Source of the DNA: Glycomyces sp. TRM65418 | GTDB taxonomy: Bacteria; Actinomycetota; Actinomycetes; Mycobacteriales; Micromonosporaceae | Length of the DNA: 64,000 nt | Direction of reading: 5' to 3' | Assembly: GCF_019710475.1 (NCBI RefSeq) | Contig: NZ_JAJFAX010000008.1 | Coordinates: forward strand, 62,001 to 126,000 | In this document: one piece after another, positions 1 through 64,000 of the stretch | How positions within the stretch are numbered: position 1 is the first letter of the stretch | Layout: each line of letters starts with the position of its first letter | Made by a program: the position numbers and the translations under genes | Notes under the pieces: model-generated | The model's database searches: none | What the model was told of the DNA's origin: nothing | Seen by the model: only the letters and a program-made list of their open reading frames with translations

Positions 1-202
1 GCTAGCGGCGAACCGCCGCCGGCAGGCGCCGCTGGTGCTCGCGGTCTTGGCGGTCAACGAGATCCCGTCGGGGTGGAGCGCGGTGCCGAAATGGGCGCCG
101 CCGTCGGTGGGCGGCGCGATCCTCATCGCCGCGGGCGCGGCCTTGGAGCAGCGCCGCCGCGACCTGTCGCGACTGAGCCGATCGGTCAAGGCGATGCGCT
201 GA
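1..202 (+). CDS. C-terminal end of a polytopic membrane protein (partial)
   Basis: The reading frame is open from the window edge and stops with TGA at 200-202, giving about 66 residues. It ends in a last membrane helix followed by a basic tail (RRRDLSRLSRSVKAMR). This closely matches the end of the next gene (RRRDLARLRDGLKSMR), and the preceding helix VGGAILIAAGA matches IGGVILIGAGA there. The two genes are therefore tandem paralogues by duplication. The function is unknown and the N-terminus lies outside the window. A strong hairpin follows the stop. Confidence 0.8.
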   Translation, partial: LAANRRRQAPLVLAVLAVNEIPSGWSAVPKWAPPSVGGAILIAAGAALEQRRRDLSRLSRSVKAMR

Positions 203-222
203 CGGCGATCGCCCAGTGAACC

Positions 223-261
223 GGCCCGGCCGCCCCGAGGTTCCCTGGGGACGGCCGGGCC
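223..261 (+). terminator. Intrinsic-type hairpin after the partial gene
   Basis: GGCCCGGCCG at 223-232 pairs with CGGCCGGGCC at 252-261. The inner bases extend the stem through a CCC/GGG stretch. No T-run follows, as is usual in high-GC actinomycetes. It lies 20 nt after the stop codon. Confidence 0.6.
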
Positions 262-461
262 TTCGCGTTCGCCGCGAGGAAGCGGCCCATTCGCCGAGCG
301 AGCGTCCGGCGAACCGCCCTTCGGACTCCGGTCCGTTTAGAGGAATCCTTCAACATTTCGGCCTGTAGGCTCAGGCCGCGTACGCCTTCCTTTGTCATTC
401 GCGTACAAAGCGCGCCCGTTTTGCCCGATCCCGTATTTGACAGGGCCCCCACACTGTGCAC

Positions 462-3185
462 ATGACCACCTACAACTGCCCCCGTTGCGGCAGCCCTTCC
501 ACGGCCGAGCGGTGCCCTTACTGCGGCCGCGGGCCCGAGCCGCTGCTGTCGCGGCTCGGCGAACTCGACGCCGTCCTCGCCACGATGCCCGCCACCCTCC
601 AGAGCCGCGCCGCGGTCGAAGCCGAACGCCGCGAGGTGCTCGAAGGCCTCACCGAAGTCGCGGCCCGCTACCTCGCCGAGGCCGAACGGCACGCCCGCGC
701 CACCGGACCGGGCCCCACTCGGACCCCGCCGGCGTCGACCGACACCGACACCACGCAGTCGCTCACGAGCCCGCCCCGCTCCTCGCCGACCGCGACGCCC
801 GCCGGACCGCCGGCCGCCCACACGCCTGGAGCGCCCGCTCCGTACGCCCCCGGCACCCCGGCCGGCGGCGTCCCCCAAGCACAGGCCGCCCCACAGGCCG
901 GCGCGCCCCAAGCCGTCCCGTACCCGTACCCGCAACCGCCGCGCACGCCGCCCGCCGGCGCGTTCCTCCGGCCGCGCGAACGCGGCGAAGTCGGCTCCAA
1001 GACCGTCCAGACCGTGCTCCTGAGCCTCGGCGGCCTCCTCGTCGCCGCCGCGCTCATCATCTTCACCGCCGTCGCGTGGCGCAACATGGGCAACGAAGGC
1101 CGAGCCGCCGTCCTCGGCGGCGTCACCGTCCTGCTCCTGGCGATCCCCTTCGCGTTCAAGCGCAACCGCCTCTGGGCCACCGCCGAGACCTTCGCGGCCC
1201 TCGGCGCGCTCGCCCTGTGGTGCACGACCCTCGCGGGCTACTACCTGTACCGGCCGCCGGGCGCCGACTTCGGGCCCGACACCGTCGGCGCGTGGACCGG
1301 CGGGGTCCTCGTGGTCCTCGTCGGCTACCGCGCCCTGGGCCGCCTCGCCGCGACCGGCTGGGCCATGCTCCCGCTCGCCGCGGTCGGCGCCGGGTTCGCC
1401 GCCGCCGGCCCCCTCGGCACGGCCGTCCCCCTCGTGCTCGCGATCGCCGCGGCCCTGGGCGCCGCCGCCTGGATCACCGGCCGGCACCCGGGCCGCTACG
1501 GACGCTCAGACCTGTGGGCCTCGCGGTTCCTCACCTGCGCCGCGGTCGTCGCCGCCTGCTCCGCGGGTCTGCGCGCGGCCTTCGGGCTCGCCGACCCCGT
1601 GGTCCCGCCCGCGGCCGCCGCCGTCGCACTCCTGGCCGCCGCCAACCTGGTCGGCGCCCACCTCGCCCGCCGCCTCGGCGTCTCCCTCACCACGATGCTC
1701 GTCGCCGCCTCCGCCAGCGGCTCGCTCGTGCTGTGCGCGTGGATCCTCGCGATCCGGGCCGACTCCTCCGAGCTCATCCTCCCCTCGCTCGCGCTGGCCG
1801 CGGCGGCCGTCCCGCCCGCCCTCCTGCCGCGGGAGAAGGACACGTGGCCGCTCACCACGGCCGCCACCGCCGCGCTCACCGCCCTCGCCGCGTTCGCCGC
1901 GGTCACCTTCGACGCGCCCGACCTCAGCGCCTACTTCGTCGTGTTCCTCGCCGCCCGCCTGGTCGCGCCGCTCTGCGCCGCACCGCTCGGCACGGCCCTG
2001 CGGCACGCGTCCTATGTGGTCGGCATCGGCACCGCCGTCGTCGCGGCCTTCACGGCGCTCGGCGGCCTCGTGGCCCTGTTCGCCCGCGACCTCGGGTGGC
2101 GCCTCGCCCTCGAAGTCCCGGTCGTCCTCGTGGCCTTCGCGTTCGCGTCGCTCCTGCTCCCCCGGAAATACCGGGTCAACGCGGCCGCGCTGGCCGTCGC
2201 GTTCGCCGTCGAATCGTCGGCGGTCCGCCTGTGGAGCGAGGACCCGACCCGGTACGACGCGGTCCCCACGATCGCCTTCATCGTCTGCGGCCTCATCGCC
2301 CTGACGTCGGCCCTGTTCTCGGGCACGGTCGCCGGGCGCTGCTCGGGCTGGGCGGCGCTCGCGGTGTGGGCCCCGATCGCCGGAGCCGCGGCCTCCGAGA
2401 GCGACACCCTCGACCCCGGCCCGGGCTGGATCCCGCTGTGGCTCACCGTCACCGCCGCCGCGATGCTCGTCATCGCCGCGGGCGCGCCGCGCCGCACCCG
2501 CCCCGACCGGGTGCTCGCCGCCATCCTCGCCCACGTCCTCGCAGGGCTCGCGATCGTGGTCGGCGGCCTGGACGACTTCTTCTCCGCGACCCTGATGGAC
2601 TCGGACGTGAAGCTGTTCCTCCCCGTCCAGTTCGGGATCTACACCCTGGCGCTCGCGGGCGCGGCGCTCATGGCCCCGGTCCGCAAGTGGGGGTACACGA
2701 TCGCGGCCCTGTGCACCGGCACCGTGGGCTGGTGGTCGCTGCTGGCCGCGCTCAACATCGCCACGCTGGAGTGCTACACCGCGCCGACGGCGGCCATCCT
2801 GTTCCTGATCGGCCTGTGGCGGCTGGATCGGCGACCCGAGGTCGGCTCGTGGTCGACGCTGGCGCTGCCGATCCTCGTCGGCATCGGACCGAGCCTGCTC
2901 ATGGCGCTCGGCGACGGCGACGTGGCCCGGCGCGTCGGCGTCGGCGCGGCCGCCGTCGTGGTGATCATCGCCGGACTCCAGCGCCGCTGGCAGGCTCCGC
3001 TCGTGCTCGGCTCGATCGCGCTGGCGGTCCTGACGATCAACGAGCTGGCACTGGTGTGGGATCACATCCCGGTGTGGATCCCGCCCGCGATCGGCGGCGT
3101 GATCCTCATCGGCGCGGGCGCGACCTTCGAGAAGCGCCGCCGCGACCTGGCCCGACTGCGCGACGGTTTGAAATCGATGCGGTAG
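462..3185 (+). CDS. Zinc-ribbon polytopic integral membrane protein, function unknown
   Basis: About 907 residues. The N-terminus is a zinc ribbon with two CxxC knuckles (C6/C9 and C18/C21), then a short helical stretch (about 25-75) and a Pro/Ala-rich linker (about 90-170). The rest, from about residue 180, is a long series of hydrophobic helices, roughly twenty by eye. The architecture resembles the large actinomycete 'integral membrane protein' family with an N-terminal zinc ribbon, whose role is not established. I chose ATG 462; a GTG at 456 in the same frame would add two residues, and neither has a good Shine-Dalgarno sequence. It is a tandem paralogue of the partial gene upstream. Confidence 0.8.
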   Translation: MTTYNCPRCGSPSTAERCPYCGRGPEPLLSRLGELDAVLATMPATLQSRAAVEAERREVLEGLTEVAARYLAEAERHARATGPGPTRTPPASTDTDTTQSLTSPPRSSPTATPAGPPAAHTPGAPAPYAPGTPAGGVPQAQAAPQAGAPQAVPYPYPQPPRTPPAGAFLRPRERGEVGSKTVQTVLLSLGGLLVAAALIIFTAVAWRNMGNEGRAAVLGGVTVLLLAIPFAFKRNRLWATAETFAALGALALWCTTLAGYYLYRPPGADFGPDTVGAWTGGVLVVLVGYRALGRLAATGWAMLPLAAVGAGFAAAGPLGTAVPLVLAIAAALGAAAWITGRHPGRYGRSDLWASRFLTCAAVVAACSAGLRAAFGLADPVVPPAAAAVALLAAANLVGAHLARRLGVSLTTMLVAASASGSLVLCAWILAIRADSSELILPSLALAAAAVPPALLPREKDTWPLTTAATAALTALAAFAAVTFDAPDLSAYFVVFLAARLVAPLCAAPLGTALRHASYVVGIGTAVVAAFTALGGLVALFARDLGWRLALEVPVVLVAFAFASLLLPRKYRVNAAALAVAFAVESSAVRLWSEDPTRYDAVPTIAFIVCGLIALTSALFSGTVAGRCSGWAALAVWAPIAGAAASESDTLDPGPGWIPLWLTVTAAAMLVIAAGAPRRTRPDRVLAAILAHVLAGLAIVVGGLDDFFSATLMDSDVKLFLPVQFGIYTLALAGAALMAPVRKWGYTIAALCTGTVGWWSLLAALNIATLECYTAPTAAILFLIGLWRLDRRPEVGSWSTLALPILVGIGPSLLMALGDGDVARRVGVGAAAVVVIIAGLQRRWQAPLVLGSIALAVLTINELALVWDHIPVWIPPAIGGVILIGAGATFEKRRRDLARLRDGLKSMR

Positions 3186-3228
3186 GCAACCGAACGAGGC
3201 CTTCGCGGCGTCTTACCGACAGCACCGG

Positions 3229-3258
3229 GCGCGGCGGGTCCTACAGGGCCCGCCGCGC
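3229..3258 (+). terminator. Hairpin terminator after the membrane-protein gene
   Basis: A 13-bp stem (3229-3241 with 3246-3258, one G-T wobble) closes a 4-nt TACA loop. It starts 44 nt after the stop. The convergent dxs gene ends at 3467, so it could serve either strand. Confidence 0.65.
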
Positions 3259-3393
3259 CGCTGTGTCCGGACCGCGGACGAGCGGCGGCGACCGGTGGTC
3301 CCGCGCAGGCGTCGGGGCCGAAGCACGCGTGACGGCCGCTTTCCGGTCGGCCGTCTCGTCACGGCCGCCGCTGCGTCGTCCGTCCCCCCGATG

Positions 3394-3407
3394 CCGTACC
3401 GGTACGG
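3394..3407. other. Perfect 14-bp palindrome CCGTACCGGTACGG
   Basis: This perfect inverted repeat without a spacer lies in the 281-nt gap between two convergent genes, beyond the hairpin terminator. It could be a protein site or chance. Nothing else is recognisable in this gap. Confidence 0.35.
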
Positions 3408-3466
3408 GAGGGCCGTCCGCCTGCGAGCGGGCACGGATGCCGAATCGCCGGGACGATTGACGGTCC

Positions 3467-5392
3467 CTAGTGGTGGTGCGCTTCCGCTTCGCCGCGGCGG
3501 TGGACTTCGGCCGCCAGGCGCTCGGCGATCGCCTCGGGGGTGAGCCCCAGGTCGGCGAGGAGCTGGGCGCGGGTCCCGTGCGGATGCCAGCCGCGTTCGA
3601 CGCCGAAGTCGATCAGCGGCACCTCCTCGCCCGCGTCGCGCAGGGACTGCGCCAGCGCGTCGCCGAACCCGCCGGTGCGGATGCCGTCCTCCACTGTGGC
3701 CACGAGCGGGTACTGGCCCGCGAGCTTCACGAGCGCGTCCGGCACCGGCGAGATCCAGCGCGGGTCGACGACCGTGGCGCGGATGCCCCGCTCGACGAGG
3801 AGCGAGGCGACCTGGACCGCGGTGGCGGCGAAGGCGCCGCAGGCGACGATGAGCAGCTCGTCGTCCTCGTGCTTGACGAGCACGTCGAGTCCTTCATTGA
3901 CGTCGACGGCCTCGATGTCGGCCTCGGGGACCGCCCCCGTGGGGAAGCGGAGCATCGTCGGGCCGTCGTCGACCGCGAGCGCCTCGGCGAACTCCTCGCG
4001 GAGGGACGCGGCGTCGCGCGGGGCGGCGATCCGCAGGCCGGGGACGACGCGGAAGATCGAGGTGTCCCAGATGCCGTAGTGGCTCGGTCCGTCGGGGCCG
4101 GTGATGCCGGCGCGGTCGAGCACGAACGTCACCGGCAGGCGGTGCATGGCGACGTCGAGGACGGTCTGGTCGAACGCGCGGTTCATGAACGTGGAGTAGA
4201 CGGCCACGACCGGGTGCATGCCGTTCATGGCGAGGCCGGCCGCGGAGGTGACCGCGTGCTGCTCGGCGATGCCGACGTCGAAGACCCGCTCGGGATGGCG
4301 CTTCATGAGCTTGTCGACGCCGGTGGGCCCGGGCATGGCGGCGGTGATCGCGACGACCTCGGGCCGCAGGTTCGCCTGCGCGACGAGCTCGTCGGCGAAG
4401 ACGCCGGTCCAGCGGCGCTTGGAGGCGGTGACGGGCTCGCCGGTGATCGGGTCGAACGCGGCCGAGGGGGCGTGCATCTGCTCGGCCTCGTCGGCGCGGG
4501 CGGGGGCCCAGCCGCGGCCCTTCTCGGTGAGGGCGTGGACGATCACGGGACCGCCGAAGCGCTTCGCGCGGTCGAGGGCCTCGGTGAGCTCGCCGATGTG
4601 GTGGCCGTCGACGGGGCCGACGTACTTGATGCCCAGATCGGAGAACATGCCCTGCGGGGCGAGGGCGTCCTTGAGGCCGGTCTTGGCGGCGTGGAGGCCC
4701 GCGTAGGCGGCGCGGCCGAACACGGGGATGCGTTCGACGAGCTCCTGGATCTTCTTGAGCGCGGGCTCGTAGCCGGGATTGAGGCGCAGGCCCGCGAGGC
4801 GCTTGGCGAGGCCGCCGACGGTGGGCGCGTAGGAGCGGCCATTGTCGTTGACGACGATGACGAGTTTGAGGTCGTCGCGGGCGGCGATGTTGTTGAGGGC
4901 CTCCCAGCACATGCCGCCGGTGAGCGCGCCGTCGCCGACGAGCGCCACGACGTGCCGGTCGGAGCCGGACAGGGCGTGGGCCTTGGCGAGGCCGTCGGCG
5001 TAGGACAGGGCGGTGGAGGCGTGGGAGTTCTCGACGAGGTCGTGCGGGGACTCGGCCTGGCTGGGGTAGCCGGTGAGGCCGCCGCGGCGGCGCAGTCCGT
5101 CGAACCGATCGGCCCGGCCGGTGAGCGCCTTGTGGACGTACGACTGGTGGCCGGTGTCGAAGACGATCTGGTCGTGCGGCGAGTCGAAGACCCGGTGGAT
5201 CGCCATGGTCAGCTCGACGACGCCGAGGTTGGGGCCGATGTGGCCGCCGGTCCGGGCGACCGCGTCGACGAGGAATTCGCGGAGCTCCTCGGCCAGCCGC
5301 GGCAGCTCGGCCTCGTCCAGCGACTTGAAATCGGCCAGCCTGCCGATGCCGGACAGCAGCGGGCCCATCTCGGGGCCGAGGTGCGTATTCAT
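3467..5392 (-). CDS. dxs: 1-deoxy-D-xylulose-5-phosphate synthase
   Basis: Joins pyruvate and glyceraldehyde-3-phosphate in the first, thiamine-diphosphate-dependent step of the MEP isoprenoid pathway; cytosolic. The 641-residue product has the usual DXS length. It shows the N-terminal [12 protein letters not shown] segment (50-61), the [10 protein letters not shown] motif with H82, and the ThDP motif GDGALTGG (153-160). Further on are the GIAEQHAV and [15 protein letters not shown] motifs of the pyrimidine-binding domain. The start ATG 5392 has no Shine-Dalgarno sequence, but TAGACT lies 8 nt upstream, so the mRNA is probably leaderless. An upstream in-frame extension to 5512 is possible but lacks family similarity. 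The gene is monocistronic here. Confidence 0.96.
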
Positions 5393-5400
5393 AAGGGGGA

Positions 5401-5428
5401 AGTCTATCGGTGGCACCGCCCGGGCGGT
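5401..5428 (-). promoter_or_regulatory. dxs leaderless promoter with a 14-bp palindrome
   Basis: Read on the minus strand, TAGACT at 5406-5401 is a good -10 hexamer 8 nt before the dxs ATG. A perfect palindrome, ACCGCCCGGGCGGT, occupies 5415-5428, just upstream of the -10 and over the expected -35/spacer. That is a typical repressor position. No -35 consensus is visible. Confidence 0.5.
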
Positions 5429-5686
5429 ACCTCCGCGAGGTCGGCTGGGATGTGTCTCATGGCCGCTCACGGTCCGTGATCCGCGCTTCGGTCGCGGCGT
5501 CGGGGCGGTCACGGTTCGGGCGGGGGGACGTCACCGAGAACGGCCGTCGCCGATTCCGCTCGGGCGCTTCGGAAATTCATCCGAAAGGGCGGCGTGTGCG
5601 AGAGTGTCGGAAAGCAGTCAGTCCCCGAAAGGGACACGCCGGGCGAATAGCGGCCCGGGCCGTGATCTGGGTGTGATCATCCCAAC

Positions 5687-6589
5687 ATGGACCTCATCGA
5701 CCTGCATCAGAACACCGAATGGCCCGCGCGCCTCGATCAGGTGTTGAGTTCCTCTCCGGTGGACTGGGCGGATCGGCGCGCGAGCGTGCAGGCCGCGGTC
5801 CCGCCCGGACTGGCCCGGCTCCAGCGGATGTCGGCGGTGCCGCGCTTCGACCTGGACGCGGTCGCCCCGGAGGTGTACGAGGGGATCCTGGAGGACGCGC
5901 TCGCGGCGGCCGCGCGCGGAGGCGCGGCCTACACCGAGTTGCGGCTGCCGCAGGAGTCGGTGGTGTACCCGCAGTTCATGGAGCGGTTCACGGCGGCGCG
6001 CTCGCGGGTCGCCGAGTCGTTCCCGGGCTTCGACGCGGGCGCGATCCTGAGCATGAACCTGTGGGATCCGATGCTCCGGGAGCTGTGCGACGCGTTCGCG
6101 GACGCCGCGGCGGCCGGGCTGGCGGGCATCGAGATCGTCTACGTTCCGTATGCGGCCGAAGCGGACTGGAAGCGGGGCCGGGTGGTGGCCGAGGCAGCGG
6201 CCGCGGCGGGGCTCGGCGTGACGGTGCCGGCGGGGGCGTTCAACGCCTCGAACCTGGCGGCCTTGGCGGAGATCGAGCAGATCGGACGGATCGGGCACGC
6301 CGTCGGCGCGGCGAACGACCCGGGGATCATGCGGCTGCTGGCCGCGCGCGGGGTGACCGTGGAGGTGTGCCTGACGTCGGCGGTGGTCCTGGGAATGGTG
6401 CCGGCGCTGGAGGCGCACCCGCTGCCGCGGTTCCTGGAGGCGGGCATGGCGGTGGTGCTCGGGACGGACTCGCCGATGCGGATGGGCACCGACATCGCGG
6501 GCGAGTACGCGAAGGCGCGGACGCTGGGACTGGGCGAGGCGGACCTGGCGGCGATGACGGCGCGGGCCAGGGCGGCCCGGCTGCCGTAA
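5687..6589 (+). CDS. Adenosine-deaminase-like amidohydrolase-fold protein with degraded metal site
   Basis: 300 residues, the size of adenosine deaminase family proteins. The C-terminal half carries family landmarks: RIGHAV (H204), CLTSAVVLG before HPLPRF, and GTDSPMRMGTDIAGEY (D261). Several zinc or catalytic residues are altered. The N-terminal HxH reads H7-Q-N9, and the HAGE box reads P181-A-G-A184, which loses both its His and the catalytic Glu. A normal ADA reaction is therefore unlikely; it may be a pseudoenzyme or act on another substrate. No Shine-Dalgarno sequence is seen. GATCAT lies 6 nt before ATG 5687, so leaderless transcription is possible. It is divergent from dxs. Confidence 0.65.
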   Translation: MDLIDLHQNTEWPARLDQVLSSSPVDWADRRASVQAAVPPGLARLQRMSAVPRFDLDAVAPEVYEGILEDALAAAARGGAAYTELRLPQESVVYPQFMERFTAARSRVAESFPGFDAGAILSMNLWDPMLRELCDAFADAAAAGLAGIEIVYVPYAAEADWKRGRVVAEAAAAAGLGVTVPAGAFNASNLAALAEIEQIGRIGHAVGAANDPGIMRLLAARGVTVEVCLTSAVVLGMVPALEAHPLPRFLEAGMAVVLGTDSPMRMGTDIAGEYAKARTLGLGEADLAAMTARARAARLP

Positions 6590-6893
6590 GGGGCGCCCGA
6601 CCGCACGATCACGAATCGATCTCGGAGCGATCAACAACACGCGTCAATTGTTATGAACGTCGGATTGTCGACAACCTGATGACCCGCTCATCGACATTCG
6701 CCTTCAAGGCCTTCACCTGCGCAAACGCCGGGATCGAACCTCCCGTGTCGATCTTCTCACGCACTGCTCGGCTTGCAGAACCCCAGGTGTTGACTAATGT
6801 TTCACCCGTTGCCGCCCCCGACGGAAGCCCGTGCCGGAGCATCCGCGTCTCCCCCGGTCCGCGTCATCCGAGCCCGCGCTGTGAAAGGAAGCA
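6590..6893 (+). promoter_or_regulatory. Leader region of the betaine-type ABC operon
   Basis: This 304-nt non-coding stretch is clearly richer in A+T than its surroundings up to about 6800. The best promoter candidate is TTGCAG (6773-6778), a 16-nt spacer and TAATGT (6795-6800). Short inverted repeats such as TTGTCGACAA occur near 6666. A ribosome-binding site, GAAAGGA, precedes the ATG at 6894. Osmotic control would be expected for this transporter type but is not shown by the sequence. Confidence 0.45.
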
Positions 6894-7946
6894 ATGCCCG
6901 CTATCGCAGTGGACTCCCTGTACAAGGTATTCGGCAAAGGCGCCAAGAACGCCGTCGCCCAGCTCAAACGCGGCGTCCCCCGCGCAGACCTGGCCGCGAA
7001 GAACGTCACCGCCGCGGTGATCGACCACAACTGGTCGATCGAGCCCGGCGAGACCTTCGTCGTCATGGGGCTGTCCGGCTCCGGCAAGTCCACGCTGATC
7101 CGGATGCTCAACGGCCTCATCAAGCCCACGGCCGGGACCATCCGCATCGGCGACGTCGAACTCGGCTCGCTCTCGTCCCGGGAGCTGCGCCGGCTGCGCC
7201 GCGAGAAGATCAGCATGGTCTTCCAGCACTTCGCGCTGCTCCCCCACCGCACGGTCGTCGAGAACGTCGCGTTCGGCCTGGAGATCAAGGGCGTCGACAA
7301 GACCGAGCGCCTGGAGCGCGCTAGGGAAGCGGTCGAGCTCGCAGGCCTGGCCGGGCACGAGTACAAACTCCCCGCGCAGCTCTCGGGCGGCATGAAGCAG
7401 CGGGTGGGCCTGGCCCGGGCGCTCGCCGCCGACACCGAGATCCTCCTCATGGACGAGGCCTTCAGCGCCCTCGACCCGCTCATCCGCCAGGAGATGCAGG
7501 ACCAGCTGCTCGACCTCCAGTCGAAGCTCGGCAAGACCATCGTGTTCATCACCCACGACCTCAACGAGGCCATGCGGATCGGCGACCGGATCGCGATCTG
7601 CGACGGCGAGGTCAAGCAGCTGGGCACCGCCGAGGAGATCCTCATGCACCCGGCGGACGACTACGTCGCCGAGTTCACCGCCGACGTCGACCGCAGCCGC
7701 GTGCTCACCGCCGAGGCCGTCATGGAGCCGTGCGGCACGCAGGACACCAGCGCGCTGCGGAGGATCGAGCCCGACGTCCCCGTGAACGAGCTGTACCAGC
7801 CGGTCCTGGACTCCAAGGCCCCCTTGCTGGTCGTCGACGACAACGCCGACCCGCTCGGGGTCGTCACGCCCAGATCCATCATCAAGTCGCTGGCGTTCGA
7901 GCCCGAGACGGCCGCCGACGGTGAAGAGGAGCGACAGCCCGCATGA
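6894..7946 (+). CDS. opuAA: Glycine betaine/choline-type ABC transporter ATP-binding protein
   Basis: ATPase of a type I ABC importer for quaternary-amine osmoprotectants (ProV/OpuAA family); 350 residues, cytoplasmic and membrane-associated. Walker A is GLSGSGKS (59-66), the Q-loop is VFQHFALLPH, the signature is LSGGMKQR (163-170), Walker B is ILLMDEAFSALD, and the switch is THDLNEA. The long N-terminal lead-in before Walker A is typical of ProV. Beyond about residue 275 there is a CBS-like regulatory tail (LLVVDDNADPLGVVTPRSII), shorter than a full CBS pair. Its stop overlaps the permease start by four bases (ATGA), so the genes are translationally coupled. Confidence 0.93.
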   Translation: MPAIAVDSLYKVFGKGAKNAVAQLKRGVPRADLAAKNVTAAVIDHNWSIEPGETFVVMGLSGSGKSTLIRMLNGLIKPTAGTIRIGDVELGSLSSRELRRLRREKISMVFQHFALLPHRTVVENVAFGLEIKGVDKTERLERAREAVELAGLAGHEYKLPAQLSGGMKQRVGLARALAADTEILLMDEAFSALDPLIRQEMQDQLLDLQSKLGKTIVFITHDLNEAMRIGDRIAICDGEVKQLGTAEEILMHPADDYVAEFTADVDRSRVLTAEAVMEPCGTQDTSALRRIEPDVPVNELYQPVLDSKAPLLVVDDNADPLGVVTPRSIIKSLAFEPETAADGEEERQPA

Positions 7947-8842
7947 TCGAGTACCTCCGGAACTGGTTCTGGACCTACATCTGGAAACCCTTGCCCGACA
8001 TGCCGTTCGGTGACTGGATGGAGTCCTTCGTCCGCTGGGCCCGGGACGCCTGGTCGATCTTCTTCGACGGCACCGAGACCTTCCTCGAGTCGGTCTACAC
8101 CGGACTGACCGAGACGCTGCTGTTCCTGCCCTCGGGTCTGATGGTCCTCGTCTTCGCCGCGATCGCCTGGGCCGCCAAGGGGTGGAAGCTGGCCGCCACG
8201 GTCGGCGTCGGCATGTTCATCGCCGCGTGGACCCCGTACTGGAACGAGACCATGGAGACCTTCTCGATGGTCCTGGTCGCGGCGTTCTTCGCGACGGCCC
8301 TGGCCATCCCGCTGGGGATCCTCGCCGCGGAGAACCGGACCGTCTCGACGGTGATGCGCCCGGTGCTCGACTTCATGCAGACCCTGCCCGGATTCGTCTA
8401 CCTGCTGCCGGTCGTCATGTTCTACGGCATCGGCGTGGTCCCCGGCATGATCGCCACCATCGTGTTCTGCATGCCGCCCGGCGTCCGGCTCACCGAACTG
8501 GGCCTCAGGCAGGTCGACCGCGAGGTCGTCGAAGCCGGGCAGGCGTTCGGCGCCTCCCCGGCCGCGATCCTCGCCCGGATCAAGCTCCCGCTGGCGCTGC
8601 CGACGATCATGGCCGGGCTCAACCAGGTCATCATGCTGGCCCTGTCGATGGTCGTCATCGCCGGGCTGGTCGGCGGCGGCGGCCTCGGTTCGGTCATCGT
8701 CTCCGCCCTCGGCCGCGTCGAGATGGCCCAGGGCTTCAACGCCGGTCTGGCCGTGGTCATCCTGGCGATCTTCCTCGACCGGGTCATGCAGGGCCTGGCC
8801 GACCGCACGCCGGTGGCCCGCGCCGCCGAGCTCGCCCGATGA
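7943..8842 (+). CDS. opuAB: Glycine betaine/choline-type ABC transporter permease
   Basis: Inner-membrane permease of the importer; 299 residues (ProW/OpuAB family). An N-terminal amphipathic Trp-rich stretch is followed by hydrophobic segments. It has the conserved cytoplasmic coupling loop EAGQAFGASPAAILARIKLPLALPT, where EAG...G...I..P contacts the ATPase, and the motif LSMVVIAGLVGGGGLG. ATG 7943 overlaps the ATPase stop. The binding protein follows after 67 nt. The substrate is assigned from family and operon only. Confidence 0.92.
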   Translation: MIEYLRNWFWTYIWKPLPDMPFGDWMESFVRWARDAWSIFFDGTETFLESVYTGLTETLLFLPSGLMVLVFAAIAWAAKGWKLAATVGVGMFIAAWTPYWNETMETFSMVLVAAFFATALAIPLGILAAENRTVSTVMRPVLDFMQTLPGFVYLLPVVMFYGIGVVPGMIATIVFCMPPGVRLTELGLRQVDREVVEAGQAFGASPAAILARIKLPLALPTIMAGLNQVIMLALSMVVIAGLVGGGGLGSVIVSALGRVEMAQGFNAGLAVVILAIFLDRVMQGLADRTPVARAAELAR

Positions 8843-8909
8843 CCCCGTGAACGCAAAGCGACCCAACGGAACACCCCGCACCCCGTCACAGGGAAGAAAG
8901 TAGGAGAAC

Positions 8910-9830
8910 ATGCAACGTCGCCTCATGATGAAGAGCGCTCTCGGCATCGGAGCGGGCTCCGCCGCCGCCTTGGCCCTGTCGGCCTGCTCGGTCGAGCAGG
9001 AGGGGGGCTCCGACGACGCCTCCTCGGTCGACGGCGGCCTGCCCGAAGGCTCGGGCACCATCGACCTGGCCGTCATCCCCGGCTGGGACGAGGGCGTGGT
9101 GGCCACCGAGCTGTGGCGCCAGGCGCTCACCGGCGCCGGATACACCGTGAACGTCCAGGAGATCGCCGAAGCCGGCGTGCTGTTCGAGGCCCTGGCCTCG
9201 GGCGACATCGACCTCTTCCTCGACGGCTGGCTGCCGGTGACCCACAAGTCCTACATGGACGAATACGGGGACCGGCTCGAGCAGCTGGGCGCGTGGAACG
9301 AGAACGCGGCGCTCACCGTCGCCGTCCCGGCCTACGTCGACGTGAACTCGCTGACCGAGCTGAACGCGAACGCGGACCTGTTCGGCGGCAAGATCGTCGG
9401 GATCGAGCCCAGCGCGGGCCTGACCGAGGCGGTCCAGAACAACACCATCCCGACCTACGGCATGGACGACCTGGAACTGCAGACCTCGTCGACCGCGACC
9501 ATGCTCGCCGAGCTGGATTCGGCGATCGCGGCCGAGGAGCCGATCGTGGTCACGCTGTGGCAGCCGCACTGGGCGTACGCGAAGTACGATCTGAAGAACC
9601 TCGAAGACCCCGAGGGCACCCTCGGCGACGTCGAGACCCTCAACACGCTGGCGCGCGAGGGCTTCTCCGAGGAGTTCGGGGACGTGGCCGCCGCGCTCGA
9701 GTCGTTCAAGCTGAGCGACGAGCAGCTGGCGAACCTGGAGAACACCGTGTTCAGCGATCACGAGGGCGACGTCCAGGCGGGCGTGAGCGCCTGGCTCGAG
9801 GACAACGAGTTCTCCGAGCTCATCGCCTAA
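8910..9830 (+). CDS. opuAC: Glycine betaine-type substrate-binding lipoprotein
   Basis: Extracytoplasmic solute-binding protein of the importer; 306 residues. MQRRLMMKSALG is followed by a hydrophobic stretch and the lipobox LSAC (Cys about 26), so the mature protein is membrane-anchored. The body resembles the OpuAC family: an early IDLAVIPGWDEGVVATELW, a middle GDIDLFLDGWLP, and late EPIVVTLWQPHWAYAKYDLKNL, whose Trp/His-rich segments form the aromatic cage in known members. The start ATG 8910 has a clear AGGAG upstream. A G-rich satellite begins 41 nt after the stop. Confidence 0.92.
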   Translation: MQRRLMMKSALGIGAGSAAALALSACSVEQEGGSDDASSVDGGLPEGSGTIDLAVIPGWDEGVVATELWRQALTGAGYTVNVQEIAEAGVLFEALASGDIDLFLDGWLPVTHKSYMDEYGDRLEQLGAWNENAALTVAVPAYVDVNSLTELNANADLFGGKIVGIEPSAGLTEAVQNNTIPTYGMDDLELQTSSTATMLAELDSAIAAEEPIVVTLWQPHWAYAKYDLKNLEDPEGTLGDVETLNTLAREGFSEEFGDVAAALESFKLSDEQLANLENTVFSDHEGDVQAGVSAWLEDNEFSELIA

Positions 9831-10339
9831 GACCGAGGCGGTGCGGGCCGGTGGCGACGCCGGTCCGGCCCGCACCTCGCACCCCGCACCCCGCACCCCG
9901 CACCCCGCACCCCGCACCCCGCACCCCGCACCCCGCACCCCGCACCCCGCACCCCGCACCCCGCACCCCGCACCCCGCACCCGACGAATTGTCGAACCCC
10001 CGCCCGCTGAGGCCGCTCGCTCGGCGAGGGCCGCAATGAGCGCATCACGGCGAAGCGAGCAGTCGACGCAATCGATCTACGTGCGCTTATGCGCGCATTC
10101 CTCGCAAAACCGCTACCCGACTCATGCGCAAGCGCTAATATATTGAGACGCTCCGCGGGTCACCCCCCGCTGAGCCCGAGAAGGCCCTTCATGCCTCCCG
10201 CACGCGACCGCCGATCCGCGCTCGGCGGTCGCGTTGCGCTCCGCCGCTACGATCTCCTGCAGAGAACCGCCCCCAACAGCACGCCGAGCGGCCGAGTCCG
10301 CGCCCTCGACCCGCGCGCTGTCGAGCGCTAGGAGACCAC
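9831..10339 (+). other. Intergenic region with satellite and AT-richer segment
   Basis: This 509-nt gap holds the heptanucleotide satellite (9872-9983), then an A+T-richer stretch around 10040-10150 likely to carry the promoter of the DUF5685 gene. No confident -35/-10 pair was identified. I see no supported gene or RNA here. Confidence 0.5.
9872..9983. repeat. Heptanucleotide tandem repeat (GCACCCC)n
   Basis: Fourteen perfect GCACCCC units run from 9879 to 9976, flanked by one variant unit on each side (GCACCTC at 9872, GCACCCG at 9977). The minus strand reads GGGGTGC repeated, that is, runs of four G separated by three bases, a textbook G-quadruplex pattern. The period is not a multiple of three, so it is unlikely to be coding. 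Confidence 0.95.
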
Positions 10340-11479
10340 TTGTTCGGCATGCTCGCGCCCTGCCCCTCGCGCACCCCCGACGGCCTGAAGCCCCGCTGGA
10401 TGGGGCATTTCTGCGGCCTCTGCCTCGAACTGCGCGACGACGCGGGCCAGTTCGCGCGGCTCACGACCAACTACGACGCCCTGGCCCTCTCCGTCCTCGT
10501 CGAAGCCCAGCAGGGCGACGACGCGCACGGCCGCAACGCCGGTCCCTGCGCCCTGCGCGGCATGCGCCGTCAGCGCATCGCCACCGGCGAGGGCCCACGC
10601 CTCGCCGCCACCGCGTCGCTCCTGCTCGCCTCAGCGAAGATCCGCGACCATGTGGAGGACGGCGACGGCATCGCCGCGCGTCCGGGCGCGCGCGGCCTCG
10701 CGGGCGTGACCGCGGACCGCTTGCGCGCCAAGGCCGCCCTCATCGGCGACTCGATCGGCCTGCCGACCGCGCCGCTCGTCGCGGCGATCGAGCGGCAGCG
10801 CGAGGTCGAGCGGGCCTGCGGCGCGTCCACCCCGCTCACCGACGTCACCGCGCCGACCGAAGCGGCGACCGCCGAGTTGTTCGCGCACGCCGCCGTCCTC
10901 GGCGGCCGACCCGAGAACGCCGCGCCGTTCCGGGCCGCGGGTGCGGCGTTCGGGCGCCTGGCGCACCTGCTCGACGCCGCCGACGACTTCGACGAGGACG
11001 CCGAGCGGGGGGCGTGGAACCCGCTGGCCGCGACCGGCTCCGGCGTCGAGGGCGCACGGACGCTGGCGAAGGGCGCGCTCGCGGACATGAAGGCCGCCTT
11101 GGCATCGGCCTCGCTCATCGACGAGACGATGACCGGGCTGCTGCTGGACCGCTATGCGCGGCATGCGGTCTCGAAGACCTTCGGCTCGACGTGCGCGACG
11201 TACCGGAGGCCCGAGCGGCACCACGGGAGCCATCACGAGACGCGCGACGACCATTACCGGCCTCGCCGGCGCGGGTTCTGGGCGGGCCTGTGCAGCTTCG
11301 CGGTGCTGTGCTGCACCTGTCAGCTCTGCTGCGCCGACCACTATGAGGGCCCGTGGAGCGGGCGCCCGCGCGAGGGCTGCTGCCGGGACGCGTGCGATTG
11401 CTGCGAGTGCTGCAATTGCTGCAGCTGCTGCGGCGAATCGGACGGCGGCTGCTGCGGATGCGGCTGCAGCTGCGACTGA
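10340..11479 (+). CDS. DUF5685 family protein with a cysteine-rich C-terminal tail
   Basis: 379 residues. The N-terminus FGMLAPC...GHFCGLCLELRD...LTTNYDALALSVLVEAQ is typical of the DUF5685 family, whose function is unknown. I chose TTG 10340 because family members start MFGML and AGGAG lies 5 nt upstream. A central helical domain (about 60-290) is followed by a His/Arg-rich linker and a remarkable tail. About 22 cysteines fall in the last 62 residues, mostly as CC pairs (DCCECCNCCSCC, then CCGCGCSC). The tail could bind metal like a metallothionein or be membrane-associated. It has no operon partner on the plus strand. Confidence 0.8.
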   Translation: MFGMLAPCPSRTPDGLKPRWMGHFCGLCLELRDDAGQFARLTTNYDALALSVLVEAQQGDDAHGRNAGPCALRGMRRQRIATGEGPRLAATASLLLASAKIRDHVEDGDGIAARPGARGLAGVTADRLRAKAALIGDSIGLPTAPLVAAIERQREVERACGASTPLTDVTAPTEAATAELFAHAAVLGGRPENAAPFRAAGAAFGRLAHLLDAADDFDEDAERGAWNPLAATGSGVEGARTLAKGALADMKAALASASLIDETMTGLLLDRYARHAVSKTFGSTCATYRRPERHHGSHHETRDDHYRPRRRGFWAGLCSFAVLCCTCQLCCADHYEGPWSGRPREGCCRDACDCCECCNCCSCCGESDGGCCGCGCSCD

Positions 11480-11493
11480 ACGGTCCGGTCGAA

Positions 11494-11524
11494 CGCTCGG
11501 CAGGGCTTGCGGCCCGGCCGAGCG
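11494..11524. terminator. Hairpin between convergent genes
   Basis: CGCTCGGC (11494-11501) pairs with GCCGAGCG (11517-11524), with an inner GGGC/GCCC extension. It lies 14 nt after the DUF5685 stop and upstream of the convergent gene's stop at 11621. Confidence 0.55.
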
Positions 11525-11620
11525 GACCCGTCGGCGCGACGTTCGGCAGGGCCGGCGGCTCACGAATCCGCCGGGACGGCTCGGTAAGCGGCTCCGCCGA
11601 ACGCCGACGGACCGGGTCCG

Positions 11621-12460
11621 CTAGCGCGGCGGCTGGGGCCAACCCCGCGATGCGGTCGGGTGGTGGCCGCCGGGGGCGGGCGGCGGCGTCGGCGCGGCGG
11701 GCCAGGCGGCCTGCTGCGGCGCACCCGGCGATACGGGCGGCGCGGCTTGAGCGGCCAGGTAGTCCTCGCCGGGCAGCGGGCGCTGCTCGGGGGCCTTCTT
11801 GGGCTGGTTGCCCTCGCGCTCGCGCAGCCAGGCGCGCACCGGGCGGGTGAAGAACAGCACCAGGACGAGCAGCGATGCGGCGACCTCGGCGAGGGCGGGC
11901 ACGAACGTCCAGAAGCTGAAGAAGCCGACGAGCGCGTTGAGCCCGAACAGGACGAGTCCGATGTAGACGGGTCGGCGCGGCTGCTCGAATCCCAGGCGGC
12001 CGAGGCGTTCCTTGGCGACGGCCCAGATCAGGACCAGGGACGCGACGGCGGCGGCGAACCCGAACACGACGACGAGGACGCCGAAGGAGGAGGAGCCCAA
12101 GGCCGCCACGGGGATGCCGATGAGCGCCACGAGCAGGACGAGGGCCAGGTGGATCCACAGCGTCTGGAGGACGACCGTGATCTGCCGCGGGCGGTCGTCC
12201 TTGCCGAGGAAGCCCCAGCGCTGGGCGAAGGTGGGCGGGGGCGGCAGAACCGGTCCGTCCTCCTGGCCGGGGGCCAGATGCGCGTAGGGGTCGTGCGGCC
12301 GGTAGTCGAAGGACGGCGAGGCGGGCCGGTGCTGCGGCGAGGGAGATCCGGCCAGCGGCAGGGTGTTGCCGTCGCGGGTCGGCGCGGAGGCTCCGAGCGG
12401 CTGGTGCGGCGGCCGGTTCGGGTCGTACGCGGGCCCGGGCGTGTAGGGAGTGTTCGTCAT
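11621..12460 (-). CDS. Four-helix membrane protein with proline-rich ends
   Basis: 279 residues, function not recognised. A Pro/Ala/Ser-rich N-terminal segment (about 1-95) precedes four hydrophobic helices between about 100 and 220 (LWIHLALVLLVALIGIPVAAL; FGVLVVVFGFAAAVASLVLIW; YIGLVLFGLNALVGFFSFW; LAEVAASLLVLVLFF). A Pro/Gly-rich tail follows. I chose ATG 12460 because GGAG lies 9 nt upstream; the frame stays open upstream to 12550 without a better start. TACCTT at 12502-12497 could be the -10. Similar proteins with proline-rich cytoplasmic tails are common in actinomycetes. Confidence 0.7.
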   Translation of the reverse strand: MTNTPYTPGPAYDPNRPPHQPLGASAPTRDGNTLPLAGSPSPQHRPASPSFDYRPHDPYAHLAPGQEDGPVLPPPPTFAQRWGFLGKDDRPRQITVVLQTLWIHLALVLLVALIGIPVAALGSSSFGVLVVVFGFAAAVASLVLIWAVAKERLGRLGFEQPRRPVYIGLVLFGLNALVGFFSFWTFVPALAEVAASLLVLVLFFTRPVRAWLREREGNQPKKAPEQRPLPGEDYLAAQAAPPVSPGAPQQAAWPAAPTPPPAPGGHHPTASRGWPQPPR

Positions 12461-12826
12461 CGATCGGCTCCGATGAGTTCGGTCAGTTGCGGCACCAAGG
12501 TATCTCATGCCGCCGAGGTGATGGGTGCTCACATCGGAGCGGGACTGCATGCGTCATATCCGGGACGGAGGGCGAAGCCACCAATGTACGTCCCGGGGGC
12601 TGCGCCGGGACCGGGGGCCCGGGGAAGGACGGGAACGACGCGATTCGCGTCGTAGGCGTGCGATCGGACATCGCTCGCACAGCACCGCGAGTCCCGGACG
12701 CGATGGGCACCGGGTGCGCCCTTCCCACCGCACCGCACCGCGCCGCCGCCGGCCGGCGTCCCGTGCGGCGCCGCCGCGAGTCCGGGGGCCGGTCGGGTCG
12801 GCGACCGGAGGCCCCGCTCGGGCCGG
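12461..12826 (-). other. 366-nt intergenic region
   Basis: It lies between the RNA methyltransferase stop and the start of the four-helix membrane protein, both on the minus strand. It contains a possible -10 (TACCTT, 12502-12497) for the downstream gene and GC-rich sequence otherwise. I see no convincing gene, terminator or RNA. Confidence 0.4.
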
Positions 12827-14005
12827 TCAGTCGACCGGTTCGAAGAGGGCGATCGTCTCGAAGTGCTGCGTCATCGGGAAGGCGTCGAAGGCGCGGATGC
12901 GGGTCAGCTCGTAGCCTTCGATCGCGAGGTCCTTCGCGTCGCGGCCCAGCGCGCCCGCGTCGCAGGCGATGTAGCAGATCGCGCGCGGCCGGGCCTCGCC
13001 CAGCGCGACCACGACCTCCGGGCCGGCGCCGCTGCGCGGGGGGTCGAGCACGACGAGGTCGACCGAGCCGAGGTCGGGCGCGATCGCGGCCACGTCGCCC
13101 TCGATGGCCCCGGCGTTCTTCCACGCGGCGAGGTTCGGCGCGGTGCGCGAGGCCGAGGCGCTCTCCACGGCCACGACGCGGCCCGTCTCGCCGACCGCTT
13201 CGGCGAGTCCGGCGGCGAAGACCCCGGCCCCGGCGTACAGGTCCCAGGCCGACTCGCCTTCGCGCGGGTCGAGGAAGTCGAGCGCACACGCGAGGAACGT
13301 GGGCGCGGCGGCCGGGTGGACCTGCCAGAAGCCGTCGAAGTCGATCGCGAACTTCTTGTCGCCGACCTGCTGATGGACGAGTTTCGGGCCGCTCTTGTGG
13401 TGCGGGCGGGCGGTGCGCCGCAGCTGGGTGTAGACGGCGAGCTCGTCGTCGTTCGAGTCGACGACGCCGACCGCGCCCATGCCGTCCCAGCGCTTGGCGA
13501 GGATGTCGGATTCGCGGATGCGCTCGGTCGCGATGGGGCACCGGTCGATGTGGACGAGCTCGTGCGACTTGTGGACGCGCAGGCCCGGCCGCCCGGCTTC
13601 GTCGACGGCGTACTGCATGCGGGTGCGCCAGCCGAGCGCCCCCTCGGGCCACGGCAGGGCCTCCACTGCGAGGCCTTCGAGGCGCGCGGGATCGACGCCG
13701 CCGATGCGGGTGAGCTGGTCGAACAGCACGCGGGCCTTGAGGCGCAGCTGCGCTTCGGGGGCGGCGTGCTGGAAGTCGCAGCCGCCGCATTTGCCGGGCC
13801 CGGCGTAGGGGCACGGGGGCTCGACGCGATCGGGCGAGGCCTCGATGATCTCGACGGCGTCGGCGAACGCGAAGCGCTTCTTGCGCTCGCGGACCTCGAT
13901 GCGGACGGTCTCGCCGGGCAGGGCGTGCCGGACGAAGTAGACCTCGTTGTCGACGCGGGCCACGCAGTGGCCTCCTGCGGCGACGTCTTCAACGGTGACG
14001 ATCAT
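12827..14005 (-). CDS. Class I SAM-dependent RNA m5U-type methyltransferase (TrmA/RumA family)
   Basis: Predicted to methylate uridine C5 in tRNA or rRNA. The 392-residue product starts with a TRAM-type domain (about 1-60). An iron-sulfur cysteine set follows (C-P-Y...K-CGGC, plus DRC-PIA). The methyltransferase domain has DLYAGAGVFA (SAM motif I), LDPPRSGAG and the nucleophile segment YIACDAGALGRD, then C-terminal FPMTQHFETIALFE. ATG 14005 is chosen because GAGG sits 9 nt upstream; an ATG nine bases earlier would abut that GAGG. The gene follows the APC permease, as in mycobacteria (Rv2689c/Rv2690c). The exact target uridine cannot be told. Confidence 0.88.
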   Translation of the reverse strand: MIVTVEDVAAGGHCVARVDNEVYFVRHALPGETVRIEVRERKKRFAFADAVEIIEASPDRVEPPCPYAGPGKCGGCDFQHAAPEAQLRLKARVLFDQLTRIGGVDPARLEGLAVEALPWPEGALGWRTRMQYAVDEAGRPGLRVHKSHELVHIDRCPIATERIRESDILAKRWDGMGAVGVVDSNDDELAVYTQLRRTARPHHKSGPKLVHQQVGDKKFAIDFDGFWQVHPAAAPTFLACALDFLDPREGESAWDLYAGAGVFAAGLAEAVGETGRVVAVESASASRTAPNLAAWKNAGAIEGDVAAIAPDLGSVDLVVLDPPRSGAGPEVVVALGEARPRAICYIACDAGALGRDAKDLAIEGYELTRIRAFDAFPMTQHFETIALFEPVD

Positions 14006-14142
14006 CGTCTTCATCCTCACGGGTCGCTGGCGGCGCCGGGCGCGGCGGGCCGCACGCCAGGATACGGGGTTGCGGGTGCCGGGCCGCGTTCTCCCGCGCG
14101 GGTGTGACATCGCCGCTCGGAGCCCTTCATGCCGGCCAGGGC

Positions 14143-16110
14143 CTACTTGCTGATGCGTCGCAGCGGCGGCGGTTCGGTGCTCTCGCCGAGGATCCACGGC
14201 ACGATGCAGACCATGACGCCCGGCTCGTACTTGAGCTGGCGGCGGATGGCCTTGGTGGTCTGGTTGTGCAGCAGGCTGGTCGACCAGTTGAAGTAGCCGC
14301 GGGAGACGCGGCCCGGCTGGCGGCCCTGACCGACCACGAACTCCGGCAGGTACACGGTGACGACGTCGCGCGGGGCGTCGCGCAGCCGGGCCTTCACGTA
14401 GTCCACGATCGGGCCGGTGATCTCCCGGTACGGGGAGTCGACCACCGTGAGCGGCACGGTGATCCCCCGCCGCTCCCATTCGGCCAGGAGCCGCCGGGAG
14501 GCCGCGGCGTCCACGTTCACCGTGAGCGCCGTGATGGTGTCCGGCCGGGTGGCCTTGGCGTAGGAGAGCATCCGCATGAGCGGCAGGTTCACGCTCGAGG
14601 CGAGCACGATCGCGTGGCTGCGCGAAGGCAGTTTCGGCTTGCCCTGCGGCAGCTCGATCTCGTCGCGCACGGCCGTGTAGTGCTGGGCGATGAAGCGCAT
14701 GAGCACGTAGCAGCCGCCGATGATGAGCACGGCGATCCAGCCGCGCTGGTAGTCGGTGACGATCACGATCCCGAGGACGAGCGCGCACGCGAACGCCGCG
14801 ATGAACGCCGTGCCCCGGGCGCGTCGGGCGCGCCGACGGCGGGCGGCGTCGCGTTCGACGTCGAGGACGCGCCGCCAGTGGCGGACCATCGCGGCGTTGG
14901 CGAGGACCATCGAGAGGAAGACGCCGACGATGTACAGGCCCATGAGGTCGTACGTGACGCCGCCGAAGAGGACCACCAGGACCGCGGCCGCCACGGCGAG
15001 GATGAGGATGCCGTTGGAGTACACGAGGCGGTCGCCGCGTTTGTGGAGCTGCCGTGGGAGGAGCGAGTCCTCGGCGAAGACGGACGCGAGCTGCGGGAAG
15101 CCGACGAACGCGGTGTTCGCGGCGAGCAGCAGGACCCCGGCGGTGCCGAGCATGATCGGGGTCATGGCGGCGGGCGAGGCGCCGAAGACGGTGTCGGCGA
15201 GCTGCGCGAGCAGCGGATGCTGCAGATAGCCCGAGGCGTCCGCGGAGGACTGGGCGCCGACCAGGTAGGCCAGGACGACGATGCCGGTGAAGAGCACGAC
15301 GGCCGCACCGCCGACGGTGGTGATCGCGGCCGCGGCGTTGCGGCCGCGCGGGGGCCGGAAGAAGCGGACGCGGGTCGTGAACGTCTCGATGCCGGTGACG
15401 GCCACCGATCCGGCGGCGAAGGCCCTCGCGCAGAGGACGAGCAGGGCCGCCGAAGTCCATTCGCGAGGGTCTTCGGCGAGCTCCAGGTCGGCCGTGGGCG
15501 CGGTGAGGTCCTCGCCCGCGCCGATGCGGACGAAGCCGACGACGAGGAGCGCGACGACGCCCGTGATGAACGCGACCGTCACGGCGGCGGCGAAGCGGCC
15601 GGAGACGCGCAGGCCGCGGAGGTTGTAGGCCGCGAGCAGCGCGATCGCGGCGGCGGCTATCCACTCGCGCCACGGGTTGAGCCCGGGCAGGAGCACGTTG
15701 AGGGCCGCGACGGCGGCGGACACCGAGACGGCGACGGTGAGGATGTAGTCGAGGACGAGCGCGGCCGCGGCGAGGCGTCCCGCGCCGGGCCCGTAGTTCG
15801 CCGCGACGACCCGGTAGTCGCCGCCGCCGCCCGGGTAGGCCTGGACGGTGTAGCGGTAGGAGGCGATGACCGCGATCATGACGGCGGCGACGGCGAGGCC
15901 GGTCCACACCGAATAGGCGTACGCGGCGGTCCCGGCGATGCCGAGGACGAGGAAGATCTGCTCGGGGGCGTAGGCGAGCGAGGAGATCGGGTTGACCGCG
16001 AGCAGGGGGATCGCATAGCGCTTGGAGAGCGCCAGTGACGGCTGGCGCTGCCCCGAGGCGAACGGCTCGCCCACGAGCAGCCGTTTGAAGACGGACAAGG
16101 ACCGGGTCAC
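14143..16110 (-). CDS. APC-superfamily amino acid/polyamine-type permease
   Basis: 655 residues. A short cytoplasmic N-terminus leads into NPISSLAYAPEQIF and about twelve membrane helices up to roughly residue 480, including the YPGGGGDYRVVAANYGPGAG helix-break motif of APC transporters. A 170-residue cytoplasmic C-terminal domain follows (HAIVLASSVNLPLMRML ... VVDSPYREI), resembling a universal-stress-like fold. The GTG 16110 start has TAAGGT 8 nt upstream and no Shine-Dalgarno sequence, so it may be leaderless. It is divergent from the TrkA pair. This neighbourhood is conserved in actinobacteria, and the family has been proposed to be linked to potassium uptake; the substrate is unknown. 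Confidence 0.85.
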   Translation of the reverse strand: MTRSLSVFKRLLVGEPFASGQRQPSLALSKRYAIPLLAVNPISSLAYAPEQIFLVLGIAGTAAYAYSVWTGLAVAAVMIAVIASYRYTVQAYPGGGGDYRVVAANYGPGAGRLAAAALVLDYILTVAVSVSAAVAALNVLLPGLNPWREWIAAAAIALLAAYNLRGLRVSGRFAAAVTVAFITGVVALLVVGFVRIGAGEDLTAPTADLELAEDPREWTSAALLVLCARAFAAGSVAVTGIETFTTRVRFFRPPRGRNAAAAITTVGGAAVVLFTGIVVLAYLVGAQSSADASGYLQHPLLAQLADTVFGASPAAMTPIMLGTAGVLLLAANTAFVGFPQLASVFAEDSLLPRQLHKRGDRLVYSNGILILAVAAAVLVVLFGGVTYDLMGLYIVGVFLSMVLANAAMVRHWRRVLDVERDAARRRRARRARGTAFIAAFACALVLGIVIVTDYQRGWIAVLIIGGCYVLMRFIAQHYTAVRDEIELPQGKPKLPSRSHAIVLASSVNLPLMRMLSYAKATRPDTITALTVNVDAAASRRLLAEWERRGITVPLTVVDSPYREITGPIVDYVKARLRDAPRDVVTVYLPEFVVGQGRQPGRVSRGYFNWSTSLLHNQTTKAIRRQLKYEPGVMVCIVPWILGESTEPPPLRRISK

Positions 16111-16311
16111 GGGAACCGACCTTACCGGTCTTCGACGACCGGCAGGAGGTTCGGTCGCTCAGGGACCCGCGCCCGGGCCGCCGGGTCGCGCGGACGGCGG
16201 CCGCGAGCGCCCCCGCGTCCCGGGATCGTCCGGCACTGCGCGGAGTGCGGGCCGCCGCGGCGGTCGCAAGCGGTATGGTCACCTCGTCCGGGTTGGAAAT
16301 GAGGTGAGGCC

Positions 16312-16980
16312 GTGCACGTGGTGATCATGGGTTGCGGGCGGGTGGGCTCGTCCCTGGCGCGCAGTCTGGTGGAGCGGGGGCACACGGTCGGGATCATCGA
16401 CCAGAACCCGAAGGCGTTCCGCCGCCTGGGTCCCGATTTCGACGAGACGACCGTGCGCGGGGTCGGCTTCGACCGCGAAGTCCTGGCGAAGGCCGGGATC
16501 AACCGCGCGGACGCGTTCGTCTCCGTCTCCTCGGGCGACAACTCGAACATCATCGCCGCGCGGGTCGCGCGCGAGAACTACGGCGTCCCCAAGGTCATCG
16601 CCCGCATCTACGACCCGCAGCGCGCCACCGTCTTCGAGCGCCTCGGCATCCCGACCGTCGCGACGGTCCGGTGGACGGCCGACCGCCTCCTGCGCCACCT
16701 CCTCCCCGAGGAGCAGGAACCGCTGTGGCGGGACCCGACCGCGACCCTGTCGATGGTCGAGATCGTCTGCGACGAGGCCTGGTACGGGATGGCGCTGGCG
16801 GCTCTGGAGCAGGCCACGGGCCACCGGGTCGCCTACGTGACCCGTTTCGGCCGGGCCACCCTGCCGACCCCTTCGACCGTGCTGCAGGACGGCGACCAGG
16901 TGTACATGCTCGTCGCCGACGGCGACGAGACGAAGATCCGCGAGATCGCGGGCGCCGCGCCGCAGGGAGGTGCCGCATGA
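16312..16980 (+). CDS. ceoB: TrkA-family potassium uptake regulatory subunit
   Basis: Cytoplasmic NAD(H)/nucleotide-gated RCK subunit controlling potassium transport; 222 residues. The Rossmann motif GCGRVGSSLA (8-17), acidic IIDQNP after strand 2, and VSVSSGDNSNIIAARVAREN mark the RCK_N domain (about 1-130). A C-terminal RCK_C (TrkA_C) domain follows. GTG 16312 is preceded by GAGGTGAGG, and TATGGT at 16274-16279 is a plausible -10. Its stop overlaps the second TrkA start (ATGA). The pair corresponds to mycobacterial CeoB/CeoC (Rv2691/Rv2692). Confidence 0.92.
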   Translation: MHVVIMGCGRVGSSLARSLVERGHTVGIIDQNPKAFRRLGPDFDETTVRGVGFDREVLAKAGINRADAFVSVSSGDNSNIIAARVARENYGVPKVIARIYDPQRATVFERLGIPTVATVRWTADRLLRHLLPEEQEPLWRDPTATLSMVEIVCDEAWYGMALAALEQATGHRVAYVTRFGRATLPTPSTVLQDGDQVYMLVADGDETKIREIAGAAPQGGAA

Positions 16981-17642
16981 GGGTCGCCATCGCCGGAGCC
17001 GGGAACGTGGGCCGTTCGATCGCCGCGGAGCTGGTCGGCAACGGTCACCACGTGCTGCTCATCGAGCGCGACCCCGACTCCATGCGCCCCGAACGGGTCC
17101 CGCAGGCCGAGTGGCTCCTCGCGGACGCGTGCGAGCTGGAGAACCTGCGCCAGGCGCACCTGGAGGGCTGCGACGTGGCCGTCGCCGCCACCGGCGACGA
17201 CAAGGTGAACCTGGTGGTGAGCCTGCTGTCCAAGACCGAGTTCGCGGTGCCGCGCGTGGTCGCCCGCGTCAACCGGGCCGAGAACGAGTGGCTCTTCAAC
17301 GAGGAGTGGGGCGTGGACGTCTCGGTGTCCAAGCCCCGGCTGCTCGCCGCGCTGGTGGAGGAGGCGGTGAGCGTCGGCGACCTGGTGCGGCTGCTGAGCT
17401 TCCGCCAGTCGCAGGCGAACCTGGTCGAGATCACGCTGCCGCTCGACGCCCCGCACGTGGGCAGCCGGATCGCCGACGTGCCGCTGCCGCATGACGTGGC
17501 CCTCGTGGCGATCATCCGCGGCCGCCGCGTCATCGCGCCGAGCCCCGACGACACGCTGGAGTCCGGGGACGAACTCGTGTTCGTGTGCAACGAGGACGCC
17601 GAGAACGCCGCCCGCTCGGTGATCCTCGGCAAGACCCGCTGA
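16977..17642 (+). CDS. ceoC: TrkA-family potassium uptake regulatory subunit, second copy
   Basis: 221 residues, paralogous to the preceding gene. It has GAGNVGRSIA (7-16), LLIERDP, AATGDDKVNLVVSLLSK and VARVNRAENEWLF in the RCK_N domain, then an RCK_C domain with SGDELVFVC near the end. The ATG 16977 start overlaps the upstream stop, so the two are made in stoichiometric amounts and probably form a hetero-oligomeric ring. No membrane potassium channel gene sits beside them; the divergent APC-type permease is the nearest transporter. Confidence 0.92.
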   Translation: MRVAIAGAGNVGRSIAAELVGNGHHVLLIERDPDSMRPERVPQAEWLLADACELENLRQAHLEGCDVAVAATGDDKVNLVVSLLSKTEFAVPRVVARVNRAENEWLFNEEWGVDVSVSKPRLLAALVEEAVSVGDLVRLLSFRQSQANLVEITLPLDAPHVGSRIADVPLPHDVALVAIIRGRRVIAPSPDDTLESGDELVFVCNEDAENAARSVILGKTR

Positions 17643-17676
17643 GGCCGACCGGACCGCAAAAGGGGCTCATATGGGC

Positions 17677-17706
17677 TTTACAGGCGCGACCCGATCAGGA
17701 TAGATT
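17677..17706 (+). promoter_or_regulatory. Promoter of the first LPMO gene
   Basis: TTTACA (17677-17682), an 18-nt spacer and TAGATT (17701-17706). The -10 begins 44 nt before the ATG, giving a leader of about 30 nt. The second LPMO gene has the same layout. Confidence 0.7.
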
Positions 17707-17731
17707 GATGTATGTCAATTTCCCTTCATTT

Positions 17732-17745
17732 TGGGAGCGCTATCA
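17732..17745 (+). promoter_or_regulatory. CelR/CebR-like operator overlapping the ribosome-binding site
   Basis: TGGGAGCGCTATCA matches 12 of 14 positions of TGGGAGCGCTCCCA, the palindromic box of the LacI-family cellulose regulators CelR (Thermobifida) and CebR (Streptomyces). GGGAG inside it is also the Shine-Dalgarno sequence, and its last base is the A of the start codon. Confidence 0.7.
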
Positions 17746-18815
17746 TGTTCAAGCTGACACGACGTCGCGTCAGAACCGCGATCGTCGTCATCGCCGCGGC
17801 GGCCGCCGCCGGCGCCTCCGCGTTCTTCTTCGTCCAGCCCGCCGCGAGTCACGGCACGGCCACCAGTCCCCCGGCCCGGCAGTACAGCTGCTGGGAGCGC
17901 TGGGGCGACGACCACCTCAACCCCGACATGGCCGACACCGACCCGATGTGCGCCCAAGCCTGGCAGGCCAACCCCAACACCATGTGGAACTGGAACGGCC
18001 TGCTGCGCGAGGGCATGCAGGGCCAGCACGAGTCCCGCATCCCCGACAACCAGCTCTGCTCGGGCGGGCGCGCCGAAGGCGGCCGGTACAACTCCCTCGA
18101 CGCCGCCGGGCCCTGGCACACGACGGCGCTCCCGAACAACTTCACGCTGCACTACGAGGACACCGCCACCCACGGCGGCGACTACTACTGGGTGTACGTG
18201 ACCAAGCAGGGTTACGACGCGAGAACCGACTCCCTCGACTGGGCCGACCTCGAACGGGTCGTCTCCACGGGCGTCTACCAGCCCGGCGAGAACGTCGACA
18301 TCCCCGTCAGCGCCCCCGGACGCACCGGCCACCACATCGTCTACGTGGTCTGGCAGGCCAGCCACATCGACCAGGCCTTCTACTCCTGCTCGGACGTCTG
18401 GTTCGGCGGAGGCGGTCCGAGCGAGGAGCCGACGGACCCGCCCACCGACCCGACCGACCCTCCGACGGACCCGACCGACCCGCCCACCGACCCGACCGAC
18501 CCGCCTGCCGACCTGAGCTGCGCGGCCACCGCGTCGATCAACGGCTGGGACTCCGGGGCCACGGTCACCGTCACGGTGTCGAACACCGGGACCCGGACCG
18601 TCCACTCGTGGATGCTCCACTGGACCTGGGCGGCGAACTCCGCGGTCACGGTGAACAACATCTGGAACGCCGAGCACTCCACGATGGGCGGCATGCAGAT
18701 GGCCGAACCGACGTCGTGGAACCAGACGATCGAACCGGGAGGCTCGGTGTCCTTCGGCTTCAACGTCAACGGCTCGCTGAGCTCGATGCCGGCCATTGAC
18801 TGCCTGCCCTCGTAG
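17745..18815 (+). CDS. Secreted AA10 lytic polysaccharide monooxygenase with CBM2 domain
   Basis: Copper enzyme that oxidatively cleaves crystalline cellulose and/or chitin outside the cell. A basic N-terminus and hydrophobic stretch form a signal peptide (1-35). Cleavage after AAS leaves H36 as the mature N-terminus, one arm of the histidine brace; H143 (THGGDYY) is the other, and F212 (AFYSC) is the likely axial aromatic. The catalytic domain (36-223) closely resembles Thermobifida AA10A/ScLPMO10B-type enzymes (CWERWGDDHLNP, MWNWNGL, LCSGG, CSDVWF). A Pro-Thr-Asp linker (about 226-255) leads to a CBM2 (257-354). ATG 17745 is chosen from the SD and signal peptide; total 356 residues. Confidence 0.95.
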   Translation: MFKLTRRRVRTAIVVIAAAAAAGASAFFFVQPAASHGTATSPPARQYSCWERWGDDHLNPDMADTDPMCAQAWQANPNTMWNWNGLLREGMQGQHESRIPDNQLCSGGRAEGGRYNSLDAAGPWHTTALPNNFTLHYEDTATHGGDYYWVYVTKQGYDARTDSLDWADLERVVSTGVYQPGENVDIPVSAPGRTGHHIVYVVWQASHIDQAFYSCSDVWFGGGGPSEEPTDPPTDPTDPPTDPTDPPTDPTDPPADLSCAATASINGWDSGATVTVTVSNTGTRTVHSWMLHWTWAANSAVTVNNIWNAEHSTMGGMQMAEPTSWNQTIEPGGSVSFGFNVNGSLSSMPAIDCLPS

Positions 18816-18840
18816 GGCACGGCGACTCAGGAACGCGGCG

Positions 18841-18871
18841 CGCGGTCCCGGCTCCGGCAGCCGGGACCGCG
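18841..18871 (+). terminator. Terminator between the two LPMO genes
   Basis: A perfect 13-bp stem (CGCGGTCCCGGCT with its complement) closes a 5-nt loop, 26 nt after the first LPMO stop. It implies that the two LPMO genes are transcribed separately, in agreement with each having its own promoter. Confidence 0.8.
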
Positions 18872-18939
18872 CGCCGCGCCGTCGTGCGGCGAAGCCGAGG
18901 AATTCGACGGGTCGGCCGTCAAAAATCCCCCCACAGGTG

Positions 18940-18969
18940 TTTACATGCGAACCCGAAAGCAGTTACATT
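18940..18969 (+). promoter_or_regulatory. Promoter of the second LPMO gene
   Basis: TTTACA (18940-18945), an 18-nt spacer and TACATT (18964-18969). The spacing from -10 to ATG (44 nt) is identical to that of the first LPMO gene, and the leader sequence is partly conserved. Confidence 0.7.
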
Positions 18970-18994
18970 GAAAGTCCTCAATGTTCCTATATTT

Positions 18995-19008
18995 TGGGAG
19001 CGCTAACA
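18995..19008 (+). promoter_or_regulatory. CelR/CebR-like operator at the second LPMO start
   Basis: TGGGAGCGCTAACA matches 12 of 14 positions of the cellulose-regulator box. Again it contains the Shine-Dalgarno GGGAG and runs into the A of the ATG at 19008. The preceding TATTTT/CATTTT context is shared with the first copy. Confidence 0.7.
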
Positions 19009-20114
19009 TGACCAATGTCAGACAACCGGGCCTCCACCGGCTCGGCCTCCGAGGCCTCATCGTCCTCGTCATCGCGATGGTCGCGGCCGGCACCGCCGCG
19101 GTCCTCACCGTCCAACCGGCCTCCGGCCACGGCACCTCCATCGCCCAGCCCTCGCGGCACTACGGCTGCTGGGAGCGCTGGGGGTCGGACTTCCAGAACC
19201 CGGCCATGGCCCAGGAAGACCCCATGTGCTGGGCCGCATGGCAGCACGACACCAATGCCATGTGGAACTGGAACGGCCTCTACCGGGAGCAGGTCGGCGG
19301 CGACCACCAGGGCGCCGTCCCCGACAACCAGCTCTGCTCCGGCGGGCGGACGGGCGGCACCCGGTACGCCGCCCTCGACGAGCCCGGGCCCTGGAAGACC
19401 ACGCCGGTGAGCGCGAACTTCACGTTCACCAACTGGGACCAGGCCAACCACGGGGCCGACTACTACCGGATCTACGTCACGAAGCAGGGCTACGACGCCC
19501 GGACCGACGCGCTCGACTGGGCCGACCTCGAACTGGTCGAGGAGACCGGGCGGATCCTCCCCGGCGAGGGCCGCGCGCCCTCGTCCGGCGGCGGCACCCT
19601 CGTCGACATCGACGTCTCCGCGCCCGGTCGCTCGGGCCACCACGTCGTGTACATGATCTGGCAGGCCAGCCACTTCGACCAGTCGTTCTACTCGTGCTCG
19701 GACGTGTGGTTCGGTGCGGGCGGACCGGCCGAGCAGCCCACGACCCCGAACGAGCCCACCGACGACCCGACGAGCGACGAGCCCACCGAGGCGCCCACCA
19801 CGGGCGGCCCCGAGGGGATCGCCTGCGCCGCGACGGCCACGGTGAGCACCTGGGGTTCCGGCGGCACGGTCACCGTCACGGTGTCCAACACCGGCACCCG
19901 GGCGATCAACAACTGGATGCTCCACTGGACGTGGCCGTCGGGGGTGACCATGAGCCAGGTCTGGAACGCCGAGCACTCGGTGATGGGCGGGGTCGAGATG
20001 GCCGCGCCCGTGTCCTGGAACAAGTCCATCGCCACGGGCGGGTCGATCGAGTTCGGCATGAACGTCTCAGGGACGCTGGGCGGCGCCCCGGCGTTCGAGT
20101 GCTTCCCGAGTTAG
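19008..20114 (+). CDS. Secreted AA10 lytic polysaccharide monooxygenase with CBM2 domain, second copy
   Basis: 368 residues, a tandem paralogue of the first LPMO. Signal peptide 1-40 (cleavage after ASG) exposes H41. The second brace His is H148 (ANHGADYY) and the axial aromatic is F227 (SFYSC). Landmarks CWERWGSDFQNP, MWNWNGLYREQ, LCSGG and CSDVWF agree with the TfAA10A-like clade. A 12-residue insertion (about 185-197, Gly/Ser-rich) before the last beta-strands is absent from copy one and could change the substrate surface. A Pro/Thr/Glu linker (about 240-268) precedes CBM2 (about 270-366). The likely roles are complementary action on cellulose/chitin, induced together. Confidence 0.95.
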   Translation: MTNVRQPGLHRLGLRGLIVLVIAMVAAGTAAVLTVQPASGHGTSIAQPSRHYGCWERWGSDFQNPAMAQEDPMCWAAWQHDTNAMWNWNGLYREQVGGDHQGAVPDNQLCSGGRTGGTRYAALDEPGPWKTTPVSANFTFTNWDQANHGADYYRIYVTKQGYDARTDALDWADLELVEETGRILPGEGRAPSSGGGTLVDIDVSAPGRSGHHVVYMIWQASHFDQSFYSCSDVWFGAGGPAEQPTTPNEPTDDPTSDEPTEAPTTGGPEGIACAATATVSTWGSGGTVTVTVSNTGTRAINNWMLHWTWPSGVTMSQVWNAEHSVMGGVEMAAPVSWNKSIATGGSIEFGMNVSGTLGGAPAFECFPS

Positions 20115-20129
20115 TCGATCGCGATCGGG

Positions 20130-20155
20130 CGGCGCGGCGCTTCGGCGCCGCGCCG
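20130..20155. terminator. Bidirectional terminator with TTCG tetraloop
   Basis: An 11-bp GC stem (GGCGCGGCGC and complement plus one closing pair) with a TTCG loop. It lies between the second LPMO and the convergent DUF3159 gene, whose stop is at 20156. Confidence 0.8.
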
Positions 20156-20935
20156 TCACGCCGTTTCGGGGGCGACCGCTTCGACGGTCTTCATGTGGCG
20201 GCGCACCGCCCAGATCGTGAAGGCGGTCAGCGCGATCGTGACGGGCCAGCCCCCGAAGAGGGTCACCAGGCCGAGCGCGTTCTCCGCGTCGATGACGTAG
20301 AGCCAGCTCCGCAGGGCGTTCTTGAGGATGAAGACGACGCCCCAGAGGATCGTGATCCGGCTGAGCACGTCCACCAGGCGCGTGTTGTCGCGCCATTCCT
20401 TCTTGCCGCCCTGGGCGACCACGGCGTAGATCCAGCCGATGATCGGGTGCCGCACGAGCGCCGAGACGATGAGCAGGACCCCGTAGACGGCGCCTTGGAT
20501 GATCCCGGGCAGATAGAAGTCGCGGGCGTCGTCGCTGCGCCAGGCCAGGAACGCGCCGAGCGCGATGCCGAAGAGCCCGTTGAGCGCGTGACGGACCGAC
20601 TCCTTGCGGGCGGCGCGCCAGCCTGCGATGGCCAGCGCGCTGGAGGCGGAGATGACGATGGCCCACTGCAGGCCGGTGAGCGGGCCCATGCGGTCGGGCA
20701 GGACCGGGTTGAGCACCACGAAGAGGGTGATCGGCACGGCGGCCTCGACCACGCCCTTGACGCCGCCGAGCTGCTGGGAGAGCTGCTCGGTGAACGGCGG
20801 CAGGTCGTCGGGGTCCGCGGGCCCGCGGCTCACCGCCGTGCGGAGCTCGGTGTCCTCTGAGGCGCGAAGCTCGGTCTCGTCGCTCTCGCGAGGCTCGGTG
20901 TCGGCATCCTTGCGAGCCGGCGTCTCGGTGCTCAA
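20156..20935 (-). CDS. DUF3159 family membrane protein
   Basis: 259 residues. An acidic hydrophilic N-terminus (1-55, rich in Glu/Thr) precedes five or six hydrophobic helices and the conserved HALNGLFGIALGAFLAWRS and KKEWRDNTRLVDVLSRITILWG segments of DUF3159 (mycobacterial Rv2693c). Function unknown. I chose TTG 20935 because GGAAGG lies 6 nt upstream; a longer start at 20986 would overlap the upstream gene by 17 nt. It is the last gene of a minus-strand run beginning with dut (dut, DUF3710, OB-fold, this gene). Confidence 0.85.
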   Translation of the reverse strand: MSTETPARKDADTEPRESDETELRASEDTELRTAVSRGPADPDDLPPFTEQLSQQLGGVKGVVEAAVPITLFVVLNPVLPDRMGPLTGLQWAIVISASSALAIAGWRAARKESVRHALNGLFGIALGAFLAWRSDDARDFYLPGIIQGAVYGVLLIVSALVRHPIIGWIYAVVAQGGKKEWRDNTRLVDVLSRITILWGVVFILKNALRSWLYVIDAENALGLVTLFGGWPVTIALTAFTIWAVRRHMKTVEAVAPETA

Positions 20936-20969
20936 TGCGGGCCTTCCAGATCGTGTGGCTGGTCCGCGC

Positions 20970-21359
20970 TCAGGGGCGCAGTTCATAGGTCGGGTTGTAG
21001 ACGACGAGGCGGCCGTCGGCCAGCTGAGCCACGCGGCCGCGGGCGACGAGCCTGGTCCCGGCCTCCAGGCCCACGATACGCCGTCGGCCCATCCAGACCA
21101 ATGCGACCTGACCGGTACCGTCGAAGAGTTCTGCCTCGACCGAGGGCGAGCGCCCGTCGGTGCGCATCACGACCGTCCTGAGGCGACCGGCGACGGCGGC
21201 GAGCTGCCGCGGCTCCAAGTCCTCGACGGGGGTCGTGTCGGCGTCGGACTCGCGGCGGATCTCGTCGGCGAACAGCTCCTGGGAGGGCGCGGCGAGGCGT
21301 TTGAGCCAGCCTTTGACCCGGTCGCCCTTCTCGGGCCGCTCGCGGGGTCCGTGCGCCAT
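20970..21359 (-). CDS. OB-fold nucleic-acid-binding domain protein
   Basis: 129 residues. The C-terminal two thirds (LAAVAGRLRTVVMR ... AELFDGTGQVALVWMGRRRI ... GTRLVARGRVAQLADGRLVVYNPTYEL) is a typical single OB domain related to RecG/tRNA anticodon-binding OB folds (mycobacterial Rv2694c). A basic N-terminal helix (KGDRVKGWLKRL) precedes it. ATG 21359 is chosen because GAGAGG lies 8 nt upstream. Its place between DUF3710 and DUF3159 is conserved in actinobacteria. The nucleic-acid target is unknown. Confidence 0.85.
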   Translation of the reverse strand: MAHGPRERPEKGDRVKGWLKRLAAPSQELFADEIRRESDADTTPVEDLEPRQLAAVAGRLRTVVMRTDGRSPSVEAELFDGTGQVALVWMGRRRIVGLEAGTRLVARGRVAQLADGRLVVYNPTYELRP

Positions 21360-21438
21360 CAGCGGGCCCTCTCGAAGAGGGGCCTGCACCGCCTGGGGCG
21401 GCCCGTGCGGCGCTGCCGGCGGGCCGCGGGTGCCCGGG

Positions 21439-22179
21439 TCACCGTTTGGGGCGCGGGGAGGGCTTGCGGCGCACCTGGGGCTTGGGGGTGTCCCCGGCGG
21501 CGATGATGGCGCGGTTGCCCTCGCCGCCTTCGGCCTTGCGCTGCGCGATCCGCGCGGCGGCCTCTTCGGCCATCTTCGGCGGGAGCTTCAGCGGCAGGGG
21601 CTCCCGCACCGGCATGGCGACCGAGCCGCGGTCGATGACGAGCAGGCGCAGGGCCTCGTCGAGTTCGGGCGCGGCGGCCTCGTCGAGGGCCCGCTGGCCC
21701 TGGAAGGTCGCCTGCACGAACCAGCGCGGCCCGTCGATGCCGCAGAAGCGCACGGTGTTGGTGCCCTTCTTGGCGGCGACCTTGGCGACGAGCTCGGTGC
21801 CCCAGCGGCCCTCGACCTCTTCGATCTGGCCGCCTTGGGCGGTGACCTGGGAGGTGAGCTCGCCGCGGAACTCGTCCCAGATGCCGTCGGTGCGCGGCGC
21901 GGCGCGCACGAGCAGCTGGAGCGCGGAGGCGCCGGTGGTGAGCAGGACCTGGCTGATGTTGCCCTTGGCGTCCGTCTGGGCCTGGAAGCCCACGCCCTTG
22001 GGGACGGGCAGGCGGATCGCTCCCAGGTCGATGCGCCGGACGTCGTCGTCGGGGGCGTCGGCGACGTCGAACGGGCCGTCGGTGACCTCGCGCTCGGCCA
22101 CCTCACCGCTCTCGGCCAGGGAGTCGAGGACGGCGCCCTCGGCGGGGCGCTGCTTCTTCGACTTTCGCCGCTTAAACAC
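21439..22179 (-). CDS. DUF3710 family protein
   Basis: 246 residues, soluble, function unknown (mycobacterial Rv2696c). The N-terminus is basic (MFKRRKSKK). The conserved core includes [34 protein letters not shown] and [18 protein letters not shown], with a Lys/Arg-rich tail. GTG 22179 is chosen because GGAGAG precedes it by 5 nt. This start overlaps the dut stop by eight bases, so translation is probably coupled to dut. Confidence 0.87.
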
Positions 22180-22648
22180 GTTCGCTCTCCTCTGCAAGTC
22201 GGCGGTGCCCGCCGGTGGAACCGTGGCCGTTCGCGCCGCGCTGCGTCGGCGCGAGGTCGTCGACCTCGGTGAAACGGGCTCGCACAACCGGTTGGATTAC
22301 CAATTGTGCGATACGGTCGCCGCGCGCGATGACGGCGGTCCGCTCCAGGTCGAGGTTCACGAGGTTGATCTTGATCTCGCCGCGGTAGCCGGCGTCGATC
22401 GTGCCGGGGGCGTTGACGATGGTGACGCCGAGCCGGTGGGCCAGTCCGGAGCGGGGGTTGGTGTAGCCGACGTGGCCGTCGGGGATCGCCACGGCCACAC
22501 CGGTGCCGACGAGGGCGCGGCGCCCGGGGGCGAGTTCGACGGCCTCGGCGGCGTACAGGTCGGCGCCGGCGTCGCCGGGGTGCGCGTAGGCCGGGAGCGG
22601 CAGGCCGGGGTCGAGCCGTCGGATCGCGACCGGGACGTCGGCAGTCAT
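22172..22648 (-). CDS. dut: dUTP diphosphatase
   Basis: Trimeric dUTPase converting dUTP to dUMP, which keeps uracil out of DNA and feeds dTMP synthesis. The 158-residue product carries all five motifs: AGADLYAA (I), PRSGLA (II), [13 protein letters not shown] (III, catalytic Asp), RIAQLVIQP (IV) and [11 protein letters not shown] (V). The His in motif V, where many species have Phe, is normal for actinobacteria. First gene of the minus-strand run toward DUF3159. The ATG 22648 start is followed by a typical [15 protein letters not shown] beginning. Confidence 0.96.
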
Positions 22649-22843
22649 CGTGGGCGGGTTCCTCTCAGTCGAGCGCGCACGGCTCGCGGCGCGTGCGGTT
22701 CCGTCTCAATTTACGGCTCCGCCCGGGCTTCCGCCGAGAGGCTCGACCCGCGGCGGGCGACGCGTCGCGGTGACGCTCGGTCGTTCCTCGGCCGCGGCCG
22801 TGAGGCTCGGCATGCGAGCGGGTGGCCCCCGCCGGGACCGGGA

Positions 22844-22856
22844 TATGGTCTCAGAT
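22844..22856 (+). promoter_or_regulatory. Leaderless -10 element of the DUF3093 gene
   Basis: TATGGT (22844-22849) lies 7 nt before the ATG at 22857 and no Shine-Dalgarno sequence is present, so transcription should begin at or next to the start codon. Confidence 0.5.
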
Positions 22857-23336
22857 ATGAGGAGTGGAGAACGGTACGCCGAGCGCATGGGCCTCCCGCC
22901 GGCAGGCTGGCTGGCCGTGATCGTCGTGGCGGTGATCGCCGCCGCCCTGTCCAACCTGGGCGACATGCGCTGGTGGCGCCTCGCCGCGAGCGCCGTGATC
23001 CTGCTGGCGCCCGTCATCGGCGCGTGGTGGCTCGGGCGGCTGCCCGTGCGGGTCGTGGAGTCCGGCGGCGAGGCGTGGCTGCACGTCGACGACGCCCGCC
23101 TGCCGATGTCGGCCATCGCCGACGTCGAGGTCCTCGAACCGGTCGCCTACTCCGACGCCCTGGGCGTCGCCCAGCACCCGCTGGCGTTCGTCGTCCAGCG
23201 CCCCTGGATCAACCGCGGGGTGCGGATCGTCCTCGACGACCCCGAGGACCCCACGCCGTACTGGGTCGTCGCCTCGCGGCGTCCTGAGCGGCTGCGCGAC
23301 GCCCTCGCGGCCGCGCGCGAGCCCAGCGCGGCCTGA
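22857..23336 (+). CDS. DUF3093 family membrane protein
   Basis: 159 residues (mycobacterial Rv2698). ERYAERMGLPPAGW leads into two hydrophobic helices (about 17-60) and a soluble C-terminal domain with the family motifs VVESGGEAWLHVDDARLP, GVAQHPLAFVVQRPW and YWVVASRRPERL. Function unknown. The start is taken at 22857 because the family begins with a Y-x-ER motif and a -10 element is placed for a leaderless message. It is divergent from dut; a terminator follows. Confidence 0.85.
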   Translation: MRSGERYAERMGLPPAGWLAVIVVAVIAAALSNLGDMRWWRLAASAVILLAPVIGAWWLGRLPVRVVESGGEAWLHVDDARLPMSAIADVEVLEPVAYSDALGVAQHPLAFVVQRPWINRGVRIVLDDPEDPTPYWVVASRRPERLRDALAAAREPSAA

Positions 23337-23351
23337 CCCCGGACAGCGAGA

Positions 23352-23381
23352 CGGCCCGCAGGGAACTCGCCCTGCGAGCCG
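23352..23381. terminator. Hairpin terminator between DUF3093 and DUF4193
   Basis: A 12-bp stem with one mismatch (23352-23363 with 23370-23381) and a 6-nt loop, between convergent genes. Confidence 0.65.
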
Positions 23382-23401
23382 TGCGCTATCCGAGGGGCAC
23401 G

Positions 23402-23470
23402 TCTTGGCGATGCTTGCGGGCCGTCTGCGAGCCCGATTCGGCGACGCTTGCGAGCCATGGTTCCGTGCTG
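23402..23470. repeat. Two degenerate copies of the CGGCGACGCTTGCGAGCC repeat
   Basis: The 18-mer CGGCGACGCTTGCGAGCC at 23437-23454 is identical to the core of the 33-bp tandem repeat near 33400. A diverged copy precedes it (GGCGATGCTTGCGGGCCG). Both lie just beyond the DUF4193 stop. Confidence 0.6.
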
Positions 23471-23474
23471 GGTG

Positions 23475-23771
23475 CTATGCGCAGTCCTTGCAGACCGGCT
23501 GCCCGTTCTTCTCCTTGGCGAACTGGCTGCGGTGGTGGACCAGGAAGCAGCTGGAGCATCGGAACTCGTCGGCCTGCATGGGCAGGACCTTCACGGAGAG
23601 CTCCTCTTCGCCGAGGTCGGCGCCGGGCAGTTCGAAGTTCTCCGCGACCTCGGCCTCGTCGACGTCCACCGACCCCGATTGGTCGGTGCGACCCTTCGCC
23701 AGGGCCTCGATGCCGTCGGGCCCGGCGGGCTCTTCCTTGTCCCGGCGCGGGGCGTCGTAGTCGGTTGCCAT
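23475..23771 (-). CDS. DUF4193 zinc-ribbon protein
   Basis: 98 residues (mycobacterial Rv2699c). An acidic N-terminal part with DYDAPRRDKEE and DVDEAEVAENFELPGADL leads to a C-terminal zinc knuckle pair FRCSSCFLVHHRSQF...VCKDC. Function unknown, but strongly conserved in actinobacteria at this locus. ATG 23771 is chosen because GGAG lies 8 nt upstream. Confidence 0.87.
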   Translation of the reverse strand: MATDYDAPRRDKEEPAGPDGIEALAKGRTDQSGSVDVDEAEVAENFELPGADLGEEELSVKVLPMQADEFRCSSCFLVHHRSQFAKEKNGQPVCKDCA

Positions 23772-24123
23772 CGTTTCCACTCCCATTGGTTGCTTCTGCG
23801 GTTCCAGAGCCGAGCGCGACGGGTTCTCCGCTGGGGTGTTCGGGTGACACAGCGGCTCGGCTCGGCTTCCTGGCGGGTTCGGTTCCGTCCCTGCAGGCGG
23901 CGTACCTTACCGCGTGCAGTCCATTCCTATACACGATGCCTCTTGCTTTTTCATCCCTAATGTGGCGAGAAACACTCCTGCATCGGGGCCAGCGAGTGTA
24001 CCGCCTCTCGGCCACGGCGACGAGCTGCGCACGATAGCCTTCTCATGGCAACGTTTGCGGGGCGTCGGCTCGTCTAAGGGCCAGACATCAGTTTGCGCTT
24101 TTTGGAGACTCGGGGAGGCAGCC
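23772..24123 (+). other. 352-nt divergent intergenic region
   Basis: It separates the divergent DUF4193 and cei-like genes. TAGCCT at 24035-24040 is a plausible -10 for the plus-strand gene, and TAAGGT on the minus strand at 23909-23904 for DUF4193. GGGAGG near 24113 is the ribosome-binding site of the next gene. An A+T-richer patch spans 23910-23980. No gene is supported. Confidence 0.4.
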
Positions 24124-24636
24124 GTGCGTATCGCTCGTATCCGCGCTTTGACGGTATTGTGCGTGTTGGCGCTGGTGGCGGGCTTGATCACGCTGTGGGC
24201 CATCAGGAACGACTCGCAGTTGACGGGGGGCGCCGACTGCGAGCCCGGGGCGGTGGAGATCAAGACGGCGCCGATCCCCGCGCCCGAGGAGATCGAAGTC
24301 GTCGTCCTCAATGGCACCGACCGCGACGGGCTGGCCGACCAGGCCGCCGCGCAGCTGGAGGACCGCGGGTTCATCGTCGTCGAGACCGGCGACGCCGAGG
24401 AGAACTACGACGGCACCGCCCTCGTGCACTTCGGCCCCGACCAGTTCACGGCCGGCGTTCACACGCACGCGTACTTCTACCAGGGGCACCAGCAGTTCGA
24501 ACTCGAATGGGACAAGCCGATCACCGTCGTCCTCGGCGCCGACTTCCAAGAGGTCCGCTCGGCCTCGGACGCGCGGCAGTCGTTCGCGCAGGGCGGCGTA
24601 GGCGAGCTGCCGGACGGCACTTGCGCGGTAGAGTAG
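24124..24636 (+). CDS. LytR_C-domain envelope protein (Cei-like)
   Basis: 170 residues. One N-terminal signal-anchor helix (about 8-27, RALTVLCVLALVAGLITLW) is followed by an extracytoplasmic LytR_C-type domain (EIEVVVLNGTDRDGLADQAAAQLEDRGFIV ... ALVHFGPDQ ... ITVVLGADF). It matches mycobacterial Cei (Rv2700), which is needed for envelope integrity and virulence. GTG 24124 follows GGGAGG at good spacing. Role here inferred from family and conserved position before sigA. Confidence 0.82.
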   Translation: MRIARIRALTVLCVLALVAGLITLWAIRNDSQLTGGADCEPGAVEIKTAPIPAPEEIEVVVLNGTDRDGLADQAAAQLEDRGFIVVETGDAEENYDGTALVHFGPDQFTAGVHTHAYFYQGHQQFELEWDKPITVVLGADFQEVRSASDARQSFAQGGVGELPDGTCAVE

Positions 24637-24736
24637 AAGGCCGTCACCCCCGCACGCATTGCGAATATCGACACTGAAAATGCGGAAACACAGCTCGAAA
24701 CGGCACCACGGACGGGCCGCAGGCGATTTTCGGCGC

Positions 24737-24742
24737 TACAAT
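24737..24742 (+). promoter_or_regulatory. Possible -10 (TACAAT) of sigA
   Basis: TACAAT lies in a locally A+T-rich stretch about 110 nt before the sigA GTG. No clear -35 accompanies it, so another sigma factor or an activator may be involved. Confidence 0.4.
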
Positions 24743-24852
24743 TCACGCCTGCCCGGTCGTTGTGCCGACCTGGGCTGCCGACCCAATATCCAACGCTCAC
24801 CCGCTATGGAGCCCGGCTGCGCCGTGCCCGCCATTGCCTCGGAAGGTTGCTC

Positions 24853-26448
<1,596 letters not shown>

Positions 26449-26765
26449 GCCCCCGACCGGTCCCTCGCCGGAGGGCCGAACGGCTCGCGATTTCGCCGAC
26501 AGCGCATTCGAACCCGCGCCCATCACGGCCCTGAGCGGCCGTGTATCACCCGAACGGGTGGGTACCCAGAACCCAGGCCGGGTTGTCGAACGGCGTTCCG
26601 TGGGCTACGGTGTGGAACAACTATCACGACGGACCCGAAGAGTGAGCCGAGTCTCAGTCAGTCGGTGTCGGGAAGGGGTAGTACAGTGCAGGCGTTGAAC
26701 GGAACGAGCCGGTCAACCGACCGACCAAGAGATCCATTTCGACCGAACGCAGCGGAGGACCTGGT
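26449..26765 (+). other. 317-nt intergenic region after sigA
   Basis: It contains a weak hairpin just after the sigA stop (26458-26480), a small inverted repeat CACCCG-AA-CGGGTG (26547-26560) and the promoter at 26583-26611. A second possible -10 (TACAGT, 26682-26687) lies closer to the next gene. No gene is supported. Confidence 0.45.
26583..26611 (+). promoter_or_regulatory. Promoter upstream of the DUF7455-type gene
   Basis: TTGTCG (26583-26588), a 17-nt spacer and TACGGT (26606-26611), a good actinomycete SigA-type arrangement. It implies a long leader of about 145 nt before the ATG at 26766. Confidence 0.5.
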
Positions 26766-27005
26766 ATGACATCCACCCTGACGCCCCCGCCCCAGACGGA
26801 GGAACGTCCGATCGCGGGCGAGCGCTGCGATCGGTGTAGCGCCGCGGCAAAGCTTCGCGTCACCCTGGCCGAAGGCGGCGACCTCGTCTTCTGCGGCCAC
26901 CACGCGAACCAATTCGCCGAGAAGCTCGTGCCGATCGCCATCGATTTCCACGCCGACCCCGAATTCGAGTGGCGCGGCACCGACCTCATGGCATCGGAGA
27001 ACTAG
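26766..27005 (+). CDS. Small zinc-binding protein (DUF7455-like)
   Basis: 79 residues. A short unstructured N-terminus is followed by a zinc-ribbon-like set: ERCDRCSAAAKLRV (CxxC) and LVFCGHHANQF (CxHH). The pattern matches the small actinobacterial family often found directly after sigA. Function unknown. ATG 26766 is preceded by GGAGG at 8 nt. It has its own promoter and a strong terminator after it, so it is monocistronic. Confidence 0.85.
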   Translation: MTSTLTPPPQTEERPIAGERCDRCSAAAKLRVTLAEGGDLVFCGHHANQFAEKLVPIAIDFHADPEFEWRGTDLMASEN

Positions 27006-27027
27006 CGCACGTCACAGACTTAGGGCA

Positions 27028-27059
27028 GGGCCCGAGCGGTTGATCCCGCTCGGGCCCTC
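27028..27059 (+). terminator. Intrinsic-type terminator
   Basis: A perfect 13-bp stem (AGGGCCCGAGCGG and complement) with a 6-nt loop, 22 nt after the small zinc protein's stop. Confidence 0.85.
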
Positions 27060-27155
27060 ATGTGTCCCCGGCGCGCCATGTCGCAGTCGAGTCCACGCGT
27101 CTCAGTCCCGAGGCTTTCCCAAGCCTGCCAAGGGCACTGACCGAGCAGCGACGAA

Positions 27156-27188
27156 GGCCGCCCCCGGCGCGATGCGCCGGCGGCGGCC
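27156..27188 (-). terminator. Terminator of the helicase gene
   Basis: 15-nt arms (27156-27170 and 27174-27188) pair with one mismatch around a 3-nt GAT loop. It lies 14 nt beyond the helicase stop on the minus strand. Confidence 0.7.
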
Positions 27189-27202
27189 GCTTCCGTTGTC
27201 GC

Positions 27203-28915
27203 TCACCAGGAGCGGATGACGGCGATCCGCTCCTCGAGCTGCTCGATGGTCGCCTGCGCACTCGGCGGGCCCCCGCACTTGGAGCGGAGCATCGCGTGGA
27301 TCTTCCCGTGCGGCTCGTTCGTCGCGAAGGACCGCGCGCCGACCAGGGCGTTCAACTGCTTGCGGAGCTTCAGCCGCCGCTGCGCGTTCGTCATCGGCGG
27401 CTCGGCCGCGGGCCGCTCCACGGTCTCGGTCCGGGCACCGCTCTTCTGCTTCGCCATCTGCTCGCGCTGACGCTTCTGCAGCAGCAGGTGGATCTGCTCG
27501 GGCGTCAGCAGCCCCGGCAGGCCCAGATACTCCTGCTCCTCATGGCTTCCCGCCTCCACCGGCAGGCCGAACGAGCCGCCGTCGAAGATCACCTGATCGA
27601 GTTCCGCGTTCGACTCGAGGGTCTCGCGCCGGCCGCCGAGCTCGGTGCCCTCGTCGAGGACCCGCTGCGCCTGCTCCAGGAGCAGCTCGGGATCGGCGTC
27701 CTCGGACTTGACCTTGATGACGTGGTCGCGGTCGGCTTCGAGGTTCTCCGCCAGGCTCAGCAGCGGGATGACGCTCGGCAGGAACACCGACGCGGTCTCC
27801 CCGGGCCGACGCGAACGCACGAAGCGGCCGATCGCCTGCGCGAAGTACAGGGGCGTCTGCGCGTTCGTCGCGTAGACGCCGACGGCCAGGCGCGGGATGT
27901 CGACGCCCTCGGAGACCATCCGGACCGCCACGAGCCATTCCTCGTCGGAGTCGGCGAACTTGGCGATCCGGTCGGAGGAGCCCGCGTCGTCGGAGAGGAC
28001 GATCGTGGCGCTCTTGCCGGTGACGCGCTTCAGGATCCCCGCGTAGGAGCGGGCGCTGTTCTGGTCCGAGGCGATGATGAGGCCGCCCGCGTCCGGCATG
28101 CCCGCGGCGCGCAGCGACGAGAGCCGCCGGTCGGCGGCCCTGATGACCTGCTTGATCCACTCCCCCTCCGGGTCCAGTGCGGTGCGCCACGCCTGGCTGG
28201 TGAGGTCCTTGGTGAGCGGCTGGCCCAGGCGCACGGCGAGCTCGTCGCCCGCGCTGGTGCGCCATTTGGCCTGCCCGGAGTAGGCCATGAACATGACCGG
28301 GCGCACGACGCCGTCGGCGAGCGCGTCGCGGTAGCCGTAGAGGGCGTCCGCGCGCGAGCGCTTGGTGCCGTCGGGGTCCTCCTCGTACTCGACGAAGGGG
28401 ATCGGGTTGTCGTCGCTGCGGAAGGGCGTGCCGGTGAGGCAGAGGCGGCGCTCGGCCTCTTCGAAGGCGGTCTGGACGCCCTCGCCCCACGTGCGGGCGT
28501 CGCCGGCGTGGTGGATCTCGTCGAGGATGACGAGGGTCCGGCGGGCGAGGGTGCGGCGGCGGTGCACGGCGGGGTCGGCGCCGATCTGCGCGTACGTGAC
28601 GACCACGCCGTGGTAGTCGGCGGCGCTGTGGACGTCGGCGTTGCGGAAGGCCGGGTCGAGGTGGATGCCGAAGCGGGCGGCCGCGCCGGCCCACTGGGTC
28701 TTCAGATGCTCGGTCGGGCAGACGACGGTGACGGTGTCGACGGTGCCGTCGGCGAGCAGGTCGTAGGCGATGCGCAAGGCGAACGTGGTCTTGCCGGCGC
28801 CCGGCGTGGCGACGGCGAGGAAGTCTCGCGATTGACCCCGGTGGTACGAGACCATGGCCTTGCGCTGCCAGACCCGAAGCGACGGAAGCGTTTCAGGCGG
28901 GGCGGCCGGGATCAT
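27203..28915 (-). CDS. DEAD/DEAH-box (SF2) helicase
   Basis: 570 residues. Walker A is ATPGAGKTTFALR (about 36-44), motif II is ILDEIHHAGD, motif III is CLTGTPFRSD, and a helicase C domain has SDDAGSSDRIAKF, EGVDIPRL and motif VI QAIGRFVRSRRPGE. The arrangement is that of UvrB/ResIII-like SF2 enzymes conserved in actinobacteria. A C-terminal 130-residue helical extension (EQEYLGLPGLLTPEQIHLLLQKRQ ...) has basic stretches that could bind nucleic acid. The start ATG 28915 follows AAAGGAG. Substrate (DNA or RNA) unknown; probably DNA repair or translocation by family. Confidence 0.87.
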   Translation of the reverse strand: MIPAAPPETLPSLRVWQRKAMVSYHRGQSRDFLAVATPGAGKTTFALRIAYDLLADGTVDTVTVVCPTEHLKTQWAGAAARFGIHLDPAFRNADVHSAADYHGVVVTYAQIGADPAVHRRRTLARRTLVILDEIHHAGDARTWGEGVQTAFEEAERRLCLTGTPFRSDDNPIPFVEYEEDPDGTKRSRADALYGYRDALADGVVRPVMFMAYSGQAKWRTSAGDELAVRLGQPLTKDLTSQAWRTALDPEGEWIKQVIRAADRRLSSLRAAGMPDAGGLIIASDQNSARSYAGILKRVTGKSATIVLSDDAGSSDRIAKFADSDEEWLVAVRMVSEGVDIPRLAVGVYATNAQTPLYFAQAIGRFVRSRRPGETASVFLPSVIPLLSLAENLEADRDHVIKVKSEDADPELLLEQAQRVLDEGTELGGRRETLESNAELDQVIFDGGSFGLPVEAGSHEEQEYLGLPGLLTPEQIHLLLQKRQREQMAKQKSGARTETVERPAAEPPMTNAQRRLKLRKQLNALVGARSFATNEPHGKIHAMLRSKCGGPPSAQATIEQLEERIAVIRSW

Positions 28916-29010
28916 GCGGGCTCCTTTCGGTCGGTGGCGGACCGGTTGATTTTAGGCCGCGAGCGCCGTGACGGCGCCCGCTTGCCCGCCGTTGATTGGC
29001 ATGGTCACGT

Positions 29011-29433
29011 TCACCGCTCCAGGAGGATGGTGTTGGGGCCGACGTTGACGCTGCGGACGTTCATCATGGCCCCGAACTTCCCGGTCTCCACGCGGGCGCC
29101 GAGGCCGCGCAGGCGCTCGGCGACGGCCTCCACCAGCGGTTCGGCCACCGGGCCGGGCGCAGCGGCGTTCCAGGACGGGCGGCGCCCTTTGCGGGTGTCG
29201 GCGTAGAGGGTGAACTGGCTGACGAGGAGGATCGGCGCGTCGAGGTCGGACGCCGACCGCTCGTCCCGCATGATCCTCAGCGACCAGATCTTCTCGGCGA
29301 TCCAGCGGACCTCGTCCGGTCCGTCCGTGTGGGTGACGCCGAGGAGGACGAGGAGGCCCTCGCCGATCGCGCCCACGGTCGCGTCCTCGACGGTGACTTC
29401 GGCTTCGCTGACGGTCTGCACGACTGCTCTCAT
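29011..29433 (-). CDS. dtd: D-aminoacyl-tRNA deacylase
   Basis: Hydrolyses D-aminoacyl-tRNA (and Gly-tRNA-Ala) as translational proofreading. The 140-residue product carries both signature motifs: [17 protein letters not shown], and the C-terminal [16 protein letters not shown] containing NxGPxT, plus the usual [15 protein letters not shown] start. Dimeric in the family, with the cis Gly-Pro of each subunit in the partner's site. ATG 29433; an in-frame ATG at 29481 lies over the divergent gene's promoter and is unlikely. Confidence 0.95.
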
Positions 29434-29462
29434 GCCCCAGATCCTCCCGCACCCGACAGGCG

Positions 29463-29474
29463 TACGCTCGGAGG
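29463..29474 (+). promoter_or_regulatory. Leaderless -10 element of the DUF3099 gene
   Basis: TACGCT (29463-29468) lies exactly 6 nt before GTG 29475. The GGAGG in between abuts the start codon too closely to serve as a ribosome-binding site. Confidence 0.5.
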
Positions 29475-29798
29475 GTGGCACGGCGTGAGAAGGCGACGAG
29501 CATCACCGATGCGGGGATGTCGCTCGACGAGGAACGACGCATCCGGACGATCCGGTACGTCGCGATGATGTCGATCCGCGGACTCCTGGTGCTGGTGTGC
29601 GGCATCCTGGTGATGGCCGAGGCGCCGCTGCTGTGGCTGTGGCTGCTGCTCGGCGTCGCGGGCATGGCGATCCTGCCGTGGCTGGCGGTGATGCTGGCGA
29701 ACGACCGCCTGGCGACCAAGCCCGGCCGGTTCACCAGGCATCATCGGAAGGCCCGGACGCTGGAGGCCCCCGAGCACCGCATGATCGATTCGGAGTGA
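29475..29798 (+). CDS. DUF3099 family membrane protein
   Basis: 107 residues. [30 protein letters not shown] is the typical DUF3099 opening, followed by two membrane helices (about 35-85) and a basic tail. Function unknown; conserved beside DUF3039 in actinobacteria. GTG 29475 is used, probably on a leaderless message. Divergent from dtd. Confidence 0.85.
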
Positions 29799-29838
29799 CC
29801 CCTCTCGACGCTGCCCGCGGGTCGTGATCCTCTCTCCG

Positions 29839-29938
29839 CGGCGACGAACCCGAGCCGTGGTTCCGCGCCTTCCGCGGCGGGCGCGAGCCGTAAGTTCGCC
29901 CCACTCGGCGGCGCGCGCGAGCCGTAATTTTGCAGAGC
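29839..29938. repeat. Three degenerate copies of the GCGAGCCGT repeat family
   Basis: Three units spaced 31-36 nt, each of the form CGGCGRCG..(C)GAGCCGT(A/G)R(T), lie between the DUF3099 stop and DUF3039. The last ends GTAATTTTGCAGAGC, which resembles the end of the 33-bp tandem array at 33496 (CAATTGGCAGAG). Confidence 0.55.
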
Positions 29939-29984
29939 GTGGCAAGATTGACGGATCTTGCCCGTGACAGAGGAGTGAGTTGAC

Positions 29985-30260
29985 GTGAGCGAGCTTCCCA
30001 CCACTGGTGGCGGCGGTTTGGACGGCAGTGGCTCGACCCTGCTCGACGAGCAGACCGAGACCAAGCCGGACTACACCTACGAGGACGGCGACGAGGAGCG
30101 CTTCTCGCACTACGTCCCGAAGGACAAGCTGCTGGCGGCGATGATCGACGGCGTCCCGGTGAAGGCGCTGTGCGGGAAGATGTGGGTGCCCACGCGCGAT
30201 CCCGACCGCTTCCCGATCTGCCCCCAGTGCAAGGACATCTTCGAGAAGATGAAGGGCTGA
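29985..30260 (+). CDS. DUF3039 family zinc-ribbon-like protein
   Basis: 91 residues. The acidic N-terminal half leads to the conserved core RFSHYVPKDKLLAAMIDGVPVKALCGKMWVPTRDP...FPICPQCKDIFE, which has a CGK and a CxxC likely to bind metal (mycobacterial Rv2708c-like). Function unknown. GTG 29985 with GAGGAG upstream. Plus-strand neighbour of DUF3099 but separated by 186 nt containing repeats. Confidence 0.87.
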   Translation: MSELPTTGGGGLDGSGSTLLDEQTETKPDYTYEDGDEERFSHYVPKDKLLAAMIDGVPVKALCGKMWVPTRDPDRFPICPQCKDIFEKMKG

Positions 30261-30320
30261 GGCGCTGCCTCGCGGCTCTCACCTTCGCGCCGACCGGCAC
30301 TGTGATGAGGCTCTACCTGC

Positions 30321-30332
30321 TATAACGCTCGG
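30321..30332 (+). promoter_or_regulatory. Leaderless -10 element of the TRIC-like gene
   Basis: TATAAC (30321-30326) lies 6 nt before GTG 30333, without a ribosome-binding site. Confidence 0.5.
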
Positions 30333-30971
30333 GTGGAGCCTTCTTCTCTGGACCTCGACCCCGGCGTGCTGAGCTTGATCGCCGAGCTGGTCGGCACCGC
30401 CGTGTTCGCCGCCTCCGGCGCGAGCGCCGCGGTCGGCAAGCGGCTCGACCTGTTCGGCGTCGTCGTCATCGGCGTGATCACCGCCCTCGGCGGCGGCGCC
30501 GTCCGCGACCTCCTCATCGACGCCAAGCCCCTGGTCCTCACCGACTGGCGCTATCCCCTGGTCGCGCTGATCGCCGCGCTGTTCGTGTTCCGCTTCCATC
30601 CGGCGCTCTCGCGCATGCGCCCCATGATGCTCGTGCTCGACGCGGCCGGGCTGGCCCTGTTCACCGCGGTCGGGACCATGAAGGGCCTCGACTACGGGTT
30701 CGCGGTCTACGCGGCTTGCATCGTCGGAGTACTCTCCGGAATCGGCGGGGGCATCCTGCGGGACGTCCTGGTCCAGGAGATCCCGGCGGTGCTCCGCGAG
30801 GACTTCTACGCGATGGCCGCCGCGTTCGGCGCGGTGATCGTGGGGATCGGGGCCCGGTGGGAGTCGCAGATCGGCCACTGGACCCTGATGGGAGCCGCCA
30901 TCGCGACGATCTTCGTTGTACGGCTGGTGGCCATCAGGTATCGCTGGGAAGCCCCGAAACCGAAATTCTGA
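30333..30971 (+). CDS. TRIC-type cation channel / UPF0126 family membrane protein
   Basis: 212 residues with seven hydrophobic helices arranged as two three-helix repeats plus one. Each repeat carries the family glycine motif: [15 protein letters not shown] (about 50-65) and [15 protein letters not shown] (about 137-152). Prokaryotic TRIC proteins form trimeric monovalent-cation channels. GTG 30333 start, probably leaderless. Sits between DUF3039 and sigB; no operon partner is evident. Confidence 0.9.
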
Positions 30972-31119
30972 TCGTGTCTCCCCGGTTCGTGCCACCCTCG
31001 CGGCCGGAGGATCAGAACCGCCGGAATTCGCTGCAAGCTGGTATCCCGACACCCGGTGCCCGCCGGGTCAGGTGCGGATCAACCCACCCACCGAGGGCAT
31101 GCAGCGAAAGGCGAATCCG

Positions 31120-32088
31120 ATGGCTCCTGTCGACAGCATCCGTCAGCGTCCGGCTCAGCGTCCGGCGCAGCGCGCGACCGAGTACTCCGGCGACCCGGTT
31201 CGCGCCTACCTCAACGGCATCGGCAAACACCGGCTGCTCACCGCCTCCGAAGAGGTCGAGTGCGCCAAGGCCATCGAGGCCGGCCTCATGGCCGAGTGCC
31301 GCATCTCCGAGACGACGGACCCCGACCTCCGCAGCGACCTGGCACGCATCGCGGCCGAGGGCCGCGCGGCCAAGCAGCGCATGCTCGAGTCGAACCTCCG
31401 CCTGGTCGTCTCCGTCGCCAAGCGCTACTCCGGCGCCGGGATGAGCCTGCTCGACCTGATCCAGGAGGGCAACCTCGGCCTCATCCGCGCCGTCGAGAAG
31501 TTCGACTACCAGAAGGGCTACAAGTTCTCCACGTACGCCACCTGGTGGATCCGGCAGGCCATCAACCGGGCCGTCACCGACCAGTCCCGCACCATCCGCG
31601 TCCCCGCGCACACCGTGGACCAGATCAAGCGGATGAACCGGGCGCGCCAGGACCTCATGATCGAGCTCGGCCGCGAGCCCCGCTACGAGGAGATCGCCGC
31701 CGAACTGGACGTCACCCCCGGCAAAGTCCTGGAGCTCATGTCCTACGACCGCGAGCCGGTGAGCCTGGACCAGACCGTCGGCGAGGACGACTCGACCGCG
31801 CTGGGCGACCTGGTCGCGCACCTGCCGCGCGAGCGCGCGAGCGAGGACGCCGTCTCGTACGCGCTGCTGCGCCGCCACATCGCGAACGTGCTGGCCTCGC
31901 TGCCCGAGCGGGAGCAGACCGTGCTGCGGCTCCGGTTCGGCATCGACGACGGCCGCCAGCGCACCCTCGAAGAGGTCTCGGCCGACTTCGGGCTCTCGCG
32001 CGAGCGGGTCCGCCAGATCGAGAAGAACGCGCTGCACCGGCTGCGCCAGCCCGACTTCGCGGGGCGTCTGGCCGAATATGTGGCGTGA
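31120..32088 (+). CDS. sigB: Primary-like sigma factor B
   Basis: Group 2 sigma-70 factor for stress or stationary-phase transcription (SigB of mycobacteria, 323 residues; 322 here). It lacks the long N-terminal extension of SigA and starts nearly at region 1.2 ([24 protein letters not shown]). Regions 2, 3 and 4 are complete ([51 protein letters not shown]). ATG 31120 has AAAGG 9 nt upstream; another ATG at 31099 has its SD too close. It is followed by ideR, as in mycobacteria (Rv2710-Rv2711). Confidence 0.95.
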
Positions 32089-32122
32089 TCGTCCCCGTCG
32101 ACTCGGTTCCCCGCGTCACTTT

Positions 32123-32138
32123 GGGACGTGAGCGTCCC
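32123..32138 (+). terminator. Small hairpin after sigB
   Basis: GGGACG-TGAG-CGTCCC, a 6-bp stem with a tetraloop, 35 nt after the sigB stop. It is weak as a terminator. The following 130 nt contain a possible ideR -10 (TATCAT, 32182-32187). Confidence 0.35.
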
Positions 32139-32267
32139 GTACGTCCGTATGGCTGCGTGATCGTGTGGCCGTGGAGCCATATATCATTGGTGGTGACAGG
32201 GGGTCTGGCGGCTACCGACCCACCCCGCTCGGTGCCCTGCGGGCGGACTAAGTGAAGGAACGAAGCT

Positions 32268-32972
32268 GTGACCACGGACCTCGTCGACACCACCGAGATG
32301 TACCTGCGCACCATCCTCGAACTCGAGGAGGAGGGCGTCCCCGCGCTGCGCGCCCGGATCGCCGAACGGCTCGAGCAGAGCGGCCCGACGGTCTCGCAGA
32401 CCGTGGGCCGGATGCAGCGCCACGGACTGCTCAACGTCAAGAGCGACCGCCACCTGGAGCTCACCGAAGAAGGCCGCCGCCAGGCGGTCGCGGTGATGCG
32501 CAAGCACCGGCTCGCCGAGCGGCTGCTGGTCGACGTGATCGGCATGTCCTACGTCGAGGCCCACGATGAGGCCTGCAAGTGGGAGCACGTCATGAGCGAC
32601 TCGGTCGAGAAGCGCGTGTACGAGCTCCTCAAGCACCCCACCCGTTCGCCGTACGGCAACACCATCCCCGGGCTCGAAGAGCTGGACGCCTCGGCCGTGG
32701 CTGCAGGCCATGACCTCGACGAGCGCCCGCTGAGCGTGGTCGCCCCGGGCGCGAAGGTGCGCGTGACGCGCCTGTGCGAGTCGGCGCAGACCCACCCCGA
32801 GCTGCTGGCCTCGCTCCACGAGGCGGGCGTCGACCCGGGCGCCGAGATCGCGATCGACCGCCTCGACGGCGAGGTCGCGGTGATCTCGGGAGCCGCCACC
32901 GTGCGGCTGTCGATCGACGACGCCGCGAAGATCTTCGCCGCGCCGGTCGAGCAGACCACGGTGGCCGCTTAG
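32268..32972 (+). CDS. ideR: Iron-dependent DtxR-family repressor
   Basis: Fe(II)-activated repressor of iron uptake and activator of storage genes; 234 residues, with three domains. The winged HTH (1-73) contains ERLEQSGPTVSQTVGRMQRHGLL. The dimerisation/metal domain has the ligands H80, E84, H99, C103, E106 and H107, each offset by one from IdeR/DtxR numbering, so both metal sites look intact. The SH3-like domain occupies about 155-225. GTG 32268 follows GAAGGA. Neighbour of sigB, as in mycobacteria. Confidence 0.95.
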   Translation: MTTDLVDTTEMYLRTILELEEEGVPALRARIAERLEQSGPTVSQTVGRMQRHGLLNVKSDRHLELTEEGRRQAVAVMRKHRLAERLLVDVIGMSYVEAHDEACKWEHVMSDSVEKRVYELLKHPTRSPYGNTIPGLEELDASAVAAGHDLDERPLSVVAPGAKVRVTRLCESAQTHPELLASLHEAGVDPGAEIAIDRLDGEVAVISGAATVRLSIDDAAKIFAAPVEQTTVAA

Positions 32973-33182
32973 GCCGCGTGCACCCCGGCAGGCGTGCCGC
33001 GTGTGGTGTCGCATGGTCTTGTGCGCCTTGGAAGTCCACGCGCGCGGCTCTTGACCGGAGGGCTACCGGAGAGTAGGCTGTCCAAAGCGTTGCAAACGTT
33101 TCCAATTCCTCCATCGCCGGGCCGAGGGCCCGCGGACCGGATGACGGAAGCGGACGCGCCCCACGAACCGAACTCCGCACCT

Positions 33183-33219
33183 GAGCGCCCTCCCCGCACC
33201 CCCGGCGGGGAGGGCGCTC
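33183..33219. terminator. Strong hairpin, 15-bp stem
   Basis: GAGCGCCCTCCCCGC pairs perfectly with its complement around a 7-nt loop. It is one of two consecutive terminator-like hairpins between convergent genes. Confidence 0.75.
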
Positions 33220-33230
33220 GCTATCGCGAC

Positions 33231-33269
33231 GCGAAACGGCCGCCGGGTCTGGCCAGGCGGCCGTTTCGC
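33231..33269. terminator. Second hairpin, 14-bp stem
   Basis: GCGAAACGGCCGCC pairs perfectly with its complement around an 11-nt loop. It lies 11 nt from the previous hairpin, so the two may serve opposite strands. Confidence 0.7.
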
Positions 33270-33296
33270 ACACGTCATGCCGCGTCGGCGCTCAGT

Positions 33297-33496
33297 CCCG
33301 GGAACGCTCACGAGCCGTGATTCGGCGGTCCCGGCGACGCTTATGAGCCGTAAACTGGCGCTCTCGGCGACGCCCACGGGCCGAAAATTAGCGGCCTCGG
33401 CGACGCCGGCGAGCTGTCAATTGGCGGCCTCGGCGACGCTTGCGAGCCGTCAATTGGCGGCCTCGGCGACGCTTGCGAGCCGTCAATTGGCAGAGT
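33297..33496. repeat. Tandem array of a 33-bp repeat (about six units)
   Basis: Units begin with CGGCGACGC at 33332, 33365, 33398, 33431 and 33464, with a more diverged unit before them. Each has the form CGGCGACGC-TTGCGAGCCGT then CAATTGGCGGCCT. The last two are nearly identical and divergence rises with distance from the lipoprotein gene. The final unit overlaps that gene's stop codon (TGA at 33485-33483). Confidence 0.9.
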
Positions 33497-34085
33497 GCGC
33501 GGCGGCGATGCCCTGGGCCAGCTCGGTGAAACCGGGGACGAGGGCGTTCACCGCGGCCGCGTCCGTGGCCTCGGGGGTCGTGTAGCGCATCTCGAAGATG
33601 GTGCCGCCGTCGTACCAGCCCATCTCCAGGGCCGGGCCCGCGCCGGTGTCCTCGGTGTGGACGATCCAGTAGGCGGCCTCGCCGAGGCCGTCGACGGTCT
33701 CGACGCCGTCGGTGAGCTCCTCCTCGTAGACCTCGACGCTCGCCTCGGTGCCGATGACGAACAGCGTCAGGTCCGGGTAGGCGGCCTCGCCGGTCTGCAT
33801 GGCGCAGGTCATCTGCGTCGGGGTCTCGGCGTCCTCGCCCGAGCCGCCCGAGGCGAACCGGAAGTCCTCCCCCGTCACCGAGTTCAGCTGCGCGGAGTCG
33901 ATCAACGGGCAGGCCCCGTCGGCCTCGGTCAGGTCCAGTTCGACCGGGCCGGTCGACGCCTCCTCGGAGGTCGCCGTGTTCGCGGCCGTGTCCGCCGGGT
34001 CGCCGTCCTCGGGCTCGCCGTCGTCGCTGCACGCGGCCAGCGCCAGCAGCAGTGCCGCAGGCACTGCGATCAGTGCGCGCTTCAT
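33483..34085 (-). CDS. Secreted lipoprotein (DUF3558-like)
   Basis: 200 residues. Signal peptide MKRALIAVPAALLLALAAC with lipobox LAAC, then an acidic Thr/Glu-rich linker and a soluble domain starting ACPLIDSAQLNSVTGEDF. The Cys near the start of the domain and a second in MTCAMQTG resemble DUF3558 lipoproteins of actinomycetes, but the assignment is tentative. ATG 34085 with GGAGG upstream; it overlaps the sulfurtransferase stop by ATGA, so the two are co-translated. The 33-bp repeat array begins at its stop codon. Confidence 0.75.
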   Translation of the reverse strand: MKRALIAVPAALLLALAACSDDGEPEDGDPADTAANTATSEEASTGPVELDLTEADGACPLIDSAQLNSVTGEDFRFASGGSGEDAETPTQMTCAMQTGEAAYPDLTLFVIGTEASVEVYEEELTDGVETVDGLGEAAYWIVHTEDTGAGPALEMGWYDGGTIFEMRYTTPEATDAAAVNALVPGFTELAQGIAAAHSAN

Positions 34086-34891
34086 CGTTCCTCCCCTTTG
34101 GCGACCTCGCGGCCGCGTGAGACCCAGTCGCTCCATGAACCGATGTACACCGGCGGCGTCGGCAGGCCGGCGGCCGTGACGGCGAGTGCGGCGCGGGCCG
34201 CGCTCACGCCCGAGCCGCAGTAGAACGCCCTCGGGGTCGCGGACTCGTAGCGTTCACGCAGCCGCTCGGCGTCGGCGAGGTCGTCCTCGCCGAGGAAGAG
34301 GTTGACCGCCCCGGGGACGTGCCCGGCGACGGGGTCGATCGGTTCGAACTCGCCCCGGTAGCGCTCGGGGGCGCGCACGTCGACCAGTTCGCGGGTCGCG
34401 GCCCATTCGGCGGCGGCCTCGGCGTCGAGCGTCGGGAGGCTCCCCGGCCTGACCGTGACGGTGCCGGGCCTGGGCTGCGGCGCCTGCGTCTCGAGCGGGA
34501 GGCCGGCGTCGGTCCAGGCCTTGATGCCGCCGAGCAGGACCTGCACGTGCTCGAGGCCGGCCCAGCGGAGGGTCCACCAGGTGCGGGCGGCGGCCATGCC
34601 GTCGCCGTCGTCGTAGACCAGGACGCGGGAGTCGTCGTCGATGCCGGCGCCGCGCAGGACCGTCTGCAGCGCTTCGGGTTCGGGGAGCGGGTGGCGTCCG
34701 CCGACGGGGCCGACCGGGCCGCACACGTCGCGGTCGAAGTCGAGGAAGATCGCGCCGGGCAGGTGCCCGGCCGCGTAGTCGCCGTCCCTGGGCGGTCCGC
34801 CGAGGGTCCACCGGACGTCGAGCCGGATCGAGCCGTGCTGTTCGGCGGCCTCGACCGCACTGATCAACGGCGTGCCGGTGAATGGCCTCAT
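34082..34891 (-). CDS. Thiosulfate/3-mercaptopyruvate sulfurtransferase (rhodanese)
   Basis: Transfers sulfane sulfur to cyanide or thiols; 269 residues with two rhodanese domains. The inactive N-terminal domain contains DVRWTL...YAAGHLPGAIFLDFD...LVYDDGDGMAAARTWW. The active C-terminal domain has DVRAPERYRGE, GHVPGAVNL and the active loop C225-GSGVSA, ending GSWSDWVS like SseA. ATG 34891 has TAATCT 7 nt upstream, a likely leaderless -10 that overlaps the stop of the upstream deaminase gene. Co-translated with the lipoprotein downstream. Confidence 0.92.
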   Translation of the reverse strand: MRPFTGTPLISAVEAAEQHGSIRLDVRWTLGGPPRDGDYAAGHLPGAIFLDFDRDVCGPVGPVGGRHPLPEPEALQTVLRGAGIDDDSRVLVYDDGDGMAAARTWWTLRWAGLEHVQVLLGGIKAWTDAGLPLETQAPQPRPGTVTVRPGSLPTLDAEAAAEWAATRELVDVRAPERYRGEFEPIDPVAGHVPGAVNLFLGEDDLADAERLRERYESATPRAFYCGSGVSAARAALAVTAAGLPTPPVYIGSWSDWVSRGREVAKGEER

Positions 34892-34901
34892 GGGTCTCAG
34901 A

Positions 34902-35357
34902 TTAACGGAGGTGCGAGTTGGGCCGTCCGGCCGCGTCCGCGAAATCGGGCATCACCGTGACGACCACGCCGTTCTCCCGCAGCATGGCGTCCCCGCCGGG
35001 GGCGTCGACGAAGTTCGGGGGCTCGCCGAGGGCGTAGACGACGCGGCCGACGCCGGCGGCCAGGAGCAGCCGGGCGCACGGGTCCGGGCGCGAGGCGCGG
35101 CGTCCGCACGGCTCCATCGATGAGTAGACCGTCGCGCCCTTCGCGGACGCGCCCGCTCGGCGCAGGGCCACCTCTTCGGCGTGGTCGCTCGGGTCTTCGG
35201 CGCGCGACCAGCCCTCGCCGACGGCGCGGCCGTCCGCCACGATGACGGCCCCGACGCTGAAGGCGGTCGCGGACGGGGGGCAGCGTTCGGCCAGCTCGAC
35301 GGCGCGGGCCATCCAGCGGGCATCGTCCTCTGGGGAGTCGGTCTCGGCGTTCGGCAC
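34902..35357 (-). CDS. Zinc deaminase of the cytidine/RibD-like family
   Basis: 151 residues, one deaminase domain. Zinc and proton-shuttle residues are H59-A-E61 and the EP-C84...C94 pair (MEPCGRRASRPDPC). The segment SMEPCG and the preceding GEGWSRAEDPSDHAE resemble the deaminase half of RibD, but no reductase domain is present, so riboflavin synthesis is not certain; other pyrimidine or nucleoside substrates are possible. GTG 35357 has TACGGT 6 nt upstream, so it is probably leaderless. Upstream of the sulfurtransferase by 10 nt. Confidence 0.82.
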   Translation of the reverse strand: MPNAETDSPEDDARWMARAVELAERCPPSATAFSVGAVIVADGRAVGEGWSRAEDPSDHAEEVALRRAGASAKGATVYSSMEPCGRRASRPDPCARLLLAAGVGRVVYALGEPPNFVDAPGGDAMLRENGVVVTVMPDFADAAGRPNSHLR

Positions 35358-35530
35358 GGTCCCACCGTACCGCCGCGGACACGGGGCGCAGCGCCATGAG
35401 GCGGTAGTCACCGTCCCTTGCCGGGGGCCGATACCATGTGGGGGTCCCCCGACACTCCAGCCACGTCGACGTGCACGCGGCCGCGGCCGAGTCGAGGCTT
35501 GCGAGTCGCCGATCAAGTGAGGTGCAGTAG

Positions 35531-36883
35531 TTGTCCGTCCAGTCCCCTCCCGCTCCGACACAGGCGCCCGCCCCGCCCACGAGCGCCTCGCCCGGGCAGC
35601 GACGGTTCGACCGCATGCTCGCCGCGCTCCGGTACACGCCTGGGCAGCTGCGCGGCGTGCTCGCGATCGTCGCGGCGCTCATCCTCGGGGCCGGCATCAC
35701 CGGCATGACCGCGATCCTCGCGAAGTCGGCCGTCATCGAGGAGACCACCAGCCAGTCGGGCCGGCTCTCGGTGGCCGCCCTGCAGCTGTACCAGGCGCTC
35801 TCGCAGGCGGACGCCACCGCCGCGTCCTCGTATCTGACCGGCGGCACGCCCTCTGAGGAGATGAACGACACCTACCGCACGGCCATGCGCGACGCCACCG
35901 TCGCGATCGCGACCGCCGCGGGCGAGGTGAAGACCGCGGCCGACACCGCGCTGGTCGCCGAGCTCAACGCCCGCCTGCCGGTGTACACGGGGCTGGTGGA
36001 GACCGCCCGCACGTTCAACCGCCTGGGCGAACCGGTCGGCGCGACCTACCAGGAGCAGGCCTCGACGCTCATGCGGCAGGAGATGCTCCCGTCCGCGCAC
36101 GACCTGCAGGAGAACGCCCTGGGGCAGCTGAGCGAGTCGCGCGCGGGCGCCGAGGCGTTCCCGTGGGTCGCCGCCGCCCTCACCGTCGCCGCGCTCGGCA
36201 CGCTCATCTGGGCGCAGCTGTGGCTCTCGCGCAAGACCAACCGCGTGTTCAACCTCGGCCTCCTGGGCGCCACGGTGCTCCTGCTCGGGTTCGCCGGGTG
36301 GCTCGCGACGGCCTCCCTGGCGTCGGCGAGCCACACCACCCGCTCCCATGAGGACGGGGCGGTGCCGCTCGAGCTGCTCGCGCAGGCCGAGATCACCGCG
36401 CAGCAGGCCCGCGCCGAGGAGTCGCTCCTGCTCATCGCCCGCGGCGAGGACCAGGGCGCCTCGGACCGCTACGAGGAGCACATCACCGCGCTCACCGGGG
36501 AGGGCAGCCTGCTCGACCGGCTCGACGCGTCCTTCGCCGACGACCCCGAGCTCGCGGACTCGATCGCCACGGCCCGCGAAGCCGCCGAGACGTGGCGCAG
36601 CGGCCACGACGAGGTCGTCAAGCTCGCCCGAGAGGGCAACTACGCCGAGGCCGTCGCGATGGCCGTCGGCGACGAGGAACAGAGCCTCTCGACCTCCTTC
36701 GACGCGCTCAACAGCGCGCTCACCGAGGCGACGCGGACCAGCGCCGACCGCTTCGCCGAGGCCACCACCGACGCCCAGCGGTCCCTCTCGGGCGCCGCCG
36801 CCGGTCTCGCGGCCCTGGCCCTCGGCGCGCTCATCTGCGCCGCGGTCGGCATCCAGATGCGAGTGGCGGAGTACTACGCATGA
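35531..36883 (+). CDS. glnX: GlnX-like membrane sensor protein
   Basis: 450 residues, first gene of the pknG operon. A Pro-rich cytoplasmic N-terminus is followed by four membrane helices (about 41-62, 207-230, 238-264, 419-442) that frame two helical extracytoplasmic domains. This is the topology of mycobacterial GlnX, which passes the amino-acid signal from GlnH to PknG. TTG 35531 is used with GAGGTG 6 nt upstream. Its stop overlaps the glnH start (ATGA). Confidence 0.87.
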   Translation: MSVQSPPAPTQAPAPPTSASPGQRRFDRMLAALRYTPGQLRGVLAIVAALILGAGITGMTAILAKSAVIEETTSQSGRLSVAALQLYQALSQADATAASSYLTGGTPSEEMNDTYRTAMRDATVAIATAAGEVKTAADTALVAELNARLPVYTGLVETARTFNRLGEPVGATYQEQASTLMRQEMLPSAHDLQENALGQLSESRAGAEAFPWVAAALTVAALGTLIWAQLWLSRKTNRVFNLGLLGATVLLLGFAGWLATASLASASHTTRSHEDGAVPLELLAQAEITAQQARAEESLLLIARGEDQGASDRYEEHITALTGEGSLLDRLDASFADDPELADSIATAREAAETWRSGHDEVVKLAREGNYAEAVAMAVGDEEQSLSTSFDALNSALTEATRTSADRFAEATTDAQRSLSGAAAGLAALALGALICAAVGIQMRVAEYYA

Positions 36884-37866
36884 TCCAGCACCGAATCGCC
36901 CACCCGAAGCGCACCGTCCGCCTGGCCGTGGTCACCGCCGCGGCCGCGGGCCTGCTCCTCGCCGCCTGCACCGGACCGGCCGACATGGAGCCGCCGAACG
37001 TCGACGTGCCGACGCCGCTGCCCGCGGGCATCGACTTCGCCCCCGACGCGAGCCCCGCCGAGCCGGACACGAGCTGCGATCCGCTCGCCTCCTACAACCC
37101 CGCGGGCGTCACCGCCGAACAGGCCCGGGCCACGCTCGACAACCCCGACCAGATCTCCATCGGCATCAGCCAGTCCACGAACCTCATGGGCTACTACGAC
37201 CCCGTCACGAGCCGGCTCGAAGGCTTCGACATCGACATCGCCCGGGCGCTGGTCGAGGCGATCATGGGCGACGAGACCAAGGTCAAATGGGTGCCCATGA
37301 CCTCCGGCGAACGCGAATCGGCCGTCAACGACGACCGCGTCGACATGGTCGTGCGGACCATGTCGATCACCTGCGACCGCTGGGAGAACGTCGAGTTCTC
37401 CAGCGAGTACTTCCGCGCCGGGCAGCGCCTGCTCGTCTCCAAGGACTCCGGCATCGAGGGCCTGACCGACATGACCGCCGAGCAGCAGGTCTGCACCGGC
37501 GCGAGCTCCACCTCCGTGGGCAACATCGCCGCCGTCAACGCCGAGGTCCAGCCGGTCACCGTCCCCGACTTCAACGACTGCCTGGTGCTCCTCCAGCAGG
37601 GCACCGTCGACGCCGTCGCCATCGACGACACCATCCTCGCCGGCATGGCCGTCCAGGACCCGACCCTCCACATCGTCGGCGAGCCGTTCTCCCAGGAGAG
37701 CTACGGGATCGCGTTCGAGAAGGGCAACACCGACCTGGCCCGCTTCGTCAACGGCGCGCTCGCCGCGATGATCGCCGACAACACCTGGCAGACCGCGTAC
37801 GACACGTGGCTCAAGGGCCCCCTCGGCGTCGACGCCACCGCCCCGTCCACCACGTACCGGGATTGA
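36880..37866 (+). CDS. glnH: GlnH-like amino-acid-binding lipoprotein
   Basis: 328 residues. Signal peptide with lipobox LAAC (C30), then a periplasmic-binding fold: QISIGISQSTNLMGYYDPVTSRLEGFDIDIARALVEAI, RMSIT-like VRTMSITCDRW, and GIAFEKGN. In mycobacteria GlnH binds aspartate/glutamate and, with GlnX, controls PknG; no ABC permease is present, consistent with a sensing role. Coupled to glnX by a 4-nt overlap and 9 nt before pknG. Confidence 0.9.
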   Translation: MIQHRIAHPKRTVRLAVVTAAAAGLLLAACTGPADMEPPNVDVPTPLPAGIDFAPDASPAEPDTSCDPLASYNPAGVTAEQARATLDNPDQISIGISQSTNLMGYYDPVTSRLEGFDIDIARALVEAIMGDETKVKWVPMTSGERESAVNDDRVDMVVRTMSITCDRWENVEFSSEYFRAGQRLLVSKDSGIEGLTDMTAEQQVCTGASSTSVGNIAAVNAEVQPVTVPDFNDCLVLLQQGTVDAVAIDDTILAGMAVQDPTLHIVGEPFSQESYGIAFEKGNTDLARFVNGALAAMIADNTWQTAYDTWLKGPLGVDATAPSTTYRD

Positions 37867-37875
37867 GGGAGCGCC

Positions 37876-40350
37876 ATGAGCGACCAGCAGCCGCCGCCCG
37901 AGCACACCCAGCGGTACCTCCCGGGCTCGCATCCGCCCGAGCCCGAGGGCACGGACACCGTCAGCATCCGCAAGCGCCTCAACACGCCCCCGCCCGTCCC
38001 GCCGCAGCCGGGCTTCGCGCCCACGCCGCCGGGCCCGATCGGCACCAACGCCATGCCGCCGGTCTCGCCGCCGATGTCCCCGGCGCCTCCGCCGGGCATG
38101 CCGACCACGGGAGCCCCGCACGGCGCCCACCCGCCGCAGGCGGTGCAGTCCCAGGCGCCGCAGTCCCAGCCGGTGCAGTCGCAGGCGCCGCAGTCGCAGC
38201 AGATCGTGCCCGCGAACGCGGTGCCCTCCCCTCCTCCGGCCCCCTACCGGGCCCCGGCCGCGCCGCTCCCCCAGCCGATCACCGGCCCCGTCACGCGCTC
38301 GACGACCACCAGCGCCCGCCAGCGCGGCGGCCTCTCCGACATGCCGCCGGTCCCCCCGCGGGACCCCGCCGAAGCGGTCATGGACCACCCGCAGGTGCCC
38401 GAGCACAAGCGGTTCTGCTCCTCCTGCGGCAAACCCGTCGGCCGGCCGCAGGCCGGACGCGGCGGACGCGTCGAGGGCTTCTGCCCCTACTGCCGCGCCC
38501 GCTACTGGTTCACGCCCGCGCTCAGTCCCGGCGACGTCCTCTCCGACCGCTACGAAGTGCTCGGCGCGATCGCCCACGGCGGCCTCGGCTGGATCTACCT
38601 CGCCAACGACAAGAACTTCGCCGACGACCTCACCCAGCGGTGGGTCGTCATCAAGGGCCTCATCAACACCTCCGACGAGGACGCCATCGAGGCCGCCATC
38701 AACGAGCGGCGCTTCCTGGTCGGCATCGACCACCCCAACGTCGTCGACATCCACGACTTCGTCACCGCCGCCGACCCGCGCTCGGGCCAGCTCCAGTCGT
38801 ACATCGTCATGGAGTACATCGCCGGGAAGTCCCTGCGCGACATCCGCGACGCCGTCGACGAGCACGGCGAGCGCAGGCCGCTGCCGCTGGAGCAGGTCCT
38901 CACCTACACCGCCGAGCTGCTGCCCGCGTTCAGCTACCTCCACGACCGCGGACTGCTGTTCTGCGACTTCAAGCCCGACAACGTGATCCACGTCGAGACC
39001 TGGCTCAAGCTCATCGACCTGGGGGCCGTCCGGCACGTCGAGGACACGGAGTCGGCGATCTACGGGACGCCCGGCTATTCGGTGCCCAACGACGAGATCC
39101 TCTCCGTCGGGCCCTCGGTGACCTCCGACCTGTACACCATCGGCCGCTCCATGGCCGTCCTCGCGCTCGACTTCAAGGGCTTCACCAGCACCTACCGCGA
39201 CAAGCTGCCGCCGCCCGCCGAAGCGCCCCAGTTCACCGAGTACGGGTCCTTCCACCGGCTGCTCCTGCGCGCCTGCCACGCCGACCCGCGCTCGCGCTTC
39301 CAGGACGCCGACGAGATGCGCTCCCAGGTCCGCGGCGTCCTCCAAGAGGTCCAGTCGGTCCAGAAGGGCGAACCGCGGTTCGAACCCTCCACGCTGTTCA
39401 GCGGCGAGCAGGCCGTCTTCGGCGAGCCCGACGTCGAGTACGACATCCACGCCGTCGGCGACCCCTTCGACGTCGCCCACGCCCTGCCCACGCCGCTGGT
39501 CGACCTGGCCGACCCGATGGCCGCGTTCCTCGCGACCCTCCAGGCCACCGACGCGCCCGGGATCCTCGCCGAGCTCGCCTCCGCGCCCGTGCAGAGCCCC
39601 GAAGTGCAGCTGCGGCGCGTGCGGACCCTCGTCAACGCCGGCGACCTCCACCAGGCCGCGTCCATGCTCGACCACTTCGCGCAGCGCGAAGGCAACACCT
39701 GGCAGGTCACGTGGCTGCGCGGCACCATCGCGCTGCTCGCGGCGGACTTCCACACGGCCGCGGCGCATTTCGACGCCGTCTACTCGCACCTCCCCGGCGA
39801 ACTGGCGCCGCGCCTGGCGTTGGCGGCCTGCGCCGAGCTGGCCGGCCGCCGGGACCTCGCGCTGCCGCACTACACGCGGATCTGGACCTGCGACCACCGG
39901 TTCGTCTCGGCCGCGTACGGGCGGGCGCGCCTGCTCGACCTCGAAGGCAATTCGACCGAGGCGATCTCCGCCCTCCACCAGGTCCCGAAGACCTCGGCGC
40001 AGTACGGGATCGCGCAGACCGCGGCCATCCAGACCGCCCTGCACTCGCGCACCGCGCCGCCGTCGCTGCTCGACCTGCACCACATGGCCGGTCGGCTCGA
40101 CGAACTCAAACTCGAACCGCGGCGGCGGCACCTCGTATCGACCCGCATCCTCCACTTGGCCCTCGACACGGTGCTGCGCACCGGGCCGGCGCACGAGCCC
40201 CGCGTGTTCGGGGCCCAGCCGGAGGAACGGGAGCTGCGACTGGCGCTGGAGCGGGCCTACCGCGACCTCGCCCACGCCTGCACCCGCAGGGAGGACCAGG
40301 TCTACTACTTCGACCTGGCGAACCGCCACCGCCCCCGCACGATGCTGTAG
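37876..40350 (+). CDS. pknG: Serine/threonine protein kinase G
   Basis: Soluble kinase regulating central nitrogen/2-oxoglutarate metabolism through FHA proteins in actinobacteria. 824 residues. A Pro/Gln-rich disordered N-terminus (1-160) precedes a rubredoxin-like knuckle with C181, C184, C203 and C206. The kinase domain (about 220-490) has K260, the catalytic loop CD364-FKPDN and D381-LG in place of DFG. A TPR-like helical domain fills the C-terminus (about 560-800). All features agree with PknG, whose rubredoxin module gates the active site. ATG 37876 with GGAG upstream. Confidence 0.95.
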   Translation: MSDQQPPPEHTQRYLPGSHPPEPEGTDTVSIRKRLNTPPPVPPQPGFAPTPPGPIGTNAMPPVSPPMSPAPPPGMPTTGAPHGAHPPQAVQSQAPQSQPVQSQAPQSQQIVPANAVPSPPPAPYRAPAAPLPQPITGPVTRSTTTSARQRGGLSDMPPVPPRDPAEAVMDHPQVPEHKRFCSSCGKPVGRPQAGRGGRVEGFCPYCRARYWFTPALSPGDVLSDRYEVLGAIAHGGLGWIYLANDKNFADDLTQRWVVIKGLINTSDEDAIEAAINERRFLVGIDHPNVVDIHDFVTAADPRSGQLQSYIVMEYIAGKSLRDIRDAVDEHGERRPLPLEQVLTYTAELLPAFSYLHDRGLLFCDFKPDNVIHVETWLKLIDLGAVRHVEDTESAIYGTPGYSVPNDEILSVGPSVTSDLYTIGRSMAVLALDFKGFTSTYRDKLPPPAEAPQFTEYGSFHRLLLRACHADPRSRFQDADEMRSQVRGVLQEVQSVQKGEPRFEPSTLFSGEQAVFGEPDVEYDIHAVGDPFDVAHALPTPLVDLADPMAAFLATLQATDAPGILAELASAPVQSPEVQLRRVRTLVNAGDLHQAASMLDHFAQREGNTWQVTWLRGTIALLAADFHTAAAHFDAVYSHLPGELAPRLALAACAELAGRRDLALPHYTRIWTCDHRFVSAAYGRARLLDLEGNSTEAISALHQVPKTSAQYGIAQTAAIQTALHSRTAPPSLLDLHHMAGRLDELKLEPRRRHLVSTRILHLALDTVLRTGPAHEPRVFGAQPEERELRLALERAYRDLAHACTRREDQVYYFDLANRHRPRTML

Positions 40351-40362
40351 CGAAGGAGCCCT

Positions 40363-41430
40363 ATGCAGCACTCAACCACTCTGGGCGCCGCGAAGCGTTG
40401 CACCGCTTGCGGACTCGCCGCCGACCTCGGCCGCTACTGCGAGGATTGCGGCGGCGACCTGGAGGAGCTCGCGGTCCAGGCCGAGACCGCCGCGTGGCTG
40501 TCCTCGGCCGCCGCGGAGGAGAACCCGGACCACCCGGGCGGCTCCGACGACCACACCTCGTTCCAGCTGCCGGGCATCGGCGCCGCCACCGACGTGGGCA
40601 AGCGGCACCATTACAACCAGGACTCGATCGCGATCGCGCTCGCCGAGGACGGCCGCAAGATCGCGGTCGTCTGCGACGGCGTCTCCGGGGCCTCGGACTC
40701 GGAGCGGGCGTCACTCGCAGGGGTGGAAGCCGCTGTGACGGAGATCCGCTTGGCCCTCGGCGAGGGCCTGTCGGCGGAGGACGCCTCCCGGCGCGGCGTG
40801 GGCGCGGCCCACTCGGCGGTGGCCGCGGTCGGCAAGCAGTACCCGAACTCGCCGCCGTCGTCGACGTACGTCTCGGCGATCGTCGAGGGCAACCAGGCCA
40901 TCCTGTGCTGGGTGGGCGATTCGCGAGCGTACTGGGCCGGAGAGAAGGAGGCGAGATGCCTCACCGTCGACGACACGATCCAGGCCCGCCTGGAGTACCA
41001 GAAGGTCGACCCGGCCGACGACCGCTACAAGAATCCGTACGCGAAAGCCCTGCTGGCGTGGCTCGGAGCGGACGCGCCGACCCTCAATCCGAACCTCCTC
41101 CGCGTGGACCTGGACGGCGGCCATGTCGTAGTGTGCAGCGATGGTCTGTCGCGCTATTTCAATGACGATCGCGACCTTCTGCCACTGCCGGACGGCAGCG
41201 TTGGCGACAAGGCGGTAGCGTTGACACGACAAGCGCTCGCCAACGGCGGGCACGACAACATCAGTGTCGCGGTGGTGGAGCTCGAATCCCCCGGTCCGGT
41301 CCAGGCCGAAGCGCATGCGCAGGAGCATGCCGGCCCGGACGCCCGGGAACAGGGTGACGGATCCGCCCCGCTGCTCGGTGTCGTCAGCGAGGCCGAGTAC
41401 ACCCAAATGCTTGGAGGGGGACGACCTTGA
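40363..41430 (+). CDS. PP2C-type serine/threonine phosphatase with zinc ribbon
   Basis: 355 residues. The N-terminal zinc ribbon has C13, C16, C26 and C29. The PP2C domain (about 65-310) shows the metal-binding landmarks [32 protein letters not shown] and [11 protein letters not shown]. It is the obvious candidate to reverse phosphorylation by the PknG next door. It begins 12 nt after pknG and its stop overlaps the TTG of the FHA gene (TTGA). The matching N-terminal zinc ribbons of this protein and the FHA protein suggest a shared docking element. Confidence 0.9.
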
Positions 41431-42614
41431 CCTACCAGCCGACCTACGGCGGTGCCCCACAGCCGGGCGGGTACCAGTGCGCGTGCGGGGCCTTTCCGCA
41501 GGCCCAGTTCTGCGAGCAGTGCGGTACGCCCAACCCGGCGTGGCAGCAAGGCCAGCCCCCGCAGTCGCCGGCCTTCGGGCAGGGTTACGCGCCGAACGAC
41601 CCCTACGGGCAGCAGCCCCAGGATCCCTACGGTCACCAGCAGCCGCAGCAGGGCTACGGGCAGGACCCGTACGGCCAGCCGCAGCAGCAGGACCCCTACG
41701 GCCAGCAGCAGCCCGGCGGTTACGGACAGCAGGACCCCTACGGGCAGCCGTCCCAGCCGCAGGACCCCTACGGCCAGCCCCAGCAGGGCTACGGCCAGCA
41801 GGATCCTTACGGCCAGCAGCAACAGCAGCCCGGGTACGGGCAGGACCCGTACGGTCAGCAGCCGCAGCAGGGCTACGGGCAGGACCCGTACGGCCAGCCG
41901 CAGCAGCAGGACCCCTACGGCCAGCAGCAGCCCGGCGGTTACGGACAGCAGGACCCCTACGGGCAGCCGTCCCAGCCGCAGGACCCCTACGGCCAGCCCC
42001 AGCAGGGCTACGGCCAGGACCCGTACGCGCAGCAGGCCTACGGCGCCGCGCCGACCTCGGCCCCGCCCGGACCGCCTCCGGGCGTCCCGGCCGCGCCGTT
42101 CGGCGCCCCGACCTCCGCGCCGCCCGCGACGGGCACCGGCGGGTTCTCGATGCCGGACGCGCAGCCGAGCGACCTCGCCTCGAACTACGCCCCTCCCGGG
42201 CAGTCGGCGGCCACCCGCTGGGGCGTCGCCGTCACGGCGGACCAGGGCTACTTCAACAAGGTCGCGGCCTCGGACGGGGCCTCGCAGCTGCAGTACCCGT
42301 CGTTCGCGAAGCCGCGTCGCTTCCCGCTCGACAGGAACGAGCTGTCGATCGGCCGCTACAGCGCCAAGCGGGGCATCACCCCGGACATCGACCTGTCGGG
42401 CGACGTCGCGGACCCCGGCGTGAGCGCGCAGCACGCGAAGCTGTTCGCCAAGCCCGACGGCTCCTGGTCGATCATGGACGTCGGCTCCTCGAACGGCACG
42501 TTCCTCAACGGCTCGGACGAGCCGCTGGCGCCGAACGTGGAGTTCCCCGTCGGGGACGGCACCTACATCAACATCGGCGCGTGGACGCGCCTGACGATCC
42601 ACTACGAGGGCTGA
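41427..42614 (+). CDS. FHA-domain protein with zinc ribbon and PYGQ-rich repeats
   Basis: 395 residues. The N-terminus has C18-A-C20 and C29-xx-C32. Residues about 45-215 are a low-complexity Gln/Pro/Tyr/Gly region built on DPYGQ repeats. A C-terminal FHA domain (about 300-392) contains [18 protein letters not shown] and [10 protein letters not shown], the phosphothreonine-reading loops. In mycobacteria the PknG partner is the small FHA protein GarA; this one is larger and has no clear N-terminal ETTS-type phosphorylation site. TTG 41427 with GGAGG upstream. The repeat region includes a 162-bp exact DNA duplication. Confidence 0.88.
41637..42017 (+). repeat. 162-bp exact direct repeat inside the FHA gene
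   Basis: Positions 41637-41798 recur without a visible difference at 41856-42017, an offset of 219 bp (73 codons), so the reading frame is kept. The surrounding DNA consists of shorter CAGGACCCCTACGG-type repeats. Silent positions are also identical, so the duplication is recent or is being homogenised. Confidence 0.9.
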
Positions 42615-42620
42615 GACAGC

Positions 42621-42656
42621 GCGAAAGGGCCGGGTCTGGCGACCCGGCCCTTTCGC
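42621..42656. terminator. Bidirectional terminator, 16-bp perfect stem
   Basis: GCGAAAGGGCCGGGTC pairs fully with its complement around a TGGC loop, 6 nt after the FHA gene stop and 5 nt before the convergent hydrolase stop. It ends both operons. Confidence 0.92.
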
Positions 42657-42661
42657 GTCGC

Positions 42662-43555
42662 TCAGGAGCCCTTGACGAAGGCGGTCACCCGGGCGCTGAC
42701 GGCCGGGTTCACCAGGATCTTGCGGTGGCCCAGGCCGGTGGTCGCCATGAGTTCGGCGTTCGGCCAGGCCTCGGCGAGGGCCTTGCCGTGGCGGAACGGG
42801 TTGGGCCGGTCGCCCTGGTCGTGGACGATGACCGCGGGGGCGTCGACCGCGACGCCGCGCAGCGAGAAGTCGTCGAGCTTCACGCCGGCCTTGGCCTCGC
42901 CGAGCGGGACCAGGCGCTCGAAGGTGCGCGGTCCGAACGGCACGATCGCGCCGATCGTGTCGCGGAAGCCCTCGACGCCGCCGACGAAGGGCGCGAGCAT
43001 CGCCAGGCGCACCCGGTCGAGTTCGACGCCGCTCTGGAGCAGTCCGTGGACGGCGCTGAGGCAGCCCATCGAGTGGCCCACGACCGCGTGCGGCGTGCCG
43101 AACTTCTCCACGACCGCGTTCATCGCCTCGACGAGGTGGAGGCCGTTCGCGTGCCGGTCGCCCCACGGGCCGGGCCCGGCGTTGCCGTGGCTCGGGGCGT
43201 CGAAGGCGACGACGCGGAAGCCGGAGGCGACCAGGTTCGCGGCGAGGAACCGGAAGTCGCCGGTGGAGCCGCCCCAGCCGTGGACGACGTAGACCAGCGG
43301 CCCGTCGCCCCAGTCGTATCCCCAGAGCTTGGAGCCGAGGCACTCGAGCTCGAAGACGTGGGACCCGGCGGGGGCCTCGCCCCGCAGGCGCTTCTCGGGA
43401 CCGGCCGGGAGCCGGAACCACAGCTCGCACAGGAGCTTCGCGGCCCGGCCGGGCGCGAGGTGCTCGGCGGCGGTGAAGCCTGAGCGCACATACCAAGGAG
43501 CACGAACGGTCGTGCTTTTCTTTTTCGCCGGAGCGGTCGGGGCAGTGGACGCCAT
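42662..43555 (-). CDS. Alpha/beta hydrolase
   Basis: 297 residues. The nucleophile elbow is GHSMGCLSA (Ser about 141), preceded by VVYVVHGWGGSTGDFRFLA, the oxyanion strand. Catalytic Asp is likely in PAVIVHDQGDRPNPF and His in ATTGLGHRKIL. Short-chain ester or acyl substrates are possible; specificity unknown. ATG 43555 has GGAAGG at 9 nt. It ends 18 nt upstream of nothing else on its strand but lies directly downstream of the TetR gene, with 18 nt between them, so they are one operon. An operator-like repeat lies within its first 20 codons. Confidence 0.85.
   Translation of the reverse strand: MASTAPTAPAKKKSTTVRAPWYVRSGFTAAEHLAPGRAAKLLCELWFRLPAGPEKRLRGEAPAGSHVFELECLGSKLWGYDWGDGPLVYVVHGWGGSTGDFRFLAANLVASGFRVVAFDAPSHGNAGPGPWGDRHANGLHLVEAMNAVVEKFGTPHAVVGHSMGCLSAVHGLLQSGVELDRVRLAMLAPFVGGVEGFRDTIGAIVPFGPRTFERLVPLGEAKAGVKLDDFSLRGVAVDAPAVIVHDQGDRPNPFRHGKALAEAWPNAELMATTGLGHRKILVNPAVSARVTAFVKGS
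43498..43515. promoter_or_regulatory. AGCACGA inverted repeat inside the hydrolase 5' end
   Basis: AGCACGA, four bases, TCGTGCT. The two arms are the same as those of the gapless palindrome at the TetR promoter (44167-44180), with a 4-bp spacer added. It overlaps hydrolase codons 14-19. Confidence 0.45.
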
Positions 43556-43573
43556 GGGTGTCGGCCTTCCTGG

Positions 43574-44155
43574 TCAGGACCTGTGACTGTCGAGCAGTCG
43601 GTTGAACGCCGCCCATGCGCGGTCGGCGGCGTCGGGATGGGACAGGATGCGGGTCATCCAGTTGTAGGACAGCAGGATGCCGAACACCTCCTGCGCCACT
43701 TGGAAGACGTCGGTGTCTTCGGGGAACTCGCCCTGCTCGACCGCCGTGCCGGCGATCCGGGCGAGGGTGTCGAGCATGTCGCGCTGCTCGGTGACCATGA
43801 GGTCGTGGAGCGGCCCCGGCAGGTCGTCGAACTCGGCGGCGGCGGCCAGGAACAGGCAGCCGCCCGGGTGCGCGTACCACTCCATCCAGTACTCCACGAC
43901 GGCCTGCAGGCGGGTGATCCCCCGCGGCTTCGCGAGCGCGGGCCGGATCACCTCGTCGATGAACTGCTCCCCGTTGCGTTCCATGCAGGCCAGCTGGAGG
44001 GCTTCCTTGGACTTGAAGTGGGCGTACACGCCGGACTTCGACATGTCCGCGGCGGCGGCGAGCGAGCCGATGGTCAGCCCGGAGAGCCCCGAGTAGCGGG
44101 CCATGCGGACCGCGACGTCGAGGATCGCCTGCCGGGTCAACTCGCCTTTGCGCAC
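43574..44155 (-). CDS. TetR-family transcriptional regulator
   Basis: 193 residues. The N-terminal HTH (LTRQAILDVAVRMARYSGLSGLTIGSLAAAADMSKSGVYAHFKSKEALQLA) is typical, and the C-terminal ligand domain contains EYWMEWYAHPGGCLFLAAAAEFDD, of the TetR_C type seen near hydrolases. GTG 44155 has TATTTT 6 nt upstream and no SD, so it is probably leaderless. A perfect palindrome overlaps that -10, indicating autorepression. It precedes the alpha/beta hydrolase by 18 nt. Confidence 0.9.
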   Translation of the reverse strand: MRKGELTRQAILDVAVRMARYSGLSGLTIGSLAAAADMSKSGVYAHFKSKEALQLACMERNGEQFIDEVIRPALAKPRGITRLQAVVEYWMEWYAHPGGCLFLAAAAEFDDLPGPLHDLMVTEQRDMLDTLARIAGTAVEQGEFPEDTDVFQVAQEVFGILLSYNWMTRILSHPDAADRAWAAFNRLLDSHRS

Positions 44156-44161
44156 GACTTG

Positions 44162-44180
44162 AAAATAGCACGATCGTGCT
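44162..44180 (-). promoter_or_regulatory. Promoter and operator of the TetR gene
   Basis: On the minus strand TATTTT (44167-44162) is the -10, 6 nt from the GTG. AGCACGATCGTGCT, a perfect 14-bp palindrome at 44167-44180, begins at the first base of that -10. Binding would block RNA polymerase. Confidence 0.65.
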
Positions 44181-44201
44181 TGATTTCGGTAGGGGCGGTC
44201 G

Positions 44202-45437
44202 TCACTCCTCGCATTCGCTCGCGTCGCCGTTGTACGAGAAGGTCACCGCGACGGTCTCCGACAGCGGGCGCGTCGTCCCCGCCGCGGGGTCCTGCTCGAT
44301 CACCTCGCAGTCGTCGTACGTGAAGTCCAGGGCCGAACGCCACTTCCCCGTCTCCTCCACGTCGGCGAACCCCGCCTCCTCGACGGCCCGGCGGGCGTCG
44401 GCGGTCGACAGGCCGATCAGGTCCGGGACGGCGCCCGTGGCGGGGCGCTCGGAGGTGGGGCGCTCGGCTTCTTCGGTGACCTCGTCCCGGGACGGCTCCT
44501 CGGGCTCGTCGTCGGCCGGTGCCGGGCTCGGCGACGCAGCGGTCTCGGGGCCCTCCGAGGGCTCGCTGGGGCTCGTGGAGGGCGAGGCGGTCGCAGTGGT
44601 GGGTTCGGGCTCCACGGCGGCCGCAGGAGCGCTCTCAGCGCCGCCGACGCCGCCCTGGGAGGCCTCCTCGTCGCCCCAGCGGGTCCCGAACGCCGCTCCG
44701 GCGGCCACGACGACCGCGAGCGCCGCGACGACCGCCAGTGCGCGCCTCCCGCCGCGCCGCCGAGCAGCGGGTTCCTCCTCGACCATGTCGAGCTCGCGCG
44801 TCTCGGCCGGCGGCTGCTCGACGGCCAGCACCCCGCCGGCGGCCGCGGTCACCGGCTCGACGCCGAGGCGGCGGCGCAGCGTCGCCGCCACCAGCGGGGT
44901 CCGGGCCGCACCGCCGGCCATGAGCACGCCCGCGAGCGCACCCGGGGCGACCATCGCCTCGCCGAGGGCCTCCTCCAAAAGGCTCGCGGTGCCTTCGACC
45001 AGCTCCTCGATGCGGGACTCGAGTTCCTCGCGCGTGAGCGGCAGTTTGACGTCGGCCGCCGGGAGGGTCATGACGGTGAAGTCCCGGTCGGACAGCGCCT
45101 CGCGCGCCTGCGTGATCTTCTGGAGCAGCAGTTCGCGCAGCTTCCGGTCGGCGGGGTCGGCCGGGTCGTCGATCCGGGCCCAGAGCCGCACGCCCGCATC
45201 GGGGTGGCGGCCGGAGAGGTAGGCCAGGAGCAGGCCGTCGAACTCGGCGCCGCCGATCGCGGCGGACCGTTCGGCGACGATCACGTGGGCGTGGCCGAAC
45301 CGCCTGACGACGGCGGCCTGGAACGCGCTGCGGCCGAGCCGGTAGACGGCGAAGGCGGCGTCCGGTTCCAGCGGGCGTCCCGTCGCCTCGGTCAGCCTCG
45401 CCGCGGCGGCCTCGGGATCGATGCGGGCCGCGGTCAT
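44202..45437 (-). CDS. Truncated Hsp70-like ATPase-fold protein with PASTA domain
   Basis: 411 residues. Residues about 10-205 match only the second half of an Hsp70 nucleotide-binding domain: AFAVYRLGRSAFQAAVVRRFG resembles the phosphate-2/adenosine region, AAIGGAEFDGLLLAYL the GGxDFD segment, KLPLTREELE the middle, and AGVLMAGGAARTPLV the adenosine loop. The first half is missing and the Gly-rich loop DLGGGT reads RLGRSA, so ATP hydrolysis is doubtful. One membrane helix (232-251), a Pro/Ser/Glu linker and an external PASTA domain (337-402) follow. ATG 45437 overlaps the stop of a 33-codon upstream frame (ATGA). Confidence 0.65.
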   Translation of the reverse strand: MTAARIDPEAAAARLTEATGRPLEPDAAFAVYRLGRSAFQAAVVRRFGHAHVIVAERSAAIGGAEFDGLLLAYLSGRHPDAGVRLWARIDDPADPADRKLRELLLQKITQAREALSDRDFTVMTLPAADVKLPLTREELESRIEELVEGTASLLEEALGEAMVAPGALAGVLMAGGAARTPLVAATLRRRLGVEPVTAAAGGVLAVEQPPAETRELDMVEEEPAARRRGGRRALAVVAALAVVVAAGAAFGTRWGDEEASQGGVGGAESAPAAAVEPEPTTATASPSTSPSEPSEGPETAASPSPAPADDEPEEPSRDEVTEEAERPTSERPATGAVPDLIGLSTADARRAVEEAGFADVEETGKWRSALDFTYDDCEVIEQDPAAGTTRPLSETVAVTFSYNGDASECEE

Positions 45438-45535
45438 GAGCGGCTCGCGATCGGGCTCGGCGGCATCGGACGGCTCACGGGCACGCTCGCTCTCGGCGCT
45501 GCCCCCGCTGGTGCGGTCGGAGGGACGTTCGGCAT
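45434..45535 (-). CDS. Possible 33-residue leader peptide coupled to the Hsp70-like gene
   Basis: ATG 45535 opens a 33-residue Pro/Ala/Ser-rich frame (MPNVPPTAPAGAAPRA...) that stops in an ATGA overlap with the Hsp70-like start. TACACT lies 7 nt before this ATG, the same arrangement as other leaderless genes here. It may be a translational coupler, or it may reflect a frameshift that separated an original N-terminus. No similarity was recognised. Confidence 0.35.
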   Translation of the reverse strand: MPNVPPTAPAGAAPRASVPVSRPMPPSPIASRS

Positions 45536-45627
45536 AGAGGGGAGTGTATGACGAGAGATCAGGCCGCTTCGAACCGTCTTGTCGTGTTTTGAGGCGCTTA
45601 CGGAGCGCAGTCGCCGTTCGCGACGAC

Positions 45628-45658
45628 GCGGGGCCGGGCACTCGGTGCCCGGCCCCGC
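45628..45658 (-). terminator. Terminator of the nrdRJ operon
   Basis: A 14-bp perfect stem (GCGGGGCCGGGCAC and complement) with a 3-nt loop, 14 nt beyond the nrdJ stop. It separates nrdJ from the Hsp70-like gene. Confidence 0.85.
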
Positions 45659-45671
45659 CCCTTCGTCGTCC

Positions 45672-48530
45672 CTAGCTGCAGCCGCTGGTGGCGCCGCAGC
45701 CCTCGCAGGCGTAGCAGGAGCCCGCGGGGCGCATCTTGGTGCCGCAGTTCATGCACAGCGGCGCGTCGGCGCTGCGGGCCTGGGCCGAGTTGAGGACGTC
45801 CTTGCGGGACTGCTTCGACTCGATCTGCACCCGCTGGGTCACCGCTTCGGCGACGTCGGCGTCGGCGGAGTCCTCGATCGGGGCCGACCCGCGCAGCGCG
45901 TCGAGGTCGACCTCGGGCTGGTGGACCTTGGACGGGTCCTCGCCGTTGAGTTCGGCGGTGCGCTCGGCCGTGGTCAGGATCCCGAGCGCGGCGCGCTCCT
46001 CGTACGGCAGGTAGTCCAGCGCCAGGCGGCGGAAGATGTAGTCCACCAGCGAGGAGGCCATGCGGATGTCCGGGTCGTCGGTCATACCGGCGGGCTCGAA
46101 GCGCATGTTGGTGAACTTCTCGACGTACTTCTCGAGCGGCACCCCGTACTGGAGGGCGATCGAGATCGAGACCGACAGCGCGTCCATGACGCCCGCGAGG
46201 GTCGAGCCCTGCTTGGACATCTTGAGGAAGACCTCGCCGAGGCCGTCGTCCGGGTAGGACGAGGAGGTCATGTAGCCCTCGGCCCCGCCGACGGTGAACG
46301 AGATGGTCTGGCTCGGGCGCTTCTTCGGCAGCTTCCGGCGGACCGGCCCGTGCGTCGCGACCGTGGAGACGACCTGCTCGACGGCCGCTTCGACGGCCTT
46401 GTCGATCTCCTTCTTCTTGGCGGACAGGGGCTGCCCGACCTTGCAGTTGTCGCGGTAGACCGCGAGGGCCTTGAGGCCGAGCTTCCAGCCCTGGAAGTAG
46501 ACCTCCTCGATGTCCTCGACGGTGGCCGTCTCGGGCAGGTTGACGGTCTTGGAGACCGACCCGCTCAGGAACGGCTGCACGGCGGCCATCATGTTGACGT
46601 GGCCCATCGGCGAGATGGACCGCTCGCCCATGGCGCAGTCGAACACCGAGTAGTGCTCCTCGGCCAGGTGCGGCGCGCCGACGACGTGCCCGTGGTCGGC
46701 GATGTAGTCGACGATCTCCTTGCGCTCGTCCTCGCCGTACCCGAGGGTCGTGAGCGCGCGGGGCACGGTCTGGTTGACGATCTCCATGGAGCCGCCGCCG
46801 ACGAGCTTCTTGTGCTTGACGAGCGCGAGGTCGGGCTCGATGCCCGTCGTGTCGCAGTCCATCATGAAGGAGATGGTGCCGGTCGGCGCCAGCACCGAGG
46901 CCTGGGCGTTGCGCCAGCCGTTGACGGCGCCGATCTCGTTGCCCCGCGTCCATTCGGCCTTGGCCGCGTCGAGGACGGTGGCGTCGACGTCGCCGAAGGT
47001 GCGGACCTGCTCGGCGGCCTCGGCGTGCTTGCGCATGACCCGCTGGTGCGGCTCGGCGTTGACCTCGTAGCCGGCGTAGGGGCCGACGACGCCCGCGATC
47101 TCGGCGGAGCGGCGGTAGGAGACGCCGGTCATCAGGGAGGTGATGGCGGCGGCCAGGGCCCGGCCGTCCTCGGAGTCGTAGGCGTGGCCGGAGGCCATGA
47201 GCAGGGCGCCGAGGTTGGAGTAGCCGATGCCGAGCTGGCGGAAGTCGCGCGTGGTCTGCGCGATCTTCTCGGTCGGGAAGTCCGCGAAGGAGATCGAGAT
47301 CTCCATGGCGGTGATGACGAATTCGACCGTGGCGACGAACCGCTCGACGTCGAACGAGCCGTCCTCGCCGAGGAACTTCATGAGGTTCAGGCTCGCCAGG
47401 TTGCACGAGGAGTCGTCGAGGTGCAGGTACTCGCTGCACGGGTTCGACGCGCTGATCCGCCCGGAGTTGGGGGACGTGTGCCAGTCCTGGATGGTGCCGT
47501 CGTACTGGATGCCCGGGTCGGCGCAGTCCCAGGCGGCCTGGGCCATGCGGCGGAAGACCTCGCGGGCGTCGCGCCGGAAGAGCTCCTCGCCGGTGGTGCG
47601 GGCGTTGAGCGCGTAGTCGGTGCCGTTCTCGACGGCCTTCATGAACTCGTCGGTGACGCGGACCGAGTTGTTGGCGTTCTGGTACTGGACCGAGAACATG
47701 TCCTCGCCGCCGAGGTCGACGTCGAAACCGGCGTCGCGCAGCGCGCGGATCTTGTCCTCTTCGCGGGCCTTGGTGTCGATGAAGGCCTCGATGTCGGGGT
47801 GGTCGACGTCGAGGATGACCATCTTGGCGGCCCGGCGGGTCGCGCCCCCGGACTTGATGGTCCCGGCGGAGGCGTCGGCGCCGCGCATGAAGCTGATCGG
47901 GCCGGAGGCGTTGCCGCCGGAGGAGAGCAGTTCGGCGGACGAGCGGATCCGGGAGAGGTTGACCCCGGCGCCGGAGCCGCCCTTGAAGATCATCCCCTCT
48001 TCCTTGTACCAGTCGAGGATGGACTCCATCGTGTCGTCCACACTGAGGATGAAGCAAGCCGAGACTTGCTGCGGCGCAGCGGTTCCCACGTTGAACCAGA
48101 CCGGCGAGTTGAAGCTGAAGTACTGGTGGAGCAGCAGCCAGGTGAGTTCGTCGGCGAAGACCTGGGCGTCCTCGGCGGAGGCGAAGTACCCGTGCTTCTC
48201 GCCCGCGGCGTGGTACTGGTGCACCACACGGTCGATGACCTGCTTGAGGCTCCACTCGCGCTGCGGGGTGCCGACCGCGCCGCGGAAGTACTTCGAGGTG
48301 ACGATCTGGGTGGCGTTCTGGCTCCAGAACGCCGGGAACTCGACGCCGCGCTGCTCGAAGTTGACCGAGCCGTCGCGCCAGTTGGTCATGACGACGTCGC
48401 GGGACTCCCACACGACGTCGTCGTACGGGTGTACGTCCGGTTTGGTGAAGACGCGCTCCACCCTGAGGCCCTTCTCGGCCTTCTTCGCAGTCGCCTTGCC
48501 GCCTTCGGCGGCCTTCGTGGTCTTCGGCAT
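45672..48530 (-). CDS. nrdJ: Adenosylcobalamin-dependent (class II) ribonucleotide reductase
   Basis: Makes deoxyribonucleotides using a coenzyme-B12 thiyl radical; oxygen-independent. 952 residues. An N-terminal Lys/Ala-rich tail precedes the barrel, which has FNSPVWFNVG, SACFILSVDDTM, NPCSEYLHLDDSSCNLASLNL (substrate and thiyl Cys, catalytic Glu) and PTGTISFMMDCDTTGIEP. The C-terminus has the redox/zinc cysteines CMNCGTKM...CYACEGCGATSGC. ATG 48530 is chosen because AGGGGCGAG precedes it; an ATG seven codons earlier is also possible. Follows nrdR by 58 nt. Confidence 0.96.
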   Translation of the reverse strand: MPKTTKAAEGGKATAKKAEKGLRVERVFTKPDVHPYDDVVWESRDVVMTNWRDGSVNFEQRGVEFPAFWSQNATQIVTSKYFRGAVGTPQREWSLKQVIDRVVHQYHAAGEKHGYFASAEDAQVFADELTWLLLHQYFSFNSPVWFNVGTAAPQQVSACFILSVDDTMESILDWYKEEGMIFKGGSGAGVNLSRIRSSAELLSSGGNASGPISFMRGADASAGTIKSGGATRRAAKMVILDVDHPDIEAFIDTKAREEDKIRALRDAGFDVDLGGEDMFSVQYQNANNSVRVTDEFMKAVENGTDYALNARTTGEELFRRDAREVFRRMAQAAWDCADPGIQYDGTIQDWHTSPNSGRISASNPCSEYLHLDDSSCNLASLNLMKFLGEDGSFDVERFVATVEFVITAMEISISFADFPTEKIAQTTRDFRQLGIGYSNLGALLMASGHAYDSEDGRALAAAITSLMTGVSYRRSAEIAGVVGPYAGYEVNAEPHQRVMRKHAEAAEQVRTFGDVDATVLDAAKAEWTRGNEIGAVNGWRNAQASVLAPTGTISFMMDCDTTGIEPDLALVKHKKLVGGGSMEIVNQTVPRALTTLGYGEDERKEIVDYIADHGHVVGAPHLAEEHYSVFDCAMGERSISPMGHVNMMAAVQPFLSGSVSKTVNLPETATVEDIEEVYFQGWKLGLKALAVYRDNCKVGQPLSAKKKEIDKAVEAAVEQVVSTVATHGPVRRKLPKKRPSQTISFTVGGAEGYMTSSSYPDDGLGEVFLKMSKQGSTLAGVMDALSVSISIALQYGVPLEKYVEKFTNMRFEPAGMTDDPDIRMASSLVDYIFRRLALDYLPYEERAALGILTTAERTAELNGEDPSKVHQPEVDLDALRGSAPIEDSADADVAEAVTQRVQIESKQSRKDVLNSAQARSADAPLCMNCGTKMRPAGSCYACEGCGATSGCS

Positions 48531-48588
48531 GTCTCGCCCCTGTCTGCTCATGCCTGATGGGAATCGTTGGTGTCGTTGCTCGGTGGGG

Positions 48589-49053
48589 TCAGCCGCCGTT
48601 GCGGGCGGCGTGGTCTTCGCGCAGCTGTGCGATGGCGGCCTCGAAGTCCTCGAGGGACTCGAAGCTCTGGTAGACGCTGGCGAAGCGCAGGTAGGCGACC
48701 TCGTCGAGCTGCCGCAGCGGCTTGAGGATCGCCAGGCCGACGTCGTTGGCCGGGACCTCGGCCACGCCGCGGGAGCGGATCTCGTCCTCGACGGTCTGCG
48801 CCAGCTTCGCCACGTCGTCGGCGTCCACCGGCCGGCCCTGGCACGCCTTGAGCACGCCGGTGGCGACCTTGCTGCGGCTGAACGGCTCGGTCGCGCCGCT
48901 GCGCTTGACGACGGCGAGGATCGACTCCTCGACGGTGGTGAAGCGCTTCTCGCACTGCTGGCAGACCCTGCGGCGCCGGATGATCTTGCCGTCCTCGGCC
49001 TCGCGCGAGTCGACCACTCGGCTGTCCGGATGACGACAGTAAGGGCATCGCAT
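48589..49053 (-). CDS. nrdR: Transcriptional repressor NrdR
   Basis: ATP/dATP-sensing zinc-finger repressor of ribonucleotide reductase genes; 154 residues. Zinc finger [18 protein letters not shown]...[16 protein letters not shown] (two CxxC), then the ATP-cone domain [32 protein letters not shown] 49053 with GGAGAG at 6 nt. First gene of the nrdR-nrdJ operon; its own upstream region has palindromes suited as NrdR boxes. Confidence 0.96.
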
Positions 49054-49203
49054 CGCTACTCTCCTTCTAAGCCATCGTCTCGTCCGCTCAGCGAGCCTGC
49101 GAGCCGCGCGTTCGCCCGGTCCGACCGTTCGCGGGGTGCCGACCCGTCGGCCCCGCCTTCGTGGGGACAGTCTGCTCCCGCCGCTCCAGTCGGTGCGGAA
49201 ACC

Positions 49204-49248
49204 CCAACACCTAGTGAGAGACGATACAACAAACCACAAGATCTTGTG
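49204..49248 (-). promoter_or_regulatory. Putative NrdR box pair
   Basis: CACAAGATCTTGTG at 49235-49248 is a perfect 14-bp palindrome close to known actinomycete NrdR boxes. A weaker partner, CCAACACCTAGTGAGA, is centred 29 bp away at 49212/49213. NrdR usually binds two boxes a few helical turns apart; the spacing here is slightly short. Confidence 0.5.
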
Positions 49249-49331
49249 CCAAGGATAGCTCAGATCAATGTGCCAAGATCATGGAGGAGTTCGGGGACGG
49301 GCTCCAGTGAACCAGTGATCGACACACCCTC

Positions 49332-49351
49332 GTTCACCCGTGCGGGTGAAC
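49332..49351. other. 20-bp inverted repeat GTTCACCCG-TG-CGGGTGAAC
   Basis: Two perfect 9-bp arms flank a TG centre, midway between the divergent nrdR and lexA promoters. It is not a LexA box and not an NrdR box; the protein that might bind it is unknown. Confidence 0.5.
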
Positions 49352-49394
49352 CTGCGGCAAAACACATTCCGACCAGCGCGGCGACACGCCGTTG

Positions 49395-49435
49395 TCGCAC
49401 GAATGTTTGACTTGACACAGCACCTGAGTTACATT
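49395..49435 (+). promoter_or_regulatory. lexA promoter with SOS box
   Basis: TCGCAC-GAAT-GTTTGA (49395-49410) matches 10 of the 12 fixed positions of the actinobacterial LexA box TCGAAC-N4-GTTCGA. It overlaps the -35 TTGACT (49407-49412), which is 17 nt from TACATT (49430-49435). This is autorepression geometry. Confidence 0.75.
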
Positions 49436-49480
49436 GTCGGAATCAGACATACCGTCCCATTTGTCTAACGGGAGCCTCCT

Positions 49481-50137
49481 GTGGCTAGCGAGACCGCAAC
49501 AGCCCGACCGAAAACGCGCAAGCTGACGCGTCGGCAGCAGCAAGTCCTCGAATACATCGAGGAGTTCATCAACAACAAGGGGTACCCGCCCAGCGTCCGG
49601 GAGATCGGCGCCGAAGTGGGGCTCGCCTCGGCCTCGTCGGTGGCGTACCAGATGAAGCAGCTCGAACGGAAGGGCTACCTCAACCGCCTGGCCGGTCGGC
49701 CGCGCGCGGTCGGGGTCCGCCAGTCCACCCCGGGCGGCGTCCAGACCTGTTCGCAGCACCCGCGGCCGCGGTACGTCCCGATGGTCGGCGAGATCGCCGC
49801 GGGGCAGCCGATCCTGGCCGAGGAGCGCGACTACGACGTCATGCCCCTGCCCGCCGAGTTCGTCGGCGAAGGCGTGCACTTCCTCCTGCGGGTCAAGGGC
49901 GACTCGATGGTCGACGCGGCCATCACCGACGGGGACTGGGTGGTCGTGCGCCAGCAGCCCGACGCGCTCAACGGCGAGATCGTGGCGGCCATGATCGACG
50001 GCGAGGCCACGGTGAAGACCTGGAAGCGCAAGAACGGCAAGCCGTGGCTGCTCCCGGCCAACGAGCTGTACGACCCGATCGACGCCTCGGAGGCCGAGAT
50101 CCTCGGCCGGGTCGTCGCGGTCCTCCGGAAGATCTAG
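49481..50137 (+). CDS. lexA: LexA repressor
   Basis: SOS repressor that self-cleaves with RecA; 218 residues. Winged HTH (about 14-80: LTRRQQQVLEYIEEFINNKGYPPSVREIGAEVGLASASSV), cleavage site EIA-AG-QP, catalytic Ser in GDSMVDAAI and Lys in EATVKTW. GTG 49481 with GGAG upstream. It controls itself through the overlapping SOS box. Divergent from nrdR, the arrangement of mycobacteria. Confidence 0.97.
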   Translation: MASETATARPKTRKLTRRQQQVLEYIEEFINNKGYPPSVREIGAEVGLASASSVAYQMKQLERKGYLNRLAGRPRAVGVRQSTPGGVQTCSQHPRPRYVPMVGEIAAGQPILAEERDYDVMPLPAEFVGEGVHFLLRVKGDSMVDAAITDGDWVVVRQQPDALNGEIVAAMIDGEATVKTWKRKNGKPWLLPANELYDPIDASEAEILGRVVAVLRKI

Positions 50138-50148
50138 CGGTGCGGGAG

Positions 50149-50169
50149 CGGGCGGCGTCGCGCCGCCCG
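50149..50169. terminator. Terminator after lexA
   Basis: CGGGCGGCG and its complement form a 9-bp stem with a TCG loop, 11 nt after the lexA stop, between convergent genes. Confidence 0.7.
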
Positions 50170-50240
50170 TGATGCGTGCCGGCAGTGCCGCGATGCCCGC
50201 GGTGGGCGCCCGAGGCGCCGATCCCGGGCGCCGGAACGCC

Positions 50241-51986
50241 CTAACGCCCCCGGCCGCGCGCCGGGCCGCTCTCAGGCGGGCCCCAGAAGCCGTCGTCATC
50301 GGGCTCCGGGGTCCGTTCGCCGTTTCCGGCGCCGTACACCGAGCCCTTGGCCGCTCCCCCGCCGTAGACGTTCCCGCCGGTCGGTTCCGGGGGGGTCACG
50401 GGGCGCGCCCGGTAGACGCTCCCCGAGGGCAGGTGTTCGCTGTTCGGTGACGGCGGCGGAGGCGGTGGCGGCGGTACGGGGCGGGGCGGCCCGAAGGACT
50501 GGCCCGGGCCGGCGTTGTCGTAGACGCTGCCGTTGCCGCCGCCTTCGAAGGCGCCGTACTGGGGTTCTTCGCGCGGGGCGCCGTACACCGAGCCGGTGGC
50601 GGGAGGGGTGGCGGGACCCGGTTCGGGTCGTGCCGGGGCGGCGGCGCCGTAGACGTTCCCGGAGGGTTCGGGCCGGGCGGGGCCGCCGTAGACGCCGGGT
50701 TCGGGTTTGGCCGCGCCGTAGACGTTGCCCGAAGGCTCCGGGCGAGGGGCGCCGTAGACGGCGCCGCGGGCGACCTGGCCGAGGTCGGGATCGGGGTGTC
50801 CGGCCTCGATGCCGAGGTCCACGGGGTCGTCCTCGAAGACGCGTTCGTCGCCGAAGACGGATTCCTCGGCGGCGAAGCCCATCTCGGTGGAGTCGTCCTC
50901 CTCGTCCTGGGCCTTGCGGTATTTGCGGATGACGAGGATGCCGCCGATCATGACGGCCATGCCGAGGACCGCGATGGCGGCCAGGATCCGCACGATGGTG
51001 TCGAAGCCGAGGTCGAGGATGCGGTCGACGAGCGAGGGGCCCTCGTCTTCGGCGGCCGCGCCGTCGTCCGCGCCGCCGTCGGCGGGTTCCTCGGCGGCCG
51101 GAGCGGCCGGTGTGTACGAGGTGATGGTGCCGATGCCGCTCTCGCCTGCGCCGGACGCGAGGGTGTGGAAGGCGCCGTCGGGGCCGTACGTGAGGCCTTC
51201 GGCGGTGCCCTCGTCCGCGAGGGGCGTGATCACCGGCTCGGTGCCGGTGAGCGCCCCGATCAGGTCGTTGTCGGCGACGGTCCACTCGTAGACGGCGTTC
51301 GAGGTGCGCAGCGCGGCCTTCGTGCCGTCCGCGTTGAGGGCGGCGCCGGTGACCGAGCCGCCCTCGGCGAGGGTCACGGTGCCGACGTTCTCCATCGGGG
51401 TGTCCTGGGACTGGTTCTCGCCGGGCGGGTAGAAGAGGTTGGCCTGGCCGTCGGCCATGGTGATGAACAGCGGCTTCTTCTCCCCCTCGCGCGGGATGAG
51501 GAAGGCCTCGACCTCTTCGGCGGCGTCGGGGAAGACGTACCGGTAGATCACGAAGTTGGTGAGATCGTTCGGGTCGATCTGGTTGACGGTGATCCAGTCG
51601 CGATCGAGCGCGCCGCCGGTGTCGCCCACCCAGATGAAGCCGTTGACGTCGAGCGCCAGCGCCTGCGGGTCGATGGGCAGGTGACCGATCCAGGCTTCGT
51701 CGTCCTCGCGGACGTTGCAGTCCTCGCCGACGCGCATGATCGACAGCGTGTCGTCCTGGTTCTCGGCGCCGGAGGCGATCCACCAGCCGTCGCCGTCGTT
51801 CGCCGCGGTGATGCCGGAGGGGTCGGCCAGCCGTGGGTCGTTCAGGTTGCACAGCACGTTCCCGACGCCGGACTCCTCGTCCTGAGCGTAAACGGGGGGC
51901 GCGGCCGTCACTAGGGCGGCGATGCCTGCAGCCCCGGCGACGAGCCGCGCGGGCAGGGCCGACCGGCCCACACGGCGCTCTCGCAT
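50241..51986 (-). CDS. Secreted/membrane protein with propeller-like domain and VYG-repeat cytoplasmic tail
   Basis: 581 residues; mycobacterial Rv2721c-like position. Signal peptide MRERRVGRSALP...APPVYA cleaved near residue 35. The extracytoplasmic part (about 36-310) has repeated beta-propeller-like segments (ADPSGITAANDGDGWWIAS, PQALALDVNGFIWVGDTGG, EGLTYGPDGAFHTLASG). A membrane helix (about 335-358) is followed by a disordered Pro/Gly tail with nine V-Y motifs, mostly G-[NSA]-VYG. ATG 51986 is chosen to give a proper signal peptide. Partners and function unknown. Confidence 0.8.
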   Translation of the reverse strand: MRERRVGRSALPARLVAGAAGIAALVTAAPPVYAQDEESGVGNVLCNLNDPRLADPSGITAANDGDGWWIASGAENQDDTLSIMRVGEDCNVREDDEAWIGHLPIDPQALALDVNGFIWVGDTGGALDRDWITVNQIDPNDLTNFVIYRYVFPDAAEEVEAFLIPREGEKKPLFITMADGQANLFYPPGENQSQDTPMENVGTVTLAEGGSVTGAALNADGTKAALRTSNAVYEWTVADNDLIGALTGTEPVITPLADEGTAEGLTYGPDGAFHTLASGAGESGIGTITSYTPAAPAAEEPADGGADDGAAAEDEGPSLVDRILDLGFDTIVRILAAIAVLGMAVMIGGILVIRKYRKAQDEEDDSTEMGFAAEESVFGDERVFEDDPVDLGIEAGHPDPDLGQVARGAVYGAPRPEPSGNVYGAAKPEPGVYGGPARPEPSGNVYGAAAPARPEPGPATPPATGSVYGAPREEPQYGAFEGGGNGSVYDNAGPGQSFGPPRPVPPPPPPPPSPNSEHLPSGSVYRARPVTPPEPTGGNVYGGGAAKGSVYGAGNGERTPEPDDDGFWGPPESGPARGRGR

Positions 51987-52057
51987 CAGGCAAGTGTTCC
52001 AGAACACGGCCGCTTATTGGCGCGACCCCCGTGAGACATGTTCGGGACCACTGGAAT

Positions 52058-53485
52058 TCAGTCCGTTTCCAGGACGAACGCTCGCAATTCTCCGGCCAGG
52101 GCTTCGTCGACGCGGGCGGTGATGACGGAACCGTCGCCGCGGTGCTCGGTGGCGAGGACCTCGCCGCGCGAGCGCAGGCGCGAGACCAGGTCGCCGCGCA
52201 CGTACGGGATGCAGACCGTGAGGGTCGTGTTCGGCTGCGGCAGGGCCTGCTCGATGGCGTCCCGGAGCTTGTCGATGCCGTCGCCGGTGCGCGCGGAGAC
52301 GAACACGGCGTCGGGCCAGTCGGAGCGCAGCTGGAGCACGTCGTCGGGCTCGACGAGGTCGAGCTTGTTGACCACGACCAGCTCGGGGACCTCTTCGGCG
52401 CCGACCTCGGCGAGCACCTCGCGGACCGCGTCGGCCTGGCCGAGCGGGTCGGGGTGGGAGCCGTCGATGACGTGGACGATGAGGTCCGCTTCGGCGACCT
52501 CTTCGAGCGTGGACCGGAAGGCCTCGACGAGCTGGTGCGGCAGGTGCCGGACGAACCCGACCGTGTCGGTGACCGTGTACTCGCGGCCCTCGGCGGTGCG
52601 GGCGCGGCGCGTCGAGGTGTCCAGGGTGGCGAACAGCGCGTCCTGGACGAGGATGCCCGCGCCGGTGAGGGCGTTGAGCAGGCTCGACTTGCCGGCGTTG
52701 GTGTACCCGGCGATGGCGACGCCCGGTACGCGGTTGCGGGTGCGCGAGTCGCGTTTGGTCTCGCGGGTCACGGTGAGTTTCGCCAGTTCGCGGCGGAGCT
52801 TCGCGACCTTCGCGCGGATGCGGCGGCGGTCGGTCTCCAGCTTGGTCTCACCGGGGCCGCGCAGGCCCACGCCGCCGTTGGATCCGGCGCGGCCGCCGGC
52901 CTGGCGGCTCATGGCATCGCCCCAGCCGCGCAGGCGCGGCAGCAGGTACTGCAGCTGCGCGAGCTCGACCTGGGCCTTGCCCTCGGCGCTCTTGGCGTGC
53001 TGGGCGAAGATGTCGAGGATCAGGGCGGTGCGGTCGATGACCTTGACGTTGATGGCCTTCTCGAGGGCGATCAACTGGCCCGGCGACAGCTCGCCGTCGG
53101 CGATGACCGTGTCGGCCTCCAGGGCCTCGACGGTGTCCTTGACCTCTTGGACCTTGCCGGAGCCGATGAAGGTGCCGGCGTCGGGCTTGCTGCGGCGCTG
53201 GATCAGGCCGTCGACGACCTCGGAGCCGGCCGTCTCGGCCAGCTGCGCGAGCTCCGCGAGGGAGTTCTCGGCGTCGTCGATGGAGCCTTCGGTCCAGACG
53301 CCGACCAGGACGACGCGTTCGAGGCGCAGCCGCCGGTATTCGGCGTCGGTGACGTCTTCGAGTTCGGTGGCGGCTATACCGGAGACGCGTCGCAGCGCCT
53401 GGCGGGCCTCCAGGTCCAGGTCCCCGGCGGAGGGGGACTCGGCGGACGGAAAGTCTTCGCGGGATCTCTTGTGCTCTTCGTGCAT
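52058..53485 (-). CDS. hflX: GTPase HflX
   Basis: Ribosome-associated GTPase (splits stalled or hibernating ribosomes in other bacteria); 475 residues. The N-terminal HflX domain ends in the LRGWGD...GGRAGSNGGVGLRGPGETKLE linker. G1 is GYTNAGKSS, G3 is DTVGFVRHLPH, G4 is VNKLD. The start ATG 53485 (MHEEHKRSREDF) has only a weak GGTG ribosome-binding site; two GTG codons directly before it could also start. Downstream gene 71 nt away on the same strand. Confidence 0.93.
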   Translation of the reverse strand: MHEEHKRSREDFPSAESPSAGDLDLEARQALRRVSGIAATELEDVTDAEYRRLRLERVVLVGVWTEGSIDDAENSLAELAQLAETAGSEVVDGLIQRRSKPDAGTFIGSGKVQEVKDTVEALEADTVIADGELSPGQLIALEKAINVKVIDRTALILDIFAQHAKSAEGKAQVELAQLQYLLPRLRGWGDAMSRQAGGRAGSNGGVGLRGPGETKLETDRRRIRAKVAKLRRELAKLTVTRETKRDSRTRNRVPGVAIAGYTNAGKSSLLNALTGAGILVQDALFATLDTSTRRARTAEGREYTVTDTVGFVRHLPHQLVEAFRSTLEEVAEADLIVHVIDGSHPDPLGQADAVREVLAEVGAEEVPELVVVNKLDLVEPDDVLQLRSDWPDAVFVSARTGDGIDKLRDAIEQALPQPNTTLTVCIPYVRGDLVSRLRSRGEVLATEHRGDGSVITARVDEALAGELRAFVLETD

Positions 53486-53791
53486 CACCACAAGCTTGAC
53501 ACGCCTTGGCCCCGACTGCGACCGAATATCGCCCACAGCGTAGCGCCGCCGCCGCGAAGCGTGGCGCGCGCCGCACGGAGTGGCGGGGCCGATGCCCTGC
53601 ACAGGGCCGAGGCGCCGGGGCGCGGGGCGGTGGCATCATTCAAGGCATCCGACTCGGCGGATGCACGGCGCGCGAGCGGCCTTCGCGACGCTCGCCGGCC
53701 TTGCACGGTCAGCCTCGGCGAAGCCTGCGAGCCGTCCCTGAGCACCGCCGAGCGGGCGCGTCCACGACGAAGTGCACCAATAAGGAGCGGC
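53486..53791. other. 306-nt divergent region between hflX and malic enzyme
   Basis: It contains two degenerate copies of the GCGAGCCGT repeat family (about 53682-53745, including CGGCGAAGCCTGCGAGCCGT) and AAGGAG before the malic-enzyme ATG. No clear -35/-10 is identified and no gene is supported. Confidence 0.45.
53682..53750. repeat. Degenerate copies of the CGGCGACGCTTGCGAGCCGT repeat
   Basis: Two units with about 34-nt spacing: TTCGCGACGCTCGCCGGCC and CGGCGAAGCCTGCGAGCCGT. The second differs from the array core at only two positions. Confidence 0.5.
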
Positions 53792-55180
<1,389 letters not shown>

Positions 55181-55193
55181 CGGGCGAGCGAAA

Positions 55194-55222
55194 CGCCCCG
55201 GCGGCCGGCGGCCGCCGGGGCG
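55194..55222 (+). terminator. Terminator after malic enzyme
   Basis: CGCCCCGGCGGC and its complement form a 12-bp perfect stem with a 5-nt loop, 13 nt after the stop. Confidence 0.85.
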
Positions 55223-55461
55223 CCCTCGTTCGGGTGGCCACGGCGGCGCACTCGTTCGGGTGACAAGACCGCGCGAGACCACGGTTCTTGTCGCACCGGC
55301 GCGCAACGCTGGGACCTACCGTTCTCCGGGTGGGTGGGGGTTGGGGACGGTATACGCGTCGGACGCCGCTCGACTGCCGCTCGTGGCCTCATGCGCCGGC
55401 GGACTCGGCTCCCGCGAAATCCGGCCGGACGCGGAAGGATCCTCCGGCGCTCACGGTCCTG

Positions 55462-56253
55462 CTAGAAGCGGAAGGAGCCTTCGGCGACGATCACGGCCGG
55501 CCCCGTCAGGTACAGCGTCTCCTCGGTCACGGTGACGGTGAGCGTCCCCCCGGGGACGTCCACCTTGCACACGCCCGTGTCCTGCCCGGCGTGGCGCAGC
55601 GCGACCGCGGCGACCGCGCACGCGCCCGTGCCGCACGAGGCGGTCTCCCCGACGCCGCGCTCGTGGACGCGCATCCGCACATGCGGAGCGGCGCCGACCA
55701 CGAACTCGACGTTCACGCCGTCGGGGAACACGCCGGCGTCGAACCGCGGCTGGTGGAACAGCTCCAGCGCCTCCAGCTCCGCGTCGTCCCCGAGGTGGCA
55801 CACCAGGTGGGGGTTCCCCATCGAGACGGCCTGTCCGGGCCACGTGAAGCCTTCCACCGACGCCTGCGAGGTCGGGCCGAACGCGGCAGGCCCCATGTCC
55901 ACCCGCAGCTCGTCGCCTTCGACGCGGACCGTCTTGATGCCGGCGCGCGTCGCCACGGGGATCTCCGGGCCCTCGGCCAGGCCCTGCTCCAGCAGGTAGC
56001 GGACGAAGACCCGCACCCCGTTGCCGCACATCTCGGCGATCGAGCCGTCGGCGTTGCGGTAGTCCATGAACCACTCGGCCGCCGGGTCCTCGGAGGGCGC
56101 GACGCGCAGCAGCCCGTCGCCGCCGATGCCGAAGCGGCGGTCGCACAGCGCCGCCACCTGGGCGTCCTTCAGCGGGAGCGCGTCCTTGAGGTCGGGGACG
56201 ATCACGAAGTCGTTGCCGGTGCCGTGCCCCTTGGCGAAGTCGATGGTGGTCAC
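55462..56253 (-). CDS. dapF: Diaminopimelate epimerase
   Basis: Converts LL- to meso-diaminopimelate for lysine and peptidoglycan; 263 residues. Both catalytic cysteine motifs are present, AEMCGNGVRVFVRYL and GETASCGTGACA, with the N-terminal KGHGTGNDFVIVPD. GTG 56253 is chosen because CACAAT lies 6 nt upstream as a leaderless -10; an ATG at 56271 would give six extra residues. Divergent from the CobT-like gene; the two starts are only 41 nt apart. Confidence 0.95.
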   Translation of the reverse strand: MTTIDFAKGHGTGNDFVIVPDLKDALPLKDAQVAALCDRRFGIGGDGLLRVAPSEDPAAEWFMDYRNADGSIAEMCGNGVRVFVRYLLEQGLAEGPEIPVATRAGIKTVRVEGDELRVDMGPAAFGPTSQASVEGFTWPGQAVSMGNPHLVCHLGDDAELEALELFHQPRFDAGVFPDGVNVEFVVGAAPHVRMRVHERGVGETASCGTGACAVAAVALRHAGQDTGVCKVDVPGGTLTVTVTEETLYLTGPAVIVAEGSFRF

Positions 56254-56294
56254 TGGGCAATTGTGCCCCACGGCTTCCGCGCTAGCCTTATGCC
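56254..56294. promoter_or_regulatory. Compact divergent leaderless promoters (dapF / CobT-like)
   Basis: On the minus strand CACAAT (56265-56260) is 6 nt from the dapF GTG. On the plus strand TAGCCT (56283-56288) is 6 nt from GTG 56295. Only 41 bp separate the two start codons, so the -10 of each gene lies in the upstream region of the other. Confidence 0.55.
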
Positions 56295-57437
56295 GTGACT
56301 GAGACGACCGACGCCGGGCCCCTCGCCGACCTGAAAGCGAAGTTCCCCAACGGGGTGTGGACCACCCGCGCCAACGCGCGGCTGCAGGACGCCCTCATCG
56401 AAGGCTCCGGGCTCGGCCGCCTCCAGCCCGCCGTCGGGTGGGCCGCCCGCATGCAGGCCACCGACGCGCCCGAGCCGTTCGCCTCGCCGCGGATGCTCCT
56501 GTTCGCCGGGGAGTACCCCGACGGCTGGGCCGCCGGGGACTACGCGCCCATCGAGGAGCAGGCCGAGGCGCTCGAACGGGGCGAGGGCCCGCTGGCCGAG
56601 CAGGCCGCCCGCTCGGGGCTGCCGATCACCGTCGTCCGCACCCCCGCGAGCGAGGGCACGGACGGGCCGCTGCTCGACGAGACCGAGCTGAACGAGGTCC
56701 TCCGCCTGGGCCGCGAGACCGCCGACCGCGCGATCGACGGGGGTGCGGACCTCCTCCTCGTCGCCGGACTCGGCGCGGGCGCCTCCACGGCCGCCGTCGC
56801 GGTCTGCTCGTTCATCGCCAAGGACGACATCACCACGTACCTGCCGCAGCTGCACGCCCCCGGCGGCGCGGTCTTCGACTCGGCCTGGATGGGCCGCATC
56901 GCCGCGCTGCGCGACCACCTGGCCTTCAACCGAGGGTTCAAGCGCACTCCCGAGGCCCTCATCTCGCGGCTCGGCGGCGCGCAGATCGGCGCGATGGCCG
57001 CCGCGATCTTCACGGCCGCGACCCGCTCCACCGCGATCCTCATCGACGGCCCGGCCGCCATGGCCGCCATGATGATCGCCCGCGACTTCGGCCTGGCGGC
57101 CCCGAAGTGGTGCTACGCGCCGAACCGCTCCACGCACCCCGTCGTCGTCAAGCTCGCCAAGCAGGGCGGCCTCGCCGACGACCTCGGCTTCGAACTCGAC
57201 CTGCCCGACGGCGCCGCGCTGCCCCTCGGCTGGGACTTGCTCCAGCAGAGCCTCCGCATCGCCCAGTCGCTCCCGATGCCGGCCGAGGAGGCGGCACCCG
57301 AACCCGCGGCGGCTCGAACGGCGGCCGAGGCGACCACGACGGCGGACGCCGCCCAGGTCGTCGACGCGCCTGCGGAACCGAGCGACGCTCCCGCGGTGCC
57401 GACCGAACCCGGAGACGCCGAGAAGCGGCAGGCCTAG
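56295..57437 (+). CDS. CobT-like phosphoribosyltransferase-fold protein
   Basis: 380 residues, similar to nicotinate-nucleotide--dimethylbenzimidazole phosphoribosyltransferases that prepare the lower ligand of cobalamin. Landmarks are LLVAGLGAGASTAAVAV (compare GMGIGNTTSAAA), FIAKDDITTYLP, LGGAQIGAMAAAIFTAATRSTAILIDGPAAMAA and APKWCYAPNRSTHP. The usual catalytic GEGTGA near the end reads LPDGAALPLGWD, so the catalytic Glu seems absent. The C-terminal 50 residues are Ala/Glu/Pro-rich. GTG 56295 with a leaderless -10. Two nt upstream of the next gene's ATG. Confidence 0.7.
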   Translation: MTETTDAGPLADLKAKFPNGVWTTRANARLQDALIEGSGLGRLQPAVGWAARMQATDAPEPFASPRMLLFAGEYPDGWAAGDYAPIEEQAEALERGEGPLAEQAARSGLPITVVRTPASEGTDGPLLDETELNEVLRLGRETADRAIDGGADLLLVAGLGAGASTAAVAVCSFIAKDDITTYLPQLHAPGGAVFDSAWMGRIAALRDHLAFNRGFKRTPEALISRLGGAQIGAMAAAIFTAATRSTAILIDGPAAMAAMMIARDFGLAAPKWCYAPNRSTHPVVVKLAKQGGLADDLGFELDLPDGAALPLGWDLLQQSLRIAQSLPMPAEEAAPEPAAARTAAEATTTADAAQVVDAPAEPSDAPAVPTEPGDAEKRQA

Positions 57438-57439
57438 AC

Positions 57440-58240
57440 ATGAGCGGCGCGGATCCTCGAGCAATCGTCGAGTCCCTGAACGACTGGGCTCGGCGCACCG
57501 ACTGGGTGGACTGGGTGGAACTCGGCGGGTCGCTGGGACGAGGCGCGGGCGACGAATTCTCCGATGTGGACGCCGGCATCGGCGTTCGCGAAGCGGATCG
57601 GTCGGCGCGCTCGGACGACGAGCGGCCCGTATCCGAGGCCCGCATCGCCGAAGCGCGATCGGCCGTCGAGTCCTTCGCGCCGGTGGCCGCCTCATTGACG
57701 CAGCCGCTCGACGGCCGGGCCACCCACCTCGTCTGCGTCTACGAAGACGGCCGCCAGCTCTCGCTGGTCGTCTTCGACGCGGACGTCCGAACCGGCTTGC
57801 CGCCGCAGGCCCGCGCCACCGTCGACAAGTCGGGCCGCCTGCGCAGGCCGCTCGATCGGAGCCGCTGGGACGCCGACGACGCCACCGTCCGGGAGTGGAC
57901 CTTCCTGGCGTGGCTGGCGATCGGGGACGCCGCCCGCCACCGGCACCGAGGCCGCACATGGCGGGCGATGCAGTCCCTCACTGAGGCCCGCGACCACCTC
58001 TGGCGGCTCTGGGCCCACCGGCTCGGCCTGGTGTACCCCGGCTTCGGCGCGGTCACGGTCGAGAACGCCGACGCCGAACTCCCGCCGGACATCGAGGACA
58101 CGCACCCACCGGACCTGGGCCCCGAGGCGTTCCACCGGGCCCTGACGGCTATCGCGCGCCTCCTCGAGCCTTACACCGCAGGCGATCTGCGAGCACTGGC
58201 CGAGACGGCCCGCAGCCGCCTCGCGCTCCTCGCCGACTGA
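57440..58240 (+). CDS. Aminoglycoside-type nucleotidyltransferase-fold protein
   Basis: 266 residues. An N-terminal pol-beta-type nucleotidyltransferase core, LGGSLGRGAGDEFSDVDAGIGV (about 28-49), carries the GS...R and DxD metal pair. A helical C-terminal half includes TWRAMQSLTEARDHLWRLW. Similar proteins are annotated as nucleotidyltransferase-domain or aminoglycoside adenylyltransferase-like; the substrate cannot be told. ATG 57440 is two nt after the CobT-like stop, so it is co-transcribed. Confidence 0.75.
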   Translation: MSGADPRAIVESLNDWARRTDWVDWVELGGSLGRGAGDEFSDVDAGIGVREADRSARSDDERPVSEARIAEARSAVESFAPVAASLTQPLDGRATHLVCVYEDGRQLSLVVFDADVRTGLPPQARATVDKSGRLRRPLDRSRWDADDATVREWTFLAWLAIGDAARHRHRGRTWRAMQSLTEARDHLWRLWAHRLGLVYPGFGAVTVENADAELPPDIEDTHPPDLGPEAFHRALTAIARLLEPYTAGDLRALAETARSRLALLAD

Positions 58241-58317
58241 TCGCCGCCGCCACGCGACTTCGCTCGTCCGTTCGGCCCCGCCACGGTTCCCGGGACCGCG
58301 CCGCCCGAGAGATCCAG

Positions 58318-58329
58318 TAGCGTCGAGGC
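58318..58329 (+). promoter_or_regulatory. Leaderless -10 element of the small membrane protein
   Basis: TAGCGT (58318-58323) is 6 nt from ATG 58330. No Shine-Dalgarno sequence is seen at useful distance. Confidence 0.45.
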
Positions 58330-58707
58330 ATGCCCGCCTTCGCGATCGCGGGGCTGGTCCTGCTCGCCGCCCTCGCCGTCTTCCAGATCGCCCTCGCCGC
58401 CGGAGCGCCCTTGGGCCGCTTCGCCTGGGGCGGCCGGCACGACGTGCTGCCGCCGAAACGCCGCGTCGGCAGCGCGGTCGTCGTCGCGATCTACGCCGTG
58501 TTCGCGCTGTTCCTGCTGAGCGAAGCCGACCTGATATCGGTCGTCGGCGAGCCGCAGCTCACCATCGGGATGTGGGCGATTCTGGTCTGCCTGGCGCTGA
58601 CGGGCCTGCTGAACCTGTTCTCTCGCAGCAGGTTCGAGCGTACGGTGATGACGCCGGCCGCGTTGGCGCCGTCGGTGTCGTTCTCGCTGGTGACCCTGAG
58701 CGCGTAA
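58330..58707 (+). CDS. Small four-helix membrane protein
   Basis: 125 residues with four hydrophobic helices (about 2-24, 46-66, 76-96, 105-125) and the loop APLGRFAWGGRHDVLPPKRRVGS. The pattern GxPxGxxxWGG...LP..R..GS is seen in widespread small membrane proteins of unknown role. Monocistronic, convergent with the TetR gene. Confidence 0.75.
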   Translation: MPAFAIAGLVLLAALAVFQIALAAGAPLGRFAWGGRHDVLPPKRRVGSAVVVAIYAVFALFLLSEADLISVVGEPQLTIGMWAILVCLALTGLLNLFSRSRFERTVMTPAALAPSVSFSLVTLSA

Positions 58708-58779
58708 GCGCGAGCGCTCGGGACCGAACCCGCAGTCATGGACGCGAGCGCGCCTCGCGTCCAGGGAGGCCGTCCTGCG

Positions 58780-59412
58780 CTACCGGCTCGTCGGCGCCCC
58801 GAGGAGACGCCGGAGGGCGTCGATCTGCGCCGCCGGCAGCCGCTGCAGTTCCCGAGGCGTCAACGCGCCGAAGTGTTCGACGGTCCATTCGTCCATGGCC
58901 CAGAGGACGGCCTTGCAGAGGTGGCGCTGCAGCGTGAGCGGGAGGTCGTCGCCGATCGCGCCGCTCTCGCGGCCGATCGCCAGCGCGGCGTCGATCCAGT
59001 CGTCCACGGCCGCGCGGATCGTCGCGAGCGGTCCGCCCGGAGCGGCGGGCGCGTCGGGCAGATAGAAGAGCTTGGCGAACAGGCCGAAGGCGGGTTCGTC
59101 GCGAGCGAGCCGGGCCAGCCGCTCGGCGAGCGCGTGCCCTCGTTCCCAGAAGTCGCCGCCCGCCATCGCGGCGGCGCGCGGCGGCTCGAGCGCTTGGACG
59201 AGCGCGGCTCCGAGGTCGGTGACGACCGCGTTGAACAGGGCTTCCTTCGAGGCGAAGTAGTGGTAGAACGAGCTCTTGCTCATGCCCTGCGCGCGGAGGA
59301 TTCGATTGAGGGAGGCCTGCTCGTATCCGGCGCGCGCGAACTCGGCCGCGGCGTGTTCGAGGAGGGTCCGACGTCGCTCGGCGGGCAGCACTCCGGCCGC
59401 GTTCGGTTCCAT
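58780..59412 (-). CDS. TetR-family transcriptional regulator
   Basis: 210 residues. HTH: ERRRTLLEHAAAEFARAGYEQASLNRILRAQGMSKSSFYHYFASKEALFNAVV. The C-terminal ligand domain is not assigned. ATG 59412 has TAGCCT 7 nt upstream and no SD, so it is probably leaderless. Divergent from an FAD monooxygenase with two mirrored operators between them, so it most likely represses both. Confidence 0.9.
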   Translation of the reverse strand: MEPNAAGVLPAERRRTLLEHAAAEFARAGYEQASLNRILRAQGMSKSSFYHYFASKEALFNAVVTDLGAALVQALEPPRAAAMAGGDFWERGHALAERLARLARDEPAFGLFAKLFYLPDAPAAPGGPLATIRAAVDDWIDAALAIGRESGAIGDDLPLTLQRHLCKAVLWAMDEWTVEHFGALTPRELQRLPAAQIDALRRLLGAPTSR

Positions 59413-59432
59413 GCGGCTCAGGCTAGCACCGG

Positions 59433-59484
59433 TGGACCGGGTGGTCCACGGTCGCTGCTAGGCTCGATTGGACCACCCGGTCCA
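59433..59484. promoter_or_regulatory. Two mirrored TetR operators between divergent genes
   Basis: TGGACC-GGGT-GGTCCA at 59433-59448 and TGGACC-ACCC-GGTCCA at 59469-59484 are exact reverse complements of each other, 36 bp centre to centre. TAGGCT (59459-59464) between them is the likely -10 of the monooxygenase gene; TAGCCT (59425-59420, minus) serves the TetR gene. Confidence 0.8.
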
Positions 59485-59501
59485 CCCCTCGAGGAGGAAC
59501 G

Positions 59502-60698
59502 ATGCTCGAACCGACTTCGCTGCAGGAGCAACTGGAGGCCGCACGGGAGGACCGGCTGCGCGTGCTCGTCGTCGGGGCCGGGATCGCCGGACTGACGCTC
59601 GCGCAGCTGCTCCGCCGCGACGGGCGGCGCCCGGTGCTGATCGAACGGGCCGGCCCGGACGCCCCCAGCGGGTACATGCTCGCGCTCATGCCGCTGGTCG
59701 ATCCGGTCCTGGCGGAACTCGGCCTCACCGACGAGTACCGCGTCCGCAGCGTCCCGATGGACCGCTACCGGATTCGCAACCGCCGCGGCGCGCTCACCCG
59801 CGAGTACGCGATGGGCGAGCTGCTCGACGCCTACGGCGACTACCGGGGCATCAGCCGAGGCGAACTGATGGCGGCCTTGGCGACCTCGGGCGGCACGGTC
59901 GCCCATCACACGACGGTCAAGGCGCTGCGCCAGGACGCGAACGAGGTCACGGCCACCTTCGCCGCTCCGGAGGGCGCACCCGAAGCGGCCTTCGACGTCG
60001 TGATCGCCGCCGACGGCCTCCACTCGTCGACCCGGGACCTGATCCTCGCCGAGGACCAGGTCGGGGCCTACGACTCGGACTGGGGCGGCTGGGTGGTCTG
60101 GACCGAGGCCGACGACGACACCGACCTGGGCGAGGAGCTGTGGGGCGCCGGCTGGTTCGTCGGCACGTACCCGGTGAAGGACCGGCTCGGCGTCATCGTC
60201 TGCGTGCCGCGTTCCGAAGAGCCGCGAGGCTTGGCGGCCGTCGCCGCAGCGATCCGCCGCGAGGTGCCCCGGGCCGGATCCAGGATGGACCGCGTGCTCG
60301 CCGACATCGGGGACGGCCGCGAGGCCTACTTCTGGCCGCTGTTCGACCACCGCAGCACGACGTGGAGCACCGGACGAGTCGGTCTGGTGGGCGACGCGGC
60401 CGCCGGTTTCCTTCCCACGGCCGGCATCGGCGCGGGCATGGCGATCGAATCGGCCGCGGCCCTGGCCCGCCGCCTGAGGGACTGCACCCCCGACCGAGTG
60501 GCGTCCGTCCTGCACGCCCACGAGCGCTCGCAGCGCCCGAGAGTGGAAGCCGCGCAGCAGAACTCCCGGCAGCTGGCCCGCCTCATGTTCAACACCGGCA
60601 GAGCGGCGACGGTCCTGCGCGACACCGCCGCCCGCTTCGTCCCGCTCAGCGCGGCGATCAAGCCGATCCGGAGACTCCTGGAGGACCGCCCGACCTGA
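59502..60698 (+). CDS. FAD-dependent monooxygenase (PHBH fold)
   Basis: 398 residues. FAD motifs: GAGIAG at 25-30, ADGLHSSTRD, and LVGDAAAGFLPTAGIGAGMAIESA (GD motif). The family hydroxylates aromatic or polyketide-like substrates with NAD(P)H; similar proteins are TetR-controlled and act in resistance or catabolism. ATG 59502 with GAGGAGG. The substrate is unknown. Controlled by the divergent TetR through the mirrored operators. Confidence 0.9.
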   Translation: MLEPTSLQEQLEAAREDRLRVLVVGAGIAGLTLAQLLRRDGRRPVLIERAGPDAPSGYMLALMPLVDPVLAELGLTDEYRVRSVPMDRYRIRNRRGALTREYAMGELLDAYGDYRGISRGELMAALATSGGTVAHHTTVKALRQDANEVTATFAAPEGAPEAAFDVVIAADGLHSSTRDLILAEDQVGAYDSDWGGWVVWTEADDDTDLGEELWGAGWFVGTYPVKDRLGVIVCVPRSEEPRGLAAVAAAIRREVPRAGSRMDRVLADIGDGREAYFWPLFDHRSTTWSTGRVGLVGDAAAGFLPTAGIGAGMAIESAAALARRLRDCTPDRVASVLHAHERSQRPRVEAAQQNSRQLARLMFNTGRAATVLRDTAARFVPLSAAIKPIRRLLEDRPT

Positions 60699-60753
60699 GC
60701 CGCCGACCATGCCGGACAGGCGGCGTGACCAGCGGCGTGTCCGCTCCCGTCAG

Positions 60754-60767
60754 TAGACTCGGCCCAC
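60754..60767 (+). promoter_or_regulatory. Leaderless -10 element of the helicase-nuclease gene
   Basis: TAGACT (60754-60759) is 8 nt before ATG 60768, the same hexamer and distance as at dxs. Confidence 0.5.
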
Positions 60768-63491
60768 ATGAGCGCCTCCCGGCTCCTGCTTGCCCTCGCC
60801 GACCTCGCCCCGGCCGCCCAGCCGTCGCAGCAGCGGCTCCGCCGCGACCACCTCGGCGACCAGCATGTGGCGTGCCTCGATCTCCAGTCCACCAGGGACG
60901 GCGCCGATCTGGCGAAGTACGACGAACTCCACCGCGACGAGCGGCTCCTGCGCCAGGGCTGGGGCATGGTCACGGGACTCACCGTGGTGGACGGGAAGAC
61001 CCGCCGGGTCCGTCTGCCGCTGGTCAGTCGACCGGTCCGGCTCCAAGCCGACCCCGCCGACGCCTCCCGGCAGCTCGTGATCCCGGCAGGCGACATCGAA
61101 GTCCACAGTGACCTCGTGAACACGGGGTTCGCGTTCCTGCTCGAGTCGGTCTTCGACCCCGAGAAGCACGAGACGACGGTCAAGGACCTCTCGTGGCTGC
61201 CGGCGGCCGCGGCCGCCGCCGGATTTCCCGATGTCGCACTCGGGCATCAGCCGCCGCCGAGCAACCGACTCGAGGTGGTCCCGATGGCGGTCGTCTACAT
61301 CTCCCCCGAGGCCAACCCCTCCTCGTTCGCGAAGGAGCTGAGCGAGTGGGCGAAGCGGCCGGACCTCGACCGCACCGCGTTCGCCGCGATGTACGACCCC
61401 GCCGAGATCCAGGACGTCGCCGAGGCCGACACCCGGCCGCCGTGGTCCCCGCTTCCGCTCAGCGGCGAGCAGGCCGCGGCCGTGGTCCAGGCCCGCACCG
61501 CTCCGGTCACCGTCATCGCCGGCGCGCCCGGATGCGGCAAGAGCCACACGCTCGCCGCGATCGCCTTGGACGCCATCGCCAACGGACAGTCGGTCCTCAT
61601 CGCGGCCCAGTCCGTCCACGCCGCCGACGTGCTGGCGGCGCTCATCGATCGCCATCCCGGGCCGCTCCCGGTCCACTTCGGCGACTCCGAGCGCCGCCAG
61701 CAGTTCCTGTCCATGCTCGGATGGGGCACCGGCAAGGGGCACAAGAGCCGCGATGTCGAGCGGTGCCTTGAGGAGGCGACGGACGCCATGGCGTACGTCC
61801 GGCGCACCGAGGCGGCGATCGCCCAGTGGCTCGAACTCGAAACCCGGCGCGGCCGCGAGCAAGGCGTGCCGCTGTTCCTGCTCGACGACTTCCCGGGACT
61901 CCGCGAAGCCGACCTCGACCACGCGGAACGCCTGCTCGCCGCGTCCCTGCGCGAAGGCGGATGGTGGCGGCGGCTCCGCGCCCGCTCGGCCTCCAAGCGT
62001 CTGCGCCGGCTCGCGGGCGGCGAAGGCAGTCCGTCCTCCATCGCCCGCGCCGTTCGAGCGGCCCGCGACCAGCGGGAGCTGGCCCGGCTCGCCGCCGCGG
62101 GCGGACTGCGCCTCGCGCCGCTCTGGGAGCGCCTCGAGAACGCGGATGCGGAGGCGTCCAAGGCGATCGGGCACTACCTGAACCTCGAGACCGGCTCCGC
62201 CGACCGACGCGACGCCGCCGCCCGCAGGGCCCTCGCGGAACTCGCCAACGCGCTGCGCACCGGCAACCGGCCGCAGCGCCGGTCCCGCCTGATGGGGGTG
62301 AACCGCGAGGCGCTGCTGCGGGCGATGCCGCTGTGGATCGGCACCGTCGCCGACGTGGAGGACGTGCTCCCCGCTCGCGCGGGCATGTTCGACCTGGTGA
62401 TCCTCGACGAGGCCTCGCACATCAACCAGCTGCGCGCCGCTCCGGTGCTGGCCCGCGCCCGCCGGGCCGTGGTCGCGGGCGACCCGAAGCAGCTGCGGTT
62501 CGTGTCCTTCGCGAGCGCGGCGAAGACCGAGGACGTCCTGCATCGCCACGGTCTCTCGGACCGATTGGGCCAGTTGGACATCGGGAAGGTCAGCGCCTAC
62601 GACCTCGCCTGCGGGGCCGGACCGGTGATCGAGCTGACCGAGCACCACCGCAGCGTCCCGCACCTGATCGGGTTCTCGGCCGCGAAGTTCTATCACGGCC
62701 GGGTCCGACCGACCACCACGCATCCGCGCAACCACGAGGCCGACGTGATCGCCGTGCACCGCGTCGCCGCGAAGTCCTCGAAGGACGGTGTGGTGGAGGC
62801 GGAGGTGCAGCGGTCGGTCGAGCTGCTGTCGGCGCTGGTGGACGCGGGCGAGGTCGGGCTGGCGGTGATCTCGCCGTTCCGGGCGCAGGCCGAGGCGATC
62901 GAGGCGGCGATCCTGGAGCGTTTCGACCTGGAGACGATTCGCCGCCACCGGTTGCGGACCGGCACGGTGCACGCGTTCCAGGGCAGCGAGGCCGGGATCG
63001 TGATCGTCGCGCTCGGCGTGGCCGGGGGCGACGCGGCGGGACGCCGCCGGTTCGCGGCCGGGGCGAACCTGTTCAACGTGATGGTCACGCGGGCCAGGCA
63101 CCATCTGCACGTGGTGACCGCGATCGGCGAGGCGGACGGTCTGATCGGCGAGTTCCTGCGGTACGCCGACCGGCCGCCGCGCTCGCCGGGCGACGGCGCA
63201 GCGGTCGGCAAATGGACGGGGAATCTGGCGGATGCGCTGGAAGGCGCCGATGTCCCTGTGCGGCAGGCGTATCCGGTGGGACATTGGACGGTGGACCTGG
63301 TGGTGGGGGAGGCCGAGCAGGCGATCGGCGTGATCGCCGAATCGCACCCGGAGGGCCCGAGCGCCCACATCGCCCGCCATCGTGCCCTGCGACGAGCAGG
63401 CTGGCGAATCGTCGAGGCCTTCCCGTCGGCGTATGACGACGACCCGTCGCGAGCGGCGATCGACGTCCTCGCGGAGCTCGACCGGCGCTGA
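60768..63491 (+). CDS. SF1 (Upf1/DNA2-like) helicase with nuclease-like C-terminal domain
   Basis: 907 residues. An uncharacterised N-terminal region (1-225) precedes a Q-motif-like PLSGEQAAAVV and Walker A GAPGCGKS (252-259). Walker B is D547-EAS. Motif III reads GDPKQLRF, motif IV-like ELTEHHRSVPHLI, motif V TVHAFQGSEAGIVIVAL and motif VI NVMVTRARHHL, so the helicase looks active. A long helical insertion (about 290-480) lies between motifs I and II. The C-terminus (about 825-905) resembles the restriction-endonuclease fold (Vsr/DUF559/MTES_1575 type): YPVGHWTVD843LVV, E858-S-H, then RHRALRRAGWRIVEAF. Possible phage-defence or DNA-repair helicase-nuclease. Confidence 0.85.
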   Translation: MSASRLLLALADLAPAAQPSQQRLRRDHLGDQHVACLDLQSTRDGADLAKYDELHRDERLLRQGWGMVTGLTVVDGKTRRVRLPLVSRPVRLQADPADASRQLVIPAGDIEVHSDLVNTGFAFLLESVFDPEKHETTVKDLSWLPAAAAAAGFPDVALGHQPPPSNRLEVVPMAVVYISPEANPSSFAKELSEWAKRPDLDRTAFAAMYDPAEIQDVAEADTRPPWSPLPLSGEQAAAVVQARTAPVTVIAGAPGCGKSHTLAAIALDAIANGQSVLIAAQSVHAADVLAALIDRHPGPLPVHFGDSERRQQFLSMLGWGTGKGHKSRDVERCLEEATDAMAYVRRTEAAIAQWLELETRRGREQGVPLFLLDDFPGLREADLDHAERLLAASLREGGWWRRLRARSASKRLRRLAGGEGSPSSIARAVRAARDQRELARLAAAGGLRLAPLWERLENADAEASKAIGHYLNLETGSADRRDAAARRALAELANALRTGNRPQRRSRLMGVNREALLRAMPLWIGTVADVEDVLPARAGMFDLVILDEASHINQLRAAPVLARARRAVVAGDPKQLRFVSFASAAKTEDVLHRHGLSDRLGQLDIGKVSAYDLACGAGPVIELTEHHRSVPHLIGFSAAKFYHGRVRPTTTHPRNHEADVIAVHRVAAKSSKDGVVEAEVQRSVELLSALVDAGEVGLAVISPFRAQAEAIEAAILERFDLETIRRHRLRTGTVHAFQGSEAGIVIVALGVAGGDAAGRRRFAAGANLFNVMVTRARHHLHVVTAIGEADGLIGEFLRYADRPPRSPGDGAAVGKWTGNLADALEGADVPVRQAYPVGHWTVDLVVGEAEQAIGVIAESHPEGPSAHIARHRALRRAGWRIVEAFPSAYDDDPSRAAIDVLAELDRR

Positions 63492-63630
63492 GGACCACAC
63501 GGCAAGCCGGTCGCCGCTTCCCGGCGATCCGGCGAACGCTGAGGAAAGGACTGCTTCGCGTCACGGTCCGTCAACCGCACCGGCGAACTCCTGGCCCCTG
63601 AGCAGGCCGCGAGGGCCGCCGCGCGGCGTC

Positions 63631-63903
63631 TCAATCGCTCAGTTCGCTCGGCTGGCTTCGGCGGCCTTGACGCCAGATCTCCATCAGCTGCATCCCGAGC
63701 AGGTTGATCATCATCCCGACGCCGTACAGCAGCGCCGCGGCCGCGAAGGTGCTGATGAAGATCCAGGCTCCGGTGCCGCCGCCGACCGTCACGCCGCCGA
63801 TGACACCCAGCAGCAGCGTCAGCGCCGCCACGATCGTGAGCGCGGCGGTGGCCCGGCCGGCCCGGTTGAGGACTCGCTCGACTTCGTTGTCAGTTCGCTC
63901 CAT
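63631..63903 (-). CDS. Small two-helix membrane protein
   Basis: 90 residues. A charged N-terminus (MERTDNEVERVLNRAGR) is followed by two hydrophobic helices (about 18-42 and 48-74) and a polar tail. No family recognised. ATG 63903 has TACGCT 6 nt upstream, so it is probably leaderless. Convergent with the helicase-nuclease gene; a functional link is not shown. Confidence 0.65.
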   Translation of the reverse strand: MERTDNEVERVLNRAGRATAALTIVAALTLLLGVIGGVTVGGGTGAWIFISTFAAAALLYGVGMMINLLGMQLMEIWRQGRRSQPSELSD

Positions 63904-64000
63904 TCACCCAGCGTAGCGAAGGTGTACCGGACCGAAGGGGCCCATGGGGCCAAGGGGGCCGCGGTCCGCTGCAGTGGCGGAAGGGCTGGACGGCAGCGGT

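Follow-up and report, generated by a model that had tools for sequence, protein, structure and literature searches.

Two LPMO genes lie in the window, i.e. the whole 64,000 nucleotide stretch of the Glycomyces sp. TRM65418 genome that was analysed, and both are preceded by a CelR/CebR-like box which contains the Shine-Dalgarno (SD) sequence and runs into the start codon. LPMOs are copper enzymes that attack cellulose, and Glycomyces lives in soil. The question is whether these nucleotides also serve as the binding site of a repressor, through which the two genes would be jointly controlled by cellobiose, or whether the box was kept only because it is a good SD. Both possibilities had been raised in the original prediction.

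The identical promoter layout described there, TTTACA-18-TANATT, was present in both genes (Table 1), with 44 nt from the beginning of the -10 hexamer to the start codon (ATG at 17745 in gene 1 and at 19008 in gene 2). In the source genome the exact arrangement TTTACA-N18-TANATTGA was found at these two LPMO genes only, and one match with a single mismatch occurred elsewhere. Among the 41 box-bearing LPMO upstream regions of the genus described below, TTTACA stands exactly at -68 in 21, and a hexamer agreeing with it in at least five of the six positions stands there in 26. Since the -10 hexamer occupies -44 to -39, the transcript should, judging from the promoter sequence, begin near -32, and the box would extend from about +20 to +33. 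As such a leader has only about 32 nt, an operator at this place would coincide with the ribosome-binding site. In six loci of the third group of LPMO genes (L013, L080, L090, L106, L107, L112) a second, inverted box was seen at about -92, so that the promoter lies between two predicted operators.

Table 1. Coordinates of the promoter, operator and coding features of the two LPMO genes within the window.
Feature	Position	Strand	Remark
-35 TTTACA, LPMO gene 1	17677..17682	+	exact hexamer in the sequence
-10 TAGATT, LPMO gene 1	17701..17706	+	18 nt after the -35 hexamer
ATTGA-N6-TCAAT dyad, LPMO gene 1	17704..17719	+	overlaps the -10 hexamer and the inferred transcription start
CelR-type operator (predicted) TGGGAGCGCTATCA, LPMO gene 1	17732..17745	+	contains the SD GGGAG; last base is the A of ATG
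LPMO gene 1 (AA10 + CBM2, 356 aa)	17745..18815	+	Pfam LPMO_10 2.9e-46, CBM_2 9.2e-18
-35 TTTACA, LPMO gene 2	18940..18945	+	exact hexamer in the sequence
-10 TACATT, LPMO gene 2	18964..18969	+	18 nt after the -35 hexamer
ATTGA-N6-TCAAT dyad, LPMO gene 2	18967..18982	+	same arrangement at the second gene
CelR-type operator (predicted) TGGGAGCGCTAACA, LPMO gene 2	18995..19008	+	contains the SD; last base is the A of ATG
LPMO gene 2 (AA10 + CBM2, 368 aa, 10-residue insertion)	19008..20114	+	Pfam LPMO_10 2.1e-45, CBM_2 2.3e-19

The description of the box was likewise borne out at both genes. TGGGAGCGCTATCA and TGGGAGCGCTAACA each agree with the classical palindrome TGGGAGCGCTCCCA in 12 of the 14 positions (two mismatches), positions 2-6 (GGGAG) form the SD, 7 nt separate it from the ATG, and the last base of the box is the first of the start codon. 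Such a box is not rare in the window, where five matches with at most three mismatches were found and 7.7 were expected, and the core TGGGAGCGMT is not enriched genome-wide (43 matches, 41 for the reversed control). A chance match was considered; in the window alone the box is indistinguishable from one, and this explanation was ruled out by position and conservation.

Conservation was followed in 22 genomes of the genus, the source genome included. The pattern TGGGAGCGNTNNCATG gave 44 matches in 21 of the 22 genomes and none in the control. By row comparison 37 of these matches are LPMO starts, two are starts of CBM2 + Cip1-like genes and five are others (L081, L102, L114, L094 and one in G001). 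The two CBM2 + Cip1-like genes with the fused box are found in two Glycomyces genomes (L115:1001-1016 and L116:1001-1016). The variants TGGGAGCGATGCCATG and TGGGAGCGGTGACATG occur at L102 and L094; in L102 a GH1-like start follows a short way downstream, and in L094 the frame that opens at the ATG resembles a shifted relative. The upstream DNA was long enough in 59 LPMO candidates. Of these, 15 that are less than 70% identical to the mature window proteins were excluded (eight from other genera, L122 and six of a distant paralogue), and the LPMO of G020, at a contig edge, was outside the scored set. The 44 scored upstream regions are all distinct in their last 70 nt, and TGGGAGCG stands at exactly -13 in 41 of them; the invariance of its eight columns among these 41 follows from the definition, as TGGGAGCG was the criterion. 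Positions 11-12 of the box vary. In eight tandem LPMO pairs at one locus, the identity between the paralogues is 100% at box positions 1-8, 94% at 9-10, 44% at 11-12 and 88% at 13, while the flanking identity is 30-65% (spacer 36%, -10 hexamer 60%, -38 to -31 30%, TCAAT(G) 65%, -24 to -14 60%). The remaining three of the 44 genes (L109, L110, L111) carry ordinary, strong SDs instead of the box, which is thus not essential. TGGGAGCG at -13 was present in none of the eight best LPMO matches outside the genus. In the distant LPMO paralogue the box does not reach the ATG but ends 21 nt upstream of it, and AGAGGAG is present as a separate sequence.

The absence of a CelR/CebR LacI-family gene from the genome had been named among the observations that would refute the prediction. 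Such an orthologue was found (L026, G000:C35:85208-86248). It closes an operon which, according to Pfam, encodes a solute-binding protein, two permeases, a GH1 beta-glucosidase and the LacI-type protein (cebEFG-bglC-celR), and which is divergent from a CBM2-GH48 cellulase; the substrate of the celR-linked ABC transporter is probably cellobiose. The 21 other genomes of the genus have orthologues of 84-97% identity to it. Among solved structures the nearest relative of CelR is 5ysz (E 9e-107), which we take to be the T. fusca CelR, and the stretch AGVGRGTVSRVINGS of the HTH is identical.

The GH48-cebE intergenic region could be taken from 20 of the 22 genomes, because G005 and G015 break off too early; L293 and L308 contain only part of it. 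In all 20 genomes examined TGGGAGCGATACCA stands before cebE, about 165 nt upstream, and it is the exact 14-mer which is fused to the start of LPMO3 in the source genome. Another box, TGGGAGCGCTTC with two variable bases after it, is found in 19/19 genomes whose sequence extends that far, always at exactly 252 bp from TGGGAGCGATACCA. This distance corresponds to about 24 helical turns and would suit DNA looping. Altogether three CelR-type boxes were seen between GH48 and cebE (L307 G000:C35:78700-81100; L289-L306), with spacings of 64-65 bp (18/18) and 252 bp (19/19).

Further boxes near cellulases, for which a scan had been proposed in the original prediction, were found both in this region and before CBM2 genes. 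Starts were assigned, by eye and SD score, to 21 of the 22 CBM2 matches in the source genome, and TGGGAGCGMT lies within 300 bp upstream of 11 of these 21 genes (0.06 expected), or of 9/19 when the window pair is left out. In these nine genes the box and the start are about 26-130 nt apart (measured from a reference end that shifts by 9 nt from one strand to the other); with the starts as assigned, none of the CBM2 genes of the source genome other than the window pair has a fused box. The presence of the box at the cebE operon and at the CBM2 genes indicates a regulatory element of cellulose genes, which the LPMO genes carry in a special place.

The promoters contain a second element as well. 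TC[AG]AT stands exactly 8 nt past a -10-like hexamer in 41 of the 44 LPMO upstream regions (TCAAT in 34, TCGAT in 7). About 411 kb of source-genome sequence contained 16 other promoter-like matches, none of them with the element at that place. In a looser form it is found also in the three LPMO genes without CelR box, L108 being the sole miss. The perfect dyad ATTGA-N6-TCAAT is present in 26/44 upstream regions. Since it occurs 1-11 times per genus genome (one control match across all 22), other genes carry it too; and since the right arm TCGAT is found without a left arm ATCGA, the dyad symmetry of the element is not strictly maintained.

Several explanations of the fused box have to be weighed. 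That it is nothing but an optimal SD with its spacer, kept for translation and bound by no repressor, fits the good ribosome site formed by GGGAG at 7 nt from the ATG, and also the strong SDs of other sequence in the three LPMO genes without box. However, an SD has no need of T1, C7 and G8, which are kept in 41/44 upstream regions, or of T10 (40/41), and C13 is kept too (38/41). The same 14-mer stands before cebE, and in the nine CBM2 genes the box lies at distances where an SD role is impossible; the idea of a box kept merely as a good SD thus fails, and we consider it very unlikely. Control at the RNA level, with the partly palindromic box folding over the SD or with a palindrome broken to prevent such folding, could be seen in the isolated box, where the perfect palindrome folds with -6.1 kcal/mol and seven imperfect variants with 0 to -3.2 kcal/mol. 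Within the leader, however, the predicted openness of GGGAG was 0.15 for the native and 0.14 for the perfect box (means, n=40), the native one being more open in 12 of the 40, which makes this type of control extremely improbable. The suggestion that the palindrome had been disrupted so that the SD stays accessible was rejected, since the leader folds disagree with it and the non-fused Glycomyces boxes are imperfect too.

A box belonging to another LacI-family paralogue (e.g. C23:148452, C23:71980 or C11:6902) instead of the CelR of the ceb operon would be compatible with the 43 LacI-family HTH matches of the source genome, three of which lie in proteins 42-48% identical to CelR. Against this, the ceb operon, which encodes CelR, and LPMO3 share the identical 14-mer, and CelR has kept the HTH stretch of 5ysz, where the paralogues read GVSRATVSRVVNGQ, GVSRGTVSRVLNGK and GVSRGTVSRVLNGQ; a paralogue is therefore rather unlikely. 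The reading we prefer is that the box is an operator of CelR lying immediately after the promoter, that cellobiose would free it of CelR, and that it coincides with the ribosome-binding site of the LPMO genes; on the sequence evidence this is probably the case. The position of the box, its conservation throughout the genus, its recurrence at the ceb operon and the cellulases and the presence of CelR are all observed. Counted against the CelR operator were the match of only 12/14 positions, the flat genome-wide frequency of TGGGAGCGMT, the 3/44 LPMO genes without box and the number of LacI HTH matches. Joint control of the two genes by cellobiose is still the best reading, supported at the sequence level by the CelR gene and the boxes before cellulases.

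As for the transcription start, the binding of CelR, the mode of repression and the response to cellobiose, we infer the following course. CelR, a LacI-family, cellobiose-sensing repressor, would sit about 20-33 bp past the start of the LPMO transcript, and once bound would hinder promoter escape or the first phase of elongation. The cellobiose set free as cellulose is degraded would release CelR, and both LPMOs would be switched on at the same time as the cellulases, bglC and the ceb transporter. In E. coli, lac O1 is bound by a LacI-family repressor just downstream of the transcription start; it serves neither as ribosome-binding site nor as start codon. Repression by blocking and release by cellobiose would follow from the CelR/CebR biology given in PMC3377646 and PMC4890002.

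In the parts of Anderson et al. (2012, PMC3377646) that concern the T. fusca and actinobacterial CelR regulon, the LacI repressor is encoded with a cellobiose transporter and a beta-glucosidase, cellobiose is the effector of T. fusca CelR, and TGGGAGCGCTCCCA boxes stand before cellulases and CBM33 (LPMO) genes. The Glycomyces system is similar to these in the linkage of the LacI gene with a transporter and a GH1 gene and in the boxes before cellulases and LPMOs. Perfect palindromes are common in the CelR regulon (11 in N. dassonvillei), and sites with one mismatch were accepted as possible sites (PMC3377646), whereas no perfect palindrome was present among the 75 listed of 78 Glycomyces sites with at most one mismatch (22 genus genomes; control total 44). 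The closest precedent is the CebR box TGGaAGCGCTCCCA of S. scabies bglC, which is placed at -13 in Table 1 of PMC5332605 and at -14 in PMC4890002. According to PMC4890002, CebR binds this box in EMSA, and cellobiose and cellotriose inhibit the binding. The bglC box lies over the SD and the start codon, in the same register as the LPMO boxes or one base off. However, bglC is a beta-glucosidase gene, of another family, while the box of the S. scabies LPMO gene celS2 is at -177 (PMC5332605) and not at -13 as in the Glycomyces LPMO genes. The parts of PMC5332605 and PMC4890002 dealing with bglC do not mention that the box and the ribosome site overlap. The literature search yielded no paper on CelR in Glycomyces or on the present overlap of operator and ribosome site; the papers on the regulation of T. 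fusca E7/E8 were not among its results, and an earlier notice is possible.

A fusion peculiar to Glycomyces was ruled out by GH3 and GH1 starts in other genera. In the Micromonosporaceae, 257 of 300 genomes had matches of the fused pattern. Among the 30 first-listed family loci (31 matches), 17 have an open frame of less than 100 codons and four are starts of GH3 beta-glucosidases. Five others have long frames with, by eye, a likelier start downstream (L390, L402, L405, L407, L418), and four more (L393, L403, L406, L410) may start at the box or elsewhere. At L409 (- strand, 1501) the start of a protein-kinase gene may lie at TGGGAGCGCTCACATG; the Pfam kinase match of its product begins at residue 17. 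GH3 starts at the fused box were found also in 11 of 20 further family loci chosen for imperfect boxes, nine of them called by motif and two (L449 and L452) by eye. All these GH3 loci (L397, L401, L413, L417, L449-L454, L459, L461-L463, L467) are from the genus g51 of the same GTDB family, the genome of L417 aside; the GH3 identity comes from Pfam for the two scanned and from the N-terminal sequence for the others. The g51 genes have the box in the same fused register as the Glycomyces LPMOs and differ in the enzyme encoded, and no description of their fused box was found.

The search of the class with TGGRAGCGCTCCCATG gave matches in 50/394 genomes, and a fused start was established in none of the 30 loci examined; long frames were present at L422 (GH6-CBM2, Pfam), L432, L434, L436, L439, L442 and L448. 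Eight further TGGAAG matches included two GH1 starts on the opposite strand, the other six not being established as starts. These GH1 genes, in two genomes of the genus g88 (G340, G443), start at TGGGAGCGCTTCCATG, which is the same box read on the strand of the GH1 gene (L472:1503-1518, + strand; L473, - strand). Outside the genus the bare pattern is thus a poor guide, most examined matches not being shown as gene starts. The overlap of operator and ribosome-binding site seems to have arisen more than once. Since the operator holds GGGAG 7 nt from the ATG and ends in CA, the addition of TG makes a start signal, which would explain a possible repeated fusion.

According to the original prediction the two enzymes may be complementary, as they differ by an insertion before the last strands. 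The insertion is real: protein 2 has 10 additional residues, and the overall identity of the two proteins is 59%. In both, PF03067 (LPMO_10) is covered from 1 to 183 of 183, indicating a full-length AA10 domain, and the CBM2 is C-terminal. The mature N-terminal His, which follows the signal peptide, is H36 of protein 1 (by alignment with 4oy6) and H41 of protein 2 (with 5opf), both alignments beginning at chain residue 1. These two are the nearest solved structures, 4oy6 for protein 1 and 5opf for protein 2. Complementarity within the pair was not supported, as each protein matches both of these solved cellulose LPMOs strongly. The best solved match of the distant paralogue (L200) is 4oy7. The group of 4oy6 and 5opf presumably oxidises C1 and C4, and 4oy7 presumably C1 only, so that complementarity would sooner be expected of the distant paralogue with the window pair than inside the pair. 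A second, intragenic operator was also considered, since both genes have TGGGAGCGCT within their coding sequence (CWERW). It was rejected, as its presence in 18 of the 40 LPMOs with WERW is about that given by codon usage (0.81 x 0.47 = 0.38); four further LPMOs have WDRW.

With S. scabies bglC as the precedent, what is new here is the LPMO case, the genus-wide register, the recurrence at GH1 and GH3 genes of other genera and the position-locked TC[AG]AT. Tentatively, and at somewhat less than even confidence, the CelR operator may be regarded as a ready-made ribosome-binding site that was repeatedly welded to the starts of cellulose genes in actinobacteria (the Glycomyces LPMOs and the Cip1-like gene, the g51 GH3, the g88 GH1 and S. 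scabies bglC), with a second factor at the Glycomyces TC[AG]AT adding an input to the LPMOs. The prediction is also that the Glycomyces operator has drifted from the classical palindrome, so that searches for perfect CelR sites would miss it. On this view a transcription factor site and a translation signal would share their bases throughout the genus and across several enzyme families. If the repressor indeed reads one 14-mer as DNA and the ribosome reads it as RNA, neither induction nor translation strength could evolve independently of the other, and the LPMO genes would be a clean natural case for testing the trade-off between DNA-level and RNA-level constraints on one sequence. For the organism itself, the prediction is that the Glycomyces LPMOs would belong to a cellobiose-induced regulon.
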